A stretch of 64,000 nt of DNA, taken from assembly GCF_004168035.1 (NCBI RefSeq), contig NZ_SDPU01000028.1, positions 124,001 through 188,000 on the forward strand. Direction: 5' to 3'. A program made the translations under genes and the position numbers. The notes beneath the pieces are model-generated. The model was not told the origin of the DNA. It saw only the letters and a list, made by a program, of their open reading frames with translations, and made no database searches. Positions 1 through 64,000 of the stretch are shown piece after piece. How positions within the stretch are numbered: position 1 is the first letter of the stretch; every line of letters begins with the position of its first letter. This DNA comes from Nocardioides iriomotensis (GTDB lineage Bacteria; Actinomycetota; Actinomycetes; Propionibacteriales; Nocardioidaceae).

Positions 1-366
1 CGACGCCCAGACCGACTTCGAGCCCGAATCGTCGCGGCTCGCGCCCCACTCATGGCTCAGCATCTCGACCAGCACCAGTCCGCGACCACCCACGTCCGTC
101 GCCCGTGGCGACGACCTGACCGGCAGTGAGCCTGAGCCGTCCCGGATGACCAGCAGCACCACCCCGTCCATGCTCGTCAACGTCACCGTGAACGCCGTCT
201 GCGCGTGCACCAAGGCGTTCGTCGCGAGCTCGTTCCCGACCAGCTGTGCGTCCTCCACCAGATGCGCAAGGCCGTGCGCGACGAGATGCTCAGCGACGAA
301 GTCGCGGACCTTCGACGCGCTCTCCGGCTCGGGCGCGAAAACCAGCTCGTGGGACCATCCAGACAT
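1..366 (-). CDS. HATPase_c anti-sigma factor-type ATP-binding protein, 3' end cut by window
   Basis: Single-domain GHKL ATPase of the RsbW/SpoIIAB-like kind used by actinobacteria as serine kinases or anti-sigma factors. The reverse frame from ATG 366 gives 122 codons in the window. The N box (GNELATNALVHA, about residues 45-55), G1 box (RDGSGS, 75-80) and G2 box (GGRGLVLVEML, 93-103) are all present. The reading ends at SKSVWAS, the usual penultimate strand of this family, so probably only a few to some 20 residues lie outside the window. No partner anti-anti-sigma factor or sigma factor is adjacent, so the target is unknown. The domain call is firm; the role as anti-sigma factor rather than generic kinase is inference. 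Confidence 0.85.
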   Translation of the reverse strand, partial: MSGWSHELVFAPEPESASKVRDFVAEHLVAHGLAHLVEDAQLVGNELATNALVHAQTAFTVTLTSMDGVVLLVIRDGSGSLPVRSSPRATDVGGRGLVLVEMLSHEWGASRDDSGSKSVWAS

Positions 367-447
367 CTGACCCCCTCCCCAGGGCTCGACACAGTGATGT
401 CGGGACAGGCAGGGTCTGGACTCATGTCACCGCAACTCGCCGCCAGG

Positions 448-585
448 TTACCTCTGGCTCGCCCCCCAGGCACCCACGAAATCGCCATCTGACGACGGCA
501 GGCCTTCGTCCCCAAAGCGGTGACCCGACGCGCCGGCCAAGAGCGCCAGTGTCGCGACCGTCGCGGCGACCACCTGCCTGCTCAT
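448..585 (-). CDS. small possible secreted peptide coupled to upstream hydrolase (45 aa)
   Basis: A 45-codon reading frame whose ATG overlaps the stop codon of the upstream alpha/beta hydrolase (TGATG), a classical coupling arrangement. The first 20 residues (MSRQ followed by VVAATVATLALLAGASG) look like a signal peptide or short membrane anchor; the remainder is polar and Gly/Asp/Ser rich. I recognise no family. It may be a real small protein or a chance frame; only the start overlap and the hydrophobic N-terminus support it. Confidence 0.35.
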   Translation of the reverse strand: MSRQVVAATVATLALLAGASGHRFGDEGLPSSDGDFVGAWGASQR

Positions 586-1295
586 CACGCGCCCCCTCGC
601 CCGCGGTCCCCGGCACCCCCGCCACGCGAGGACGGCGAGGCGCGCTGCGCGAGCGCGACAACCCGCTCGACGACGGCGTGCGGGTGGTGCAGCAGCTCCA
701 GGTGCCGGCCCGGCAGCACCTCGACCGGCCAACCGGCCGAGCGGGCCAGCGCCACCTCGTCGGCATAGGTGTCGCCGAAGGCCAGGTAGGCGCAGCGCAG
801 GCCGCCCCACCCCGCCGCCGGTACGGCGTCCGTGAAGTACGACAGCGGCAGCCGGCGTTCCTGCGCCTGCACGCGCCGGCGCGTGACGTCGTCGGGGAAC
901 AACCCGTCGAGGTCGCCCGCGTCCCACCACTGCGACCACGGCGGGAGCAGCCCGTCGTCGTCGGCGAGTCCGGCCAGGTGCGCGACGAGCGCCTCGGGCG
1001 CCGTGGGTGCGGGACCACCGTCGAGCGGCGGCAGGGCGGCGTCGACGAACACGACCGCAGCGACGTCCGCGTCGGGGGCCAGGCCCGGCACGTACAGGCC
1101 GGCGTTGCTGTGCGGCACGAGGACGAGCGGGCCGTCGGGCAGCCCGGCCCGGAACCCGGCCAGCACGTCGAGGGGCGTCCGCCCGGACGCGGCGACGACG
1201 AGCGCGCCGTGCCCGGCCGCGCGCAGCACGGCGGCGGCCGGCTCCCAGACGGCGGAGCCGAGCAGCGGGCTCGCCAGCAGCGCCACGGTGCTCAC
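585..1295 (-). CDS. alpha/beta hydrolase-fold protein
   Basis: 236 residues from a GTG start. The strand-turn-helix at about residues 56-70 (LVLVPHSNAGLYVPGL) is a nucleophile elbow with Ser63, though the first glycine of the usual GxSxG is a histidine here (H-S-N-A-G). A late histidine in LPGRHLELLHHP fits the catalytic His, and DAALPP after the fourth strand fits the fold. No signal peptide, so cytoplasmic. The substrate is not predictable. It lies 47 bases downstream of the TauD remnant on the same strand and overlaps the small ORF after it. Confidence 0.65.
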   Translation of the reverse strand: MSTVALLASPLLGSAVWEPAAAVLRAAGHGALVVAASGRTPLDVLAGFRAGLPDGPLVLVPHSNAGLYVPGLAPDADVAAVVFVDAALPPLDGGPAPTAPEALVAHLAGLADDDGLLPPWSQWWDAGDLDGLFPDDVTRRRVQAQERRLPLSYFTDAVPAAGWGGLRCAYLAFGDTYADEVALARSAGWPVEVLPGRHLELLHHPHAVVERVVALAQRASPSSRGGGAGDRGRGGA

Positions 1296-1342
1296 GGCCC
1301 GACTCTAGGAGCGTGACCCCAGTCGGGCCGCGAGACGCCCCG

Positions 1343-2008
1343 TCAGCTGATCAGCTCGTCGAGGCGGCCGTAGGCCTCGGCGTTGCCGACGAGCACCTCG
1401 CTGGGCCGGCCGTCGATCGACACCGCCACGTCACCGGGCTGCCAGGTCCACCGAAGGGTGTTCCCCAGCTTGGTGATCCGGTCCTGCAGCAGCGTGAACA
1501 GCGCGACAGACTCCGAGGAGCTGAACCCGACGAACCCCTTCACGAAGTGACCGAGCACCAGCGAGCGCTCGCCGGTCTCCGGGTGCACGCGCACGACCGG
1601 GTGCTTGGTCTCGAAGAGCTGGGAGACGAAGTCGTCGCGCGTGTCGTTGGCGTCGGGCTGCTCGTGCTCCTCGTCGCGCTGGGCGTAGTCGTAGCTGTTG
1701 GTGTGCACGGCCCACAGCCCGTCAACGAGCGCCTTGAGCGGCGCCGGCAGCCCGTCGTACGCCGCGACCGTGTTGGCCCACACCGTGTTGCCGCCGTACG
1801 GCGGGATGGTGACACCGCGCAGCACGTGGGCGCTGCCCGTGTTGACGGTCGGGTGGGCCGTGGTGAGCGGGCCCGTCCGCTCGGCGAAGGCGCGGTGGGC
1901 CTCGTCGTCGAGGTGGCCCTGGCCGCGGAGGAACACGACCTTGTGCCGCAGCAGCGCGGCGCGGATCTCCGCGACGGTCTCCGCGACCCGGTGCGGCAGC
2001 CGCAGGCG
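1343..2008 (-). pseudogene. TauD/TfdA-type Fe(II)/2-oxoglutarate dioxygenase remnant
   Basis: The translated segment matches the Rv3406/TauD family in three blocks: an N-terminal block ([20 protein letters not shown]), a central block ([12 protein letters not shown] to [18 protein letters not shown] and FVGFSSSES) and [10 protein letters not shown]. The iron-binding HxD segment (family WHTDxTF), which should sit just before PPYGG, is missing, as is everything after PGDVA that normally holds WDNRxTQH and the 2-oxoglutarate-binding Arg; the frame jumps to a tail resembling the normal C-terminus. Recognisable homology extends upstream of the only start codon (GTG 1936), and no ATG, GTG or TTG occurs in frame before the TGA at 2054-2056. 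From GTG it would be 197 residues against about 290 in the family. Very likely inactive; a truncated but expressed protein is possible. Confidence 0.7.
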
Positions 2009-2009
2009 G

Positions 2010-3566
2010 CTAGGACCCGGCTCCGGGCCGGTGGTCCACGACGCGCCCCGGCGTCAGCACCTCGTCGGCGACCGGCATCACGTGCGCGACGACCAGCGTG
2101 GGTTGGCCCTCGCCCCCGTCGACGGTGGCAGCCCAGACCTCGACCGGTACCGCCCGGCCTTCGCGGTCGACGTACCGCTTGAGCACGCGGTGCGCGCTCT
2201 CGCTGCCGGACCGGAGCAGGTCGAGGTTGGCCGCGTCGGCGTGCCGGTCGTCGGGCCAGGTCAGGTCGTCCACGGTCATCCCGACCATCGCCGCCGGGTC
2301 GTGGCCGACGAGGTCGGCGAGGGCGTCGTTGACACGGACGATGCGGCCGCCGAGGTCGGACAGGGCCATGCCGATCGGCGCGCCGTCGAAGGCGCCCCGG
2401 AAGCGCTGCTCGACGGCGGCGAGCTCCTGCCGGGTCTCCACGAGGTCGCTGACGTCGCGGCTGGTGGAGACGTACTCGCGGATCTCACCCTCGGCGTTGC
2501 GCAGGTGCTGGACGGTCGACGCGAGCCAGCGGTACTCCCCCGACGCATGGCGGATCCGGCGGACCACGGTCTCGCCCGGCCCGGCCGTTGGCGCGCCGCC
2601 CTCGATGCCGTCGCCGGGGTGGGTGAGGTCGGAGACCAGGGTGCCCACCAGGTCCTCCGGCAGCACGCCGAGCACCCGCGTCGACGAGGCGGACGCGTAG
2701 CGGATCCGGCCCTCGGGCGAGAGTGCCATCACCAGGTCGGGCGCGGACATCCAGCTCGGGCCGTCCAGGTCCGGCTCGCGCTCCTCGGGGACCCGGTCGG
2801 CGCGCACCAGCAGGTCGGAGGGGTCGGGCACCGCGCGTCCGAAGTACCACCCCTGCGCGGCGTCGCATCCGAGCGAGACGAGCTGGCGGACCTGCTCCGG
2901 CGTCTCGACGCCCTCGGCGCAGACGGTGTAGCCGAGCAGGTGCGCGGCGTCGATCGCCAGCCGCACCACCACGGCGTCCTCGGCGCTCTCCTGCAGCCCG
3001 GCCACGAACGACCGGTCGATCTTGACCTGGTCGATCGGCAACCCGCGCAGCAGGGTGATCGACGAGAAGCCGGTGCCGAAGTCGTCGAGGGACACCCGGA
3101 CGCCCAGGTCGCGCAGCCGCGCCAGCCGGGCACTGGTCACCTCGAGGTCCAGGACGGCGGCGGTCTCGGTGATCTCGAGGGTGAGCCGCTCGGGCGCGAG
3201 GCGCGAGGCGTCGAGCGCTTCGGCGACGCTGTCGACGACGTCGGGCCGGACCAGCTGCACCGGCGAGACGTTGACCGACACGGACGGTCCGTCGTCGTCG
3301 CGGGTCCAGCGGGCTGCCTCGCGGCACGCCTCCCGCAGCACCCACCGGCCGAGGTCGTGGATCAGCCCCGTGCTCTCGGCGACCCCGATGAACCGGTCCG
3401 GCGGCACGACCCCCAGCGCCTCGTCGTGCCAGCGGGCGAGGGCCTCAGCGCCGGTCGCCCGGCCGGACGGCAGGGCGACGACCGGCTGGTAGTGGAGAGC
3501 CAGGCGCTCGTCGCGGATCGCCCGGGCGAGCCGGGCCTCGAGATCGCCGGCGCTCATGCCGTCCAC
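2010..3566 (-). CDS. EAL-PAS-PAS cyclic-di-GMP phosphodiesterase-type signalling protein
   Basis: 518 residues (GTG 3566; ATG 3557 is an alternative start). The N-terminal EAL domain (about 10-255) carries EALARW at 41-46, NVSPVQL at 99-105, EITET at 131-135, DDFGTGFSS at 161-169, KIDRSF at 182-187, AEGVET at 217-222 and the AQGWYFGR signature, so the metal and substrate residues for c-di-GMP hydrolysis appear intact. Two PAS/PAC sensor modules follow (about 270-385 and 390-505). There is no GGDEF domain and no transmembrane segment, so it is a soluble sensor-controlled phosphodiesterase by inference. An EAL domain ahead of its PAS domains is the reverse of the common order. Transcribed away from the sulfotransferase. 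Confidence 0.88.
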
Positions 3567-3700
3567 GGTATTGCTTCCTGCACCGTGGGCGCGGCAGAAC
3601 CACCCAGATACCGAGACCCTGCCGCGGGCGCGCCCCCGGGGCTCCCGCTTTCATCACTGTGTCAGTAAACTTTGTGCCCTAAGCGACCTCAGGAGTGCTC

Positions 3701-4681
3701 ATGGCGCGACCGGCACGACCCGACTTCCTGATCATCGGGGCCCCCAAGGCGGGCACCACCGCCCTGCACGCCGCGCTGGCGCAGCACCCCGAGGTGTTCA
3801 CCAGCCGGCCGAAGGAGCCGAAGTACTGGCTCTGCGAGGACGCGCCGCCGCCGGCGTGGTGCGGGCCCGGCGACAAGCACTCGCAGCGGGAGTGGATCTG
3901 GCGGCGCGACCGGTACGACGCCCTGTTCGAGCCGGCCCGTGCCGACCAGGTGCGCGGCGAGAGCACGCCGTTCTACCTGTGGAGCCGCGGCGCCCACCGC
4001 CGGATCGCCGAGGGGCTGCCCGACGCCCGCGTCATCGCGGTGGTGCGCGACCCGATCGACCGCGCGTACAGCAACTGGATGCACCTGTGGTCCGACGGGC
4101 TCGAACCGGTCGGCGACTTCGAGGCCAGCCTGGCCCGCCAGCAGGAGCGGATCGACGCGGGCTGGGCACCGTTCTGGCGCTACCTCGAGCTCGGGCGGTA
4201 CGGCGAGCAGCTCGCGCACCTGCGGCGGTACGTCGACCCGGAGCGGATCCTCGTGCTGCGATACCGCGACATCGTCGACCACCCGGCCGACGCGGTGGAC
4301 CGGACGTGCCGGTTCCTCGGGATCGGCACCGGGCGGGTGTCGAGCATCCCGAAGGACAACGCGCGGCCGTTCGTCGAGCCGGGCTGGCGCCCGCGGGTGC
4401 TGGGGCCGGCGGTGCGCGCCGGCGCGCGGCTCGGCCAGTTCGCCCCGCCGGAGCTGTGGCGCCGGGCCAGCGAGCCTGTCGTCGCGCGGCTGCAGGGGGC
4501 CAGCAACGGCCATCGCCCCCGGCTCGCCGAGGAGGTGCGGGAGCGGCTGGTGCCGCGGTTCGCCGACGACGTGCTGCTGCTGCAGGAGCTGACCGGCGAC
4601 GACTTCGGCGACTGGCTGGGCACCGAGAGCCGCGGCTCGTTCCAGGAGCGCGCGTCGGAGCGGCTCAGCGAACCAGCGTGA
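3701..4681 (+). CDS. PAPS-dependent sulfotransferase domain protein
   Basis: 326 residues. ATG 3701 is preceded by AGGAG at 3691-3695 with a 5-base gap, so I prefer it to the in-frame GTG at 3695 inside that Shine-Dalgarno. The 5'-phosphosulfate-binding loop (FLIIGAPKAGTTALHAAL, residues 9-26) and the 3'-phosphate-binding segment (VRDPIDRAYSNW, about 115-126) are clear, placing it in Sulfotransfer_1/3. It transfers sulfonate from PAPS to a hydroxyl or amine acceptor; the acceptor cannot be told from sequence. No signal peptide. Its last 17 bases overlap tail-to-tail with the next gene. Confidence 0.9.
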   Translation: MARPARPDFLIIGAPKAGTTALHAALAQHPEVFTSRPKEPKYWLCEDAPPPAWCGPGDKHSQREWIWRRDRYDALFEPARADQVRGESTPFYLWSRGAHRRIAEGLPDARVIAVVRDPIDRAYSNWMHLWSDGLEPVGDFEASLARQQERIDAGWAPFWRYLELGRYGEQLAHLRRYVDPERILVLRYRDIVDHPADAVDRTCRFLGIGTGRVSSIPKDNARPFVEPGWRPRVLGPAVRAGARLGQFAPPELWRRASEPVVARLQGASNGHRPRLAEEVRERLVPRFADDVLLLQELTGDDFGDWLGTESRGSFQERASERLSEPA

Positions 4682-5564
4682 CCAGGTCGTGCGCCCCGTC
4701 GGGCCGCGCGGCCTCGACGTAGTAGCGCACCCGGCCGTCGGGCAGCTCGACCGCCGTGGCGTAGCGGAACGCGCCGTCGCTGTGCGGGGAGCCGATCGGC
4801 CCGACGGCGTCGTCGGGCACCAGCCGGCTGCCGTCCCAGCGCGCGACGCTCGTGGTCTCGTACCAGTTGGACGCCGCGTCGGGACGCCCGTCGTACAGCA
4901 CCGTGAGGGGCTCGCCCTCACGCGTGGGGAGCACCGTCGTCACGCGCGCGCCGCGCTCGTCCCAGGCGCCGGCCCGCCCGGCGAGCACGACGCCGTGGTC
5001 GGTCCAGGTCAGGCCGTCGTCGCTGGTGAGGTGCCGGGTGGTCATCCGGTCCTCGTGGCCCGCCTCGTCGAGCGGGTGGCAGCACAGCCAGCAGTCCCAG
5101 CCGTCGGGCCCGCGCGTGATGACCGGGTCCTTGACGCCGGCGTGCTCGTCGCCGGGCAGCACGACCTGCTGGTGGCCGGCGGGCAGGTCCTCGACGGTCG
5201 ACGCGGTGAGGCTGTCGACCCACCAGTGCTTGGACCCGGGCGTCGCGCAGGACAGGTAGAGCCGCCAGCCGAGGCCGGGCACGGGCACGAGCACCGGCTT
5301 CTCGAACGACTCGGCGCCGAAGGCCTCGCGGTCGATCTCGGTGACGGTCTCGAACTGCACGCCGTCGCCGGAGCGGGCGACCACGACGCTGACGCCGCGG
5401 CCGTCGGTGAGCGGTCGCCGCACCCGCCAGGTGAGCCAGAACGTGCCGTCGACGAGCACCGCGCTCGCCGCGCCGGACCAGTTGCCGGGACCATCGCCGG
5501 GCGCGGGCACGACCACGGTGACGTCGTCGTAGGACGGGAGACGGGTCAGCGAGGTCGTGGTCAT
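4665..5564 (-). CDS. five-bladed beta-propeller glycosidase-like protein (GH43/GH130-like)
   Basis: 299 residues from ATG 5564 (GTG 5570 also in frame). Repeated strands with acidic and aromatic residues, such as WSGAASAVLVDGTFWLTWRV, SFEKPVLVPVPG, KDPVI and WDERGARVTTVLP, have the look of the propeller fold shared by GH43, GH62, GH117 and GH130 enzymes. No signal peptide, so probably intracellular. The catalytic acid and base cannot be assigned with confidence. Last gene of a reverse-strand run with the thioesterase (10 bases upstream) and the APH-fold kinase. Confidence 0.65.
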   Translation of the reverse strand: MTTTSLTRLPSYDDVTVVVPAPGDGPGNWSGAASAVLVDGTFWLTWRVRRPLTDGRGVSVVVARSGDGVQFETVTEIDREAFGAESFEKPVLVPVPGLGWRLYLSCATPGSKHWWVDSLTASTVEDLPAGHQQVVLPGDEHAGVKDPVITRGPDGWDCWLCCHPLDEAGHEDRMTTRHLTSDDGLTWTDHGVVLAGRAGAWDERGARVTTVLPTREGEPLTVLYDGRPDAASNWYETTSVARWDGSRLVPDDAVGPIGSPHSDGAFRYATAVELPDGRVRYYVEAARPDGAHDLVTLVR

Positions 5565-5574
5565 GCCCACGATT

Positions 5575-5979
5575 CTAGTCGAGCGACCCGCTCGACTTTG
5601 AAAGCGCCAGGGCCGTCCGCTCGTGGTCCCGCACCGGGCGTGACGCGCCGGTGGCCGGGTCGCGCAGCACGACGACGACGCGGGTGCGCGCCACCTCGCG
5701 GCCGTCCCCCGCGATCACGGCCTCGCGCAGGGTGACGCTGGACGTGCCGACGCGCTCCACCTCGAAGGTCGCCCGCACCCGGTCGTCGGCGAGCACGAGC
5801 GAGGAGAGGTAGTCGATCTCGACCCGGGCGACGACGTACTGCTCGGGGTCGTCGACGCCCACGGAGGCGAACCAGCGGGCCCGGAGCGTGTCGAGGAAGG
5901 TGAGGTACTCAGCGTGGTAGACGTGCCCGAACGCGTCGACGTCGCGGAACCGCAGCTCCAGCCAGGACTCCTCACCCAT
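5575..5979 (-). CDS. acyl-CoA thioesterase, 4HBT hotdog family
   Basis: 134 residues, typical for YbgC/4HBT single-hotdog enzymes. The N-terminal FRDVDAFGHVYHAEYLTFLD carries the family's D-x-D-x-x-G-H-V pattern with the putative catalytic Asp, followed by the long central helix and the VEIDYLSSLVLADD strand. It would hydrolyse an acyl-CoA thioester in the cytoplasm; chain length is unknown. It begins 9 bases after the APH-fold gene and ends 10 bases before the propeller gene, so the three are probably co-transcribed. Confidence 0.85.
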   Translation of the reverse strand: MGEESWLELRFRDVDAFGHVYHAEYLTFLDTLRARWFASVGVDDPEQYVVARVEIDYLSSLVLADDRVRATFEVERVGTSSVTLREAVIAGDGREVARTRVVVVLRDPATGASRPVRDHERTALALSKSSGSLD

Positions 5980-5988
5980 GGAGCGAGG

Positions 5989-6882
5989 CTAGCCAGCCAG
6001 GACGTCGGCGAGGCGCTGCTCGAGCCGCGCGCGGGCCTGCTCGTCGCTCACGTCGATCCCCTGCTCGCGCCACGGCTGCGCGACCTTGACCGGGTCGGGG
6101 AGGTAACCGACGACGTCCATGACGTGCCAGTACCTCCGCGCGTCGCCGAGCGGCCCCGGCAGGCACCGCTCCACGAAGCCGGTCGCGACGTCCGGGCCGT
6201 GCAGCATCGCGAGGTAGGTCGCGGCGTGCGCGACGTCGAGCTCGGCCGGACCCCACGACGTCTCGACCCAGTCGACGACACCGGTGACGACGCCGTCCTG
6301 CCAGAGCACGTTGCCGAGGTGGAGGTCGCGGTGCAGGAACGTCCCCGAGTACGCCGGGGTCGGCAGCGCGAGCACCTCGAAGGCCGACGCCCACAGCGCC
6401 GGCCGGCCGGCCCACCCGGGCAGCTGCCACTTCGCCGGCGGCGCCCAGCTCTGGTACTCCCGCGGCCGCGGGTCGGCGTCGACGGCGTGCACGTCCGCGA
6501 CCAGCGCCGCGAGCGTGTCGAGCAGGGCGTCGTCGCAGCGGCGCAGCTCGAGAGCCCCGGGCAGGACCGACATCAGGTGGGCCGGGTCGCCGGCCGCGGC
6601 ACCGTCGGCGTCCAGCGCGAGGCTGGTGGGCGCCGGCACCGCCGTACCCGCGAGGAGGCGCTGCACGTCGCGCTCCCGGGTCAACAGCCCCTCGCCGTGC
6701 CGTCGCCACGGGTCGCGGGTCAGCACCCGCAGCACGGCCTCGTCACCGTCGGCGGCGGTGAGCCGAAGCATCGTCGAGGTCCAGCCACCGGTCAGCGGAC
6801 GAGCCGCGACCACGTCGCGCCCCCACGCCCGGGCCGCCCACGCAACGGACCCCGGAACCGTGGTGGTTCCGGGGTCCGTCAT
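5989..6882 (-). CDS. aminoglycoside phosphotransferase (APH)-fold small-molecule kinase
   Basis: 297 residues if started at ATG 6882. The catalytic loop HRDLHLGNVLW and the metal-binding segment GVVDWVETSWGPAELDVAHA are intact, and LTGGWTSTMLRL is the glycine-rich N-lobe loop. APH-fold proteins phosphorylate antibiotics, choline, homoserine, fructosamines or other small molecules; nothing here fixes the substrate. Codons 2-13 form a perfect 15-bp hairpin that looks like the terminator of the upstream LVIVD gene, so the true start may be the in-frame GTG at 6813 (residue 24), still ahead of the glycine-rich loop. Confidence 0.85.
   Translation of the reverse strand: MTDPGTTTVPGSVAWAARAWGRDVVAARPLTGGWTSTMLRLTAADGDEAVLRVLTRDPWRRHGEGLLTRERDVQRLLAGTAVPAPTSLALDADGAAAGDPAHLMSVLPGALELRRCDDALLDTLAALVADVHAVDADPRPREYQSWAPPAKWQLPGWAGRPALWASAFEVLALPTPAYSGTFLHRDLHLGNVLWQDGVVTGVVDWVETSWGPAELDVAHAATYLAMLHGPDVATGFVERCLPGPLGDARRYWHVMDVVGYLPDPVKVAQPWREQGIDVSDEQARARLEQRLADVLAG
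6845..6879. terminator. perfect 15-bp stem-loop over the APH start, probable terminator of the LVIVD gene
   Basis: Arms 6845-6859 and 6865-6879 are exact reverse complements around a 5-base loop. It starts 30 bases after the LVIVD stop on the reverse strand, where a terminator is expected, yet it lies inside the first codons of the next gene's longest frame. There is no U-tract. Confidence 0.6.
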
Positions 6883-6908
6883 GCGTGCGAGTGTCGCAGG
6901 CCCGCAGG

Positions 6909-8474
6909 TCAGCCGTTGTAGGACGGCTGCGACTGCGGGTTGAAGACGTCCATCGGGTTCTTGGACGCGCGGTTGATGACCCTGTCATCGACCTTGATGA
7001 CGTCGAAGCCCTTCTGGATGTCGTTGGAGTAGATGTAGCCGTTGTAGTAGTACGCGGACCACGACCCACCGATCTGCCCGGCGGGGAGCGGACCCCGGTC
7101 GAACCAGGCGATCTCCTGCGGCTTCGTCGAGTTGGTGAAGTCGAACACCGAGATGCCGCCCTGGTACCAGGCCTGCACCATGATGTCCTTGCCGTTCACC
7201 GGGATCAGCGACCCGTTGTGGGCCACGCAGTTCTCGGTGGAGCCCTGGGTCCGCGAGATCTTGTAGTAGCTCTTGAACGCCAGGTTGCCGTCCTCGATGT
7301 CGTAGATCCCGTCCGCGCCGCGGTTGGGGCCGACCTCGGGGTTGCACGTCGCGGCACCGCCACCGCCGAGCTCGTCGGTGAACAGCACCTTGGTGCCGTC
7401 GTTGTTGAACGTGGCGGAGTGCCAGAAGGCGAAGTTGGTCGTGTCGCGGACCTGCTCGGTCACGACGGGGTTCTCGCGGTCCTTGATGTCGAGCAGGATG
7501 CCGTCACCCATGCAGGCGCCCGCGGCGATGTCCTTCGACGGGTACGCCGTGATGTCGTGGCAGCCGCTGGTCGTGCTGGACCCGTTGCCACCCGGGTTGC
7601 CGCCCTCCGGGAAGAGCACCGGCTTCGAGACCACCGCAGCGGTCTCCGGCGCGGCCACCGGGATCTTCACGACCGAGATGTAGTCGTGCGGCGGCTGGCA
7701 GTCGGGGAACGACGCGTTGGGGCTGTACGACGAGACGTAGGCGTAGAGGTTCGCGCCGTCCTGGCTCGGGGCGAGCGAGTGCGTGTGCGAGCCGCAGTCG
7801 GTCTCGACGGCGGCGACGTACCGCGGGTTGGCCGGGTCGCTGATGTCGAAGACCCGGATGCCCTCCCACGACTCCTTGATCGTCGCGGACTGCGCGACGT
7901 TGTCGCAGGTGTTGTTGCTGCGGCTGGAGTCGACGCTCAGCACGAGCAGGTTTCCGTAGACCGAGATGTCGTTCTGCGAGCCGGGGCAGACGACCTGGCT
8001 GACGACCTTGGGCTCCTCGGGCTTCGAGATGTCGTAGACCATGAAGCCCTCGTAGTTGCCGGCGTAGGCGTAGCTGCCCTGGAACGCCAGGTCGCTGTTG
8101 AGTGCGCTGGTCGAGTCGAACCGGCCCTGCTTGGGCAGGTTCGCGACGAGCTTGGTGTTGGGGCTCGAGTCGACCTCGCCCTCGGCGAGGTCGGACTCGA
8201 AGCTCTTGGTCTGCGCGAGGTCCTGGCCGGGGAGGCAGGCCTTCGCGAAGTTGTCGCCCGCCGCCTCGAGGCGGTCCTCGCGGGCGTCGGTGCAGAGGTC
8301 CTTGGCGCCGGACTGCTCCCGAGCGCCGGTGGCGTTGTCGTGGTTGCCGTGCGCGAGCACCGGACCTGCGGACAGCGTGAGTCCGAGGGCCAGGGCGGCC
8401 GCGGCGGCGAGGCGGGCGCGTCCGGGCAGGGACGTGCCTCTCCGAGATGAGTACATGAACCCGAGACCTTTCAT
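6909..8474 (-). CDS. secreted LVIVD-repeat protein
   Basis: 521 residues from ATG 8474 (ATG 8456, residue 7, is an equally good start). A signal peptide (RR, then ARLAAAAALALGLTLSAGPVLA) ends before HGNHDN. The mature protein contains repeated LVIVD-type blades (SYAYAGNYEGFMVYDISKPEEP, GIRVFDISDPANPRYVA, GISVFDFTNSTKPQEIAWF), a bacterial beta-propeller repeat of unknown activity. Six or more cysteines (for example CTD, ACL, VCPG, NTCD, DCGS) suggest disulfides after export. Divergent from the DUF305 lipoprotein, with a shared 136-base AT-richer intergenic region. Confidence 0.85.
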   Translation of the reverse strand: MKGLGFMYSSRRGTSLPGRARLAAAAALALGLTLSAGPVLAHGNHDNATGAREQSGAKDLCTDAREDRLEAAGDNFAKACLPGQDLAQTKSFESDLAEGEVDSSPNTKLVANLPKQGRFDSTSALNSDLAFQGSYAYAGNYEGFMVYDISKPEEPKVVSQVVCPGSQNDISVYGNLLVLSVDSSRSNNTCDNVAQSATIKESWEGIRVFDISDPANPRYVAAVETDCGSHTHSLAPSQDGANLYAYVSSYSPNASFPDCQPPHDYISVVKIPVAAPETAAVVSKPVLFPEGGNPGGNGSSTTSGCHDITAYPSKDIAAGACMGDGILLDIKDRENPVVTEQVRDTTNFAFWHSATFNNDGTKVLFTDELGGGGAATCNPEVGPNRGADGIYDIEDGNLAFKSYYKISRTQGSTENCVAHNGSLIPVNGKDIMVQAWYQGGISVFDFTNSTKPQEIAWFDRGPLPAGQIGGSWSAYYYNGYIYSNDIQKGFDVIKVDDRVINRASKNPMDVFNPQSQPSYNG

Positions 8475-8610
8475 GTCGACGATCGCTCCGGGGTTTCCGA
8501 AGCGGTCGATACCGTCGTACCGTGCGTCAGATGCGAAAGTAAAGATGTTTTCGCCGTTTTGGACGTGTTCGGCCGGAGGAAGTGCCGGTCGTCACCGATG
8601 GAGGAGAACC

Positions 8611-9303
8611 GTGCTCGGACGACTCTCCCGCCCTCTGGCCGTCACGGCCGCCGGGCTGGCCCTCGCCCTGTCCCTGTCCGCCTGTACGTCGGACGAGGGC
8701 GCCGGTCCGGCTGCCGCGGCGAGCGGTGACGGCTCACCCGGCATCCTCCAGCCCGGCGGCCCCGGCGAGGAGAACAGCACGATCGCGCCCGAGGACGCCG
8801 AGAAGGCGGTCGAGCCGAAGTTCAACGAGGCCGACGTGGCCTTCATGCAGATGATGGTGCCGCACCACGCGCAGGCCATCGTGATGGCCAGGCTCGCCAG
8901 GACGCACGCCGCCAGTGCGCAGGTCCGCGACCTCGCCGCCCGGATCCGCGCCGCCCAGGGGCCCGAGATCCTGATGATGGCCGCCTGGCTGAAGGAACGC
9001 GACATGGCCGTCCCCACGGCGGCCGAGGACCCGAGCGAGTGGGACCACAGCCAGCACGGCCACAACGGGATGATGGGCATGCTGACCGAGGCGCAGATGA
9101 AGGAGCTCACGAAGGCCCGTGGCACGGCGTTCGACCGGCTCTTCCTCGAGGGCATGATCCAGCACCACCAGGGCGCGATCGACATGGCCGACGACGTCGC
9201 CGTCGACGGCATCGACATCATGGTGAGCGAGGTCGCCTCCGACGTCGCGCTCACCCAGACGGCCGAGATCGGCCGGATGCACGAGATGCTCGACCGCGCC
9301 TGA
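8611..9303 (+). CDS. DUF305 lipoprotein with His/Met-rich linker
   Basis: 230 residues from GTG 8611, preceded by GGAGGAGA. The signal peptide ends in a lipobox (LSLSAC), so the protein is predicted to be lipid-anchored outside the membrane. Two DUF305 helical-hairpin repeats are visible, each with the family signature (MQMMVPHHAQAIVMA and MIQHHQGAIDMA), and the segment between them is rich in His and Met (HSQHGHNGMMGM). DUF305 is a ferritin-like four-helix family often found near copper-handling genes; metal binding is plausible but not shown. Convergent with the MEDS gene after 31 bases. Confidence 0.88.
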   Translation: MLGRLSRPLAVTAAGLALALSLSACTSDEGAGPAAAASGDGSPGILQPGGPGEENSTIAPEDAEKAVEPKFNEADVAFMQMMVPHHAQAIVMARLARTHAASAQVRDLAARIRAAQGPEILMMAAWLKERDMAVPTAAEDPSEWDHSQHGHNGMMGMLTEAQMKELTKARGTAFDRLFLEGMIQHHQGAIDMADDVAVDGIDIMVSEVASDVALTQTAEIGRMHEMLDRA

Positions 9304-9334
9304 CCCGGCCGCCGGACCCTGTCGATCGCAGGGC

Positions 9335-10243
9335 TCAGAGCCAGGTGTGCAGCCGCACCTGCGTGCCGTGCTCGCCCGAGCGCACCTGGACCAGGTCGCA
9401 GAGCTGGTTGGCGATCCAGACACCGCGACCGTGCTCCGAGGCGAGCTCGATCGAGCCGCGCCCGACCAGCAGGTCGTCGATGACCCCGGGGTCGCGCACG
9501 TCGACGACGAGCGACCCGGCGCCCCGCCAGACGGCCACGGACCCGCTGCCGCCGCCGTGCACCACGCTGTTGGCCGCGACCTCGTGGACCGCGAGCACCA
9601 GGTCGTCGGTGGTGTGGGGGTGCAGCCGGACCGCCTCCGCCTCCCGCCGTACGAGGCCCCGCACCAGGCCCAGCGTGGCGCCGTCGAAGGGGATCCCCGC
9701 CGTGCCCTCCGGGGCGCCGGGCAGCGGCCGGGTGAACATCAGCCGCGCGTGCTCGATCCCCGTCACCAGGTCGTCGACACCCGTGTGGACGCGGGCCGCC
9801 TCCTCGACGACCCCGGCCGGCAGGCCGCGGCGGTCGTAGGGGCAGAGCAGCCGCAGCGGCCGGGTCGGCTCGAACGCGAGGTTGAACAACGCCTCGTTGA
9901 GCAGCGTCTCGGAGAGCTCCGCGTCGCTCCGGCCGGGCCAGGCCGGCTCCGCGACCCCGTTGAGCGGAGCGTCCGCGTCGTGCTCCTGGAGCATCGTGCG
10001 CCAGGCCGGGATCAGGCAGGCGGGGTTGCGGCCGATGTCGGCCATGTCGATCCACTCGACGGCGCGGGCCCGGTCGCCCATCGCGTCGCGGACGAGCGTC
10101 AGCCGCCGCCCCGCGAGCGCGACCAGCGTCGGTTCACCGCGCTCGACGCCGCCTTCGACGAAGGGCAGCACAGCAGGGAGGAGACCCGCTCCTCCGTCGT
10201 AGAAGACCACGTCGTGGCGAAACGCTGCCCCAGCCACTCCCAC
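9335..10243 (-). CDS. MEDS-HATPase sensor / anti-sigma regulatory kinase
   Basis: 302 residues. The N-terminal MEDS (DcmR sensory) domain runs from about 8 to 160 (HDVVFYDGGAGLLPAVLPFV, CPYDRRGLP). The C-terminal HATPase_c_2 domain runs from about 180 to 300, with N box AVHEVAANSVVHGG, G1 RDPGVIDD and G2 GRGVWIANQL. This fusion is common in actinobacterial sigma-B-like partner-switching networks, where the ATPase phosphorylates or sequesters partners. Cytoplasmic. It lies next to a SpoIIE-type phosphatase two genes away, a possible antagonist. Confidence 0.85.
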   Translation of the reverse strand: MGVAGAAFRHDVVFYDGGAGLLPAVLPFVEGGVERGEPTLVALAGRRLTLVRDAMGDRARAVEWIDMADIGRNPACLIPAWRTMLQEHDADAPLNGVAEPAWPGRSDAELSETLLNEALFNLAFEPTRPLRLLCPYDRRGLPAGVVEEAARVHTGVDDLVTGIEHARLMFTRPLPGAPEGTAGIPFDGATLGLVRGLVRREAEAVRLHPHTTDDLVLAVHEVAANSVVHGGGSGSVAVWRGAGSLVVDVRDPGVIDDLLVGRGSIELASEHGRGVWIANQLCDLVQVRSGEHGTQVRLHTWL

Positions 10244-10393
10244 CCCCCGGCGTCAATGACCCGTCCACTCTGCGCGCGGACCGCCGCGAGCGACACCCCC
10301 GGTCCGGACCAGTTTCCGCCCGGTCCGCCACCCGAACGCGCGCCACAGCCCCGTCTCACGAACCTCTCAGAGTCGCCGCCTACGTTCGCCCGC

Positions 10394-11368
10394 ATGAGGA
10401 ACGCCGCCGAAGCTCGCAGCGCCGCCGTCGTCGTCAACACCGGGGCGCGGCGAGGAGCGCGCGCGTACGACGAGGCGATGACGCAGCTCGATGCCGAGGG
10501 CGTGCCGGTGCTCTCCGCCCACACGGTCGAGTCCGGCGGTCAGCTCGCCGAGGTCCTCGACCGGGTGGTGGCCGACGGTCCGGACCTGCTCGTGGTCGGC
10601 GGCGGGGACGGCACCGTGGCTTGTGCCGCCGCGCGGGTCGCCGGCACCTCGATGACGCTGGGCGTGCTGCCCCTCGGCACCGCCAACGACTTCGCCCGCA
10701 CCCTCGGCCTGCCGCCGGACGTGGCTTCGGCGTGCTCGACGCTCGCGAGCGGGTCGGTCGTGGACGTCGACCTCGGTCGCCTCGACGGCCGCGCCTACCT
10801 CAACGTCGCGTCGGCCGGGCTCTCCGTCGGCGTGACCGAGGCGCTCAGCCCGCGCCTCAAGCGCCGGCTCGGCCCGGTCGCCTACCCGGTCGCCACGCTC
10901 CGGGCCTACCGGCGGCACGCCCCGTTCGCCGCCCGGTTGACCTTCCCCGAGGGCGACCACGAGGCGCTCGAGCTCGACGACCTGCTCCAGGTGGCGGTCG
11001 GCAACGGGCGCCACTACGGCGGCGGCAACGCGGTCTCACCCACCGCGGGCATCGACGACCACCTGCTCGACGTGTCCGTCATCGTGCGCGGGAGGCTGCG
11101 CGAGCACGTCAGCATCGCCCGGCTGCTCAAGGACGGCTCGTTCGTCGATCACGACCGCGTCGTGCACCTCACCACGCGCGCCGTACGCCTGGAGACCGAC
11201 CGGCCGATGCCGGTGAACCTGGACGGCGAGGTGGCCGGCAGCACCCCGGGCACCTTCACCGTCGACCGCAACGCGCTGCACGTGGTCGTCCCGGCAGGCA
11301 GCACGGCCGCCGTGCTGGACGGAACCCGGGCGTCCGTCCTCGAGGATCGCGGAAGCGGGCTGCCCTGA
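10394..11368 (+). CDS. diacylglycerol kinase-family lipid kinase (YegS/DgkB-like)
   Basis: 324 residues from ATG 10394. The nucleotide-binding GGGDGTVACAA (about residue 68) and LPLGTANDFAR (about 95) motifs of the DAGK catalytic domain are present, followed by the second domain (LQVAVGNGRHYGGG, PVNLDGE). It phosphorylates a lipid hydroxyl, probably diacylglycerol or a related lipid, at the membrane face. A paralogue lies at 51289-52188. It is 77 bases upstream of the PAS-SpoIIE gene on the same strand. Confidence 0.88.
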   Translation: MRNAAEARSAAVVVNTGARRGARAYDEAMTQLDAEGVPVLSAHTVESGGQLAEVLDRVVADGPDLLVVGGGDGTVACAAARVAGTSMTLGVLPLGTANDFARTLGLPPDVASACSTLASGSVVDVDLGRLDGRAYLNVASAGLSVGVTEALSPRLKRRLGPVAYPVATLRAYRRHAPFAARLTFPEGDHEALELDDLLQVAVGNGRHYGGGNAVSPTAGIDDHLLDVSVIVRGRLREHVSIARLLKDGSFVDHDRVVHLTTRAVRLETDRPMPVNLDGEVAGSTPGTFTVDRNALHVVVPAGSTAAVLDGTRASVLEDRGSGLP

Positions 11369-11445
11369 TTCCCTTCCCCATCCCGCCGGAAGGACGACAA
11401 TGGGCGCGTCCGGCGGGACGGACGGGGGAGGGAGGGGTCGCGGTC

Positions 11446-13215
11446 GTGCAGCGCTACATCGACGAGCTCAGCCTCCTGCACGCCATCCGGCTCTGCGTGG
11501 TGGCGACCGACGCCGAGGGTGTGGTCACCTTCGCCAACGAGGCCGGCGCCGAGGCCTTCGCGGCGACCCGGGACGAGCTGGTCGGCCGGCGCCTGACCGA
11601 GCTCATCGAGCCCGCGGACGCCGAGGAGCCGATGATGAAGGTGCTGGCCGGCGAGACCTGGCGCGGGGACGCGCACGCCCGGCGGCTCGACGGCGCGACC
11701 TGGCTGGCCGGACTGGCCGCAACTCCGGTCCGTGACGAGAACGGCGTGGTCGTCGGCATGGTCGTGGTCGCCGACGACATGACGGCCGCCCGCGAGGACG
11801 AGGCGCTCCGCGCGGCCGCCGCCGAGCGGCTCCGCCTCGCGCACCGCGCGGCCCGGCTGGGCGCGTGGCAGTGGCGGATGTCCGACGGGGCGGTGCTCTG
11901 GGACCGGCGGCTGGAGGAGATCTTCGGGCTGCCGCCGGGCGGGTACGACGGCACCTTCGAGACCTGGGCGAACATGCTGCACCCGGAGGACTCGCCGGAG
12001 ATGCTGGCCATCGTCGACGAGGCGCTCTCCACGCTGTCGCCGTACGTCCTGCGCTCGCGGATCGTGCACCCCGACGGCAGCGTGCACGCGATCGAGGCGT
12101 TCGGGGAGGTCACCAAGGACGAGCACGGCGACGCCTCCGGCACCATCGGCGTGGTCCGCGACGTCACCCACGAGAAGGAGACCGCGCGCGACCTCGAGCG
12201 CGCCTACGCGCAGCAGCGGCTGGCCAGCGCCCGCAGCGAGCTGCTCCGCCAGCTGATGTCGGAGCTGACCCTGGCCGAGACGGCTGCCGAGATCTCCGCT
12301 GCCCTGGAGCCGCACCTCGTCGCGATCGAGGCGCTCATGGGTGGCCGGGCCCGGCTCCGGGTGCCCGACGACCTGACCCTGCTCGCCGACGGCGGCACGG
12401 CGTTCCTGCGCGGCACGCGCGAGCTGCCGTCCTCGGACCTGATCCTGCTCGACGACCTGGCCGCCCAGGTGTCGCTCGCCGCGGTCCGCGCGCACCACCA
12501 GCAGCGCACCACCGAGATCGCCGACCAGCTGCAGAGCAGCCTGGCCGCGAGCCCGCTGCCCGAGGTCCCGGGTGTGCAGATCGCCGCCAGCTACGCCCCC
12601 GGCGGTGACGAGCTCGAGCACGTCGGCGGCGACTGGTACGACGTGATCGAGACCGAGAGCGGCGAGATCGCCCTCGTCGTCGGCGACGTGATGGGCCGGG
12701 GCGTGCACGCGGCCACCACGATGATCCGGGTGCGCGCCGGCATCCGCGGCCTGGTCACGGTCGACCCGGAGCCGGGCGTGGTGATGACCCGGGCGGACCA
12801 GCTGGTCAGCCGCGACGCCGGCGACCAGTTCGTGACAGCGGTGACCCTGCTGCTCGACGCGGCCGGGCACCGGCTGCGGCTCTGCAACGCCGGGCACGTG
12901 CCCGCGGTCGTCGCGGACGCCGACGGCTTCGTCCAGGTCGTCGGCGGCGGCACCGGCGTGCCCCTCGGCCTGCTCGACGACGTCGACCGCGAGGTGCTCG
13001 ACGTCCCCCTCGAGCCCGGCGCCACCGTCGTCCTCGTCACCGACGGCGTCATCGAGGCCCGCGACCACGACGTCGACGTCGGCGTCGCCGCCCTCGTCGC
13101 CCAGGTCGGCGCCAGCGTGCGCAAGCCGGTCGACGAGCTCGCGGCGGACGTCGCCGCCCTCGCGGACCGGTCCCTGCTCGACGACGTGACGGTGCTGGTC
13201 GCACGCCTCGCCTGA
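11446..13215 (+). CDS. PAS-PAS-SpoIIE (PP2C-type) serine phosphatase
   Basis: 589 residues. GTG 11446 follows a strong purine-rich stretch (GGGGGAGGGAGGGG). PAS domains span about 5-115 and 125-245 (the second with a PAC motif ending GTIGVVRDVTHEKE), then a degenerate GAF-like linker, then the SpoIIE phosphatase domain (about 370-589) with GGDWYDV, LVVGDVMGRG, CNAGHVPAVV, LVTDGVIEAR and DDVTVLVARL, so the metal-binding aspartates are kept. Such proteins dephosphorylate anti-sigma factor antagonists. Soluble; the PAS ligand is unknown. Confidence 0.9.
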   Translation: MQRYIDELSLLHAIRLCVVATDAEGVVTFANEAGAEAFAATRDELVGRRLTELIEPADAEEPMMKVLAGETWRGDAHARRLDGATWLAGLAATPVRDENGVVVGMVVVADDMTAAREDEALRAAAAERLRLAHRAARLGAWQWRMSDGAVLWDRRLEEIFGLPPGGYDGTFETWANMLHPEDSPEMLAIVDEALSTLSPYVLRSRIVHPDGSVHAIEAFGEVTKDEHGDASGTIGVVRDVTHEKETARDLERAYAQQRLASARSELLRQLMSELTLAETAAEISAALEPHLVAIEALMGGRARLRVPDDLTLLADGGTAFLRGTRELPSSDLILLDDLAAQVSLAAVRAHHQQRTTEIADQLQSSLAASPLPEVPGVQIAASYAPGGDELEHVGGDWYDVIETESGEIALVVGDVMGRGVHAATTMIRVRAGIRGLVTVDPEPGVVMTRADQLVSRDAGDQFVTAVTLLLDAAGHRLRLCNAGHVPAVVADADGFVQVVGGGTGVPLGLLDDVDREVLDVPLEPGATVVLVTDGVIEARDHDVDVGVAALVAQVGASVRKPVDELAADVAALADRSLLDDVTVLVARLA

Positions 13216-13303
13216 CGCTGCCTCTTCCCAGGCGACGCGGGGGTCGCTAGGTTCCTTGCCGTCGACCTGCCGGGGGGACCGTGCAGTCGAAGGAGACATT
13301 CTC

Positions 13304-14548
13304 GTGGCTCTGCTCCACCCCGCCCGGCGTCGACGATCCCGCTTCGCCGTCGGCCTCGCCCTGCTCACCGCCCTGCTGTCCAGCGGGCTCGTCGTGCTCA
13401 CCGCGCCCGCCGCCTCCGCGGACGGCCCGGGTGTCGGCACGCCCTGGGTCGTCACGCTCGGCGACTCCTACATCTCCGGCGAGGCCGGCCGCTGGGCCGG
13501 GTCATCCAACGCGTCCAGCAGCCGGGCCGACGCGCTCGGTCCCACCGCCTACTACGACAACGCCTCCGGCACCGCCGAGCAGATCGACCGGTGCCACCGC
13601 AGCAAGGCGTCGGAGGCGTACGTCGGTGGTGGCGTCAACGGCCTCAACCTCGCGTGCAGCGGCGCCCGGACCTCGACGTACACGGACTCCAACGGGCGCT
13701 TCAAACCCGGCCTGGACTTCTACAACAGCGGCGGCCAGCAGGGTCAGGCGCTGATGCTGCAGAACTTCGCGGCCTCCCACAACGTGAGGATGGTCGTGGT
13801 CTCGATCGGCGGCAACGACTTCAACTTCGCCTCGATCGTCCAGCAGTGCGTGACGGACTTCCTCGCGTCGCCGACGTGGTGGAAGGACTACTGCAAGGAC
13901 GACAGCTCGGTGACGCAGAACTTCACCGCCGCGAACGTCGCCGCCGTCCGCGCCCGGGTCGCCACGGCGTACGCCAACGTGCGGCAGGCGATGCGCAACG
14001 CCGGGTACGCCGACACGCAGTGGACGCTGCTGGTGCAGAACTACCCGTCGCCGATCCCCAACGGCAGCGGCTTCCGCTACTCCGAGAGCGGCTACACCCG
14101 GCAGAGCACCGGCGGCTGCGGCTTCTGGAACGCCGACGCCGACTGGGCCAACGGCAGCGCGCTGCCGACGATCAACGCGGCCGTCACCGGTGCCGCAGCC
14201 GATGCCGGGATCACCAACCGGAAGACGCTCGACCTCGCGTCGGCGTTCAACGGGCGGCGGCTGTGCGAGAGCACCGTCGGGCTCTACGAGGAGCGCGGTA
14301 TCGCCGACTGGCGCAGCGCCGGCGCGGTCGACCAGACGGAGTGGGTCAACCAGATCCGCACGGTGTCGACGTGCTGCTCGAACAGCCCGTACTACGTCCA
14401 GGAGAGCCTGCACCCCAACTACTGGGCACAGCTCGCGACCCGCTCGTGCGTGCGGCAGGCCTACAACGGCGGCGTGCCACGTGGCGGCGCCTGCCGGATC
14501 GCGGGGTCCGGCCTGGTCAACGGCGAGCCACGGATGAGCCTGTCCTGA
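13304..14548 (+). CDS. secreted SGNH/GDSL-family esterase/lipase
   Basis: 414 residues from GTG 13304, with AAGGAG at 13290-13295. A signal peptide (RRRRSRFAVGLALLTALLSSGLVV ending TAPAASA) precedes the catalytic block GDSYISGE (Ser55). VSIGGNDFNF supplies the oxyanion Gly and Asn, and the C-terminal SLHPNYW gives the catalytic His. About ten cysteines, two of them adjacent (STCCSNS), suggest disulfide bonds. It should cleave acyl esters or related bonds extracellularly; lipid against glycan ester cannot be decided. Confidence 0.87.
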   Translation: MALLHPARRRRSRFAVGLALLTALLSSGLVVLTAPAASADGPGVGTPWVVTLGDSYISGEAGRWAGSSNASSSRADALGPTAYYDNASGTAEQIDRCHRSKASEAYVGGGVNGLNLACSGARTSTYTDSNGRFKPGLDFYNSGGQQGQALMLQNFAASHNVRMVVVSIGGNDFNFASIVQQCVTDFLASPTWWKDYCKDDSSVTQNFTAANVAAVRARVATAYANVRQAMRNAGYADTQWTLLVQNYPSPIPNGSGFRYSESGYTRQSTGGCGFWNADADWANGSALPTINAAVTGAAADAGITNRKTLDLASAFNGRRLCESTVGLYEERGIADWRSAGAVDQTEWVNQIRTVSTCCSNSPYYVQESLHPNYWAQLATRSCVRQAYNGGVPRGGACRIAGSGLVNGEPRMSLS

Positions 14549-14607
14549 GCTGAGTACGTCTACTCAGCGGGTTGAGTGCGGGATCGGTGCACGCACCGGT
14601 CCCGCAC
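14549..14607. terminator. two consecutive hairpins after the SGNH hydrolase
   Basis: 14549-14568 is a perfect 8-bp stem with a 4-base loop (GCTGAGTA-CGTC-TACTCAGC) that starts one base after the SGNH stop. 14576-14607 is a 14-bp stem with one G-U pair and a 4-base loop. Together they fill most of the 75 bases before the next gene and probably end transcription of the SGNH gene; no U-tract. Confidence 0.5.
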
Positions 14608-14623
14608 GTGGCCTACTGAGGCC

Positions 14624-17023
14624 ATGCCCTCGCCGACCAGGTACGCCGACCCCGAGCGCTGCCCCGACTGCCGCCGGCCGATCACGCCGCGTTCCGTCCG
14701 CTGCGACACCTGCGGACTTCCCCTGCTCGGGCCGGTGGCCGCGCGGCTGTTCCAGACGCTCGCGACCGCCGACGACCTGCTCGTCGAGCTGCGCGCCTCG
14801 GCCATGCCGGCTCCGGCCGTGGCGGCGCCCGCCCCCGTTCTCGCGCCCACCACCGCCCGGACGTCCCGGGTCCGGGCGACCTCCGTGCCGCAGGTCCTGC
14901 TCGCCCTGGGCGCGCTGTGCGTGCTGGTCGCCGCCGTCGTGTTCCTCGCCGTCGCCTGGTCGGTCATGGGCGTGGGCGGTCGCACCGTCACCCTGCTCGT
15001 GCTGACGGCGCTGACCGGTGGGCTCGGCTGGTGGCTCGGCCGGCGCGGGCTGCGCGCGGGCGCGGAGTCGCTGGTCGTCGTCTCGCTCGGCCTGCTCGCG
15101 CTCGACGTGTTCGGCGCCGAGAACGCCGGCTGGTTCGGCGATCTCGACGTCGAGGTGTTCCTCGTCGTGCTGGGTGGCGCGCTGGCGCTGGCGGGCACCG
15201 CCCTCACTCTCGCCGTACGACGGACGGAGGTGGGCGACCTGGTCGGCGCCCAGGTCGTCACCGGGCTGGGTGTCGCGCTCTCGGCGTTCGGCCTGTCCGA
15301 CGTCGACCAGGGCGCCAGTGACGCCGACCTGCTGGTCACGGTCGTGCTCGTGCTGCTGGCCGCCGAGGGGCTGCGCCGGCTGCTTCTCCCCGTTGCCGCC
15401 GTGGTCTCGTTCGTCGTCGCGGGCCTGTCCTGGCTCGTGCTGCTGGCGGTCGGGACCGCGCGGGTCGTCGAGCACGCGACGTTCCGCGAGCTGTGGCTGG
15501 GCCAGCACGTGTGGCCGGCGCTCGCCGCGGCGGCGCTGGCGGTGGGAGTCGCGCTGGTGCGCCGGCTCCCGGAGACGGCGCGGGTGGCCGGCGTCGCCGT
15601 CGGCGCAGCGGTCACGGTCGGCGTCGTGGTCGCGCCGGCCGTGCTCGGCGAGGGTCCGACGGTGGCGACGATGACCGCGCTGGCGGTGCTGGTGCCGGCC
15701 GGTCTGGTCGCGTGGCTCGTGCCGCGGCCGTGGGGCCTTGCTGCCGTGGTCACGCAGGCGTGCGCCGCGGCCGGCGTCGCGCTGACCGGCGCGTGGCTCG
15801 CATCGGAGGGACTGCTCCGGCTCCGCGACGTCGTGGACGGCGTGCCGGTCGCCGCCCTCACCGCGCCCGCACCCGCCGCCTGGCTGCTGCCGTTGTGCGC
15901 CGCCGCGCTCGTCGGCACCGTCGCCTCGCTCCACCGGCCGGCGGCCGAGCCGCGGGGCTGCGCCGGCGTGATGGCGGCCGCCGTCGTCCTGACCGCTGCG
16001 CTGTACGCCCCGTCTGCCTGGCTGCTGGTCGCGCTCGCCCTGACCGCGGGCCTGGGCTTCCTGGCCTGGTGGTTCCTCGGCCGCTCCCTCGTCGAGCTCG
16101 GCCTCGCGGCCGGGTTCCTGCTCGCCGGGCTCGCGCTCGCCGAGCCGTCCGAGGTCACGCTCGTCGTCGCCCTCGCGCTCGTGCTGCTCGCGGCGCTCGC
16201 GGTGCACCTCGACGACCGGAGCCTCGTCGGGGACGTCGCGGGCGCGGCCGTCGCCGTCACGCTGGCGGCGCTCACCTTTGCGGTCGGTGCCCTCGCCGAC
16301 GCTCCGGACACGTGGGTCGCGCTCGTCGCGCTCCTGCTCCTGGCCGCTGTCGGCGCGACCGGACGCCCGGGCCTCGAGGTCGGAGCCGCCGCGGCCGCGG
16401 CGCCCGCCGCCTTCGCCGGGCTCGCCGTCGCGAGCTCCGAGCAGCTGTCGACGTGGGCCGCGGTCTACCTGACCGTCGCCGGCGCCGCCGTCACCGCCGT
16501 GGCGATCGCCCGACCGTCCCGGCGGCTCGCGGCCTGGCCGGGCGGGCTCCTGCTGGCTGCTGCCACGTGGGTCCGGCTGCTCGACCTCGGAGTGCGGGAA
16601 CCGGAGGCCTACACGCTGCCGAGCGCCCTCGCCCTCCTGGCCGTCGGCCTGTGGCACCTGCGCCGGCGGTCCGACGCCACGACCGTCGCGATGCTCGGCC
16701 CGGGGCTGACGCTGGCCCTGGCGCCGTCGCTGATCTGGTCGCTCGCGGACCCGTCCGGACCGCGGGTGCTGCTGCTCGGCCTGGCCGCCCTGGGACTCGT
16801 GCTCGTCGGAGCGCGGCTGCGCTGGACCGCCCCGGTCGTCTGGGGCGCGGTCACGGGCGCGCTGCTGGTCGTCCGGCTCGCCGCGCCGTACATCGGCGAC
16901 GCGGTGCCCCGCTGGGTGCTCATCGGCGCCGCCGGCGCGCTGCTGATCGCGACCGGCGTGACCTGGGAGCGCCGGCTGCACGAGGCCCGCCAGCTGCGCG
17001 CCTACGTGCGCGGGCTGCGGTAG
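14624..17023 (+). CDS. large polytopic membrane protein with N-terminal zinc ribbon
   Basis: 799 residues from ATG 14624. A CPDC...CDTC four-cysteine zinc ribbon lies in about residues 10-30, followed by a cytoplasmic linker and then, from about residue 95, an almost unbroken series of hydrophobic segments (more than 20 predicted spans) rich in Leu, Val and Ala. It ends with a short basic tail (LHEARQLRAYVRGLR). No transport motif or enzyme signature was recognised; similar uncharacterised proteins are common in actinobacteria. A long open frame antisense to it is a codon-bias shadow. Confidence 0.75.
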   Translation: MPSPTRYADPERCPDCRRPITPRSVRCDTCGLPLLGPVAARLFQTLATADDLLVELRASAMPAPAVAAPAPVLAPTTARTSRVRATSVPQVLLALGALCVLVAAVVFLAVAWSVMGVGGRTVTLLVLTALTGGLGWWLGRRGLRAGAESLVVVSLGLLALDVFGAENAGWFGDLDVEVFLVVLGGALALAGTALTLAVRRTEVGDLVGAQVVTGLGVALSAFGLSDVDQGASDADLLVTVVLVLLAAEGLRRLLLPVAAVVSFVVAGLSWLVLLAVGTARVVEHATFRELWLGQHVWPALAAAALAVGVALVRRLPETARVAGVAVGAAVTVGVVVAPAVLGEGPTVATMTALAVLVPAGLVAWLVPRPWGLAAVVTQACAAAGVALTGAWLASEGLLRLRDVVDGVPVAALTAPAPAAWLLPLCAAALVGTVASLHRPAAEPRGCAGVMAAAVVLTAALYAPSAWLLVALALTAGLGFLAWWFLGRSLVELGLAAGFLLAGLALAEPSEVTLVVALALVLLAALAVHLDDRSLVGDVAGAAVAVTLAALTFAVGALADAPDTWVALVALLLLAAVGATGRPGLEVGAAAAAAPAAFAGLAVASSEQLSTWAAVYLTVAGAAVTAVAIARPSRRLAAWPGGLLLAAATWVRLLDLGVREPEAYTLPSALALLAVGLWHLRRRSDATTVAMLGPGLTLALAPSLIWSLADPSGPRVLLLGLAALGLVLVGARLRWTAPVVWGAVTGALLVVRLAAPYIGDAVPRWVLIGAAGALLIATGVTWERRLHEARQLRAYVRGLR

Positions 17024-17046
17024 CCCACGGGCCCCTCAAAGACTGA

Positions 17047-17078
17047 TGCCCCAAGCATCCATGCAGATGCTTGGGGCA
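17047..17078. terminator. bidirectional terminator between the membrane protein and bldC
   Basis: Perfect 13-bp stem (17047-17059 with 17066-17078) around the 6-base loop CATGCA, located between two convergent genes. No long U-tract, as is usual in this GC range. Confidence 0.75.
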
Positions 17079-17125
17079 CGGCCTTCCCCGTCCTCACCCT
17101 CAGGCGAGGACCTCGTCGTCCCGCC

Positions 17126-17344
17126 TCAGGCCGAGTCGTCTCCTCGACGCTGCTCGGGAACCATCCCGGTGAGCAGCTCGCGCACTTCCGACTCGCGGTA
17201 GCGGCGGTGCCCGCCCAGGGTCCTGATGGAGCTGAGCTTCCCTGCCTTGGCCCAGCGGGTGACCGTCTTCGGGTCGACCCGGAACATGGCTGCCACCTCC
17301 GCAGGGGTGAGCAGGGGCTCGGACTCCGGTGGCCGCGTGTCCAT
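17126..17344 (-). CDS. bldC: BldC-family MerR-type developmental DNA-binding protein
   Basis: 72 residues from ATG 17344, which has GGGAGG five bases upstream; the longer frame from 17386 adds an unconserved tail. The block LLTPAEVAAMFRVDPKTVTR followed by WAKAGKLSSIRTLGGHRRYR is nearly the BldC consensus: a winged helix-turn-helix without an effector domain. Streptomyces BldC binds direct repeats cooperatively and controls the onset of differentiation; here a general regulatory role is inferred. It is divergent from vdh, as I recall for Streptomyces. Confidence 0.93.
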   Translation of the reverse strand: MDTRPPESEPLLTPAEVAAMFRVDPKTVTRWAKAGKLSSIRTLGGHRRYRESEVRELLTGMVPEQRRGDDSA

Positions 17345-17429
17345 GCGGGCCTCCCTCATGTTGACCTTCGACAGCCCCCCACGCACAAACGTACGGCCGC
17401 CGTCCCTCCAGTTCAGTGTTGCACTCAGC

Positions 17430-17458
17430 AGCCTAGATCCGGTGGAAATTTACGACAA
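17430..17458 (-). promoter_or_regulatory. putative sigma-A-type promoter of bldC
   Basis: Reading the reverse strand, TTGTCG (17458-17453) and TAGGCT (17435-17430) are separated by 17 bases, about 90 bases before the bldC start. Assigned by eye only. Confidence 0.45.
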
Positions 17459-17495
17459 TGGCCTATTTGAGCCACGTTCTACGTCGATTGCAGGA

Positions 17496-17526
17496 TGACA
17501 AACACGCCGTCACCAGGCTCTAGGCT
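17496..17526 (+). promoter_or_regulatory. putative promoter of the amino-acid dehydrogenase gene
   Basis: TGACAA (17496-17501) or GACAAA (17497-17502) with TAGGCT (17521-17526), spacing 19 or 18 bases, about 100 bases before the GTG start. The -10 hexamer is the same as that proposed for bldC on the other strand. Confidence 0.4.
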
Positions 17527-17622
17527 TGTCCCGACGGCCGCACCACCCCCGCGCACCCGTCGCCGCACCTGACCTCCAGCCCGCACCACCCCCGCGGGCC
17601 CGAAAACGGAAGGGTCACCACC

Positions 17623-18735
17623 GTGACCGGGAACCACCCCGCAGCACCCGGGCCGCAGGCAGGCGTCTTCGCCACCGCCGCCGGCCACGAGCAGGTCGTC
17701 TTCTGCCACGACGAGCCGACCGGCCTCAGCGCGATCATCGCCATCCACTCCACCGCTCTCGGTCCCGCTCTCGGCGGCACCCGCTTCTACCCGTACGCCG
17801 CCGAGGCCGACGCCCTCCAGGACGTCCTGAACCTCTCCCGCGGCATGTCCTACAAGGCGGCCCTCGCCGGGCTCGACCTCGGCGGCGGCAAGGCCGTGAT
17901 CATCGGCGACCCCAAGACGCTCAAGACCGAGGCCCTGCTGCGCGCCTACGGCCGGTTCGTGCAGTCGCTGGGCGGCCGCTACTACACCGCCTGCGACGTC
18001 GGCACGTTCAGCGAGGACATGGACCTCGTGGCCCGCGAGTGCGACTTCGTCACCGGCCGCACCGTCGAGCACGGCGGCGCCGGTGACTCCTCCGTGCTGA
18101 CGGCGTACGGCGTGTTCCAGGGCATGCGCGCCGCGGCAGAGGTGACCTGGGGCGCGCCGACCCTGCACGGCCGCACCGTCGGCATCGCCGGGGTCGGCAA
18201 GGTCGGCCACCACCTCGTGCGGCACCTCGTCGACGACGGCGCCACCGTGGTCGTCACCGACGTCGACGGCGGAGCCCTGGCGCGCGTGCAGAAGGAGCTC
18301 CCGGTCGTCCGGATCGTCCCCGACACCGACGCGCTGGTCGCCGACGAGCTCGACGTCTACGCCCCCTGCGCCCTCGGCGGCGCGCTCACCGACGACGTCG
18401 TCGACGTGCTGTCGGCGCGGATCGTCTGCGGCGCGGCCAACAACCAGCTCGCGCACGAGGGCGTCGAGAAGCAGCTCCAGGACCGCGGCATCCTCTACGC
18501 CCCCGACTACCTGGTGAACTCCGGTGGTCTGATCCAGGTCGCCGACGAGCTGGAGGGCTTCTCGTTCGAGCGGGCCAAGGCTCGGGCGACGAAGATCTTC
18601 GACACCGCGCACCAGGTCTTCGCGCTCGCCACCGACGAGGGCGTGCCGCCGGCCGTCGCCGCCGACCGGCTCGCCGAGCGCCGGATGCGCGAGGTCGGCC
18701 GGCTCCGCGGCGTCTGGCTCCCCGCCACCCGCTGA
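17623..18735 (+). CDS. vdh: Glu/Leu/Phe/Val dehydrogenase (valine/leucine dehydrogenase type)
   Basis: 370 residues from GTG 17623 with GGAAGGG at 17608-17614. The N-terminal dimerisation-plus-substrate domain contains GGTRFYPY and the catalytic glycine-rich lysine segment ([12 protein letters not shown]); the Rossmann domain has [16 protein letters not shown] for NAD binding, and AANNQLAH and [13 protein letters not shown] close the site. It deaminates branched-chain amino acids oxidatively. The family is certain; preference for valine is inferred from its place beside bldC and DUF3073. Confidence 0.88.
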
Positions 18736-18748
18736 CGCTCGCAACCGC

Positions 18749-18852
18749 GAGTCGGCGCAACTTGCCCTCTCGGACCCCTCGAGTCGGCGCGTCTTGCCCC
18801 TGTCAAGGGCAGGATGCGCCGACTCGACGCACGTGAGAGGGCAAGACGCGCC
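18749..18852. repeat. REP-like nested inverted repeats
   Basis: Four related copies of a roughly 19-base unit with core GAGTCGGCGC-nn-CTTGCCC: 18749-18771 (forward), 18781-18799 (forward), 18807-18825 (reverse) and 18835-18852 (reverse). The inner pair forms a 19-bp stem with two mismatches and a 7-base loop; the outer pair can close around it. It fills the gap between the convergent vdh and DUF3073 genes and could act as a bidirectional terminator or as a REP/BIME-type element. Confidence 0.65.
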
Positions 18853-18939
18853 GGGTCGCGCTCTCCGGCCCGCGCCGAGCAGGGCGAAGCGTCGCGCGCA
18901 CCTTGCGGCACACGCGGGCGACGTCAGGACGTCAGGCGG

Positions 18940-19137
18940 TCAGTCTCGCGAGGGTCGCGAGTCGATGTAGTCCGACCACTCGTCGTGGTCGTCGCGCTCG
19001 TCGCTCGCCTGGTCGGACGGATTGTCGTCCTCGCCATGCAGCTCCCGTGCCAACGCGCCGAAGTCCGTCTCGTGAGTGCGGTACTTCAGGTCGCGGGCAA
19101 CCTTGGTCTGCTTGGCCTTCGCACGGCCGCGCCCCAT
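18940..19137 (-). CDS. DUF3073 family small protein
   Basis: 65 residues. The basic N-terminus MGRGRAKAKQTKVARDLKY is the DUF3073 hallmark, followed by an acidic, Asp-rich tail (GEDDNPSDQASDERDDHDEW). Function unknown; found in most actinobacteria, usually just downstream of purM as here (233 bases beyond, same strand). GAGGGGG precedes the ATG. The intervening 233 bases hold a possible short terminator after purM and otherwise nothing I recognise. Confidence 0.92.
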   Translation of the reverse strand: MGRGRAKAKQTKVARDLKYRTHETDFGALARELHGEDDNPSDQASDERDDHDEWSDYIDSRPSRD

Positions 19138-19370
19138 AGGGTCGACCCCCTCGCACAATTGGCCGGAGTCACGCCCATCCTCACCTTCAGCGGCCGAAGA
19201 GGGCCACGAAGGCCAGGAGCGGACGCGCGTCCGGTCTGTCCTGATGGTTTCTCGTGGCCATAACGGTACCCGCCCGGGCAACCTTCCCGCACATCCGGCT
19301 CGGGAATCTCGCGTGATTTTCGCCGCCCGCGAACGGTCGACGCGTGACGAGACCCGGGGGGCTCTGCCCC

Positions 19371-20477
19371 TTACCAGCCCGGGTGCTGCCCGACGAGCGT
19401 CACCGACCCGCCGGCGGGGGCGTCCGACGAATCGTCGGCCTCGGCCACCTCGCCGCACACCCAGGCGTCGATCCCGTGGCCGTCGAGCACCGCGACCGCA
19501 CGGTCGGCGTCGTCGGGCGAGGTGAGCGCGACCATGCCGACGCCGCAGTTGAGCGTCTTCTCCAGGGCGGCCTGCTCGACGGAGCCGACCGTGCGGACCA
19601 GGTCGAAGACCGGCGGGGGCGTCCAGGTGGTCCGGTCCAGGATGACGACCTTGTCGTCGGGCAGGACCCGCTCCAGGTTGGCCGCGAGCCCGCCCCCGGT
19701 GACGTGCGACATCGCGTGCGTGGCGGTCTGACGGGCGAGGTCGAGGCAGGCCTTGGCGTAGATGCGGGTGGGCTCGAGCAGCTCCTCGCCGAGGGTGCGG
19801 CCGAGCTCGTCGACGTGCCGGTCGAGCGACCAGGCCGGGCCGACGTTCCCGGACAGCAGGACGTGCCGCACGAGGGAGTAGCCGTTGGAGTGCAGGCCGC
19901 TCGCCGCCATCGCGATGACGACGTCGCCGGCCTCGACCCGGCCGGGGCCGAGCAGGTCCGCGGCCTCGACGACGCCGGTGGTGGAGCCGGCGACGTCGTA
20001 CTCGTCGGGGCCGAGCAGCCCGGGGTGCTCCGCGGTCTCCCCGCCGATCAGCGCGCAGCCGGCGGCGACGCAGGCCTCGGCGATGCCCTGCACGATGGCG
20101 GCGATCCGCTCGGGGACGACCCGGCCGGTGGCGATGTAGTCGGTGAGGAACAGCGGCTCGGCGCCGCACACGACCAGGTCGTCGACGAGCATCCCGACGA
20201 GGTCGAAGCCGATCGTGTGGTGCACGTCCATGGCCTGCGCGATCGCGACCTTGGTGCCGACGCCGTCGGCGGACGTGGCGAGGAGCGGGTGGTCGTAGCG
20301 CTTCAGCGCGGTGGCGTCGAAGAGCCCGGCGAAGCCGCCGATCCCGCCGACCATCTCGGGCCGCTTGGCCTTGTCGATCCACACCTTCATCAGCTCGACG
20401 GCCTTGTCACCGGCGTCGATGTCGACGCCCGCCGCCTCGTAGGTCGCGCCCGTCGGCTGCGCAGGCTGGTCGGTCAT
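19371..20477 (-). CDS. purM: phosphoribosylformylglycinamidine cyclo-ligase (AIR synthetase)
   Basis: 368 residues, the usual length for this enzyme, which closes FGAM to AIR with ATP. The N-terminus has YEAAGVDIDAGDKAVELMK and GGFAGLFD; SADGVGTKVAIAQ, DLVVCGAEPLFLTDY, ALIGGETAEHPG and HVTGGGLAANLERVLP are the ATP and dimer-interface motifs of the PurM/PurL superfamily. It starts 39 bases after purF on the same strand, so the two are co-transcribed. The last ~25 residues (EADDSSDAPAGGSV) carry a small acidic insertion. Confidence 0.97.
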   Translation of the reverse strand: MTDQPAQPTGATYEAAGVDIDAGDKAVELMKVWIDKAKRPEMVGGIGGFAGLFDATALKRYDHPLLATSADGVGTKVAIAQAMDVHHTIGFDLVGMLVDDLVVCGAEPLFLTDYIATGRVVPERIAAIVQGIAEACVAAGCALIGGETAEHPGLLGPDEYDVAGSTTGVVEAADLLGPGRVEAGDVVIAMAASGLHSNGYSLVRHVLLSGNVGPAWSLDRHVDELGRTLGEELLEPTRIYAKACLDLARQTATHAMSHVTGGGLAANLERVLPDDKVVILDRTTWTPPPVFDLVRTVGSVEQAALEKTLNCGVGMVALTSPDDADRAVAVLDGHGIDAWVCGEVAEADDSSDAPAGGSVTLVGQHPGW

Positions 20478-20516
20478 CGTCGGTCCTCTCGGGTCGTTCG
20501 CGCGGCGGTACGGCGG

Positions 20517-22094
20517 TCAGGGCCGGTCGAGGGCGTCACCGGCGCCGCCGCCCGGGGTGAGCGACAGGCCGCGGGCGTCGTCCATGCCGTCGAGCGGGAG
20601 CACCGGGTCGAGCTCGAGGAGGTGCTTGCCGAGCCGCTCGGGGTCGGGCAGCTCGACGGGGTAGACGCCGTCGAAGCAGGCCCGGCACAGCTGCGGCTGG
20701 GGGACGTTGGTCGCCTCGATGAGCTGCTCGAGCGAGATGTACGCGAGGGAGTCGGCGCCGATCGAGCGGCCGATCTCGTCAGAGGACAGGCCGTTGGCGA
20801 TCAGCTCGGCCCGCGTCGGGAAGTCGATGCCGTAGAAGCACGGCCACTTCACCGGCGGGGAGGAGATCCGCACGTGCACCTCGCGGGCGCCGGCCTCGCG
20901 GAGCATCCGGACCAGCGCGCGCTGGGTGTTGCCGCGGACGATCGAGTCGTCGACCACGACGAGCCGCTTGCCCTCGATGACGTCGCGCAGCGGGTTGAGC
21001 TTCAGCCGGATGCCGAGCTGGCGGATGGTCTGCGACGGCTGGATGAAGGTGCGGCCGACGTAGGAGTTCTTGACCAGCCCGGTGCCGTAGGGGATGCCGC
21101 TCTCCTCGGCGTACCCGATCGCCGCCGGGGTGCCCGACTCCGGCACCGGCATCACCAGGTCGGCGTCGGCGGGGAACTCGCGGGCGAGGCGGCGGCCGAT
21201 CTCGACGCGCACGGAGTGCATGCGCTGGTTGTTCATCAGCGTGTCGGGGCGGGCGAGGTAGACGAACTCGAACAGGCAGTGCTTCGGCTCGGCCTTCGCG
21301 AAGTGCCGGCTCCGCAGGCCGTCCTCGTCGACGGCGACCATCTCGCCGGGCTCGACCTCGCGGATGAAGGACGCGCCGACGATGTCGAGCGCGGCGGTCT
21401 CGGAGGCGATCACCCAGCCGCGCTCGAGGCGGCCGAGCACGAGCGGCCGGATGCCCTGCGGGTCGCGGGCGGCGTACAGCGTGTGCTCGTCCATCCAGAC
21501 GAACGAGAAGGCGCCCTTGATCGTCGGGAGCAGCTCGGCGGCGTTCTCCTCGAGGCTCCTGTCGGGGTGCCAGGCGAGCAGGGCGGTGACCAGGCTGGTG
21601 TCGTTGGTGGCGGCCGGGACGCTGCGCGCGGAGAGGTCGAGCCCGCCGTTGGCGCCGAGGTCGGCGACCTTCTCGGCGAGCTCGTGGGTGTTGGTCAGGT
21701 TGCCGTTGTGGGCCAGCGCGATCGAGCCGGTCTCGGTCGGGCGGAACGTCGGCTGCGCGTTGTGCCAGGTGCTCGCGCCAGTCGTCGAGTAGCGGCAGTG
21801 GCCGACCGCGACGTGCCCCTGCAGCGAGGCGAGCGTGGTCTCGTCGAACACCTGCGAGACCAGGCCCATGTCCTTGTAGACGAGGATCTGCCGGCCGTTG
21901 CTGACCGCGATGCCCGCGGACTCCTGGCCGCGGTGCTGGAGGGCGTACAGGCCGTAGTAGCTGAGCTTCGCGACGTCCTCGCCCGGCGCCCACACGCCGA
22001 AGACGCCGCAGGCGTCCTGGGGTCCGGTGTCGTGGGGGTCGAGCTCGTGGGTCAGGCGGCCGTCTCCGCGGCGTCCACTAGGCACACGAGTCAT
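20517..22094 (-). CDS. purF: amidophosphoribosyltransferase (glutamine PRPP amidotransferase)
   Basis: 525 residues. First committed step of purine synthesis: PRPP plus glutamine to phosphoribosylamine. The catalytic cysteine of the class II glutaminase is Cys29 in DACGVFGV, after a 28-residue leader that is removed in related enzymes. YYGLYALQHRGQESAGI and ALAHNGNLTN define the glutaminase; VVVDDSIVRGNTQRALV is the PRPP-binding loop. It is downstream of the M20 peptidase gene by 54 bases and upstream of purM by 39 bases. Confidence 0.97.
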   Translation of the reverse strand: MTRVPSGRRGDGRLTHELDPHDTGPQDACGVFGVWAPGEDVAKLSYYGLYALQHRGQESAGIAVSNGRQILVYKDMGLVSQVFDETTLASLQGHVAVGHCRYSTTGASTWHNAQPTFRPTETGSIALAHNGNLTNTHELAEKVADLGANGGLDLSARSVPAATNDTSLVTALLAWHPDRSLEENAAELLPTIKGAFSFVWMDEHTLYAARDPQGIRPLVLGRLERGWVIASETAALDIVGASFIREVEPGEMVAVDEDGLRSRHFAKAEPKHCLFEFVYLARPDTLMNNQRMHSVRVEIGRRLAREFPADADLVMPVPESGTPAAIGYAEESGIPYGTGLVKNSYVGRTFIQPSQTIRQLGIRLKLNPLRDVIEGKRLVVVDDSIVRGNTQRALVRMLREAGAREVHVRISSPPVKWPCFYGIDFPTRAELIANGLSSDEIGRSIGADSLAYISLEQLIEATNVPQPQLCRACFDGVYPVELPDPERLGKHLLELDPVLPLDGMDDARGLSLTPGGGAGDALDRP

Positions 22095-22148
22095 GGTAAG
22101 GGCCGGGCGGCGTGAGACCGAACCGACGCCCAGCCCGCGGCCCTCTGC

Positions 22149-23498
22149 TCAGCCCTGCGCGAGGTTGTGCAGGAGCAGCGCCTCGGCGACGCAGACCTTC
22201 TCGAACTCCGCGAGGTGCAGGCCCTCGTTGGCGCCGTGCGCGCGGGTGTCCGGATCCTCGACACCGGTCACCAGCACGGACGCCTGCGGGAAGGCCTCGC
22301 GGAACGCCGCGATGAACGGGATCGACCCGCCGACCCCCATGTCGATCGGCTCCACGCCGCCCCAGGCGTCCTTGAACGCCGCGCGCGCGGCGTCGTACGC
22401 CGGACCGGTGGCGTCGATCTGGGTCGGCTCACCGAGCTCACCGGGCGTGAACGTGAGCTGGGCGCCCCACGGCACGTGCGTGCGCAGGTGGTCCTCGACC
22501 GCCCGCATCGCCCGCTTGGAGTCGTCGCCCGGGGCGAGCCGGACGGAGAGCTTGGCCTTCACGGACGGGATCAGGGTGTTGCTGGCGTCGGCGGTGCGGG
22601 TCACGTCGAGGCCGATCGTGGCGATGGCCGGCTTGGTCCAGATCCGGTCGACGACCGAGCCGGTGCCGATCAGCTCGAGGCCGTCGACCATGCCGGCCTC
22701 GGCGCGGACCCGGTCGAGGGGGTACTCGACGTCCGCCGCCTTGCCGTGGACCAGGCCCTCGACGGCGACGTCGCCGTTGTCGTCGTGCAGGGTCGCGAGC
22801 AGCCGGACCATCGCGGTGACCGCGTCGGGCACCGCGCCGCCCCACATGCCGGAGTGCACGCCGTGGGTCAGCGTGCGGACCTCGACGAAGCAGTCGACCA
22901 GGCCGCGCAGGCTGGTGGTCAGGGCGGGCTCGCCGATGTCCCAGTTGCCGGAGTCGGCGATGACGATGACGTCGGCGGCGAGCAGGTGCTGGTGCTCGGT
23001 GAGGAACGCCTCCAGGGTCGGGGACCCGACCTCCTCCTCGCCCTCGACCAGGACGGTGACCCCCACGGGTAGGTCGTCGCCGAACGTCCGGATCGCCGCG
23101 AGGTGGGCCGCGATGCCGGCCTTGTCGTCGGCGGCGCCGCGGCCGTAGAGCCGGTCGCCCCGCTCGGTCGGCTCGAACGGCTCGCTGTCCCAGTCGGCCG
23201 GGTCGCCGACGGGCTGCACGTCGTGGTGGGCGTAGAGCAGCACGGTCGGCGCGCCCTCGGGAGCGGGCTTGCGCGCCACGACGGCCGGAGCGCCGCCGGC
23301 CGCGGTCAGGATCTGCACGTCGTCGAAGCCCTCACCGCGGAACAGCTCGGCCGTGGCCTCCGCCGACCGCCGTACGTCGTCGGCGCGGGCGGGGTCGGCG
23401 CTGACCGACGGGATGCGCACGAGCGCCTCCAGGTCGGCGCGGACGGAGGGCATCACCTCGCGCACGCGGGCGCGGATCTGGTCGGGGGACGACGTCAT
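22149..23498 (-). CDS. M20 family metallopeptidase (dipeptidase)
   Basis: 449 residues from ATG 23498. The metal-site segments YAHHDVQPVG, GRGAADDKAG (bridging Asp), EGEEEVGSP (catalytic Glu pair) and DSGNWDIG are all present, and the C-terminal HGANEGLHLAEF supplies the last His ligand. The insertion domain (VHSGMWGGAVPDAV) marks the PepV/ArgE/CNDP-like dipeptidase branch. No signal peptide, so cytoplasmic. It is the first gene of a probable M20-purF-purM transcript, perhaps recycling peptide amino acids; that link is inference. Confidence 0.9.
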   Translation of the reverse strand: MTSSPDQIRARVREVMPSVRADLEALVRIPSVSADPARADDVRRSAEATAELFRGEGFDDVQILTAAGGAPAVVARKPAPEGAPTVLLYAHHDVQPVGDPADWDSEPFEPTERGDRLYGRGAADDKAGIAAHLAAIRTFGDDLPVGVTVLVEGEEEVGSPTLEAFLTEHQHLLAADVIVIADSGNWDIGEPALTTSLRGLVDCFVEVRTLTHGVHSGMWGGAVPDAVTAMVRLLATLHDDNGDVAVEGLVHGKAADVEYPLDRVRAEAGMVDGLELIGTGSVVDRIWTKPAIATIGLDVTRTADASNTLIPSVKAKLSVRLAPGDDSKRAMRAVEDHLRTHVPWGAQLTFTPGELGEPTQIDATGPAYDAARAAFKDAWGGVEPIDMGVGGSIPFIAAFREAFPQASVLVTGVEDPDTRAHGANEGLHLAEFEKVCVAEALLLHNLAQG

Positions 23499-23605
23499 GC
23501 GCGTCACCGTAACCGGTCGACCTCGGTAAAAACGCCGCGGGGAGCACGTGGGCCGACCTACCGTTTTGGGGCTCGACCCGTCGCCCACGAGAAACACCAC
23601 GCGCC

Positions 23606-24967
23606 ATGCACACCTGGCTCCGCCCGCTCCTGCCTGCACTCGTCCTGCTGCTCGCCGTGACCGCCCTGCCGGCTCAGGCCGTCGAGTGGACCCCACGCAG
23701 CGCGCCGACCGCACCCGCCGTGCACGCCGACCGCGCGATCGCGCGGAAGGCGACGGCCTCCCGCGCCCGCGCCCCGAAGCGGCCACAGGCCGCGCAGGGC
23801 TGGTCCGGCTACGCCTTCGACGCGTGCCGGGCGCCGTCGTCGCGCCAGATGGACCGCTGGCGGGTGAGCTCGCCGTTCCTCGGCGTCGGCATCTACATCG
23901 GCGGCCGGCTCCGGGCCTGCCCGCAGAAGCACCTCACCCGGCACTGGGTCAGCCGGCAGACCCGCCGCGGCTGGCGGATGCTGCCGCTGTGGGTGGGGCC
24001 GCAGGCCTCCTGCTCGCGGTACGGCGCGCGCATCTCGACCCGCCCGCGGGCCGCCGAGCACCAGGGCGCCCAAGCCGCGCGCGGGGCCCGGGCCGCGGCC
24101 CGCCGGCTCGGCCTCCCGGCCGGCACCGTGCTCTGGTACGACCTCGAGTGGTTCCCCACCCACCGCCGGCACTGCACCCGCACCGCGCTGCGCTTCCTCG
24201 CGGCGTGGACCCGCACCCTGCACCGGCACGGGTACCGGTCCGGCGTCTACTCCAGCGTCAGCGCGGGCATCAAGGCGCTCGGCCGGGTGCGCGGCGCGCG
24301 GCACTACGCGCACCCCGACGCGGTCTGGTTCGCCTGGGCCAACCGCCGGCGCGACTCCTGGCTCGGCCGCGACTGGGTGCGCGCGCCGCGCTGGAAGACC
24401 CACCGGCGCGTGCACCAGTTCTCGCTGAACGACCGGGCGTCGTACGGCGGCGTCCGGATCAGCATCGACCGCAACTACGTCGACCTGGGCTCCTCCCCCG
24501 CGCTGCGCCGGCTGCCGGCCGCCTGCGGGCGGGTCGCCGACCGCCGGCACTACCGGGACCTGCGTCGCGGCCACCGGGGCGAGCTCGTGCACGTGGCGCG
24601 CTGCCTGCTGCACGTGAAGGGCGCCGGCGCCTACGACCGGCGGATGAAGGCGGCCGTCCGGAAGGTCCAGCGGCACGCCCACCTGCCGCGCACCGGCCGG
24701 ATCGGCACCCGGACCTGGGTCGCCCTGCTCGCCCGCGGTCCGCGCCCGGTGCTCAAGCGCGGCTCCGAGGGGCCGGCGGTCCGCCGCCTGCAGCGCAGCC
24801 TCACCGCGGCGCTGCCCGGGTCGGTCGCGGTGCACGGCCACTTCGGGCCGGCGACGTCGGCGGCCGTGCAGCGCTACCAGCGCCGTACCGGCCTGAACGT
24901 CACCGCGGTGGCGGGACCTCGGACGTGGCGGAACCTCTCCCACGGCCGACCGGGACGTAGGCACTGA
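23606..24967 (+). CDS. secreted DUF1906 (Rv2525c-like) glycoside hydrolase-fold protein with two peptidoglycan-binding repeats, copy 1
   Basis: 453 residues. A signal peptide (ending LPAQA) is followed by the DUF1906 domain (about 60-300: GYAFDACRAPS, GVGIYIGG, LWYDLEWF, IDRNYVD), a TIM-barrel family related to lysozyme-like glycosidases and to mycobacterial Rv2525c. Two PG_binding_1 repeats follow (about 325-380 and 385-450, the second with FGPATSAAVQRYQRRTGL). Unlike copies 2 and 3 it is extremely arginine-rich (for example RQTRRGWRM, RAAARRLGLP). A peptidoglycan-related activity is inferred. Its last 68 bases overlap the SCP-2-like gene tail-to-tail. Confidence 0.85.
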   Translation: MHTWLRPLLPALVLLLAVTALPAQAVEWTPRSAPTAPAVHADRAIARKATASRARAPKRPQAAQGWSGYAFDACRAPSSRQMDRWRVSSPFLGVGIYIGGRLRACPQKHLTRHWVSRQTRRGWRMLPLWVGPQASCSRYGARISTRPRAAEHQGAQAARGARAAARRLGLPAGTVLWYDLEWFPTHRRHCTRTALRFLAAWTRTLHRHGYRSGVYSSVSAGIKALGRVRGARHYAHPDAVWFAWANRRRDSWLGRDWVRAPRWKTHRRVHQFSLNDRASYGGVRISIDRNYVDLGSSPALRRLPAACGRVADRRHYRDLRRGHRGELVHVARCLLHVKGAGAYDRRMKAAVRKVQRHAHLPRTGRIGTRTWVALLARGPRPVLKRGSEGPAVRRLQRSLTAALPGSVAVHGHFGPATSAAVQRYQRRTGLNVTAVAGPRTWRNLSHGRPGRRH

Positions 24968-25301
24968 GGTCGCTGCGCTCGCCGCTCGCGACGATCCGCC
25001 CGGCCCCGACCGCGTCCGCCCAGGACAGGTCGCCGAGCGCCAGCCCGATCCAGGTCTCCGCGTCCGTCTCGACCACGGCCGGCGGCGTGCCGCGCGTGTG
25101 CCGGGTGCCGGGGATCGCCTGCGCCGCGGCGTACGGCGGCACCCGGATCTCGACCGCGCCGCCGGGCGCCTCGGCGACCAGCAGCGCGAGCGTGTGCTTC
25201 GTGAGCAGGCGCAGGTCCGCAGGTTCGCGTCCGCCGGCGCGGAACCGCGCGGTGGCGGCGGCCGCCTCGGCGGGGTCGGCCGGACGGAGACGGACGGGCA
25301 C
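24900..25301 (-). CDS. SCP-2/sterol-carrier-like domain protein
   Basis: 133 residues from GTG 25301. The conserved core (VEIRVPPYAAAQAI, RHTRGTPPAVVETDAETW, LGDLSWADAV, RIVASGERSDLSAYVPV) is that of the actinobacterial sterol-carrier-like protein usually found next to purF. Such domains bind a hydrophobic ligand; the ligand and role are unknown. Cytoplasmic. It is the only reverse-strand gene inside the DUF1906 block, and its unconserved C-terminal 20 residues are encoded within the overlap with DUF1906 copy 1. Confidence 0.78.
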   Translation of the reverse strand: MPVRLRPADPAEAAAATARFRAGGREPADLRLLTKHTLALLVAEAPGGAVEIRVPPYAAAQAIPGTRHTRGTPPAVVETDAETWIGLALGDLSWADAVGAGRIVASGERSDLSAYVPVGRGRGSATSEVPPPR

Positions 25302-25359
25302 GGGTCCAGGCTAGGGTGACGGCTCCACCAGCCCACCAGCACCTCTCGGGGGAGACACC

Positions 25360-26691
25360 GTGCGCCGACTCACCACCACCCTGACCGCCCTCGCCGTCGC
25401 GCTCGCCGGCACCGTCGCCACGGGCTCGCTGCTGCGGCCCGCGGACGCTGCGGCGAAGGCGTCGCCCGACAACTTCGCCGGCTACGCCTTCGACACCTGG
25501 ACCGCGCCGGCCCAGGCGACGATGGACGCCTGGTGGCTGAGCTCGCCGTACACCGGGGTCGGCATCTACACCTCCGGCGTCAACCGGTTCGACGAGGTGC
25601 AGCCCGAGCTCACCCCGACCTGGGTCGCGACGCAGGCGTCGCGCGGCTGGAAGCTGCTGCCGATCCACGTCGGGCTGCAGGCCTCGTGCGGCCACCCCGA
25701 GCGCGACTGGCAGCGGATCGACCCCAACCCGGCCGACGGCTACGCCACCGCCCGGGCGCAGGGCGTCGCGGAGGCCGACCAGGCCGTCGCCTCGGCCTCC
25801 GGCCTGGGGATCGGCTCGGGCAGCACGCTCTGGTACGACCTCGAGGCGTTCAACACCGACGACGCCGCCTGCCGCGACTCGGCGCTGGCGCTCGTCACCG
25901 GCTGGACCGAGCGGCTGCACCAGCTCGGCTACAAGAGCGGCTTCTACTCCAGCGCCGCGTCCGGCATCGCGATGCTCGACAAGGCCCGCGTCGACACCAC
26001 CGACCCGTGGGTCCTGCCCGACCAGATCTGGATCGCGCACTACGTCAGCCGCACCGACTGCAAGCTGCAGTGGGGCACGACGTCCTCGGAGTACGTCGCC
26101 GCCGACGCGTGGCCGGGCAACCGCCTCCGGCAGTTCTGCGGCACCCACACCGAGACGTACGGCGGCGTCCCGGTGAGCATCGACAGCAACTACCTCGACT
26201 TCGGCAAGGGCGCGCAGCCGATCGGCAGCGGCCGCAAGTGCGGCACGACGATCGACCTGCGCCGCTACCCGGCGCTGCACCGCGGAGACCGTGGCGAGAA
26301 GGTCAAGGCGCTGCAGTGCTTCCTGCGGAAGGCGAACGCCTACCACGGCCGGGTGCACGGGAAGTTCCACCCGGGCACCGTCAAGGCGGTCAAGCGCTTC
26401 CAGAAGCGCTCCGACACCCTGGCCGTGAGCGGCAAGGCGACCAAGAAGACCTGGATCGCGCTGCTCGCCAAGGGCTCCGACCCGGTGCTGAAGTACGGCT
26501 CGCGCGCCGGCTCGGTCCGCCGCCTCCAGCGTGCGCTGAACGCCGCCGAGGGCTCACGGATCGACGTGACCGGCTACTTCGACCGGACGACCCAGCGCGA
26601 GGTGACGTCCTACCAGCGCGGCCGGGGCCTCCCGGGCACCGGCGTGCTCTCCGTCGAGACCTGGGACGCGCTCCAGCGGGGCCGCCGCTGA
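25360..26691 (+). CDS. secreted DUF1906 protein with two peptidoglycan-binding repeats, copy 2
   Basis: 443 residues with a signal peptide (RRLTTTLTALAVALAGTVAT, cleavage near DAAAKA). DUF1906 domain about 40-290 (GYAFDTWTAP, GVGIYTSG, LWYDLEAFN, SIDSNYLDFG) with the acidic YDLE motif. Two PG_binding_1 repeats lie at about 305-365 and 375-440 (FHPGTVKAVKRFQKRS, YFDRTTQREVTSYQRG). Same layout as its neighbours. Starts 58 bases from the divergent SCP-2-like gene. Confidence 0.88.
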   Translation: MRRLTTTLTALAVALAGTVATGSLLRPADAAAKASPDNFAGYAFDTWTAPAQATMDAWWLSSPYTGVGIYTSGVNRFDEVQPELTPTWVATQASRGWKLLPIHVGLQASCGHPERDWQRIDPNPADGYATARAQGVAEADQAVASASGLGIGSGSTLWYDLEAFNTDDAACRDSALALVTGWTERLHQLGYKSGFYSSAASGIAMLDKARVDTTDPWVLPDQIWIAHYVSRTDCKLQWGTTSSEYVAADAWPGNRLRQFCGTHTETYGGVPVSIDSNYLDFGKGAQPIGSGRKCGTTIDLRRYPALHRGDRGEKVKALQCFLRKANAYHGRVHGKFHPGTVKAVKRFQKRSDTLAVSGKATKKTWIALLAKGSDPVLKYGSRAGSVRRLQRALNAAEGSRIDVTGYFDRTTQREVTSYQRGRGLPGTGVLSVETWDALQRGRR

Positions 26692-26813
26692 CCGCAAATC
26701 CTTGTGAATGACACCGCTGTAATTCACTGATTTGTTGTGGAATCGGCGTAACGGTTGAGGATTTTGTGACTAGAGTGACTCCGCCGCACTCGTAGACCTC
26801 CCGGGGAGCCTCC

Positions 26814-28223
26814 ATGGCCAGCCAGCCGACCACGTCGACACGCCTGACCGGAGGGGTCGTGGCCGCCGCCGTCCTGGTGCTCCTCGCCGGCCTGCTCGGG
26901 ACCGTGCCCGCGACCGCGGCGCCGGGTGCCCCCGCCCCGGCCGGTGCGGCAGTGCAGGCCGCGAAGGCCGCGCGCACCGGCAACCCGGCCACGCCGGGCA
27001 GCTTCACCGGCTACGGCTTCGACCAGTGCGTCGCGCCCACCCAGTCCGCGATGAATGCGTGGCTCACCTCGTCGCCGTTCTGGGCCGTCGGCATCTACAT
27101 CTCCGGCGACTCCCGCGCCTGCCGCGACCAACCCAACCTCACCCCGACCTGGGTCAGCACCCAGCTCGCCAACGGCTGGCGCCTCCTCCCGATCACGCTG
27201 GGGCCGCAGGCGTCGTGCACCACGCGCGACCGCTACCAGAAGCAGGTCCGGATCGACCCCAAGCCCGCCGGGGGGTACGCCGCCGCGCTGGCCCAGGGCC
27301 GCGCCGAGGCCGACAAGGCCGTCGCCACCGCCACCGCGCTGGGCATCGTGCCCGGCAGCACGCTCTTCTACGACCTCGAGGGCGACTTCTCCGCCAGCAA
27401 CACCGACTGCCGCGAGTCCGCCCTGACCTTCGTGTCGGGCTGGGTCACGCGGCTGCACGAGCTCGGCTACCTCGCCGGCTACTACTCCAGCGCGGGCACC
27501 GGCATCAAGATGCTCGACGACGCCGCGGTGCTCCGCCCCGGCACGTTCGCGATGCCCGACCACCTCTGGGTGGCGCGCTGGAGCGGCACCCCCAACAGGA
27601 TCAACGAGTCGCGCACGACGTACCTGCGTGACACGAGCTGGTCGAACCACCAGCGCGTCCACCAGTACCGCGGCGGTCACAACGAGACCCACGGCGGCGT
27701 CACGATCAACATCGACTCCAACTGGCTCGACCTCGGCACCGGCTCGGTGGCGCGCACCGCCAAGACGTTCTGCGGCGGTGTCCCCGTCGACTACCCCGTC
27801 TACTCCGCGCTGCGCGTCGGCGCCACCGGCGACCAGGTCCGCGCCGCGCAGTGCCTGCTGCGGCAGAAGAAGAAGTACGCCGGCGAGATCACCGGCACCT
27901 ACGACGCCGCCACCGCGGCCGCCACGTCGGCGTACCGCACCAAGATCGGCCTCCCCGCGCGCGGCTCGATGTCGAAGGCGGTGTGGACCTCGATCCTGGC
28001 CCGCGGCAACCACCCGCTGATGAAGTACGGCGCCACCGGGCACGCCGTGCGCCGGCTGCAGCGCGCCCTCAACGCCGCCGACCGGGCCGGCCTCGCCGTC
28101 AGCGGCGTGTACGAGGCGACCACGACCGCCGCCGTCCGGAGGTACCAGGCCGACAACCGGCTGCCGAGCACCGGCGTCGTCACCGACGCGATGTGGGCCG
28201 AGCTGCGCAAGGGCAACCGCTAG
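26814..28223 (+). CDS. secreted DUF1906 protein with two peptidoglycan-binding repeats, copy 3
   Basis: 469 residues. ATG 26814 follows GGGGAG. The signal peptide (about 15-45) leads into an Ala/Pro linker, then the DUF1906 domain (about 62-320: GYGFDQCVAPT, VGIYISGDSRACRD, LFYDLEGDFSASN, NIDSNWLDLG) and two PG_binding_1 repeats (about 330-395 and 400-465). Cysteine pairs (RACRD, SCTTR, CRES, FCGG) fit disulfides in an exported protein. The 122 bases upstream are AT-rich with an imperfect GTGAAT/ATTCAC inverted repeat at about 26703-26726, perhaps a promoter or operator. Confidence 0.88.
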   Translation: MASQPTTSTRLTGGVVAAAVLVLLAGLLGTVPATAAPGAPAPAGAAVQAAKAARTGNPATPGSFTGYGFDQCVAPTQSAMNAWLTSSPFWAVGIYISGDSRACRDQPNLTPTWVSTQLANGWRLLPITLGPQASCTTRDRYQKQVRIDPKPAGGYAAALAQGRAEADKAVATATALGIVPGSTLFYDLEGDFSASNTDCRESALTFVSGWVTRLHELGYLAGYYSSAGTGIKMLDDAAVLRPGTFAMPDHLWVARWSGTPNRINESRTTYLRDTSWSNHQRVHQYRGGHNETHGGVTINIDSNWLDLGTGSVARTAKTFCGGVPVDYPVYSALRVGATGDQVRAAQCLLRQKKKYAGEITGTYDAATAAATSAYRTKIGLPARGSMSKAVWTSILARGNHPLMKYGATGHAVRRLQRALNAADRAGLAVSGVYEATTTAAVRRYQADNRLPSTGVVTDAMWAELRKGNR

Positions 28224-28224
28224 C

Positions 28225-28241
28225 CCGGGCTGATCGCCCGG
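28225..28241 (+). terminator. short hairpin after DUF1906 copy 3
   Basis: CCGGGC-TGATC-GCCCGG immediately after the stop codon, followed by CGAAAA. Short, so only a tentative terminator. Confidence 0.3.
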
Positions 28242-28349
28242 CGAAAACGGAACGTGCGCGTGCCGTGACCCGGCGGTGGGTGGCTCGTTGGGCCCCTCCG
28301 TCAGGTCGCCCGGCCTCCGGGCGGCTCCGTCTCGGAAGCAAGGACGTCC

Positions 28350-29597
28350 ATGCGCAGGAACCTCCTGTTCACAGCAGCAGCAACCTCCACCGCCGTCGTG
28401 GGCTCGATCCTCGGATCGGGGCTCGCCGCGGCCGCGCCCGCCGTACCACTCGCCTCGGGCGACACCGCCCCCTACATCGTGGTCCTGGCCGACGGCGCCG
28501 ACGCGCGCTCGGTCGCGGCCGCGCAGGCGGACCGGCTCGGCCTCGATGTCGGGCACGTGTACACCTCGGCGCTCGAGGGCTACAGCGCCACGATGACGCC
28601 GGCCGCGGCCACCGCTCTGCGCGCGCTGCCCACCGTGCAGTCGGTGCAGAAGGACACGAAGGTCAGCGCGACGGCCCAGACGACGCCGACCGGCGTCAAC
28701 CGCGCCGACGCGGACCTGTCGCCGACCGCCAGGATCAACGGCGTCGACGAGCGCGTGGACGTGGACGTCGCGGTCATCGACACCGGCGCCGACCTCGACC
28801 ACCCCGACCTGAACATCTACCGCGCCGGCGCGAAGAACTGCTCGACGCTGGCGCTCTCGCCCGAGGACGGCCACGGCCACGGCACCCACGTGTCCGGAAC
28901 GATCGGCGCGCTGGACAACGGCACCGGCGTCGTCGGCGTCGCGCCGGGTGCGCGGATCTGGCCGGTGAAGGTGCTCTCCGACCTGGGCACCGGCCTCAAC
29001 TCCGACGTCATCTGCGGCATCGACTACGTCGCCGCCCACGCCAACGAGATCGAGGTCGCCAACATGAGCCTCGGCGGCGCCGGCTCCGACGACGGCAACT
29101 GCGGCCGCACGGACGACGACGCCATGCACGAGGCGATCTGCGCCGCGACCGACGCCGGTGTCACGTTCGTCGTCGCCGCGGGCAACGACAGCGCCGACGC
29201 GGCCGAGTCCACCCCGGCGGCGTACGACGAGGTCATCACGGTCAGCGCCCTCGCCGACTTCAACGGCCTCCCGGGTGGCGGCGCACCCTCGACGTGCCGC
29301 GCGGACGAGGACGACACGTTCGCGTCGTTCTCCAACTACGGCACGGACGTCGACCTCATCGCGCCGGGCGTGTGCATCAACAGCACCTGGCTGAACGGCG
29401 GCTACAACACCATCTCCGGGACGTCGATGGCCAGCCCGCACGTGGCCGGCGGCGCCGCGCTCTACGCCGCGACCCACCCGACCGCGACGCCCGACCAGAT
29501 CAAGGCCGCGCTCCAGGCCGCCGGCACGACCGACTGGTCGAACGCCGACGACCCGGACGGCATCAAGGAGAAGCTGCTGAACGTCAGCACCTTCTGA
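28350..29597 (+). CDS. secreted S8 subtilisin-family serine protease, copy 1
   Basis: 415 residues. Signal peptide (about 1-30), I9 inhibitory propeptide (about 38-110: PYIVVLADG, GYSATMTPAAA, VQSVQKD), then the S8 domain with Asp144 (VIDTGADLDHPD), His177 (GHGTHVSG), oxyanion Asn278 (AAGND) and Ser358 (SGTSMASPHVAGG). Six cysteines in the catalytic domain are shared with copy 2 and suggest disulfides. No C-terminal extension or sorting signal, so released as a soluble protease. Close relative of proteinase K/aqualysin-type enzymes. Confidence 0.93.
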   Translation: MRRNLLFTAAATSTAVVGSILGSGLAAAAPAVPLASGDTAPYIVVLADGADARSVAAAQADRLGLDVGHVYTSALEGYSATMTPAAATALRALPTVQSVQKDTKVSATAQTTPTGVNRADADLSPTARINGVDERVDVDVAVIDTGADLDHPDLNIYRAGAKNCSTLALSPEDGHGHGTHVSGTIGALDNGTGVVGVAPGARIWPVKVLSDLGTGLNSDVICGIDYVAAHANEIEVANMSLGGAGSDDGNCGRTDDDAMHEAICAATDAGVTFVVAAGNDSADAAESTPAAYDEVITVSALADFNGLPGGGAPSTCRADEDDTFASFSNYGTDVDLIAPGVCINSTWLNGGYNTISGTSMASPHVAGGAALYAATHPTATPDQIKAALQAAGTTDWSNADDPDGIKEKLLNVSTF

Positions 29598-29603
29598 CCC
29601 CAA

Positions 29604-29663
29604 CCCCGATTCGTCCGCAACCGCTCCGCGTGAGACGGACGCAGTTTCGCGGACGAATCGGGG
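29604..29663. repeat. long inverted repeat between the two S8 proteases
   Basis: Arms 29604-29618 and 29649-29663 are exact 15-base reverse complements (CCCCGATTCGTCCGC and partner) around a 30-base centre that itself holds partly complementary segments. It begins a few bases after the stop codon of copy 1 and may be its terminator, or a REP-like element. Confidence 0.6.
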
Positions 29664-29791
29664 TGGTTCAGGTCTCTGCACTGCACAAACACGCACAAAA
29701 CGATCCGTTGACGGTCATAACGGTCCGGATCTTGCATGAGCCTCTCGGGTCCGCCGCCGGCGGACCGCTCTCTCCAGTGAGGTCCTCCCGC

Positions 29792-31027
29792 ATGCGCAGA
29801 CTCACCATGACCGCCATCGCGGTCGCTGGCCTGGCGATCGGCTCCACCACGAGCCTGAGCGCCGTCGCGGCACCGCCCACCGGCGGTGTCGACCGGGTGT
29901 CGGGCTACATCGTCGTCCTCCGGGACGGCGTCGCCCCTGCTCGCGCCGCCGACGCCCAGGCCGACCGGTACGGCGCCGACGTCACCCACCTCTACCGCAA
30001 CGCCCTCTCCGGCTACTCGGCCCGGATGACGGCCGGCGCCGCGAAGGACCTGGCCCGGGACGACCGCGTCGCCTACGTCCAGCGCGACGGCGTCGTGCAC
30101 GCCACCGCGCAGACGCTCCCGACCGGGATCAACCGCGCCGACGCCGAGCTCAGCCCGGCCGCCCGGGTCGACGGGGCCGACGAGCGGGTGGACGTCGACG
30201 TCGCCGTCATCGACACCGGCGTCGACCTCGACCACCCGGACCTCAACGTCTACACCGCGGGCGCCAAGAACTGCTCGACCGGCAAGTCCGCCGAGGACGG
30301 CAACGGCCACGGCAGCCACGTCGCCGGCACGATCGGCGCGCTGGACGACGCCAACGGCGTGGTCGGCATGGCCCCGGGTGCGCGCATCTGGCCGGTGCGG
30401 GTGCTCAACGCCCAGGGCAGCGGGACGTTCTCGGCGATCATCTGCGGCATCGACTACGTCACCGCGCACGCCGACGAGATCGAGATCGCCAACATGAGCC
30501 TCGGCGGCGCGGGCAGCGACGACCGCAGCTGCGGCGCCACCAACGGCGACGCCATGCACGCGGCGATCTGCCGCTCCGTCGCGGCGGGCGTCACCTACGT
30601 CGTGGCGGCGGGCAACGAGAGCGACGACGCGGCCAACCACGTGCCCGCGGCGTACGACGAGGTCATCACGGTCAGCGCGCTCGCCGACTTCAACGGCACG
30701 CCGGGTGGCGGCGCCGCGTCGACCTGCCGCGCGGACCAGGACGACACGTTCGCGGCGTTCTCCAACTACGGCGCCGACGTCGACCTCATCGCCCCCGGCG
30801 TCTGCATCCTCTCGACCTGGAAGGGTGCGGCGTACAACACGATCTCCGGTACGTCGATGGCCAGCCCGCACGTGGCCGGCGGTGCCGCGCTCTACGCCGC
30901 GACGCACCCGACGGCGTCGCCCGACCAGGTGAAGGCCGCGCTCCAGGCCGCCGGCACCACCGACTGGTCGAACGCCGACGACCCGGACGGCGTCAAGGAG
31001 ACGCTGCTGAACGTGTCGACGTTCTGA
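29792..31027 (+). CDS. secreted S8 subtilisin-family serine protease, copy 2
   Basis: 411 residues from ATG 29792. Same plan as copy 1: signal peptide, I9 propeptide (about 38-105), catalytic Asp141 (VIDTGVDLDHPD), His173 (GHGSHVAG), Asn274 (AAGNE) and Ser355 (GTSMASPH). The two share long identical blocks (VDVDVAVIDTG, ANMSLGGAGSDD, YDEVITVSALADFNG) and almost the same last 20 residues, so they are tandem duplicates whose signal peptide and propeptide have diverged most. Convergent with purL, 6 bases between stops. Confidence 0.93.
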   Translation: MRRLTMTAIAVAGLAIGSTTSLSAVAAPPTGGVDRVSGYIVVLRDGVAPARAADAQADRYGADVTHLYRNALSGYSARMTAGAAKDLARDDRVAYVQRDGVVHATAQTLPTGINRADAELSPAARVDGADERVDVDVAVIDTGVDLDHPDLNVYTAGAKNCSTGKSAEDGNGHGSHVAGTIGALDDANGVVGMAPGARIWPVRVLNAQGSGTFSAIICGIDYVTAHADEIEIANMSLGGAGSDDRSCGATNGDAMHAAICRSVAAGVTYVVAAGNESDDAANHVPAAYDEVITVSALADFNGTPGGGAASTCRADQDDTFAAFSNYGADVDLIAPGVCILSTWKGAAYNTISGTSMASPHVAGGAALYAATHPTASPDQVKAALQAAGTTDWSNADDPDGVKETLLNVSTF

Positions 31028-31033
31028 TCAGAG

Positions 31034-33340
<2,307 letters not shown>

Positions 33341-33444
33341 CGGACTCGTGGCTCCCGTGGAGAAGAGGGCGGGCAGCGGCGCGGCTCAATCTACCGGGTG
33401 GGCGAGTCCTTGAACCCCGTCGCCCGGTACGTGAGGCTGTCGCC

Positions 33445-34482
33445 ATGGCGCACCTCGATCGACGCACCCTCCTCAAGGCCGGCGCCGTGGGCGCCGGCGG
33501 CCTCGTCGCGGGCCCCCTGCTGCCGGGCACGGCCACGGCGGCCCCCACGGCCCGGGGCGTGGTCGCCTCCGGGCTCAGCATCCCGTGGGGGCTCGCGTTC
33601 CTGCCCAACGGCAACGCGGTGCTGGCCGAGCGCGAGGGCACGATCTGGAAGGTCTCGCGCAACGGCGGCAAGAAGGCCGTCGGCGACGTCAAGCGGGTCG
33701 TGGCGTCCGGCGAGGGCGGCCTGCTCGGCCTGGAGCTGCACCCGGACTTCGCGAGCAACCGGTGGCTCTACGCCTACATCACCACCGGGTCCGACAACCG
33801 CGTCGTGCGGATGCAGTACGCCGGCGGCGCGCTGAGCAACCAGCGCACGATCATCGCCGGGATCCCGAAGGCCTCCAACCACAACGGCGGCCGGCTGCGG
33901 TTCGGGCCCGACGGGCTGCTCTACGTCTCGACCGGCGACGCGGGCGACACCAGCAACGCCCAGAGCAAGCGGTCCCTCGGCGGCAAGATCCTGCGGATCA
34001 CCGACACGGGCGGAACGCCGTCCGGGAACCCGTTCGGCTCGAGCCCGATCTGGACGCTCGGCCACCGCAACGTGCAGGGCCTGTCCTTCGACGCGCGCGG
34101 GCGGCTCTTCGCCACCGAGTTCGGCCAGTCCACCCGCGACGAGCTCAACCGGATCGTCCGCGGCGGCAACTACGGCTGGCCCGTCGTCGAGGGCGGCGAC
34201 GGCAGCGGCAAGTTCCGCGACCCGATCACCACGTGGCAGCCGACCTCGACGTGCTCGCCGTCCGGCCTCGCGGTCGTCGGCAACCACGGCTGGGTCGGCG
34301 CGCTCGCCGGGCAGGCGCTCTTCCGGGTCACGCTGACCGGTGCGAACAAGGGCCGGAAGCGGCGCTTCTTCCTCGGCGACTTCGGCCGGATCCGCACCGT
34401 CGAGCCGGCGCCGGACGGCTCCCTGTGGATCACCACCTCCAACGGCTCGGGCGACCGGGTCATCCGGGTCAAGCTCGGCTGA
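33445..34482 (+). CDS. Tat-exported glucose/sorbosone dehydrogenase-type beta-propeller
   Basis: 345 residues. A twin-arginine signal (DRRTLLKAGAVGAGGLVAG, then an AxA site) marks folded export. The six-bladed propeller shows GLSIPWGLAFLPNG, GGLLGLELHPDF, SNHNGGRLRFGPDGLLYVSTGD, IWTLGHRNVQGLSFD and GGNYGWP, the signature order of PQQ-dependent soluble glucose/aldose sugar dehydrogenases, with the catalytic His in NHNGG. Substrate unknown. Opposite strand to purL, 104 bases away. Confidence 0.87.
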   Translation: MAHLDRRTLLKAGAVGAGGLVAGPLLPGTATAAPTARGVVASGLSIPWGLAFLPNGNAVLAEREGTIWKVSRNGGKKAVGDVKRVVASGEGGLLGLELHPDFASNRWLYAYITTGSDNRVVRMQYAGGALSNQRTIIAGIPKASNHNGGRLRFGPDGLLYVSTGDAGDTSNAQSKRSLGGKILRITDTGGTPSGNPFGSSPIWTLGHRNVQGLSFDARGRLFATEFGQSTRDELNRIVRGGNYGWPVVEGGDGSGKFRDPITTWQPTSTCSPSGLAVVGNHGWVGALAGQALFRVTLTGANKGRKRRFFLGDFGRIRTVEPAPDGSLWITTSNGSGDRVIRVKLG

Positions 34483-34495
34483 GCGGCGCCACCCG

Positions 34496-35656
34496 GTGCC
34501 GCTGATCGCCCCCGGCCGCGTCGTCGGCATCGACGTCGCGCGCTACCTCGCCCTCGTCGGGATGATCGCGACGCACGCGCTCGTCTCCACCACGCCCGAC
34601 GGCGGCGCCACCCTCGTCCAGCAGATCGCCGGTGGGCGCGCCTCGGCGCTGTTCGCCGTGCTCGCCGGGGTCAGCACCGCGCTGATGTCCGGCGGCCGCA
34701 CGCCGCTGACCGGCCGGGCGCGCGCCGGCGCGGCGGCGGGGCTCGCCGTCCGGGCCGTGATCGTGTTCGCGATCGGGCTGTTCCTCGGCTCCCTCGACAC
34801 CACGATCGCGGTGATCCTGAGCTACTACGGCGTGCTGTTCCTGCTCGGCACCCTCTTCCTCGGCCTCCGCGCCCGCGGGCTCGCGCTGCTCGCCCTCGTC
34901 TGGGCGGTGGCGGCGCCGCTCGTGTCGCACGCCGTACGCCCGGAGCTGCCGCCGACGACGTACGACTCCCCCGCCCTCGCCGGGCTGATCGACCACCCGG
35001 GCGGGCTGCTCGCCGAGCTGGTCCTCACCGGCTACTACCCGGCCTTCACCTGGCTGGCCTACCTGCTCGCCGGCATGGCCGTCGGCCGCACCGACCTCCG
35101 CCGCCTCGGTACGGCGACCCGCCTGGTGGCGATCGGCGCAGTCGCCGCGCTGGGGGCGCGGCTGCTCTCGGACTGGCTGGTGGACGACCCGGGCGGGCTG
35201 CGCGCGCTGCGCCGGACCCTCGACGAGGTGCCGCACCAGCCCGGCGGGCTGCGCGACAGCCTGGAGCACGGTCTCTACGGCAGCACCCCGACCGGCAACG
35301 GGTGGTGGCTGGTGACCAGTGCGCCGCACACGGCCACCCCGTTCGACCTGGTGCACACGGCGGGGTCGGCGCTGGTCGTGATCGGGCTGTGCCTGCTGGT
35401 CACCCGGGTCGCGGCGTCGGCGTGGGCCGTGCTGTGCGGTGCGGGCGCGATGACGCTGAGCCTCTACACGTTGCACGTGATCCTGCGGACGCCGACGTTC
35501 TGGCCCGACGACGACGTCGAGACGTTCTGGCTGCACGTGGCGGTCGTGACGGTGATCGGCGCCGGCTTCCGGCTCGCGGGCCGGTCGGGGCCGCTGGAGA
35601 AGGCGATCGCGGTGGTCGCGGGGCGGGTGCGTCAGTCGGTCGCGGCGTCGAGGTAG
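34496..35656 (+). CDS. polytopic membrane protein, DUF418/HGSNAT-like acyltransferase
   Basis: 386 residues from GTG 34496, 13 bases after the sugar dehydrogenase stop; the Shine-Dalgarno is weak, so coupling is likely. The start RVVGIDVARYLALVGMIATH is typical of the heparan-alpha-glucosaminide acetyltransferase/YeiB superfamily, with about ten transmembrane segments (for example IVFAIGLFLGSLDTTIAVIL, LSLYTLHVILRTPTFWP). Members move acyl groups across or onto the outer face of the membrane. Substrate not predictable. Its 3' end overlaps the YjbR gene by 25 bases. Confidence 0.78.
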   Translation: MPLIAPGRVVGIDVARYLALVGMIATHALVSTTPDGGATLVQQIAGGRASALFAVLAGVSTALMSGGRTPLTGRARAGAAAGLAVRAVIVFAIGLFLGSLDTTIAVILSYYGVLFLLGTLFLGLRARGLALLALVWAVAAPLVSHAVRPELPPTTYDSPALAGLIDHPGGLLAELVLTGYYPAFTWLAYLLAGMAVGRTDLRRLGTATRLVAIGAVAALGARLLSDWLVDDPGGLRALRRTLDEVPHQPGGLRDSLEHGLYGSTPTGNGWWLVTSAPHTATPFDLVHTAGSALVVIGLCLLVTRVAASAWAVLCGAGAMTLSLYTLHVILRTPTFWPDDDVETFWLHVAVVTVIGAGFRLAGRSGPLEKAIAVVAGRVRQSVAASR

Positions 35657-35985
35657 GCGCGCGCGACCGACTTCGGCACGCACATCGCCCAGGCCTCGGT
35701 GACCAGCTCGGTCATCTCGTCGACGTCGAGCGCGGCGAGCCGCGCGACCATCCACCGGTAGCGCAGGTCGGACGGCCGCGGCAGCAGGAACTTCTCCGGC
35801 TCGGCCTCGACCGCGGCCTCGCGCAGCTCGCGCGGGAACGCGAAGCCGATCATCGACTCGTCCATCGCGAACGACAGGAAGACGAGCTGGCCGACCCGGA
35901 ACTTCTCGCGGTCGCGGACGAAGGCCTGCGTCGCGCGCGGCAGGGACAGAGCCAGGTCGCGGACCTGCTGCGCGTCGACCGGCAC
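35632..35985 (-). CDS. MmcQ/YjbR family DNA-binding-fold protein
   Basis: 117 residues from GTG 35985. The CyaY-like alpha/beta YjbR fold is recognised by ALSLPRATQAF at the N-terminus, the LSFAMDESMIGFAF strand, RYRWMVARLAALDVDEM and VPKSVARAYL. Function unknown despite solved structures. It begins 7 bases after purQ, so it is at the end of the purS-purQ transcript. Confidence 0.88.
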   Translation of the reverse strand: MPVDAQQVRDLALSLPRATQAFVRDREKFRVGQLVFLSFAMDESMIGFAFPRELREAAVEAEPEKFLLPRPSDLRYRWMVARLAALDVDEMTELVTEAWAMCVPKSVARAYLDAATD

Positions 35986-35992
35986 GGCGGAC

Positions 35993-36661
35993 CTAGCCCA
36001 CGAGCGACCGCAGCACTGAGGTGAAGAAGCCGAGCCCGTCGGTGCCGGGGCCGGTGAGGTCCTCGACGGCGTGCTCGGGGTGCGGCATCAGGCCGACGAC
36101 GTTGCCGCGTTCGTTGGTGATGCCGGCGATGTCGCGGAGCGAGCCGTTGGGGTTGACGTCGAGGTAGCGCGCGACGACCCGGCCCTCGCCCTCGAGCCGG
36201 TCGAGGGTGTCCTCGTCGGCGACGTACGACCCCTCGCCGTTCTTGAGCACGACGGTGACCTCGGCGTCCGCGTCGTACGCCGACGTCCAGGCGGTCCGGT
36301 TGTTCTCGATGCGCAGGCGCTGGTCGCGACAGACGAACTTCTGGTGGTCGTTGCGGATCAGCGCGCCGGGCAGGAGGTGCGACTCGCAGAGGATCTGGAA
36401 ACCGTTGCAGATACCGAGCACGGGCAGCCCGGTCCCGGCGGCCGCGACCACCTCGGTCATCACCGGGCTGAACCGGGAGATCGCGCCGCAGCGCAGGTAG
36501 TCGCCGTAGGAGAAGCCGCCTGGGAGAACGACCGCGTCCACCCCGCGCAGGTCGTGGTCGCCGTGCCACAGCGGCACGGGCTCACCGCCGGCGACGGTCA
36601 CGGCCCGGCGGGCGTCGACGTCGTCGAGCGAGCCGGGGAAGGTGACGACGCCGACCTTCAC
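35993..36661 (-). CDS. purQ: phosphoribosylformylglycinamidine synthase glutaminase subunit PurQ
   Basis: 222 residues. Class I glutaminase that supplies ammonia to Pur[15 protein letters not shown] forms the oxyanion region, the nucleophile Cys lies in [11 protein letters not shown], and [11 protein letters not shown] gives the catalytic His-Glu pair. Starts at a GTG whose last two bases are the TG of the purS stop (GTGA overlap), so translation is coupled to purS. Confidence 0.97.
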
Positions 36662-36921
36662 GCGGGGGACCCCTCGTGCTCCTCGACGTGCACGGCGAAG
36701 TCCTCGATCACCGGGTTGGAGAGCAGCTTCTCGGCGATGGCGTGCACCTCGGCGAGACGGGCCGAGGTCAGCTCGCCCTCGAGCTCGAGCTCGAACCTCT
36801 TGCCCTGGCGGACCCCGCTCACCCCCTCGAAGCCGAGCCGGGGCAGCGCGCCGTGCACGGCCTTGCCCTGGGGGTCGAGGATCTCCGGCTTGAGCATGAC
36901 GTCGACGACGACACGGGCCAC
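36658..36921 (-). CDS. purS: phosphoribosylformylglycinamidine synthase subunit PurS
   Basis: 87 residues. The short structural subunit that docks PurQ onto Pur[35 protein letters not shown] and [10 protein letters not shown] match the family along the full length. Overlaps purQ by four bases and follows the acyl-CoA ligase gene by 84 bases on the same strand. Confidence 0.96.
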
Positions 36922-37005
36922 GGGGGCACTCCTGGTTCGGGGGGCGGGATCGACGGAGGTGAGTCTACGGCGGCGGGCGGCCCGCGCCCGCCGGGTGGTC
37001 GCGGG

Positions 37006-38586
37006 TCAGACCAGCTCGCGCTTGAGGATCTTGCCGGTGGCGGTCATCGGCAGCGAGGCGACGATGGCGACCTCGCGGGGGTACTTGTACGCCGCCATCT
37101 CCTCCTTGCCCCACGCGACGAGCTCCTCGGCCGTCGTCGTGGCGCCCGGGTTGAGGATCACGAACGCCTTGACCTCCTCGCCGTGCGACTCGTGGGGCAC
37201 GCCGACCACGGCCGCGAGGGAGACGTCGGGGTGCGTCATCAGCACCTCCTCGACCTCGCGCGGGTACACGTTGTAGCCGCCGCGGATGATCATGTCCTTG
37301 GACCGGTCGACGATGTAGTACCAGCCGTCCTCGTCGCGGCGGCCGAGGTCGCCGGAGCGGAACCAGCCGTCCTGGATCGCCTGGTCGGTGGCGTCGGGCC
37401 GGCCGTAGTAGCCCTTCATGATGTTGTGGCCCTTGATCGCGATCTCGCCGACCGCGTCGGGCGTCCAGTCGATCTCGTCCCAGCTCTCGGGCCGGATCAG
37501 CTTTATCTCGACGCCGGGGATCGGCACGCCGATCGACCCCACCCGGACGGGCTGGCCGTTCGGGGAGAACGACGCGACCGGCGACGTCTCCGACAGGCCG
37601 TAGCCCTCGAGGATGGTGACGCCGAACTTCTTCTCGAAGTCCTTGTGCACCTCGACCGGCAGGGCCGAGCCGCCCGCGGCGGCGACGCGCAGGTTGCGGG
37701 CGAGCCGGTCGACGTCAACCGACCCCTCGTCGGCCTCGGCGAGCGCGCCGAGCAGTCCCCAGTACATCGTCGGGACGCCCGCGAAGAAGGTGACCTCCTC
37801 CTTGCCCATCAGTGCCAGCGCCGGCCCGGCCTCGAACCGCGGCAGCATCACCACGGTGCCGCCGAAGGCGAACGCGCCGTTCTGGATGACGGTCTGGCCG
37901 AAGGAGTGGAACAGCGGCAGCACGCAGAGGTAGGTGTCGGGCTTCTCGGCGTCGGCCCCGAAGAGCACGTCTCCCGCGAGCGCGTTGTCGCGCATGTTGC
38001 GGTGCCGCAGCTCTGCGCCCTTGGGCTGGCCGGTGGTGCCGGACGTGTAGAGGATGACCGCGGTGTCGTCGTCATCGGTGTCGACGGTGTCGAACGTCGG
38101 CGGCTGCTGGGCCATCGCGCGGCCCATCGTCTCGGCGCCCTCGATCGGCGACTCGGCCGCCGGGTCGGCGGTGATCACGAAGAAGTGCTCGCACGTGTCG
38201 GTCTGGTCGAAGCCGGCCTTGCCCTCGGCACCGATCGGCAGCTCGGCCGTGCCCTGGAAGCAGAAGTAGGCCTTCGCGTCGGAGTCGGCCAGGTGGTAGG
38301 CGACCTCGCGGCCCTTGAGCAGCACGTTGAGCGGCACCACGGTCGCGCCGGCCTTGAGGATGCCGAAGTAGACGATCGTGAAGTACGGCAGGTTGGGGCA
38401 GCTCAGCGCGACCTTGTCGCCGGGCTGGATCCCGCGCGAGACCAGGAGGTTGGCGACCTGGTTCGCCGCGCCGTTCACCTGCGCGTAGGTGAGCCGGGTG
38501 TCGCCGGCCTGGCCCGGGAACACGATCGCCACCCGGTCGGGGTAGCGGGTGGCGGAGTCTTCGAGGAGCGCGGCGAGGTTCGACAT
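37006..38586 (-). CDS. long-chain fatty acid--CoA ligase (ANL superfamily)
   Basis: 526 residues. ATP-dependent activation of a carboxylic acid to its CoA thioester. P-loop YTSGTTGQPKG (180-190), GYGLSETSPVASF, the hinge region SGDLGRRDEDGWYYIVDRSK, the A8 motif GGYNVYPREVE and the C-terminal catalytic Lys519 (TGKILKR) are intact. Chain length is unknown. It sits between purC and purS on the same strand with ordinary gaps (71 and 84 bases), an accessory gene within the purine run. Confidence 0.93.
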   Translation of the reverse strand: MSNLAALLEDSATRYPDRVAIVFPGQAGDTRLTYAQVNGAANQVANLLVSRGIQPGDKVALSCPNLPYFTIVYFGILKAGATVVPLNVLLKGREVAYHLADSDAKAYFCFQGTAELPIGAEGKAGFDQTDTCEHFFVITADPAAESPIEGAETMGRAMAQQPPTFDTVDTDDDDTAVILYTSGTTGQPKGAELRHRNMRDNALAGDVLFGADAEKPDTYLCVLPLFHSFGQTVIQNGAFAFGGTVVMLPRFEAGPALALMGKEEVTFFAGVPTMYWGLLGALAEADEGSVDVDRLARNLRVAAAGGSALPVEVHKDFEKKFGVTILEGYGLSETSPVASFSPNGQPVRVGSIGVPIPGVEIKLIRPESWDEIDWTPDAVGEIAIKGHNIMKGYYGRPDATDQAIQDGWFRSGDLGRRDEDGWYYIVDRSKDMIIRGGYNVYPREVEEVLMTHPDVSLAAVVGVPHESHGEEVKAFVILNPGATTTAEELVAWGKEEMAAYKYPREVAIVASLPMTATGKILKRELV

Positions 38587-38657
38587 GCGGTCAACCTACT
38601 CACCGGCCGTGACGCGCGTCACCCGCTGCCCCGGCTGGGCTCGACCACCCGAACAGG

Positions 38658-39560
38658 TCAGAACGTCCGGCCGGTGAGCAGCTCGTAGGCCTCGACGTAG
38701 CGCGAGCGGGTGCGCTCGACCACCTCGTCCGGCAGCGGCGGCGGCTTCTCGCCCGACGCCTTGTCCCAGCCGCTCGCGTCGGAGAGCAGCCAGTTGCGCA
38801 CGATCTGCTTGTCGTAAGACGGCTGCTGCCGGCCCGGCTGCCACTCGTCGGCCGGCCAGAACCGCGACGAGTCCGGCGTCAGCACCTCGTCGCCGAGCAC
38901 CATCGTGCCGTCGTCGCGGGCGCCGAGCTCGAGCTTGGTGTCGGCCAGGATGATGCCGCGCTCGCGGGCGATCGCCTCGGCCCGGCCGTAGACGGCGAGG
39001 GTCAGCGCGCGCAGCCGCTCCGCGACCTCGGCACCCACCTCGCCGACCACGGCGTCGTACGACACGTTCTCGTCGTGGTCGCCGAGCGCGGCCTTCGTCG
39101 CCGGGGTGAAGATCGGCTCCGGCAGCCGGCTGCCGTCCTCGAGACCGGCCGGCAGCGGGATGCCGCAGACCTCGCCGGTCGCGGCGTAGTCGAGCAGCCC
39201 GGACCCGGTGAGGTAGCCGCGGGCCACGCACTCGACCGGGTACATCGCCAACGGCTCGCAGATCACCGCGCGGCCCGCGACGTCGTCGGGGACCTCGGTC
39301 GACACGACGTGGTGCGGCACGAGGTCGGCGAGCTGCTCGAACCACCACAGCGACATCTGCGTGAGCACCGCGCCCTTGTCGGGGATCGTGCTCTCCAGCA
39401 CGAAGTCGAACGCGCTGATCCGGTCGCTCGCGACCATCAGCAGGTTGCCGGCGTACGGCCCCGAGGTGAGCCGGTACAGGTCGCGCACCTTGCCGGAGTG
39501 GACGTGCTCGGCGCCGTCTATCGACGGCGCGGGCGGGATGCCGAGATCGAGGTTCGTCAC
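38658..39560 (-). CDS. purC: phosphoribosylaminoimidazole-succinocarboxamide (SAICAR) synthase
   Basis: 300 residues from GTG 39560. ATP-dependent ligation of aspartate to CAIR. HVHSGKVRDLY (ATP loop), VASDRISAFDFVL, ARGYLTGSGL, IILADTKLELG and DEVLTPDSSRFWP are the family blocks. The frame stays open upstream to 39620 but those codons are not conserved and would reach the divergent HIT-like gene, so the GTG with the GGA in ACTGGAGTG is preferred. Confidence 0.95.
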   Translation of the reverse strand: MTNLDLGIPPAPSIDGAEHVHSGKVRDLYRLTSGPYAGNLLMVASDRISAFDFVLESTIPDKGAVLTQMSLWWFEQLADLVPHHVVSTEVPDDVAGRAVICEPLAMYPVECVARGYLTGSGLLDYAATGEVCGIPLPAGLEDGSRLPEPIFTPATKAALGDHDENVSYDAVVGEVGAEVAERLRALTLAVYGRAEAIARERGIILADTKLELGARDDGTMVLGDEVLTPDSSRFWPADEWQPGRQQPSYDKQIVRNWLLSDASGWDKASGEKPPPLPDEVVERTRSRYVEAYELLTGRTF

Positions 39561-39618
39561 TCCAGTGAGTCTAAGGACCCGGAGCGGAGACGCGAGGGCA
39601 CCGTGCGAGGGTGGACGC

Positions 39619-40236
39619 ATGCCGCTCTCACCGGAGGAGATCTACGCCAAAGTCGTCGAGCAGGTCGGTCCGGAAGGCCGGCTCCCGATGCCGCCGGTGA
39701 CGGAGTGGGACATCTTCCCGTGGGAACCCGTGGATGGCACCTGGCTGCCCAAGGTGGTTCGGCCGCCGCTGGAGGCCGAGCCGCCGCGCTGGGGCGAGGG
39801 CGACAAGCCGTGCCAGTGCGAGCGGACCGACGAGCCGCCGCACGCGATCTGGCGCAACGACCGATGGGTCGTGACGTCGCGCGACGAGCCGACCGGCATG
39901 CCGCTCATCCTGCTCCTGCACTCTCGCGAGCACATGGATCTCGCCGACCTCGACGACGACATGGCCGCGGAGTACGGACGCATCCAGGTCTGGCTGCACC
40001 GGATCATGGCCAACCTGCCGCACATCGGCCGCGTCCACGTGAACCGCTGGGGCGACGGCGGCAGCCACCTCCACGTCTGGTTCATCGCCCGCTACGCCCG
40101 CTTCCCGCACATCCTCGGTTCGTTCGCGGTCGAGTGGGACGAGATGCTGCCGCCCCCGCCGGGAGATGTCTGGCGCGCCGACCTGAAGTACGTCGCCGAC
40201 CGGATGGCCAACCACGACGGGGTGAGCCTGATCTGA
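39619..40236 (+). CDS. HIT-like hydrolase/transferase fold protein
   Basis: 205 residues from ATG 39619. The second half resembles the HIT fold: a strand-helix region (RWVVTSRDEPTGMPLILLLH) followed by HVNRWGDGGSHLHVWFIAR, where H-x-H stands in for the HxHxH triad, and YARFPHILGS. The first 75 residues contain a CQC motif in DKPCQCERTDEPPHAIW, perhaps a metal site. Divergent from purC; a CTGA junction links it to the MFS gene. Fold likely, reaction unknown. Confidence 0.65.
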   Translation: MPLSPEEIYAKVVEQVGPEGRLPMPPVTEWDIFPWEPVDGTWLPKVVRPPLEAEPPRWGEGDKPCQCERTDEPPHAIWRNDRWVVTSRDEPTGMPLILLLHSREHMDLADLDDDMAAEYGRIQVWLHRIMANLPHIGRVHVNRWGDGGSHLHVWFIARYARFPHILGSFAVEWDEMLPPPPGDVWRADLKYVADRMANHDGVSLI

Positions 40237-41744
40237 CCGAGCACCCGCCGGCCGAGGCCGAGCAGCCCTACACGCCGGACCCGCGGCGCTGGCGGATCCT
40301 CGCCGTCACGCTGGTGATCGGCTTCATGGCGCTGCTCGACGTGACGATCGTGAACGTCGCGCTGCCCTCGATCCGGTCCGGGCTCCAGGCGTCCACGGCC
40401 GCGGTGCAGTGGGTCGTCAGCGGCTACGCGCTCGCCTTCGGCCTGACCCTCGTCGCGGGCGGCCGGCTCGGCGACGCGCTCGGTCGGCGCAGGATGATGC
40501 TGATCGGGCTGGTCGGCTTCCTCGTCTCCTCGGCCGCGGTGGGGCTGGCGCCCGACGAGACCTGGGTCGTGGTCGCGCGGCTCGCCCAGGGCGCGGCCGC
40601 CGGCCTGCTCACCCCGCAGAACTCCGGCCTCATCCAGCAGCTGTTCCGCGGCCCGGAGCGCGGGCGGGCGTTCGGCTTCTTCGGCCTCACCGTCTCGGTG
40701 TCCGCCGCCCTCGGGCCGGTGCTCGGCGGCCTGATCATCGCGGCGCTCGGCGAGGAGCACGGGTGGCGCGCGATCTTCCTGGTCAACGTGCCGATCGGGC
40801 TGGTGGCGCTGGTCTTCGTCGCCCGGATGGTTCCCGGCCGGGAACCCGCCGTCCCCGGCCAGGCCCGCGACCGCGCGGACATCGACGTCGTGGGCGCCGC
40901 GATCCTGGGCGCCGCCGTGCTGGCCGTGCTGTTCCCGCTCGTCGCGGTCATGTCCGACGGGGCGTGGGTGCTGCTCCTGCTGCTTGCCGCGCCGCTGGCG
41001 TTCTGGCTGTTCGTCCGCTGGGAGCGGCGGACGGTCGGCCGTGGCCGCGCTCCCCTGCTGGACGTCGGGCTGCTCGCGGTCGCGCCGGGCTACGCCTGGG
41101 GGATCCTGCTCGGCACGCTGTACTTCACCGGCTTCACCGGGACGTTCCTCGTGCTGTCGGTGCACCTGCAGGAGTCGCTGGGCCTCTCGCCGCTCGCCGC
41201 GGGTCTGATGATCACCCCGTTCGCGGTCGGGTCGGCGATCACCGCGCCCGTCGCCGGCCACTACGTCTCACAGGTCGGCCGGCGGGTGACGGTGACCGCC
41301 CTGTGCCTCGTGCTGACCGGCCTGACCGCCGTCACCGTGCTCGTCCCGGGCCACGGCGGCGACGGGCTGTGGCCGCTGCTGGCGCTGCCGCTGCTGCTCG
41401 CCGGACTGGGCGGCGGTGGCGTGGTGTCGCCCAACTTCACGCTCACCCTCGGCGACGTGCCGCCGCGGATGGGCGGTGCCGCCGGCGGCGCGCTGCAGAC
41501 GGGACAGCGGATCGGCTCGGCGCTCGGCACCGCACTCGCGATGTCGGTCTACCAGGTCACCGTCGCGTCGACCGGCTCCGCGGGCACCGGGCTCCGCGTG
41601 GCCCTCGGTACGGCGCTGGTGGTCATCGCGCTCGCGCTGGCCGTCGCCGTGCGCGACCTGCGGGCCGCGCGTCAGCGGACGGAGAACGACCGCGCCCCCG
41701 ACGGCGACGCCGGCTCCACGTCGACCCGGTCCACGCGCGCGTAG
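40233..41744 (+). CDS. DHA2-family MFS drug/proton antiporter, apparent CTG start
   Basis: 503 residues, about 14 transmembrane segments, cytoplasmic membrane. TM1 motif LLDVTIVNVALPSI, motif A GGRLGDALGRRR, and motif C-like FGLTVSVSAALGPVLGGLI identify the EmrB/QacA (DHA2) group of multidrug exporters. No ATG, GTG or TTG occurs in frame before the first membrane segment; the only sensible start is CTG 40233, which overlaps the HIT-like gene's stop (CTGA). The next starts (GTG at about 40315, ATG 40327) would cut into TM1. Its 3' end overlaps the acylphosphatase gene by 73 bases. Confidence 0.88.
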   Translation: MTEHPPAEAEQPYTPDPRRWRILAVTLVIGFMALLDVTIVNVALPSIRSGLQASTAAVQWVVSGYALAFGLTLVAGGRLGDALGRRRMMLIGLVGFLVSSAAVGLAPDETWVVVARLAQGAAAGLLTPQNSGLIQQLFRGPERGRAFGFFGLTVSVSAALGPVLGGLIIAALGEEHGWRAIFLVNVPIGLVALVFVARMVPGREPAVPGQARDRADIDVVGAAILGAAVLAVLFPLVAVMSDGAWVLLLLLAAPLAFWLFVRWERRTVGRGRAPLLDVGLLAVAPGYAWGILLGTLYFTGFTGTFLVLSVHLQESLGLSPLAAGLMITPFAVGSAITAPVAGHYVSQVGRRVTVTALCLVLTGLTAVTVLVPGHGGDGLWPLLALPLLLAGLGGGGVVSPNFTLTLGDVPPRMGGAAGGALQTGQRIGSALGTALAMSVYQVTVASTGSAGTGLRVALGTALVVIALALAVAVRDLRAARQRTENDRAPDGDAGSTSTRSTRA

Positions 41745-41947
41745 CCCGGGCCCTCGCGGCACCACGCGACCAGCGCGTCGACGGCGTCCGCCGTACCTTC
41801 GAAGACGCCGGCGACGGTGCCGTCGACCTCGTTGCTCACCCAGCCGGTGACGCCGAGCCGGTGCGCCTCCTGCACGGCGTGGTACCGGTAGCCGACGCCC
41901 TGCACCATCCCGTGCACGGTCACCTTCCGAGCCACCACGTCGCCCAT
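41672..41947 (-). CDS. acyP: acylphosphatase
   Basis: 91 residues from ATG 41947; the frame is open further upstream but without conservation. GMVQGVGYRYHAVQEAHRLG carries the phosphate-binding loop with the catalytic Arg, and GWVSNEVDGTV the catalytic Asn. Hydrolyses carboxyl-phosphate bonds in the cytoplasm. Antisense to the final 73 bases of the MFS gene. Confidence 0.93.
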   Translation of the reverse strand: MGDVVARKVTVHGMVQGVGYRYHAVQEAHRLGVTGWVSNEVDGTVAGVFEGTADAVDALVAWCREGPGYARVDRVDVEPASPSGARSFSVR

Positions 41948-42100
41948 GCGGCCCACCCTGCCACCCCCTCGTCGGCCCTCGCCGGCAAGGTCACGGTTCG
42001 ATGAGAGGTCTGGACGGCATTCCTCCTGGTTTGGTTGGGTCGGGCGCATCTCGGGACGGACGAACCGCGTCCACTCCCACCAGGCTTGAGGAGCCTCTGG

Positions 42101-43540
42101 GTGAAACTCTCACGCACGCGCGCGGCCACCTTCACCGCCGCGATCACCGCAGTCGCCACCGCCGGCATCACGGTCGGCGCGACCACCGCCAGCGCCGAGC
42201 CGATGGACTCGGAGAAGATCCGGCGCGAGGTGTCGCCGACCAAGGTCTTCGACCACCTGCGCGCGTTCCAGCGCATCGCCGACCAGAACGGCGGCACCCG
42301 GGCGTCCGGCACGCCGGGCTACGAGGCCAGCGCCCGGTACGTCGAGCGGCAGCTGCGCGACGCCGGCTACACCACCGAGCGGCAGTACTTCCCGTTCACC
42401 TACACCGAGATCCTCGGGGAGACGGTGCGCGAGAACTCGCCGACGGCGCGCGACTTCGACAACCACGTCATGACCGCCAGCCCCAGCACCCCGGAGGGTG
42501 GCGTCACCGCCGACCTGGTGCGGCCGGCCAACCTCGGCTGCACGGCCGACGACTGGGCGGGGGTCGCCGCCGCCGGGAAGATCGCGATCGTGCAGCGCGG
42601 CACCTGCGCGTTCGCGGTGAAGAGCCAGCAGGCCAAGACCGCCGGCGCCGCCGCCGTGATCATCTACAACAACGCCATCGGGGAGCTCAACGGCACGCTC
42701 GGCGACAACCCGCAGGGCGTGGCGCCGACCACCGGCATCACCCAGGCCGACGGTCAGGCGCTCGTCGCGGAGATGGCGAACGGACCGGTCAACCTGACCG
42801 TGGACCTGCGCACGCTGGTCGAGCAGCGCGAGACGTTCAACGTGATCGCCGAGACCAAGCGCGGCAGCAGCGACGACGTGGTCATGCTCGGCAGCCACCT
42901 CGACTCCGTCGTCGGCGGCGCGGGGATCAACGACAACGCCTCGGGCTCGTCGACGATCCTCGCGGTCGCCCAGGCGATCAACAGCCCGAAGTACGCCCTG
43001 AAGGGAAAGGTCCGCTTCGCCTGGTGGGGCGCCGAGGAGACCGGCCTGGTCGGCTCGACGCACTACGTCGCCGGGCTCACGCAGGCCCAGAAGGACGCGA
43101 TCCGCACCTACCTCAACTTCGACATGCTCGGCTCGCCGAACTTCCAGATCGGCGTGTACGACGCCAACAACTCGGGCAAGGCCAACCCGGCCGACGCCAA
43201 GATCTCGCCCGGATCGGTCGAGACCGAGAAGTTCTTCACCGACTACTTCGACGGCATCGGCCAGCCCTGGTCGGACGCGGTCGTGAGCGGCCGGTCGGAC
43301 TACAAGGCGTTCGCCGACAACGGGATCGCGTTCGGCGGCGTGTTCAGCGGTGGTGACGGCATCAAGACCGCCGAGCAGGTCACGAAGTTCGGCGGTACGG
43401 CGGGCGTGGCGTACGACCCGAACTACCACACCGAGCGCGACGACATCTCCAACGTCAACCGCACGTCGATCGACATCATGAGCGACGCCGTTGCGCACGC
43501 CGCACTGACGCTGGCGCAGGACCCGACGCTCGTTCCCTGA
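42101..43540 (+). CDS. secreted M28 family zinc aminopeptidase with PA domain
   Basis: 479 residues from GTG 42101, preceded by GAGGAG. Signal peptide ends TTASA. A PA domain is inserted at about 145-250 (IAIVQRGTCAFAVKSQQA, GAAAVIIYNN). Zinc ligands and catalytic residues of M28 are in order: GSHLDSV (His), INDNASGSS (bridging Asp), WGAEETGLVGS (catalytic Glu), LNFDMLGSP (Asp) and YHTERDD (His). Similar to Streptomyces griseus aminopeptidase. Acts outside the cell on N-terminal residues, complementing the S8 proteases. Followed by a strong terminator. Confidence 0.93.
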   Translation: MKLSRTRAATFTAAITAVATAGITVGATTASAEPMDSEKIRREVSPTKVFDHLRAFQRIADQNGGTRASGTPGYEASARYVERQLRDAGYTTERQYFPFTYTEILGETVRENSPTARDFDNHVMTASPSTPEGGVTADLVRPANLGCTADDWAGVAAAGKIAIVQRGTCAFAVKSQQAKTAGAAAVIIYNNAIGELNGTLGDNPQGVAPTTGITQADGQALVAEMANGPVNLTVDLRTLVEQRETFNVIAETKRGSSDDVVMLGSHLDSVVGGAGINDNASGSSTILAVAQAINSPKYALKGKVRFAWWGAEETGLVGSTHYVAGLTQAQKDAIRTYLNFDMLGSPNFQIGVYDANNSGKANPADAKISPGSVETEKFFTDYFDGIGQPWSDAVVSGRSDYKAFADNGIAFGGVFSGGDGIKTAEQVTKFGGTAGVAYDPNYHTERDDISNVNRTSIDIMSDAVAHAALTLAQDPTLVP

Positions 43541-43556
43541 TCCGGCTGGGGGAAGC

Positions 43557-43594
43557 GACAAGGGGAGGGACCCGGGCGGGTCCCTCCCCTTGTC
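43557..43594. terminator. strong bidirectional terminator between convergent M28 and Calx-beta genes
   Basis: Perfect 17-bp stem (43557-43573 with 43578-43594) and 4-base loop GGGC, 17 bases after the aminopeptidase stop and 17 bases before the end of the opposing gene. Confidence 0.85.
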
Positions 43595-43610
43595 TTCGTG
43601 ATGACCTACG

Positions 43611-45677
43611 TCAGCGGACGGTGTGACGCACCGTCTCCGAGACGTACACCCCGTGCGGTGTGCGGACCTTCGCGAAGAGCTTGACCTTCGTGCCCTTCTC
43701 GAACTGCTCGTCGAGCACCGTCGAGAGCCGGCCCTTCTTGCTCAGCTCGTCCTTGAGGACGCGCACGTTCTTGCCCTTGACGACGCGGAAGAGCTTCACC
43801 GTGGCCTTGGCAACCGGCGCCTTCGTCTTGACGGAGGCCTCGACGCGGTGCTTGGCGGCCTTGCCCAGCTCGAGCGCGACCTTGGTGTCGTCGTTGAGGA
43901 TCGACCCGGCACCGACGGCCTTGCCCAGCGTGCCGTAGTCGCGCGCGGTCAGCTTCACCGACAGCGCCTCGTGCGGCTCGCGGACCTTGTCCGAGGCGAC
44001 CTTGACGGTGATGGAACCGCTGTTCGCACCGGCGGGGATCGTGAGGATGCCCGACGCGGCCGTGAAGTCCTGGCCGGCCGTGGCGGTGCCCGCGACGGTC
44101 GCGAAGTCGACAGCGACCGCACGCGGCACGGCGCGGCTCAGGGCCACGGGGAAGTTGAGCACGGTGCCGCTGTTGCCCTCGAGCACGCGGGCGTCGCCGA
44201 CGGAGACGGCCGGGGCGACCGAGTCCAGGTCGAAGCGCTTTGCGGAGCTGGTGCGCCCGGTCGCCGCGTCGACGCTGCCGATGGTGACGTCGTCGAGGAA
44301 GTACTCGCCGTTCATCTGGCTCGCGCCGGAGGCGCCCACGAGGAACGCCACGCCGCCGCCGGGACGGTCCTGGTAGGCGTTCTTGACGATCACCGCGTCC
44401 GGGTGCGCGACGACGTACTCGGCCAGGGTGACCGAGCCGTTGCCCTGGTCACCGTTGACGCCCCAGACGCCGGAGGCGGCGTCCCAGCTCTGCCAGGTGC
44501 TCTGCGCGACGGTGCCGTTGTTGGCCGGGGCGTAGAACAGGGTGTCGTCCATACCGCCGTCACCGTTGGTGTCGACGCTCAGGCGGAGGTACACCGGCTG
44601 CTGCGGGGTGGTGTTCGCGCCGGTCGCACGCTGGAAGGTGCTGAACTTGAGCGTGCGCAGGTCGCGGACCAGGGTGCCGTCGAACTGGGTGGTGCGGAAG
44701 AGCTCCACGCGGTCCGGGTTGGTCGTCGTGCTCAGCGCAAACCGGAGGGCACCGCCTCCGGCCGGGGTGGCGCCGGGGCCGTCCACGAACGCCTGGTTCG
44801 AGTCCAGGTAGTCCACGGCGTCGTAGGCCTCGTGGTACCAGCCCTGCAGGTTGCTCGGGGTCACGGTCGCGCCGCTGGTGGCCACGGTCTGCACGGCGGC
44901 AGCGGGGCCGAGGTCGAACAGGGTGTCGACGCCGTCGAGACCGACGACGACGCGGTCGACGAAGTACTCGCCGTTCGCCTGGGAGTCGGTGCCGCCGCCG
45001 TTGCCGCCGCCGGTGATCAGCGCGATGGAGCCGCCGTCGGCGGTGGTCGCGGTGCCGTCGGCCGGGTCGTCGTTGTTGATCAGCTCCGCGGCCGGGTTCG
45101 CCGTCTTGTATGCCGCGAGGGTGGTGGCTGAGCCGGCGCCCGCGTCACCACCGACGTTGAGCAGCCCGCTGCCGGTCACGACCCAGTGCTGCCAGACGCC
45201 GTTGGCGACGGCCTGCTGGTCGGTGTTGTTGGCCGGGAAGAAGAACAGCTGCTCGTCCTGGTCGCCGTCGCCGTCCTTGTCGACATTCAGGCGGAGGAAC
45301 GTCGGCTGGCGGAGAGCACCCGCGCCGTTGGTGCGGCGCGCGAAGGTGGAGTACTCGAGCCGGGTGATGTCGGCGAGCGGGGTGCCGTCGTACTTCGGCG
45401 TGCGGTAGAGCTCGGTCTGGACGGTCGACTCACCGATGACCATCCGGTGGCTGCCCGAGCCGAACGGGGCGCGCGCGGGGCCCTCGACGTCGGACTGCTG
45501 CGGGGTCAGGTAGATCCCGGTGGCGGTGTTCTCGTAGGCCTGCGCGACCCAGGCACCGTTGCCCGTGATCTCGGACGTGGTCGCGGGCGCCGCGAAGGCG
45601 ACCGGTGCGCCGAGGGCGCACACGACGACGGAGCCGGCGGCGAGAGCGCCGACGCGCTGCCTCCTGCGTGACATCAT
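43611..45677 (-). CDS. secreted Calx-beta domain protein with an internally duplicated module
   Basis: 688 residues with a signal peptide (RRRQRVGALAAGSVVVCALG, site near AFA). Residues about 40-255 and 258-475 are two copies of one module: each has an AYxxxx...xGP opening, an xELFRTxxFDGT-like strand (ELYRTPKYDGTPL; ELFRTTQFDGTLV), a YSTFARR/FSTFQRA strand, a calcium-type loop (DKDGDGDQDE; DTNGDGGMDD) and NGEYFxDxVxxG. A Calx-beta domain follows (about 493-600: VLEGNSGTVLNFPVAL, AGQDFTAASGILTIPAG), then a Lys-rich tail. No LPXTG anchor. Probably a calcium-stabilised surface or matrix protein; the duplicated module is not a family I recognise. Confidence 0.8.
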   Translation of the reverse strand: MMSRRRQRVGALAAGSVVVCALGAPVAFAAPATTSEITGNGAWVAQAYENTATGIYLTPQQSDVEGPARAPFGSGSHRMVIGESTVQTELYRTPKYDGTPLADITRLEYSTFARRTNGAGALRQPTFLRLNVDKDGDGDQDEQLFFFPANNTDQQAVANGVWQHWVVTGSGLLNVGGDAGAGSATTLAAYKTANPAAELINNDDPADGTATTADGGSIALITGGGNGGGTDSQANGEYFVDRVVVGLDGVDTLFDLGPAAAVQTVATSGATVTPSNLQGWYHEAYDAVDYLDSNQAFVDGPGATPAGGGALRFALSTTTNPDRVELFRTTQFDGTLVRDLRTLKFSTFQRATGANTTPQQPVYLRLSVDTNGDGGMDDTLFYAPANNGTVAQSTWQSWDAASGVWGVNGDQGNGSVTLAEYVVAHPDAVIVKNAYQDRPGGGVAFLVGASGASQMNGEYFLDDVTIGSVDAATGRTSSAKRFDLDSVAPAVSVGDARVLEGNSGTVLNFPVALSRAVPRAVAVDFATVAGTATAGQDFTAASGILTIPAGANSGSITVKVASDKVREPHEALSVKLTARDYGTLGKAVGAGSILNDDTKVALELGKAAKHRVEASVKTKAPVAKATVKLFRVVKGKNVRVLKDELSKKGRLSTVLDEQFEKGTKVKLFAKVRTPHGVYVSETVRHTVR

Positions 45678-45750
45678 GAAAAGTTGGTTCCTCTGCTCGA
45701 TGTGTCTGCGTCCTCATCACCAAGGCGCTCGAGGACGCGACGCAGCAGAG
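45678..45750 (-). promoter_or_regulatory. structured 5' leader able to mask the Calx-beta ribosome binding site
   Basis: On the transcript, CTCTGCT (45750-45744) can pair with AGCAGAG (45697-45691), which includes most of the AGAGGA Shine-Dalgarno (45694-45689). Enclosed is an exact 8-bp stem, GCGTCCTC (45738-45731) with GAGGACGC (45715-45708). I do not recognise it as a known riboswitch class. Confidence 0.4.
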
Positions 45751-45881
45751 ACCCCCGATAGCCGACCCGTCGCGGCCTACTGGCCGGGACAAGCTGCGCC
45801 AAACTTTTCACCGGACGGGACATGCGCGTGGTCGAATGACCCAAATGTGACTCACGCCTCACAGCGGGGTCACGGCAAGCC

Positions 45882-46757
45882 TCACCCGGTCAGGTCGCGT
45901 ACCCCGGCCACGACATGGCCGCGGGCCGGCTTCCACTCCGGGTGCAGCCGGGCCGGGTCGCCGGTGGTCACCACGATCAGGTCGAGATCGGGAAAGGCCG
46001 AGACGTGCTGGCCGGCCCAGCCGCCCATGAACCAGCCGTCGCGGGTGACCCAGGTGAGGTACCCGTAGCCACAGCCCTCGGGCGCACCGCCCTTGGTCCA
46101 CGCGGTCGTCATGTCGGTGACCCAGGTGGGGTCGACGAGCCCGTGCCCGCCCTCGTGCACGAGCCGCCCGAGCCGGGCCAGGTCGGTCGCGGCGATCTCC
46201 AGGTGGCCGGTGCCGACGCGGTACCCCTCCGGGTCGCAGCGCCAGCGCACCTCGCCGATCCCGAGCAGGTCGAACAGGTGCCGCCGCGCAACCCTGAGCA
46301 GGTCGTCGCCGAAAGCCTCGGTCAGCCGGATCGCGAGCAGGTGGGCGGCGCCGTTGTCGTAGCGGAACCGGGTGCCGGGCGCCCACGTGCGCTTCACGTC
46401 GCGCAACGCGTCGCCCCAGCCGTGCAGCATCGACATCACGTCGTCGATGTCCTCCGGCGCAGCGGCCACGCCGCGCGTCATCGTCAGCACGTGCCGCACG
46501 GTCGCGGCGTCGGGGCCGTCCCCGTCGACCGGGTCGTCGAGCGTCAGCCGGCCCTCGTCGATCGCGATGCCGGTCAGGACGCCCAGCACCGTCTTGGTGA
46601 CCGAGAAGCAGTCCCGCAGCTCGCCGGGCAGCAGCCGGGCGTCGTGCACCAGCTGACCCGACTGCACGACGACGAGGTCGGCGGTGTGCGCGGTGCGCGG
46701 GTCGGCGGTGATCCGGTCCTGGAGCTCCTGGCTCCACGCCGACCAGTCGACGTTCAC
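45882..46757 (-). CDS. serine hydrolase, beta-lactamase/transpeptidase fold
   Basis: 291 residues from GTG 46757. The SxxK nucleophile motif (CFSVTKTVLG) and YxN motif (FRYDNGAAHLL) of class C beta-lactamase-like esterases are present; the third motif may be AGQH near residue 255 in place of KTG/HxG. No signal peptide. Reaction unknown (esterase, amidase or peptidase). Last gene of the purA-purD-purB-SRPBCC run, overlapping the SRPBCC stop by GTGA. Confidence 0.82.
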   Translation of the reverse strand: MNVDWSAWSQELQDRITADPRTAHTADLVVVQSGQLVHDARLLPGELRDCFSVTKTVLGVLTGIAIDEGRLTLDDPVDGDGPDAATVRHVLTMTRGVAAAPEDIDDVMSMLHGWGDALRDVKRTWAPGTRFRYDNGAAHLLAIRLTEAFGDDLLRVARRHLFDLLGIGEVRWRCDPEGYRVGTGHLEIAATDLARLGRLVHEGGHGLVDPTWVTDMTTAWTKGGAPEGCGYGYLTWVTRDGWFMGGWAGQHVSAFPDLDLIVVTTGDPARLHPEWKPARGHVVAGVRDLTG

Positions 46758-47194
46758 GCCTCGAGGACGGCTTTGAGCCGGGCGAGGTCGGCGCCGATGC
46801 TGCGGCGCACCTGGGCCGCCATCAGCGGCCGGAAGAGCCCGAAGAACCGCCCCGGGTCACCGGTGGCCCGGATACCGACGTCGGTGGCGGTGCCGCCGTC
46901 GGCGGGCGCCAGCTCGTAGCGGACGAGCATCGGGAACGGCTTGTCGACCTTCAGCTCCACGAGCCGGTCCGGCTCGTGCGCGGTGACGACGTAGCCGTAG
47001 TCGAACTCCCGGCCGAGGAACCGCGCCGTCCGCACCACGGTGTGCCCCTCGCGCAGCGGCCCCGGCTGGTCCGGCCGGCTGCTGGTGATGCCGCCGGTCC
47101 AGGCGAGGTCGTGGGCGGGGTCGAACATGTACGCCGCGACCTCGGCGGGACGGCGGGCGATCCGGACGCTGGGCCGGACGTCGACGAGGCTCAT
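46754..47194 (-). CDS. SRPBCC (START-like) domain protein
   Basis: 146 residues. Polyketide_cyc/SRPBCC-type helix-grip fold: VRPSVRIARRPAEVAAYMFD at the start, FLGREFDYGYVVTAHEPDR in the beta sheet and the long C-terminal helix AAQVRRSIGADLARLKAVLE. Binds a hydrophobic ligand or acts as a cyclase/aromatase; role unknown. Two bases after purB and four-base overlap with the serine hydrolase, so it is part of the purine operon. Confidence 0.82.
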   Translation of the reverse strand: MSLVDVRPSVRIARRPAEVAAYMFDPAHDLAWTGGITSSRPDQPGPLREGHTVVRTARFLGREFDYGYVVTAHEPDRLVELKVDKPFPMLVRYELAPADGGTATDVGIRATGDPGRFFGLFRPLMAAQVRRSIGADLARLKAVLEA

Positions 47195-47196
47195 GG

Positions 47197-48615
47197 TCAG
47201 AGGATGGCGCCGGGGGCGTACGCCGCCGCGTCGGGGTGGCGCGCGGCGACCTCCTCGACCCGCCGTACGACGGTGTCGACCTGGGCGACGGCGGCACCGG
47301 TGAAGGTGATCGGGTCGGCGACCAGCGACGCGAGCTGCTGCCCGGTGAGCCCGAGCCGCTCGTCGGCGGCGAGCCGCGCGAACACGTCGTTGTCGGCCTG
47401 GCCCTGCCGCATCGCCAGCGCGACCCCGACGGCCGCCTCCTTGATCGCCTCGTGGGCGGTCTCGCGGCCGACGCCGTTGCGGACGGCCGCCATCAGCACC
47501 TTGGTGGTGGCGAGGAACGGCAGGTAGCGGTCGAGCTCGCGCTGCACGACGGCCGGGAACGCCCCGAACTCGTCGAGCACCGTGAGGAAGGTCTGGAACA
47601 GCCCGTCGGCGGCGAAGAACGCGTCGGGCAGCGCCACCCGTCGTACGACGGAGCAGGAGACGTCGCCTTCGTTCCACTGGTCGCCGGCGAGCTCGCCGAC
47701 CATCGACAGGTAGCCGCGGAGCACGACGGCCAGGCCGTTGACGCGCTCGCAGGAACGGGTGTTCATCTTGTGCGGCATCGCCGAGGAGCCGACCTGGCCC
47801 TCCTTGAAGCCCTCGGTGACCAGCTCGATGCCGGCCATCAGCCGGATCGTGGTGGCCAGGTTGGACGGGCCGGCGACGACCTGGACCAGCGCGGAGAGCA
47901 CGTCGAAGTCGAGGCTCCGCGGGTAGACCTGGCCGACGCTGGTCAGCACGTGGTCGAAGCCGAGGTGGGCGGCGACGCGCTGCTCGAGGTCCTCGAGCTT
48001 GGCGGCGTCGCCGTCGAGCAGGTCGAGCATGTCCTGCGCGGTGCCGACGGGGCCCTTGATGCCGCGCAGCGGGTAGCGCGCGAGCAGGTCCTCGAGCCGG
48101 TCGAGGGCGACGAGCATCTCGTCGGCGATCGTGGCGAACCGCTTGCCGAGCGTGGTCGCCTGGGCGGCGACGTTGTGGGAGCGGCCGGCCATGACCAGCG
48201 TCTGGTGCTCCGCGGCGAGCCGGGCCAGCCGGGCCAGCGTGGCGACGACCCGGTCGCGCACGAGCAGCAGGGAGGAGCGGACCTGCAGCTGCTCGACGTT
48301 CTCGGTGAGGTCGCGGGAGGTCATCCCCTTGTGGATGTGCTCGTGCCCGGCGAGCGCGCAGAACTCCTCGATGCGCGCCTTCACGTCGTGGCGGGTCACC
48401 CGCTCGCGCGCGGCGATCGAGTCGAGGTCGACCTTGTCGACGACGGCCTCGTAGGCCTCGACGACGCCGTCGGGCACGGCGATGCCGAGGTCGCGCTGGG
48501 CCTTCAGCACCGCGATCCAGAGCTGCCGCTCGAGCACGATCTTGTGCTCGGGCGACCAGATCGCGGCCAGGTCGGCGCCGGCGTAACGGGTGGCGAGGAC
48601 GTTCGGGACGGTCAT
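47197..48615 (-). CDS. purB: adenylosuccinate lyase
   Basis: 472 residues from ATG 48615. Splits SAICAR to AICAR plus fumarate and adenylosuccinate to AMP plus fumarate. Family blocks: HEHIHKGMTSRDLTEN, MAGRSHNVAAQATTLGKRFA (catalytic His) and the mobile signature loop GSSAMPHKMNTRSCERVNGL with its catalytic serine. Eight bases after purD, two before the SRPBCC gene. Confidence 0.96.
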   Translation of the reverse strand: MTVPNVLATRYAGADLAAIWSPEHKIVLERQLWIAVLKAQRDLGIAVPDGVVEAYEAVVDKVDLDSIAARERVTRHDVKARIEEFCALAGHEHIHKGMTSRDLTENVEQLQVRSSLLLVRDRVVATLARLARLAAEHQTLVMAGRSHNVAAQATTLGKRFATIADEMLVALDRLEDLLARYPLRGIKGPVGTAQDMLDLLDGDAAKLEDLEQRVAAHLGFDHVLTSVGQVYPRSLDFDVLSALVQVVAGPSNLATTIRLMAGIELVTEGFKEGQVGSSAMPHKMNTRSCERVNGLAVVLRGYLSMVGELAGDQWNEGDVSCSVVRRVALPDAFFAADGLFQTFLTVLDEFGAFPAVVQRELDRYLPFLATTKVLMAAVRNGVGRETAHEAIKEAAVGVALAMRQGQADNDVFARLAADERLGLTGQQLASLVADPITFTGAAVAQVDTVVRRVEEVAARHPDAAAYAPGAIL

Positions 48616-48623
48616 GTGTCGGC

Positions 48624-49859
48624 TCAGATTCCTGCGGCGATGTCGGAGCGGTGGTGGGCGCCGTCGATGCGGACCAGCTCGACGCCGGCGTAGGCCTTGG
48701 CCCGGGCGTCGGCGACGTCGCGGCCGACGGAGGTGACGGCGAGGACCCGGCCGCCGGCAGTGACGAGGGTGCCGTCGCGCTCGGCGGTGCCGGCGTGGAT
48801 GACGTGGACGTCGTCGAGGGCGTCGACCTCGTCGAGGCCGTCGATCGGGTCGCCGGTGCGCGGGGACGCCGGGTAGTCCTTGCTGGCCACGACGACAGCG
48901 ACGGCGGCCCCGTCGCGCCACTTCAGCGGGCCGACCTCGTCGAGGCGCCCGTCGGCGGCGGCCTTGAGCACGACCCCGAGCGGCGACTCGAGCAGCGCGA
49001 GCAGCGGCTGGGTCTCGGGGTCGCCGAAGCGGGCGTTGAACTCCACCACCCGGACGCCGCGCTTGGTCAGCGCGAGGCCGGCGTAGAGCAGCCCGCTGAA
49101 CGGCACGCCGCGGCGGCTCATCTCCTCGACGGTGGGCCGGAGCACCCGCTCGGTGACCTCCTCGACGAGACCCTCGGGGGCCCACGGCAGCGGCGTGTAG
49201 GCGCCCATGCCGCCGGTGTTGGGGCCGGCGCCGCCGTCGCCGACCCGCTTGAAGTCCTGGGCCGGCTGCATCGGCAGCACCGTGGTGCCGTCGGTGATCG
49301 CGAACAGCGACACCTCGGGCCCGTCGAGGTACTCCTCGACCACGACCCGCTCGCAGCCGGCGGCGTGGGCCAGCGCCTCGTCGCGGTCGTCGGTCACGAC
49401 GACGCCCTTGCCCGCCGCGAGGCCGTCGTCCTTCACGACGTACGGCGCGCCGAACGCGTCGAGCGCCGCGGCCACCTCGTCGGGGGTGGTGCACACGTGC
49501 GCCAGCGCGGTGGGCACCTCGGCCGCCGCCATCACGTCCTTGGCGAAGGCCTTGGAGCCCTCCAGCACCGCCGCTGCGCCGGACGGGCCGAACACCGAGA
49601 TCCCGGCGTCGCGCACGGCGTCGGCGACGCCGGCGACCAGAGGGGCCTCGGGGCCGACGACGACGAGGTCGACGGCCAGCTCGGTGGCCAGCTTCGCGAC
49701 CGCGGTGCCGTCGAGGGCGTCGACGGGGTGCAGGGCGGCGACGGCGGCCATGCCGGGGTTGCCGGGCGCGGCGTGCACCTCGGTGACCTCGGGGTCGCGC
49801 GCGAGCGCCAGCGCGAGGGCGTGCTCGCGGCCGCCGGTGCCGATGACGAGGACCTTCAT
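48624..49859 (-). CDS. purD: phosphoribosylamine--glycine ligase (GAR synthetase)
   Basis: 411 residues from ATG 49859. ATP-grasp enzyme joining glycine to phosphoribosylamine. MKVLVIGTGGREHALALALA, VVVGPEAPLVAGVAD, YVVKDDGLAAGKGVVV, GGAGPNTGGMGAYTPLP and NARFGDPETQPLL are the characteristic segments, the last with the metal-binding Glu and Asn. Starts two bases after purA. Confidence 0.97.
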   Translation of the reverse strand: MKVLVIGTGGREHALALALARDPEVTEVHAAPGNPGMAAVAALHPVDALDGTAVAKLATELAVDLVVVGPEAPLVAGVADAVRDAGISVFGPSGAAAVLEGSKAFAKDVMAAAEVPTALAHVCTTPDEVAAALDAFGAPYVVKDDGLAAGKGVVVTDDRDEALAHAAGCERVVVEEYLDGPEVSLFAITDGTTVLPMQPAQDFKRVGDGGAGPNTGGMGAYTPLPWAPEGLVEEVTERVLRPTVEEMSRRGVPFSGLLYAGLALTKRGVRVVEFNARFGDPETQPLLALLESPLGVVLKAAADGRLDEVGPLKWRDGAAVAVVVASKDYPASPRTGDPIDGLDEVDALDDVHVIHAGTAERDGTLVTAGGRVLAVTSVGRDVADARAKAYAGVELVRIDGAHHRSDIAAGI

Positions 49860-49861
49860 GC

Positions 49862-52184
<2,323 letters not shown>

Positions 52185-52188
<4 letters not shown>

Positions 52189-53180
52189 ATCCAGCCGCGG
52201 CGGACCGCCTCGACGCCCGCCTCGAACCGCGACGACGCGTCGAGCTCGTCCATCAGGTCCGCCACGCGCCGGCGCACCGTGCGCAGGCTGAGCCCGAGTG
52301 TGCGGGCGATCTGCTCGTCCTTGGCGCCGCGGGCCAGCTGGTCGAGCAGCAGCCGGCGGGCGCTCTCGGCGGGCCCGACCAGGTCGTCGGTGAGGCCGGG
52401 CACCACCAGGGCCCGCTCCCAGAGCGACTCGAACAGCAGGGTCAACGACTGCACCAGGGCGCTCTGCCGCACGACCAGCACCCGGTCGTCGGCCAGGTCG
52501 AAGCGGGTGGGGACCAGCGCCGCGACGTCCCCGACGATCGCCAGCCGTCCGGGCACGGTGCCCAGCACACGGACGTGCTCGCCCATGTCCGCCCGGCGGC
52601 GCAGCACCTCGGGCGCGTCCTCGAGCACGCGCGCGGGGTACACGGCCCGGGACCTGCGTCCCTCCCGGAGGAGCTCGGCCACCCAGCGGTCGGCGAGCCG
52701 GCCCTCCGCGATCCTCCACTGGTCGGGCCGGAACCAGCGCAGCTCACCTGCGGTCTCCAGGGACAGGGCCTCCAGGGTCGGCACGACCTCGTGGCTGCGG
52801 ATGGCCTGGAGCTGGACGTTCTCACCGCGGGCGTGCCGGGTGAGCCGGTGCTCGGCCTCGAGCGCGGGCAGCAGGCCCCGGACCGCGGCGAGCTGCTCGC
52901 GCTGGGCCTGGAGGCGGTGGTGCTCGTCGCTGACGAGCCGGGCGAGCGCCCGCTCGGGCGGGGCCGCGACGAGGTCGTCGACCGCGCGCAGCACCAGGCC
53001 GCGGGTCATCAGGTCGTCGACGGCGTCGGCGAACGCCGAGCTGCCGACGGAAGTGCCGAGGAGCTCGGCGGCGGTGGCGGGCGTCATCGCCGGGACGCGG
53101 AGGAGCGCCCGGTAGAGCCGCTCCTGCCGGTCGGTGAGCCCGAGCACCGCGAGCGGTGAGGGGAGGTCACGTCCGGGCAC
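52185..53180 (-). CDS. TrmB-like/LuxR-type winged-helix transcriptional regulator
   Basis: 331 residues from GTG 53180. N-terminal winged helix of TrmB type (GLTDRQERLYRALLRVPAMT, about 14-33), a middle ligand or effector region (about 120-265) and a C-terminal LuxR HTH (about 275-331: QLARGAKDEQIARTLGLSLR then TVRRRVADLMDELDAS). No receiver domain, so it probably senses a small molecule. Palindromes just upstream of its start suggest autoregulation. Confidence 0.8.
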
Positions 53181-53181
53181 G

Positions 53182-53205
53182 GTGGCATGTTAGTGCCACT
53201 GGCAC
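53182..53205. promoter_or_regulatory. overlapping TGGCA/TGCCA palindromes before the LuxR-type regulator
   Basis: GTGCCA-C-TGGCAC at 53193-53205 is a perfect 6-bp palindrome, and its TGCCA also pairs with TGGCA at 53183-53187. The cluster lies 2-25 bases before the regulator's GTG, where a bound dimer would block initiation. Assignment as operator is inference. Confidence 0.35.
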
Positions 53206-53313
53206 GGAAAGGACATCTTCCTGTGTGCAAATCCTGGCAACCTACTCGCTGAGGCCGACCGGGAACTTCCGCAATCGGGGGATTCTGGGAAACCCGGGTC
53301 GGCCCCACCACGT

Positions 53314-53355
53314 CGAAGCGCCGGAATCGCAGCAGGGGACGATTCCGGCGCTTCG
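53314..53355. terminator. terminator hairpin downstream of DUF3151
   Basis: Perfect 16-bp stem (53314-53329 with 53340-53355) with a 10-base loop, 35 bases beyond the DUF3151 stop on the reverse strand; it would end the malE-to-DUF3151 transcript. The upstream 130 bases hold only the regulator's promoter region. Confidence 0.75.
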
Positions 53356-53390
53356 CCTTTCTCCGATGTCTCCGGTGGGTCGGGTCCGGC

Positions 53391-53828
53391 TCAGCCGAGC
53401 AGCTCGTCCGCGGCGGTCGGGCTCGAGTCCCGCAGGAACGTCGCGCAGCGCTCCGCCTCCGACGTCTCTCCGATCCGGCCGGCCGAGGTCGCCAGCGCCG
53501 CCAGCGCGCGCAGGAAGCCGCGGTTCGGCTCGTGCTCCCACGGCACCGGGCCGTGCCCCTTCCAGCCGTTGCGGCGCAGCAGGTCGAGGCTGCGGTGGTA
53601 GCCGACCCGCGCGTAGGCGTAGGCGGTCACGTCGTCGCGGACCGAGCCCGAGGACGAGGCGAGCGCCGCCTCGGCCAGCGTGGCCCAGGCCAGCGGGGAC
53701 TCGGGGTGGGTGCGGACGACGGCCGCGAGGTCGACCTGCTCGGCGGTCGCGGCGGCGAGCATGGCGGCGGCCGGGTCCTCCGGCAGGTGGGTCGGCGGCG
53801 GGCCGGCCATCAGGTCCTGGAACGTCAT
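53391..53828 (-). CDS. DUF3151 family protein
   Basis: 145 residues from ATG 53828 (ATG 53840 or 53837 would add 3-4 residues). LMAGPPPTHLPEDPAAAML, THPESPLAWATLAEAAL, AYAYARVGYHRSLDLLRRNG and GWKGHGPVPWEHEPNRGFLRAL match this actinobacterial family of unknown function, which looks TPR-like. It follows the GH13 gene by 7-19 bases and probably travels on the mal transcript by read-through. Confidence 0.9.
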   Translation of the reverse strand: MTFQDLMAGPPPTHLPEDPAAAMLAAATAEQVDLAAVVRTHPESPLAWATLAEAALASSSGSVRDDVTAYAYARVGYHRSLDLLRRNGWKGHGPVPWEHEPNRGFLRALAALATSAGRIGETSEAERCATFLRDSSPTAADELLG

Positions 53829-53847
53829 GAGCCCCATCATGCCGCCG

Positions 53848-55725
53848 CTACCGACATCGGTAGAGGTGCGCCCCGGGGCCGGCCGGCAGCCGCACCCTGT
53901 CACGGGACACGTCGGCCGCGGCACCGGCGAGCAGGTCCAGTCCGCCGACGTGCGCGAGCGGCAGCTCGACGCTCGGGTGGTCGGCGCGGGCGACGTGCAC
54001 GAGCAGGGTCTCGTCGTCGTGCTCGCGCAGGAAGGTGAGCGAGTCGTCCTGCACGTGCACCCAGCGCAGGCCGCCGCGGCGCAGCGCGAGGTGGGCGCGC
54101 CGCAGCGCGGTCCAGGCGAGGTACCCGTCGTACGTCGGGTGGTCCCACTCGTCGCGCCGGTCCCACGGCATCGGGGTCCGGGAGTGCTCACCGTCGAGCC
54201 CGGTGAGTCCCAGCTCGTCCCCCATGAACACGACCGGAATGCCGGGCAGGGTCATCTGCAGTGCCAGGCCGAGCAGGTGCTTCTCCCGGCCGAGGCCGTC
54301 GGCGTCGACCCAGCCCGACGTGCCGCCGCCGGCGACGGTGCGGAACCGGGGAGTGTCGTGGGAGTCGAGGTGGGAGGTGGAGGCGACCCGCGACTGCCAG
54401 GGCATAGCGGCGTGCGCGTCGCGGAGCGAGGCGACCACGGCGCCGCCCGGTCGGACCGGGATCGGCGCGGGCAGGCCGAGGAACTGCAGACCGTGGGGCA
54501 CTGCGGAGCCGGGGGCGCCGCCGTTGAGCCACGACCAGACCGGCCGGGTAAAGCCGGCGTAGTCCATCGTCCCGTGCCAGCCGGCGCCGGCGAGGTCGAG
54601 CGACGCGTCGTGGCCGTGCTCGGCGAGCAGCCAGGCGTCGGGCCGCTCGGCGGCCATCGTGCGGCGGATGACCTGAGCGACGTCGTGGGCGTGGTCGTCG
54701 GCGCCGAGCCGACCGGTCATGTTGGCGACGTCGATGCGCCAGCCGTCGAGCCCGTGCCGCAGCCACTGCGCCACCACCGAGTCGGGGCCGTCGTAGAGCC
54801 GGCGGCGCATCTCCGCCGAGCCGTGGTCGAGCTTGGGCAGCGACGGGACGCCGAGCCAGGACTCGTAGCTGCCGTCGTCGTGGATCCGGTAGAAGCCGCG
54901 CTCGGCCGAGGTCGGGTCGGCCTGCGCGGCGAGGAACCACGGGTGCGTCTCGCCGGTGTGGTTGGTGGTCAGGTCGCCGACGACCCGCAGCCCCACCTCG
55001 TGCGCGGCGTCGATCAGCCGGCGCAGCGCCTCGTCGCCACCGAGCACCGGGTCGACCTCGTCGAACGACGCGGCGTCGTAGCGGTGGTTGGAGCGGGCGG
55101 CGAAGAACGGCGTCAGGTAGAGCAGCGTCGCGCCGAGGTCGCGGAGGTGCCCCAGCCGCTCCCGCACCCCGTCGAGCGTGCCGCCGAACCACTGGAACGG
55201 CACGTCGGGGCCGCGGTGCACGACCGGGTCGTCCCAGTCGGCCGGGTTCGCCCACGCGGGCCGTTCCACCGGCTCGCCGCCGTGGGCGTAGCGGTCGGGG
55301 AAGACCTGGTAGCCGACCTGGTCCGGGACCCAGTCGGGCAGCTGGTGCTCGGTCGAGACCCGGAAGTCGCCGGCGTCGGTCACGTCGCGGTCGTGCACGC
55401 CGGCGCCGTTGAGCCAGCGGTACGTGTCGTCGTACCGCAGCAGGAAGCGGTACGACGTCACCGGGTTGCTGACCAGCAGGCCGGCCTCCCACCAGGTGCC
55501 CAGCCCCACAGCGCCGGCAGCCGGGGTGGGGGTGGCCGCGACGATGAACGGCTCACCGTCACGCACCGAGCGCACCCAGACCCCGTCGGGAGGAGTCGCG
55601 CCGGGGCGCGGGTCGTCGGGGACCCACACGCGCACGGTGACCGTGCTGCCGAGCTTCGGAGCCTGGTCGAGGACGTAGCGCGGCGACCCGTCGTGGTGCG
55701 GGTCGAAGAGGTGGGACGGGCTCAC
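53848..55725 (-). CDS. GH13 alpha-amylase family enzyme (neopullulanase/MalZ-like maltodextrin glucosidase)
   Basis: 625 residues from GTG 55725, which overlaps the malG stop (GTGA). An N-terminal CBM34-like beta domain (about 1-120) precedes the barrel: GYQVFPDRYA, DLTTNHTGE (region I), DGWRIDVANMT (region II, nucleophile Asp), WLLAEHGHD (region III, acid/base Glu) and SHLDSHDTPRF (region IV). Without a signal peptide it is cytoplasmic and would cut maltodextrins imported by MalEFG to shorter sugars. Exact specificity is uncertain. Confidence 0.9.
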   Translation of the reverse strand: MSPSHLFDPHHDGSPRYVLDQAPKLGSTVTVRVWVPDDPRPGATPPDGVWVRSVRDGEPFIVAATPTPAAGAVGLGTWWEAGLLVSNPVTSYRFLLRYDDTYRWLNGAGVHDRDVTDAGDFRVSTEHQLPDWVPDQVGYQVFPDRYAHGGEPVERPAWANPADWDDPVVHRGPDVPFQWFGGTLDGVRERLGHLRDLGATLLYLTPFFAARSNHRYDAASFDEVDPVLGGDEALRRLIDAAHEVGLRVVGDLTTNHTGETHPWFLAAQADPTSAERGFYRIHDDGSYESWLGVPSLPKLDHGSAEMRRRLYDGPDSVVAQWLRHGLDGWRIDVANMTGRLGADDHAHDVAQVIRRTMAAERPDAWLLAEHGHDASLDLAGAGWHGTMDYAGFTRPVWSWLNGGAPGSAVPHGLQFLGLPAPIPVRPGGAVVASLRDAHAAMPWQSRVASTSHLDSHDTPRFRTVAGGGTSGWVDADGLGREKHLLGLALQMTLPGIPVVFMGDELGLTGLDGEHSRTPMPWDRRDEWDHPTYDGYLAWTALRRAHLALRRGGLRWVHVQDDSLTFLREHDDETLLVHVARADHPSVELPLAHVGGLDLLAGAAADVSRDRVRLPAGPGAHLYRCR

Positions 55726-56699
55726 CCCTTGACGCCTCCCGCGGTGATGCCGCCGACGATGTAGCGCTGCAGGAACATGAACAGCACCACGACCGGCACC
55801 GCCGTCAGCAGCGCCCCGGCGGCGAACACCCCGAGGTTGTTGGAGCGGTCGGCGTCGATGAGGCCGTAGAGCCCGACCGCCAGCGTCTTCTTCGACCCAG
55901 CCGTGAGGAAGATGCTGGCGAGCAGGAACTCCGCGATCGTCGCGACGAACACCAGCAGGCCGCTCACCGCGAGGATCGGCCGCACCAGCGGGAGGATGAT
56001 CCGGAAGTAGGTCTGCACGTGGCTCGCGCCGTCGATCTTGGCCGCCTCGTCCAGCGAGCTCGGCACCGAGTCGAAGAAGCCCTTGATCAGCCAGACCTGG
56101 CCGAGCGAGCCGCCGAGGAGCACGAGGATGTAGCCGGCCAGCGTGTTGAGCCCGAACGCCGGCACCGCCTCGCCGATCTCGGTGAACAGGAAGTACAGGG
56201 CGACCGCCGCGAGGATCTGCGGGAACATCTGGATCAGCAGCAGGCTGAGCAGGCCCATCCGGCGACCGGTGAACCGGAACCGCGAGAAGGCGTACGCCGC
56301 CAGGGCGCTGCAGAAGATCTGCACGAACGTCACGACCGTGCAGACGACGAGGGTGTTGAGCGCCCACCGCGGGAACTGGATCGACGGCGTCGTGAAGAGC
56401 TCCGTGAAGTTCTGGAGGGAGAACTCCCGCGGGATGACCGTCGTCGAGACGACGGTGCCGAGCGGGTTCAGCGCGGCGGAGATGATGTAGAGGATCGGGA
56501 AGATCGCCCACAGGACGGCGACGATGCCGACGACGTGACGCCAGCCGATCTCCTGGAACCACCGCATGCCGGTGAGCTTGTGCTCGCGCGGCGGCTTCGC
56601 CCCGGGCGGGGTGACGGTGGCGCGCTTCTCCTCGTGGGGCTCGTCGAGCGCCTGCAAGGTCGAGGTGGCGGGGGTGCCGCCGGACACGGGCTGCGACAT
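55722..56699 (-). CDS. malG: maltose/maltodextrin ABC transporter permease MalG
   Basis: 325 residues with a 50-residue cytoplasmic N-terminal extension and six transmembrane segments. The EAA loop that contacts the ATPase is DEAAKIDGASHVQTYFRIIL (from residue 217). The order FTELFTTPSIQFPRWALNTL resembles E. coli MalG. It begins one base after malF and overlaps the GH13 gene by four bases, so the four genes are translationally linked. Confidence 0.93.
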   Translation of the reverse strand: MSQPVSGGTPATSTLQALDEPHEEKRATVTPPGAKPPREHKLTGMRWFQEIGWRHVVGIVAVLWAIFPILYIISAALNPLGTVVSTTVIPREFSLQNFTELFTTPSIQFPRWALNTLVVCTVVTFVQIFCSALAAYAFSRFRFTGRRMGLLSLLLIQMFPQILAAVALYFLFTEIGEAVPAFGLNTLAGYILVLLGGSLGQVWLIKGFFDSVPSSLDEAAKIDGASHVQTYFRIILPLVRPILAVSGLLVFVATIAEFLLASIFLTAGSKKTLAVGLYGLIDADRSNNLGVFAAGALLTAVPVVVLFMFLQRYIVGGITAGGVKG

Positions 56700-56700
56700 G

Positions 56701-58311
56701 TCAGTTCACATCCTCGAGGGCACGGGTGGCGCGGAACTGGATGGCGGCGATGACGCCGGTCAGGATGAACAGGACCACCGACACCGCGGACGCGAAGCCG
56801 ATCTGGGCACCACCGGCGCCGAACGCGAGCCGGAGGATGTAGCTGATCAGGATGTCGGTGCCGCCGGCGGTGGGGTTCTCGGGCGTGAACGGCCCACCCT
56901 CGGTCAGCAGGTAGATCGCGTTGAAGTTGTTGAAGTTGAAGGCGAACGACGACACCAGCAGCGGCGCGACCGCGACGAGCAGGAGCGGGAACGTCACCCT
57001 GCGGAAGCCCGCGAAGCCGCTCGCCCCGTCGATCGCCGCGGCCTCCTTGAGGTCCTCCGGGATCGACGTCAGCGCTCCCGTGCACACCAGGAACATGTAG
57101 GGGAAGCCCATCCAGAGGTTGGTGAGCAGCACCGCGATCTTGGCCATCGTCGGGTCGCCGAACCACTGGATGTCGAGACCCAGCGTGGTGTTGATCAGGC
57201 CGAAGTCCCGGTTGAAGAAGCTCGACCACAGCAGCAGCGAGATGAAGCCGGGGATGGCGTACGGGAGGACGAGGACCGCTCGGTAGTACTTCTGGCCGCG
57301 CAGCCGCGGGTCGCTCAGCGTCGCGGCGAGCCCGAGGCCGAGCAGGAACGTCGTGGCCACGGACAGGAACGCGAACGTCAGTGTCCAGGCGAAGATCCTC
57401 AGGAAGTCGCTGCTGATCCGAGGATCGGTGAAGATCCGCTTGTAGTTGTCGAGGCCGACGTTGGCCTGCCAGGACTGGTCGGCGACCCGCTCGCCCTGGG
57501 CGTCGACGAAGTACTCGCGGTCGCCCTTGAGCTTCGGGGTGTACTCCGTGCCGGTCTCGGTGTCGGTGATGGTGTCGGTGGCCTCGTCGTACTGCAGCGT
57601 CGTGACGCCCTCGAAGGCCTCGCGGATGCCGAGCTGGCGGATCGCGCCGCCGTCGGTCGGGACGACGAAGTCGGCCAGCGCCTGCTGGGCGTCGTTGACC
57701 TGGACCGGGGTGAGCAGCGTGTAGCCGGGGGCCTCGGTGACGAAGCCGTCGGTGACCGTGGCCTCGGGGAACGGCTCGAGGCCCTCGGCGTCACCGACGT
57801 ACGCCTCCTCGCTCTCCTGGTCGACGAGCAGGAAGACGAAGGGTCCGTCGGTGACCGACCCGGTGGTCGCCACCGAGAGGTTGTAGCGCGGCGCGTCGGC
57901 CGTCTGCTTCACCGACGACCCGATGATCTGCGCGATCGCCTCGTCCTTGGTGCCGCGCGTGCCGTCGCCGTAGTTGGTGAGCGACAGCTGCGCGGTGAGG
58001 ATGATCGGGTAGACGACGAAGCAGACCAGCAGCAGGACGCCGGGGACGAGGTACTTCGCCGGGAGGGCGCGCTGGGTGGCGTACGTCGCGACGAGCACGC
58101 CCGTGATCACCCAGATCGCGACGAGCATCGTCCACTTCTCGAGGCCGATCAAGGTCGGCGTGAGGGCGGCGGCGATGCCGACCGCGAGGCCGAGCAACAC
58201 CACCTTCACGAGGATCGGCAGGACGTGCCGCTCCTGCTTCTGGTGCACGGTGCGCCGTCGCCGCGTCGGCGTCGGCTCCTCGGTCAGCGTGTCGGTCGTG
58301 GGCTCGGACAA
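56701..58311 (-). CDS. malF: maltose/maltodextrin ABC transporter permease MalF, enteric type with large P2-like loop
   Basis: 536 residues, far longer than the ~300 usual for actinobacterial sugar permeases. Three N-terminal membrane segments (about 30-50, 60-78, 88-110) are followed by a 180-residue extracytoplasmic region (about 112-300) in the position of the E. coli MalF P2 loop, then five more segments. LPYAIPGFISLLLWSSFFNR, SSFAFNFNNFNAIYLLTEGG and LGLDIQWFGDP closely track E. coli MalF. EAA loop: KEAAAIDGASGFAGFRRVTF (422-441). Confidence 0.93.
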   Translation of the reverse strand: MSEPTTDTLTEEPTPTRRRRTVHQKQERHVLPILVKVVLLGLAVGIAAALTPTLIGLEKWTMLVAIWVITGVLVATYATQRALPAKYLVPGVLLLVCFVVYPIILTAQLSLTNYGDGTRGTKDEAIAQIIGSSVKQTADAPRYNLSVATTGSVTDGPFVFLLVDQESEEAYVGDAEGLEPFPEATVTDGFVTEAPGYTLLTPVQVNDAQQALADFVVPTDGGAIRQLGIREAFEGVTTLQYDEATDTITDTETGTEYTPKLKGDREYFVDAQGERVADQSWQANVGLDNYKRIFTDPRISSDFLRIFAWTLTFAFLSVATTFLLGLGLAATLSDPRLRGQKYYRAVLVLPYAIPGFISLLLWSSFFNRDFGLINTTLGLDIQWFGDPTMAKIAVLLTNLWMGFPYMFLVCTGALTSIPEDLKEAAAIDGASGFAGFRRVTFPLLLVAVAPLLVSSFAFNFNNFNAIYLLTEGGPFTPENPTAGGTDILISYILRLAFGAGGAQIGFASAVSVVLFILTGVIAAIQFRATRALEDVN

Positions 58312-58372
58312 CGCAGTGCTCCTGCCGCGAGAGGTGGAACGAGGAGAGGATCAGACGAGCAGGCGGGGGGCA

Positions 58373-58404
58373 GGCCCCGGCCGGACGTGGCTCCGACCGG
58401 GACC
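58373..58404 (-). terminator. malE-malF intercistronic hairpin (attenuator or mRNA stabiliser)
   Basis: 13-bp stem (58373-58385 with 58392-58404) including two G-U pairs on the transcript, 6-base loop, directly after the malE stop codon and about 60 bases before malF. Its position matches the known malE-malF REP region of E. coli, which keeps malE mRNA in excess; same role inferred here. Confidence 0.55.
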
Positions 58405-58414
58405 TCCCCCGTCA

Positions 58415-59719
58415 TCAGGAGGCGTTGATGGCTTCCTGGATGGTCTTGCCGGTGTCCTTCATCGTCTTCGCCGGGTCGGCGCCACCGACGATGGCGGAGT
58501 AGGCCTTGCCGAGCGGCTCCCAGACCGCTGCCATCGCGGGGATGGCCGGCATCGGGGCGGCCTTGTTGGCGGCCTCCGCGAACAGCGCGGTGTCGGGGTC
58601 GTCGGCCGCGATGCTGTCCTGCAGCGAGAGCAGGGCCGGCGGGAGGCTGGCCTTCTCGTACATCGTCGTCATGGCCTCCTCGTTGTTCACGCCGGAGTTG
58701 ACGAACTCCTGCGCGAAGGCGGCGTTCTTCGCGTTGGACGCGACCATGAACGCCTGCGCGCCCATGAACGGCTCGGCCGGGCCCATGCCCTTGAAGCCCG
58801 GGACGGGCTGGATGGCGTACTTGATGCCGGAGTCGCGCACGTCGCCGAGCGCCCACGGACCGGAGACCAGGAAGGCCGCCTTGCCCTCGGTGAACAGGGC
58901 GATCGAGTTGTCACCGCTGATCGAGCGGCGCAGGACCTTCTGGCCCTTCTCGCCGAGCTGGCCGATCTTCTGCGCGGCCTTGACCGAGCCGGGCTTGCCC
59001 ACGCCGAGGTCGTCGGCGTTGTACTCGCCGTCACCACTGGTGCCGAACAGGTAGCCGCCCATGGAGGTGTACAGCGGCTCCATGTGGTACGCGTCGCCGA
59101 GCTCGCCGACCGGGAGGTTCAGGGCCGACTCGACGTCGCCCTTCTTCACCGCGGCCTCGCCCGCCTTGATCGCGTCGTCCATCGTCTTCGGCTCGTTCGG
59201 CGCGACCTCGGTGTTGCGGTAGAGGGCGAGCGACTCGATGCCGTAGGGGACGCCGTACAGCTGGCCGTCGTAGGTCGTCGCCTGGACGGCCTTGGGCGAG
59301 TAGCCGGACAGGTCGTCGGCGCTGAGCTGCAGCGGCTCGATGGAGCCGTTCTGCACCAGGTTGCCGATCCAGTCGTGCGCACCGACGACCACGTCGGGGC
59401 CGTTGCTGGCCTCGTTGGCGGTGACGAAGTTGGTCTGCAGGTCCGAGGAGACGGCCTGGACCTCGACCGTGATGCCGTTGGCCTCGCCGAACGGCTCCGC
59501 GATCGCCTTGACCGCGTCGATCTTCAGAGCGTCGGTCCAGATCACGAGGTCGGCATCGGCACGAGCCGGGGCCCCGGTCTCCTCCGCCGTCGCCGTCTCG
59601 GAGGGGGTCTCCTCCGGGGTGGTGTTGGTGGCCTCGTTGCCGCCACCCCCGCCGCCACACCCCGCGAGGAGGAAGGTGGCGGCGATGGCCGGCGCCAGGG
59701 CCCGTGCGAACTTGCGCAT
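58415..59719 (-). CDS. malE: maltose/maltodextrin-binding lipoprotein MalE
   Basis: 434 residues. Signal peptide with lipobox (ATFLLAGC), so anchored to the outer face of the membrane; a Gly stretch and a Thr/Glu-rich linker follow. SBP_bac family 1 fold: LVIWTDALKIDAVKAIAEPF, GPDVVVGAHDWIGNLVQNG, GVPYGIESLALYRN, AAFLVSGPWALGD and YAIQPVPGFKG, all like E. coli MalE. AAGGA lies seven bases before ATG. Delivers maltodextrins to MalFG. Confidence 0.94.
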   Translation of the reverse strand: MRKFARALAPAIAATFLLAGCGGGGGGNEATNTTPEETPSETATAEETGAPARADADLVIWTDALKIDAVKAIAEPFGEANGITVEVQAVSSDLQTNFVTANEASNGPDVVVGAHDWIGNLVQNGSIEPLQLSADDLSGYSPKAVQATTYDGQLYGVPYGIESLALYRNTEVAPNEPKTMDDAIKAGEAAVKKGDVESALNLPVGELGDAYHMEPLYTSMGGYLFGTSGDGEYNADDLGVGKPGSVKAAQKIGQLGEKGQKVLRRSISGDNSIALFTEGKAAFLVSGPWALGDVRDSGIKYAIQPVPGFKGMGPAEPFMGAQAFMVASNAKNAAFAQEFVNSGVNNEEAMTTMYEKASLPPALLSLQDSIAADDPDTALFAEAANKAAPMPAIPAMAAVWEPLGKAYSAIVGGADPAKTMKDTGKTIQEAINAS

Positions 59720-59776
59720 GTGGATCCTTGGGGTCGAGGGGGCCTGAAGGTCTGGAACGCCCCGATGTGATCGGCG

Positions 59777-59804
59777 ACACTAACAGCGTTTTCATCTGTT
59801 GCAA
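59777..59804 (-). promoter_or_regulatory. putative malE promoter
   Basis: Reverse-strand TTGCAA (59804-59799) and TAGTGT (59782-59777) with 16-base spacing; about 58 bases from the -10 to the malE ATG. The -35 overlaps a proposed LacI-type operator, which fits repression. Confidence 0.45.
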
Positions 59805-59835
59805 AGAGTTGCAGTCGAGTGCAGCAAAACGTTGT
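59801..59835. promoter_or_regulatory. two LacI/MalR-type operators between malE and the regulator gene
   Basis: GCAA-AGAG-TTGC at 59801-59812 (flanked by TT and AG) and GCAA-AACG-TTGT at 59824-59835 share the GCAA-N4-TTGC pattern; their centres are 23 bases apart. They lie between the divergent malE and lacI-type genes. Confidence 0.6.
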
Positions 59836-59868
59836 CATGTCGTTGCAGGAACCGCGTAAGTTGTCGCC

Positions 59869-60891
59869 ATGACCGTCCGCCTCTCGCACATCGCTGAGCG
59901 CGCCGGCGTGAGCGTGGCCTCGGTCTCCCGGGTGCTCAACGACAAGCCGGGCGTCGCCGAGTCGACCCGCCGTGCGGTGCTCACCGCGATCGACGTGCTC
60001 GGGTACGAACGCCCGACTCGCCTCCGGTCGCGCGAGGCCGGCCTGATCGGCCTGATCGTGCCGGAGCTCGAGAACCCGATCTTCCCGCGCATGGCGCAGG
60101 CGGTGGAGGTCGCGCTCGTCCGGCACGGCTACACCCCCGTCCTGTGCACGCAGAGCCTCGGAGGGGTGCACGAGGACGACTACGTCACGACGCTGATGGA
60201 CCGCGGCGTCTCCGGGATCATCTTCGTCTCCGGCATCCACGCCATCGCCGACACCGACCCCGACCGCTACCAGGCGTACGTCGACGGCGGCCTGCCCATC
60301 GTGCTGGTCAACGGCTGCATCCCCGTGATCGGCGCCACCTGCATCTCCGCGGACGACATCGAGTCCGCCGAGCTGGCCGTCAGCCACCTTGCCCAGCTGG
60401 GACATCGGCGCATCGGCCTCGCCACCGGACAGTCCCGCTACCAGCCGGTCGTGCGCCGCACCGAGGGCTTCAAAGCCGCCATGCGCCGGCACGTCGACGC
60501 CGACCTCACCGACGCCGACCTCGACGAGCTGGTCGAGCGCACGGTGTTCACGATGGAGGGCGGCGCGACGGCGGCGCACACGCTGCTCGACCGTGGCGTC
60601 ACCGCCATCGTCTGCGGCTCCGACGTGATGGCGATCGGCGCGATCACCACGGCCCGCCGCCGCGGCCTGTCCGTGCCGCGCGACGTCTCGATCGTCGGCA
60701 GCGACGACAGCACGCTGATCCAGTACACGGACCCCCCGCTCACGACCGTCCGGCAGCCCGCGGGCGCGATCGGCCGGGCGGCCGCGGCGGCGCTGGTCGA
60801 CCAGATCAGCGGCGTCCCGGCGATCACCTCGGAGATGCTGTTCCGGCCCGAGCTCGTCGTGCGCGGCACGACGGCCGGGCTGCCGCTCTGA
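59869..60891 (+). CDS. malR: LacI-family transcriptional regulator, probable maltose repressor
   Basis: 340 residues. N-terminal LacI helix-turn-helix with hinge (VRLSHIAERAGVSVASVSRV then LNDKPGVAESTRRAVLTAID), then a periplasmic-binding-protein-like sensor domain (GLIVPELENPIFPRMAQAVE, GIIFVSG, GHRRIGLATG, CGSDVMAIGAITTARRRGL). Ligand probably maltose or a maltodextrin, by context. Only weak Shine-Dalgarno bases precede ATG 59869, and TAAGTT at 59859-59864 suggests a very short or absent leader. Confidence 0.9.
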   Translation: MTVRLSHIAERAGVSVASVSRVLNDKPGVAESTRRAVLTAIDVLGYERPTRLRSREAGLIGLIVPELENPIFPRMAQAVEVALVRHGYTPVLCTQSLGGVHEDDYVTTLMDRGVSGIIFVSGIHAIADTDPDRYQAYVDGGLPIVLVNGCIPVIGATCISADDIESAELAVSHLAQLGHRRIGLATGQSRYQPVVRRTEGFKAAMRRHVDADLTDADLDELVERTVFTMEGGATAAHTLLDRGVTAIVCGSDVMAIGAITTARRRGLSVPRDVSIVGSDDSTLIQYTDPPLTTVRQPAGAIGRAAAAALVDQISGVPAITSEMLFRPELVVRGTTAGLPL

Positions 60892-60932
60892 CCCGCACCG
60901 GACCGGCTGCGGCGACCCCGCGCGGCCGTACC

Positions 60933-60944
60933 GCAACTCTTTGC
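60933..60944. promoter_or_regulatory. LacI/MalR-type operator before the alpha-glucosidase gene
   Basis: GCAA-CTCT-TTGC is the exact reverse complement of the box at 59801-59812. It lies 20 bases before ATG 60965, so the same repressor should control this gene. Confidence 0.6.
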
Positions 60945-60964
60945 GCTTGCAGCAACGGTCGGGC

Positions 60965-62716
60965 ATGCCTCAGCATGGAGTGGTGACTTCTTCCGCCACG
61001 CTCCCGACGACTCCGCTCACCCGCTCCGCTGCCGACGAGCGGGACGAGGCCGATGCCCTCTGGTGGCACGACGCGGTCGTGTACCAGGTGTACCCCCGAT
61101 CGTTCGCCGACGGCAATGGTGACGGTATGGGCGATCTGCCCGGTGTCACCGCCAAGCTGCCGTACCTGCGCGACCTCGGCGTGGACGCCCTGTGGCTGTC
61201 GCCGTACTACGTCTCCCCCATGGCCGATGCCGGCTACGACGTGGCCGACTACCGCGACATCGACCCGCTGTTCGGCTCACTGGCGGACGCCGAGGCGATG
61301 ATCGCCGAGGCGCACCGCCTCGGCCTGAAGGTCATCGCCGACCTGGTGCCCAACCACACCTCCGACGAGCACGCCTGGTTCCAGGCCGCCCTGGCCGCAG
61401 GCCCGGGCTCCCCCGAGCGCGACCGCTTCCTGTTCCGCGACGGGCGCGGGGCCGACGGCGAGCTCCCGCCCAACGACTGGCGCAGCGTCTTCGGTGGGCA
61501 GGCGTGGAGCCGCGTCACCGAGGCCGACGGCTCGCCCGGCCAGTGGTACCTGCACATCTTCGACGTGAAGCAGGCGGACCTGAACTGGCACAACGCCGAG
61601 GTCCGCGCGGAGTTCGAGGAGATCCTGCGGTTCTGGCTCGACCGGGGCATCGACGGCTTCCGCGTCGACGTCGCCCACGGCATGGTCAAGGCCGAGGGCC
61701 TGCCCGACTGGGACCACGAGCAGGAGATGCTCGACGGCGCCAACGAGGACGGCGACCGCCCGCCGATGTGGGACCAGGACGGCGTGCACGAGATCTACCG
61801 GGCCTGGCGGCAGGTGCTGGACTCCTACGAGCCCCACGGCAGCCGGATGATGGTCGCCGAGGCCTGGGTCGAGCCCGCGTCGCGGCTGGCGCGCTACCTG
61901 CGTCCCGACGAGATGCACCAGGCGTTCAACTTCCACTACCTCGGCTCGCGGTGGGCGGCCACCGACGTGCGCGAGGCGATCGAGACCTCCCTCGAGGCCA
62001 ACGAGATGGTCGGCGCCCCGACCACGTGGGTGCTCAGCAACCACGACGTGGTGCGGCACGCCAGCCGGCTCGGCGCGGCCGAGGAGCCGGGCAGGCACAA
62101 CCACAAGGGCCTCGGCCCGCGCGACGAGCAGCCCGACGAGGAGCTCGGTCTGCACCGTGCCCGCGCGGCGTCCGCGCTGATGCTCGCGCTGCCCGGTTCG
62201 GCGTACCTCTACCAGGGCGAGGAGCTCGGCCTGCCCGAGCACGGCACGCTCGACGACTCCTACCGTCAGGACCCGTCGTGGTTCCGCCACGGCGGCGAGG
62301 TCGTGGGCCGGGACGGTTGCCGGGTGCCGCTGCCGTGGAAGGCCGACGCCCCGGCGTACGGCTTCAACGACACCGGTGAGAGCTGGCTGCCGCAGCCGGC
62401 GTCGTTCGCCCGGTACGCCGCCGACGTGCAGGAGGGCGTCGACGGCTCGACGCTCGAGCTGTACCGCACGCTGCTGCGGCTGCGGAAGGAGCTGCTCCTC
62501 GGCCGCGGCGACGTCGCCGTCGTGGAGGGGTTCGGCGACGACGTCCTCGCGCTGCAGCGCACCACGCCGGACGACGGCAGGGTGCTCGTGGTCACCAACT
62601 TCGGTGACGAGCCGGTCGCGCTGCCCGAGGGCGCGGTGGCGCTCGTCGCGTCGGCCGACCTGGTGGACAACAAGGTCCCGACCGACGTGACGGTGTGGGC
62701 CTCGCTGCCGGGCTGA
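60965..62716 (+). CDS. GH13 alpha-glucosidase (oligo-1,6-glucosidase/AglA type)
   Basis: 583 residues from ATG 60965; GTG 60980 or 60983 are alternatives, and TTGCAG/CAGCAT spacing upstream would fit a leaderless start at the latter. Barrel motifs: VVYQVYPRSFADGNGDGMGD, DLVPNHTSDEH (region I), DGFRVDVAHGM (nucleophile Asp), MVAEAWVEP (acid/base Glu) and LSNHDVVRH (region IV). No signal peptide, so it releases glucose from imported maltose or maltodextrin in the cytoplasm. Transcribed away from the mal operon and after malR. Confidence 0.92.
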   Translation: MPQHGVVTSSATLPTTPLTRSAADERDEADALWWHDAVVYQVYPRSFADGNGDGMGDLPGVTAKLPYLRDLGVDALWLSPYYVSPMADAGYDVADYRDIDPLFGSLADAEAMIAEAHRLGLKVIADLVPNHTSDEHAWFQAALAAGPGSPERDRFLFRDGRGADGELPPNDWRSVFGGQAWSRVTEADGSPGQWYLHIFDVKQADLNWHNAEVRAEFEEILRFWLDRGIDGFRVDVAHGMVKAEGLPDWDHEQEMLDGANEDGDRPPMWDQDGVHEIYRAWRQVLDSYEPHGSRMMVAEAWVEPASRLARYLRPDEMHQAFNFHYLGSRWAATDVREAIETSLEANEMVGAPTTWVLSNHDVVRHASRLGAAEEPGRHNHKGLGPRDEQPDEELGLHRARAASALMLALPGSAYLYQGEELGLPEHGTLDDSYRQDPSWFRHGGEVVGRDGCRVPLPWKADAPAYGFNDTGESWLPQPASFARYAADVQEGVDGSTLELYRTLLRLRKELLLGRGDVAVVEGFGDDVLALQRTTPDDGRVLVVTNFGDEPVALPEGAVALVASADLVDNKVPTDVTVWASLPG

Positions 62717-62756
62717 GTCCTTCGACTGGGCCTCAAGCACCCCATGGCTGACACTG

Positions 62757-62783
62757 TGCCCCGTGCCTCCACGGCACGGGGCA
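62757..62783. terminator. hairpin after the alpha-glucosidase gene
   Basis: Perfect 11-bp stem (62757-62767 with 62773-62783), 5-base loop, followed by AA on the forward strand; 40 bases after the alpha-glucosidase stop. Confidence 0.65.
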
Positions 62784-62788
62784 AAGTC

Positions 62789-62848
62789 GCCGAGAGGTCA
62801 GTTCGCGATTCCCCCGCTGCGCTCCTCCTCGCGAACGGACCTCTCGGC
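62789..62848. terminator. long inverted repeat between the convergent alpha-glucosidase and aldolase genes
   Basis: 19-base arms 62789-62807 and 62830-62848 with one mismatch and a 22-base loop. Suited to end transcription of the aldolase gene from the right. Confidence 0.6.
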
Positions 62849-62885
62849 TAGCGGGGTGTCGCGCGTTCCTCCCGGAATGCGTGGG

Positions 62886-63917
62886 TCAGCCGAGGCTTGT
62901 GCCGGTGCTGCGGAGGTTCTCGCACGCCTCCACCACGCGCGCGGCCATGCCGGCCTCGGCGGCCTTGCCCCACGCGCGCGGGTCGTAGGTCTTCTTGTTG
63001 CCGACCTCGCCGTCGACCTTCAGGACGCCGTCGTAGTTGCTGAACATGTGCCCGGCGACCGGGCGGGTGAAGGCGTACTGGGTGTCGGTGTCGACGTTCA
63101 TCTTCACCACGCCGTAGTCGACGGCCGCGCCGATCTCCTCGGCGGTCGAGCCCGAGCCGCCGTGGAAGACCAGGTGGAACGGCTTGCTGCCGTCCTCGAG
63201 GCCGAACTCCTTGACCACGGCAGCCTGTGCGTCGCGCAGCACGTCGGGGCGGAGCTTGACGTTGCCGGGCTTGTAGACGCCGTGCACGTTGCCGAAGGTG
63301 AGCGCGGTCATGTAGTAGCCGCGGTCGCCGTAGCCGAGCGCCTTGGCGGTGGCGATGGCGTCCTCGGGCGTGGAGTAGAGCTTCTCGTTGATGGCGTTCT
63401 CGACGCCGTCCTCCTCGCCGCCGACGACGCCGACCTCGATCTCGAGGATGATCTTGGCGGCGATGCACTTCTCGAGCAGCTCGCCGGCGATGGAGAGGTT
63501 CTCGTCGAGGGGTACGGCGGAGCCGTCCCACATGTGCGACTGGAACAGCGGCGCCTCGCCCCGCTGCACGCGCTCGGCCGAGATGTCGATCAGCGGCCGG
63601 ACGAACCCGTCGAGCTTGTCCTGGGGGCAGTGGTCGGTGTGCAGCGCGATGTTCACCGGGTAGTTCTTGGCGACCTCGGCGGCGTACGCGGCGAAGGCGA
63701 CCGAGCCGCTGACCATGTTCTTCACCGACGGGCCGGAAAGGTAGTCCGCACCGCCGGTGGACACCTGGATGATGCCGTCGCTGCCGGCGTCGGCGAAGCC
63801 CTTGAGCGCGGCGTTGAGCGTCTGGGAGGAGCTGACGTTGATGGCCGGGTAGGCGAAGGCGTCGCGCTTCGCCTTGTCGAGCATCTCCGCGTACTTCTCG
63901 GGAGTGGCGATGGGCAT
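62886..63917 (-). CDS. fba: class II fructose-bisphosphate aldolase
   Basis: 343 residues. Zinc-dependent aldol cleavage of fructose 1,6-bisphosphate in glycolysis and gluconeogenesis. ALHTDHCPQDKLDGF contains the zinc-binding His and catalytic Asp; EIEVGVVGGEEDGV, LTFGNVHGVYKPG (zinc His) and LVFHGGSGSTAEEI (zinc His and phosphate loop) complete the site. GAGGAG precedes ATG 63917. The remaining 83 bases to the window edge are its promoter region; no further gene is seen. Confidence 0.97.
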   Translation of the reverse strand: MPIATPEKYAEMLDKAKRDAFAYPAINVSSSQTLNAALKGFADAGSDGIIQVSTGGADYLSGPSVKNMVSGSVAFAAYAAEVAKNYPVNIALHTDHCPQDKLDGFVRPLIDISAERVQRGEAPLFQSHMWDGSAVPLDENLSIAGELLEKCIAAKIILEIEVGVVGGEEDGVENAINEKLYSTPEDAIATAKALGYGDRGYYMTALTFGNVHGVYKPGNVKLRPDVLRDAQAAVVKEFGLEDGSKPFHLVFHGGSGSTAEEIGAAVDYGVVKMNVDTDTQYAFTRPVAGHMFSNYDGVLKVDGEVGNKKTYDPRAWGKAAEAGMAARVVEACENLRSTGTSLG

Positions 63918-64000
63918 GTTCGTCTCCTCGGTCGTCCTGGCCTGGCCCTACCGAGCCTAGTACCTCGCCCGCCGGCGCCCGCCCGCTCCGCGGCCCCTGG

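Follow-up and report, generated by a model that had tools for sequence, protein, structure and literature searches.

A candidate wall-hydrolase operator upstream of a purL-linked DUF1906 gene in Nocardioides iriomotensis

The genome of Nocardioides iriomotensis encodes three similar DUF1906 proteins, here called A, B and C, in a gene block that extends from purF to purL, which raises the question of whether they form one system and what they act upon. The first-pass annotation treated them as a tripled set of exported proteins beside purF and next to two proteases, possibly serving in cell-wall remodelling or competition. Here, we analyse the locus within a 64 kb stretch (positions 124,001 to 188,000 of contig NZ_SDPU01000028.1), referred to as the window, together with homologs and upstream regions from related genomes.

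Gene order and domain content of the locus

The genes are arranged in the order purF, M20, A, SCP3, B, C, two S8 subtilases and purL, the latter at the far end of the block. The conserved neighbourhood consists of four minus-strand genes, namely purF (20517–22094; named by eye from the sequence), the M20 peptidase gene (22149–23498; NCBIfam model PRK07907, start codon placed by eye), the SCP3 gene (PF17844; 24900–25301) and purL (31034–33340; TIGR01736 match at G000:C21:155049-157244). The genes for A (23606–24967), B (25360–26691, GTG start) and C (26814–28223) are located on the plus strand, as are the two flanking genes for S8 subtilases with I9 propeptides (28350–29597 and 29792–31027, the latter with its start codon placed by eye). 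Thus, three plus-strand reading frames are present as described, but they are not all adjacent, since the SCP3 gene separates A from B and shares 68 bp with the 3' end of A. Similarly, purF is located nearby but is separated from A by the M20 gene, and the two proteases are the S8 subtilases downstream of C, with the M20 peptidase as a third peptidase. Riboswitch control was ruled out, as no Rfam family reached the gathering threshold in the window.

A, B and C are the only PF08924 (DUF1906) matches genome-wide (47 contigs), with E-values of 7e-40, 2.4e-37 and 6.8e-42 and scores of 137.7, 129.4 and 144.3 bits, respectively (cut-off 27.2). Each contains two PF01471 peptidoglycan-binding stretches and an acidic motif, WYDLEW in A, WYDLEA in B and FYDLEG in C, so that the domain architecture and YDLE motif attributed to all three are borne out by Pfam and the alignment. 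The sequence identity is 42% both for A and B and for A and C. Their N-termini resemble signal peptides and no classical twin-arginine motif was seen in any of them, both as judged by eye. The strong differences in composition noted previously are also real: the mature region of A has a pI of 12.0 and contains 18.3% Arg, both maxima among 119 related sequences, compared to a pI of 9.4 for B and 9.7 for C. The five other members of the A clade have 13.6–16.3% Arg and a pI of 11.1–11.9.

Predicted structures and conserved residues

Structures were predicted for C (pLDDT 95.3) and A (pLDDT 92.7), and both models contain a GH25-like barrel that is most similar to 1sfs and Rv2525c. In VIA-align searches, the C model matched 1sfs (Z 18.4), Rv2525c (17.1), LytC (15.5) and the S. 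coelicolor lysozyme 1jfx (14.1), and the A model matched 1sfs (18.9), Rv2525c (17.5) and SleM (15.6). Sequence profile searches against PDB mainly identified peptidoglycan-binding domains and 1sfs. The GH25 family PF01183 was reported for C alone, and then with an E-value of 0.14 and 12.9 bits, below the cut-off of 27.

The residues D11, D128, E130, Y165, Q225 and D242 show no variation across an alignment of 64 sequences, some of them from Micromonosporaceae. Loss of the active-site acids had been named beforehand as an observation that would speak against the proposed remodelling or competition system; A, B and C have retained them all. The DxE pair is located at the end of strand 4, and we take it to be equivalent to the GH25 pair, from its position.

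Phylogeny and conservation near purL

To place the three proteins, we inferred a phylogeny of 119 rows, from which 21 duplicates, the window copies L001–L003, as well as two frames each from L086 and L110 that are fragmentary or non-catalytic, were left out; L015 and L021 had no match to the A-B-C profile. In the tree, C groups with the copies of six genomes from the same genus (97*). A clade consisting of A, B and C was rejected by an AU test on a hand-picked sample of 54 of the 119 tree rows (p 1e-38), which rules out a recent triplication.

A PF08924 domain is present in 126 of the 148 genomes searched, and 92 of these 126 have a single copy. For 124 of the 126 genomes the distance to purL was scored, and in 108 a copy is located at most 15 kb from purL among the matches listed (median 1,645 bp), the copy numbers in this comparison being "at least" counts. 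C is the ortholog of this copy, which has been kept near purL across Nocardioidaceae and was vertically inherited. A and B represent older lineages that are patchily kept, and four of the six rows in the A-lineage are located away from purine genes, as far as the flanks show. The suggestion that the tripled set is one system finds no support, given these separate old lineages, relatives that are mostly single-copy, and the absence of the operator described below from A and B. The two subtilases show no regular link to DUF1906: within the limited flanks of the loci compared, DUF1906 has an S8 gene behind it in the window and at L129 (= L034), L047 and L059, and at no other locus.

A palindrome shared with wall-hydrolase genes

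The promoter region of C contains a direct repeat with a 9-bp spacing, GTGACTAGAGTGAC (26766–26779, plus strand), and, further upstream, an operator-like palindrome without assigned strand, GAATGACACCGCTGTAATTC (26706–26725), which differs by one mismatch from GAAYTACA-N4-TGTARTTC. It is the sole match to this pattern at ≤2 mismatches in the window, and none was thus found upstream of A or B. The whole genome contains three sites, located at an amidase gene, an NlpC/P60 gene and C.

The palindrome was counted in the 119 upstream regions, grouped by genomic location. At ≤2 mismatches, it is present upstream of 27 of the 30 copies located beyond purL (9 exact, 23 at ≤1 mismatch), 2 of the 24 copies between SCP3 and purL, none of the 11 between M20/purF and SCP3, and 2 of the 54 located elsewhere, while the reversed pattern was found in none of the 119. 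The group of 24 between SCP3 and purL includes two repeated rows, as one L030 row and one L031 row are identical to L128 and L129 and were retained. Among seven genomes of the same genus, the operator was seen upstream of C in G000 and G002 only, and the 9-bp repeat GTGACTANNGTGAC is present in all seven C orthologs (six exact, one with two mismatches).

A search of 70 genomes identified 150 sites at ≤1 mismatch, compared to a single site for the reversed pattern. Set 1 consisted of 8 genomes, 5 of which were chosen since the motif had already been seen there (30 sites), set 2 of 32 genomes chosen for diversity (48 sites), and set 3 of 30 genomes with DUF1906 (72 sites), which were traced against DUF1906 coordinates only. 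In set 3, a site is located 0–600 bp upstream of the domain in 21 genomes and no site was found at DUF1906 in the other 9. No site was found at DUF1906 in 15 of the 20 Nocardioidaceae genomes in set 2, and none anywhere in 11 of the 70 genomes, including all three members of family f2.

The genes faced by the palindrome were traced for 56 of the 150 sites, that is, all 30 in set 1 and 26 in set 2. Fourteen of these face DUF1906 genes and 27 face other wall-hydrolase genes, so that 27 of the 42 traced sites that remain when DUF1906 is excluded face peptidoglycan-hydrolase genes, of the NlpC/P60, amidase, SpoIID, CHAP, M23 and SLT types. The L177 site, located between divergent CHAP and M1 genes, was scored as CHAP, the sites at L167, L192 and L195 have a second gene, for an unassigned small protein, on their far side, and L186 was assigned by BLAST similarity, its NlpC frame being in two pieces. 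Another eight of the 56 are located where a crgA and a rhomboid gene converge, an unusual position for a promoter, and DivIVA sites also bear the palindrome. In the open-access literature, searches with the palindrome halves gave nothing on bacterial wall control, and no such wall-hydrolase regulon was found, in both cases among the matches listed.

Proposed function and alternative explanations

These results make it quite likely that an undescribed regulon for peptidoglycan remodelling, with the palindrome as its operator, exists in Nocardioidaceae and in at least two more families of the order, and that in it one putative factor would coordinate NlpC/P60, CHAP, M23, amidase, SpoIID, SLT and DUF1906 genes, the latter as the glycan-cutting arm, and also touch crgA and DivIVA. 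Since C shares its promoter palindrome with wall-hydrolase genes, a role in wall remodelling is suggested. With somewhat less assurance, we favour the view that C is secreted and, as a hydrolase of the Rv2525c type, acts on peptidoglycan, and that it is co-switched with the other wall hydrolases. Its GH25-like barrel would most likely cut the glycan strand of peptidoglycan at the DxE (YDLE) site while the two C-terminal repeats anchor it on the wall, and a putative DNA-binding protein would recognise GAAYTACA-N4-TGTARTTC and switch C jointly with the NlpC/P60, amidase, SpoIID, CHAP, M23 and SLT genes. A and B, with their acids intact and no operator, probably have the same chemistry under different control. 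Several points speak against this view of C: PF01183 stays below its cut-off, the operator was seen in two of the seven same-genus genomes, sites are absent at DUF1906 or altogether in part of the genomes searched, the site of the window itself has a mismatch, the crgA–rhomboid sites are in an unusual position, and Rv2525c is itself without established activity.

The barrel might instead bind glycan and modulate other hydrolases without catalysis of its own, as a lectin-like or scaffolding module. Rv2525c is without established activity and RipD is a precedent for a non-catalytic member of a hydrolase family, both according to PMC10480492, and 1sfs has an Asn at the position of D128 in the profile alignment. 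However, none of the 64 aligned sequences, not even the strongly diverged A and B, departs from D11, D128, E130 and D242. This invariance suggests a chemical role, as it would otherwise be hard to explain, and we consider the binding module unlikely.

Still less probable is a role of A, and perhaps of B, as antibacterial muramidases secreted against competitors, beside a housekeeping copy C. Consistent with such a role, A is the most basic of the 119 relatives and its five clade mates are also Arg-rich, its lineage is patchy, and the wall-hydrolase operator is present upstream of neither A nor B. However, A has the same architecture and acids as C, and no immunity-like gene was found among the named neighbours. 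Of the two roles proposed initially, remodelling gains support, above all for C, from the fold, the acids, the peptidoglycan-binding repeats and the operator, while no evidence for a competition system was found among the named neighbours (SCP3, M20, S8, purF and purL). A reading in which C has the operator but is no wall enzyme, and DUF1906 proteins act on a secreted polysaccharide instead of peptidoglycan, is very unlikely. An Rv2525c-like protein is among the candidates in a pullulan-fed secretome (PMC12510369), but A, B and C each contain two peptidoglycan-binding repeats, and the non-DUF1906 sites mostly face peptidoglycan-hydrolase genes, as counted above.

If the remodelling regulon is real, it provides evidence, independent of structure, that places Rv2525c-type proteins in the wall-hydrolase machinery, since the operator is common to many wall-hydrolase classes, and it does so in relatives, such as Nocardioides, which are not known to be pathogens. 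In Bacillus, the coordination of wall cutting is the job of WalR, and the operator would offer a direct handle on this coordination in actinobacteria outside the mycobacteria.

Comparison with known systems

The three proteins belong to the same family, PF08924, as Rv2525c of M. tuberculosis (PDB 4PMN/4PMO/4PMQ/4PMR), after which it is named, and the barrels of the A and C models match it with a Z of about 17. While the solved chains of Rv2525c are 202–211 residues long, A, B and C contain two additional peptidoglycan-binding repeats. The Tat pathway exports Rv2525c (PMC4038636), and its structure has been available since 2014 with the activity still to be established (PMC10480492). In the open-access literature on Rv2525c and DUF1906, no title on Nocardioidaceae was present among the matches listed. 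The similarity to GH25 muramidases and endolysins (LytC, 1jfx, Cpl-1 and SleM) lies in the barrel fold of the A and C models, with a Z of about 12–16, and in the DxE pair, but A, B and C are below the PF01183 cut-off and the structural alignments show 9–19% identity. Fusions of TelC, PGBD and Rv2525c-like domains in Actinomycetota have been proposed to serve in conflict (lipocone paper PMC12419801). They likewise combine an Rv2525c-like barrel with peptidoglycan-binding domains, whereas A, B and C have no TelC-type domain in Pfam.

The BlaI-type operator is TACA-N2-TGTA, and was set aside as a model for the palindrome because the spacing differs, with N4 here. In target genes there is a resemblance to the MtrA regulon of mycobacteria, in that the palindrome is also present at NlpC/P60, crgA-linked and DivIVA sites. 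MtrA binds the ripA and wag31 promoters (PMC6265350) and Rv2525c is a proposed MtrA target (PMC10480492). However, MtrA recognises a direct repeat of GTNAC with an 11-bp period (PMC6265350, PMC11215152 and PMC3353115), as opposed to the inverted repeat and the repeat with a 9-bp period at C. The exact form GTNAC-N6-GTNAC was found in 1 of the 119 upstream regions (1/24 between SCP3 and purL, 0/30 beyond purL, 0/11 between M20/purF and SCP3 and 0/54 elsewhere). Given the published period and the near absence of this form, an MtrA box was rejected as the reading of the 9-bp repeat. MtrA is the coordinator of wall cutting in mycobacteria, and the regulon suggested here would concern actinobacteria outside them.

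Gene content and conservation of the DUF1906 neighborhood

The block contains three genes on the plus strand, A (23606-24967), B (25360-26691) and C (26814-28223), each encoding a protein with a signal-peptide-like start, a DUF1906 domain (PF08924) and two PF01471 repeats. Their description as three adjacent DUF1906 genes in the first-pass annotation holds in substance, although they are not strictly adjacent, as a minus-strand gene for an SCP3 protein (PF17844) is located between A and B. The 3' ends of A and this antisense gene overlap by 68 bp (24900-24967). To the left of A are minus-strand genes for an M20 peptidase and for PurM and PurF, the latter two named by eye, and the right end of the block is formed by minus-strand purL, recognized by eye and by model. 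Two tandem plus-strand genes for S8 subtilases with I9 propeptides (28350-31027) are located 3' of C; of the compared loci outside the window, just L129/L034, L047 and L059 have similar S8 genes after DUF1906. A profile search of the window's genome (4.71 Mb, 47 contigs) identified no further PF08924 domain.

PF08924 is present in 126 of 148 Nocardioidaceae genomes, with one match in 92 and two or more in 34, and the PurL model matches all 148, scoring above the cut-off in 141. In 108 of the 124 genomes with listed PF08924 matches, a copy lies no more than 15 kb from the listed purL match (median 1,645 bp); in nine it is on the same contig but beyond that distance, and in seven it is on a different contig. 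Among the matches listed, ten of these genomes contain at least two copies within 15 kb of purL, and the window's genome alone contains three. One further genome, L033, shares the layout of the window, with a single copy ahead of SCP3 and another two in the interval from SCP3 to purL. No purL was found within approximately 8-9 kb of DUF1906 in 19 stretches from other families of the order (L133-L151) or in 12 Micromonosporaceae loci (L098, L100-L105, L107-L111), and SCP3 was near DUF1906 in one other-family stretch, L147. The block is therefore an inheritance of the family as a whole and not an island.

In seven genomes (G058, G070, G086, G097, G104, G124 and G136), the PurL match does not reach the cut-off and its long frame runs to 1287-1576 aa, suggesting that a large single-chain PurL has been substituted. 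The long frame is located 40-60 kb from DUF1906 in all of these except G104.

Separate lineages and a palindrome upstream of C

In a phylogeny of 119 rows inferred with a quick method, C clustered with the purL-linked copies of six genomes from the same genus (7 rows, support 97), while A clustered with the pre-SCP3 copy of L033 and four copies located elsewhere in other genomes (6 rows, support 99). B grouped, with weaker support (94), with SCP3-purL copies of G002 (same genus), G018, G028 and L042, in a clade of six rows of which one is a duplicate. Forcing A, B and C together lowered the log-likelihood by 166 (p-AU 1.4e-38, 54 rows). The A lineage is rich in arginine (13.6-18.3% in 6/6 rows).

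An operator-like palindrome, GAATGACACCGCTGTAATTC (26706-26725), is located upstream of C, with one mismatch to GAAYTACA-N4-TGTARTTC. Allowing two mismatches, no second palindrome occurs in the window; it is thus missing from A, B and the S8 genes. At this threshold, it precedes 27 of 30 copies beyond purL (at most one mismatch in 23, exact in nine), 2/24 copies between SCP3 and purL, 0/11 before SCP3 and 2/54 elsewhere; the last two, L078 and L080, are nested among purL-linked copies in the tree. A reversed-pattern control gave 0/119 upstream of DUF1906 copies. Within the window's genus, the palindrome is present at C in two of seven genomes. A 9-bp direct repeat near it, GTNAC-N4-GTNAC, occurs in 22/54 purL-linked copies, 0/11 copies before SCP3 and 4/54 elsewhere (background 0.010 per 270-bp region). 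By site spacing, MtrA does not fit as the binder of the palindrome.

The palindrome at wall-hydrolase genes

Whole-genome scans with at most one mismatch identified 30 sites in 8/8, 48 in 24/32 and 72 in 27/30 genomes of three sets, 150 in total versus a single reversed-pattern site (in G041). In the first set, each of the 30 sites was traced, to genes for DUF1906 (8), NlpC/P60 (7), Amidase_2 (2), SpoIID (2), CHAP (2), M23 (1) and exported Exo_endo_phos (3) proteins and to the crgA-rhomboid intergenic region (5). The 26 of 48 traced in the second set, with DUF1906 assigned by coordinates, fell at DUF1906 (6), NlpC/P60 (5), Amidase_2 (3), SpoIID (3), SLT with LysM (2), crgA-rhomboid (3), Exo_endo_phos (2), DivIVA (1) and one other. 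Across both sets, 41 of 56 traced sites face genes for DUF1906 (14) or for other wall hydrolases (27). The three sites in the window's genome are at an amidase gene, an NlpC/P60 gene and C. Outside the family, G042 has a single site, 85 bp upstream of a DUF1906 open frame, and G038 and G041 have sites at NlpC/P60 and SLT genes; three scanned genomes of family f2 had none.

The 8/8 at DUF1906 in the first set is biased, because five of the eight genomes were picked for the motif already seen there. Fairer figures are 21/30 in the third set (limited to DUF1906-bearing genomes of three genera; site 0-600 bp upstream of the domain), where roughly 0.0004 per genome is expected by chance, and 5/20 Nocardioidaceae genomes in the second set, which was chosen to be diverse.

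The crgA-rhomboid palindrome (L169, L173, L174, L179, L185, L190, L200 and L201, around position 4000) occupies the space between two convergent genes and could be something other than an operator. It lies amid TTGTCCACA/TGTGGA-like sequences that resemble DnaA boxes, and by eye is prolonged into a long hairpin in some loci. The NlpC/P60 promoters (L165, L172, L178, L182, L186, L189, L193, L199 and L202) contain by eye a second conserved block directly after the palindrome, approximately gtcaag-c-cGACACGCCg, which includes GACAC, the reported WhiA core. Large exported Exo_endo_phos proteins with signal-peptide-like starts recur in the operator set (L176, L181, L183, L203 and L204).

Fold, acidic site and role of C

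The earlier suggestion of cell-wall remodeling is supported by the operator that C has in common with wall-hydrolase genes, which would also provide a mechanism of control. The suggestion of a tripled competition system is not, because A and B, which lie beyond the operator's reach, belong to older paralogous lineages with a patchy distribution. On the simplest account, C is probably one enzyme among a coordinated wall-cutting set, although our confidence in this explanation is slightly reduced by the second set, in which 15 of 20 Nocardioidaceae genomes have no site at DUF1906. Catalysis by C and its paralogues is a proposal; PMC10480492 presents the activity of Rv2525c as not established.

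The AlphaFold models of C and A (pLDDT 95.3 and 92.7) most resemble 1sfs, Rv2525c and GH25 enzymes. Among the residues invariant in 64/64 aligned sequences are D11, D128, E130, Y165, S166, Q225 and D242 of C, and the corresponding columns in A numbering are likewise invariant. D128 and E130 supply the D-x-E of the YDLE motif. They sit where strand 4 ends, which is also where the catalytic D-x-E pair of GH25 enzymes is found. Against this stands the profile alignment to 1sfs, which has an Asn at the position of the first acid, D128.
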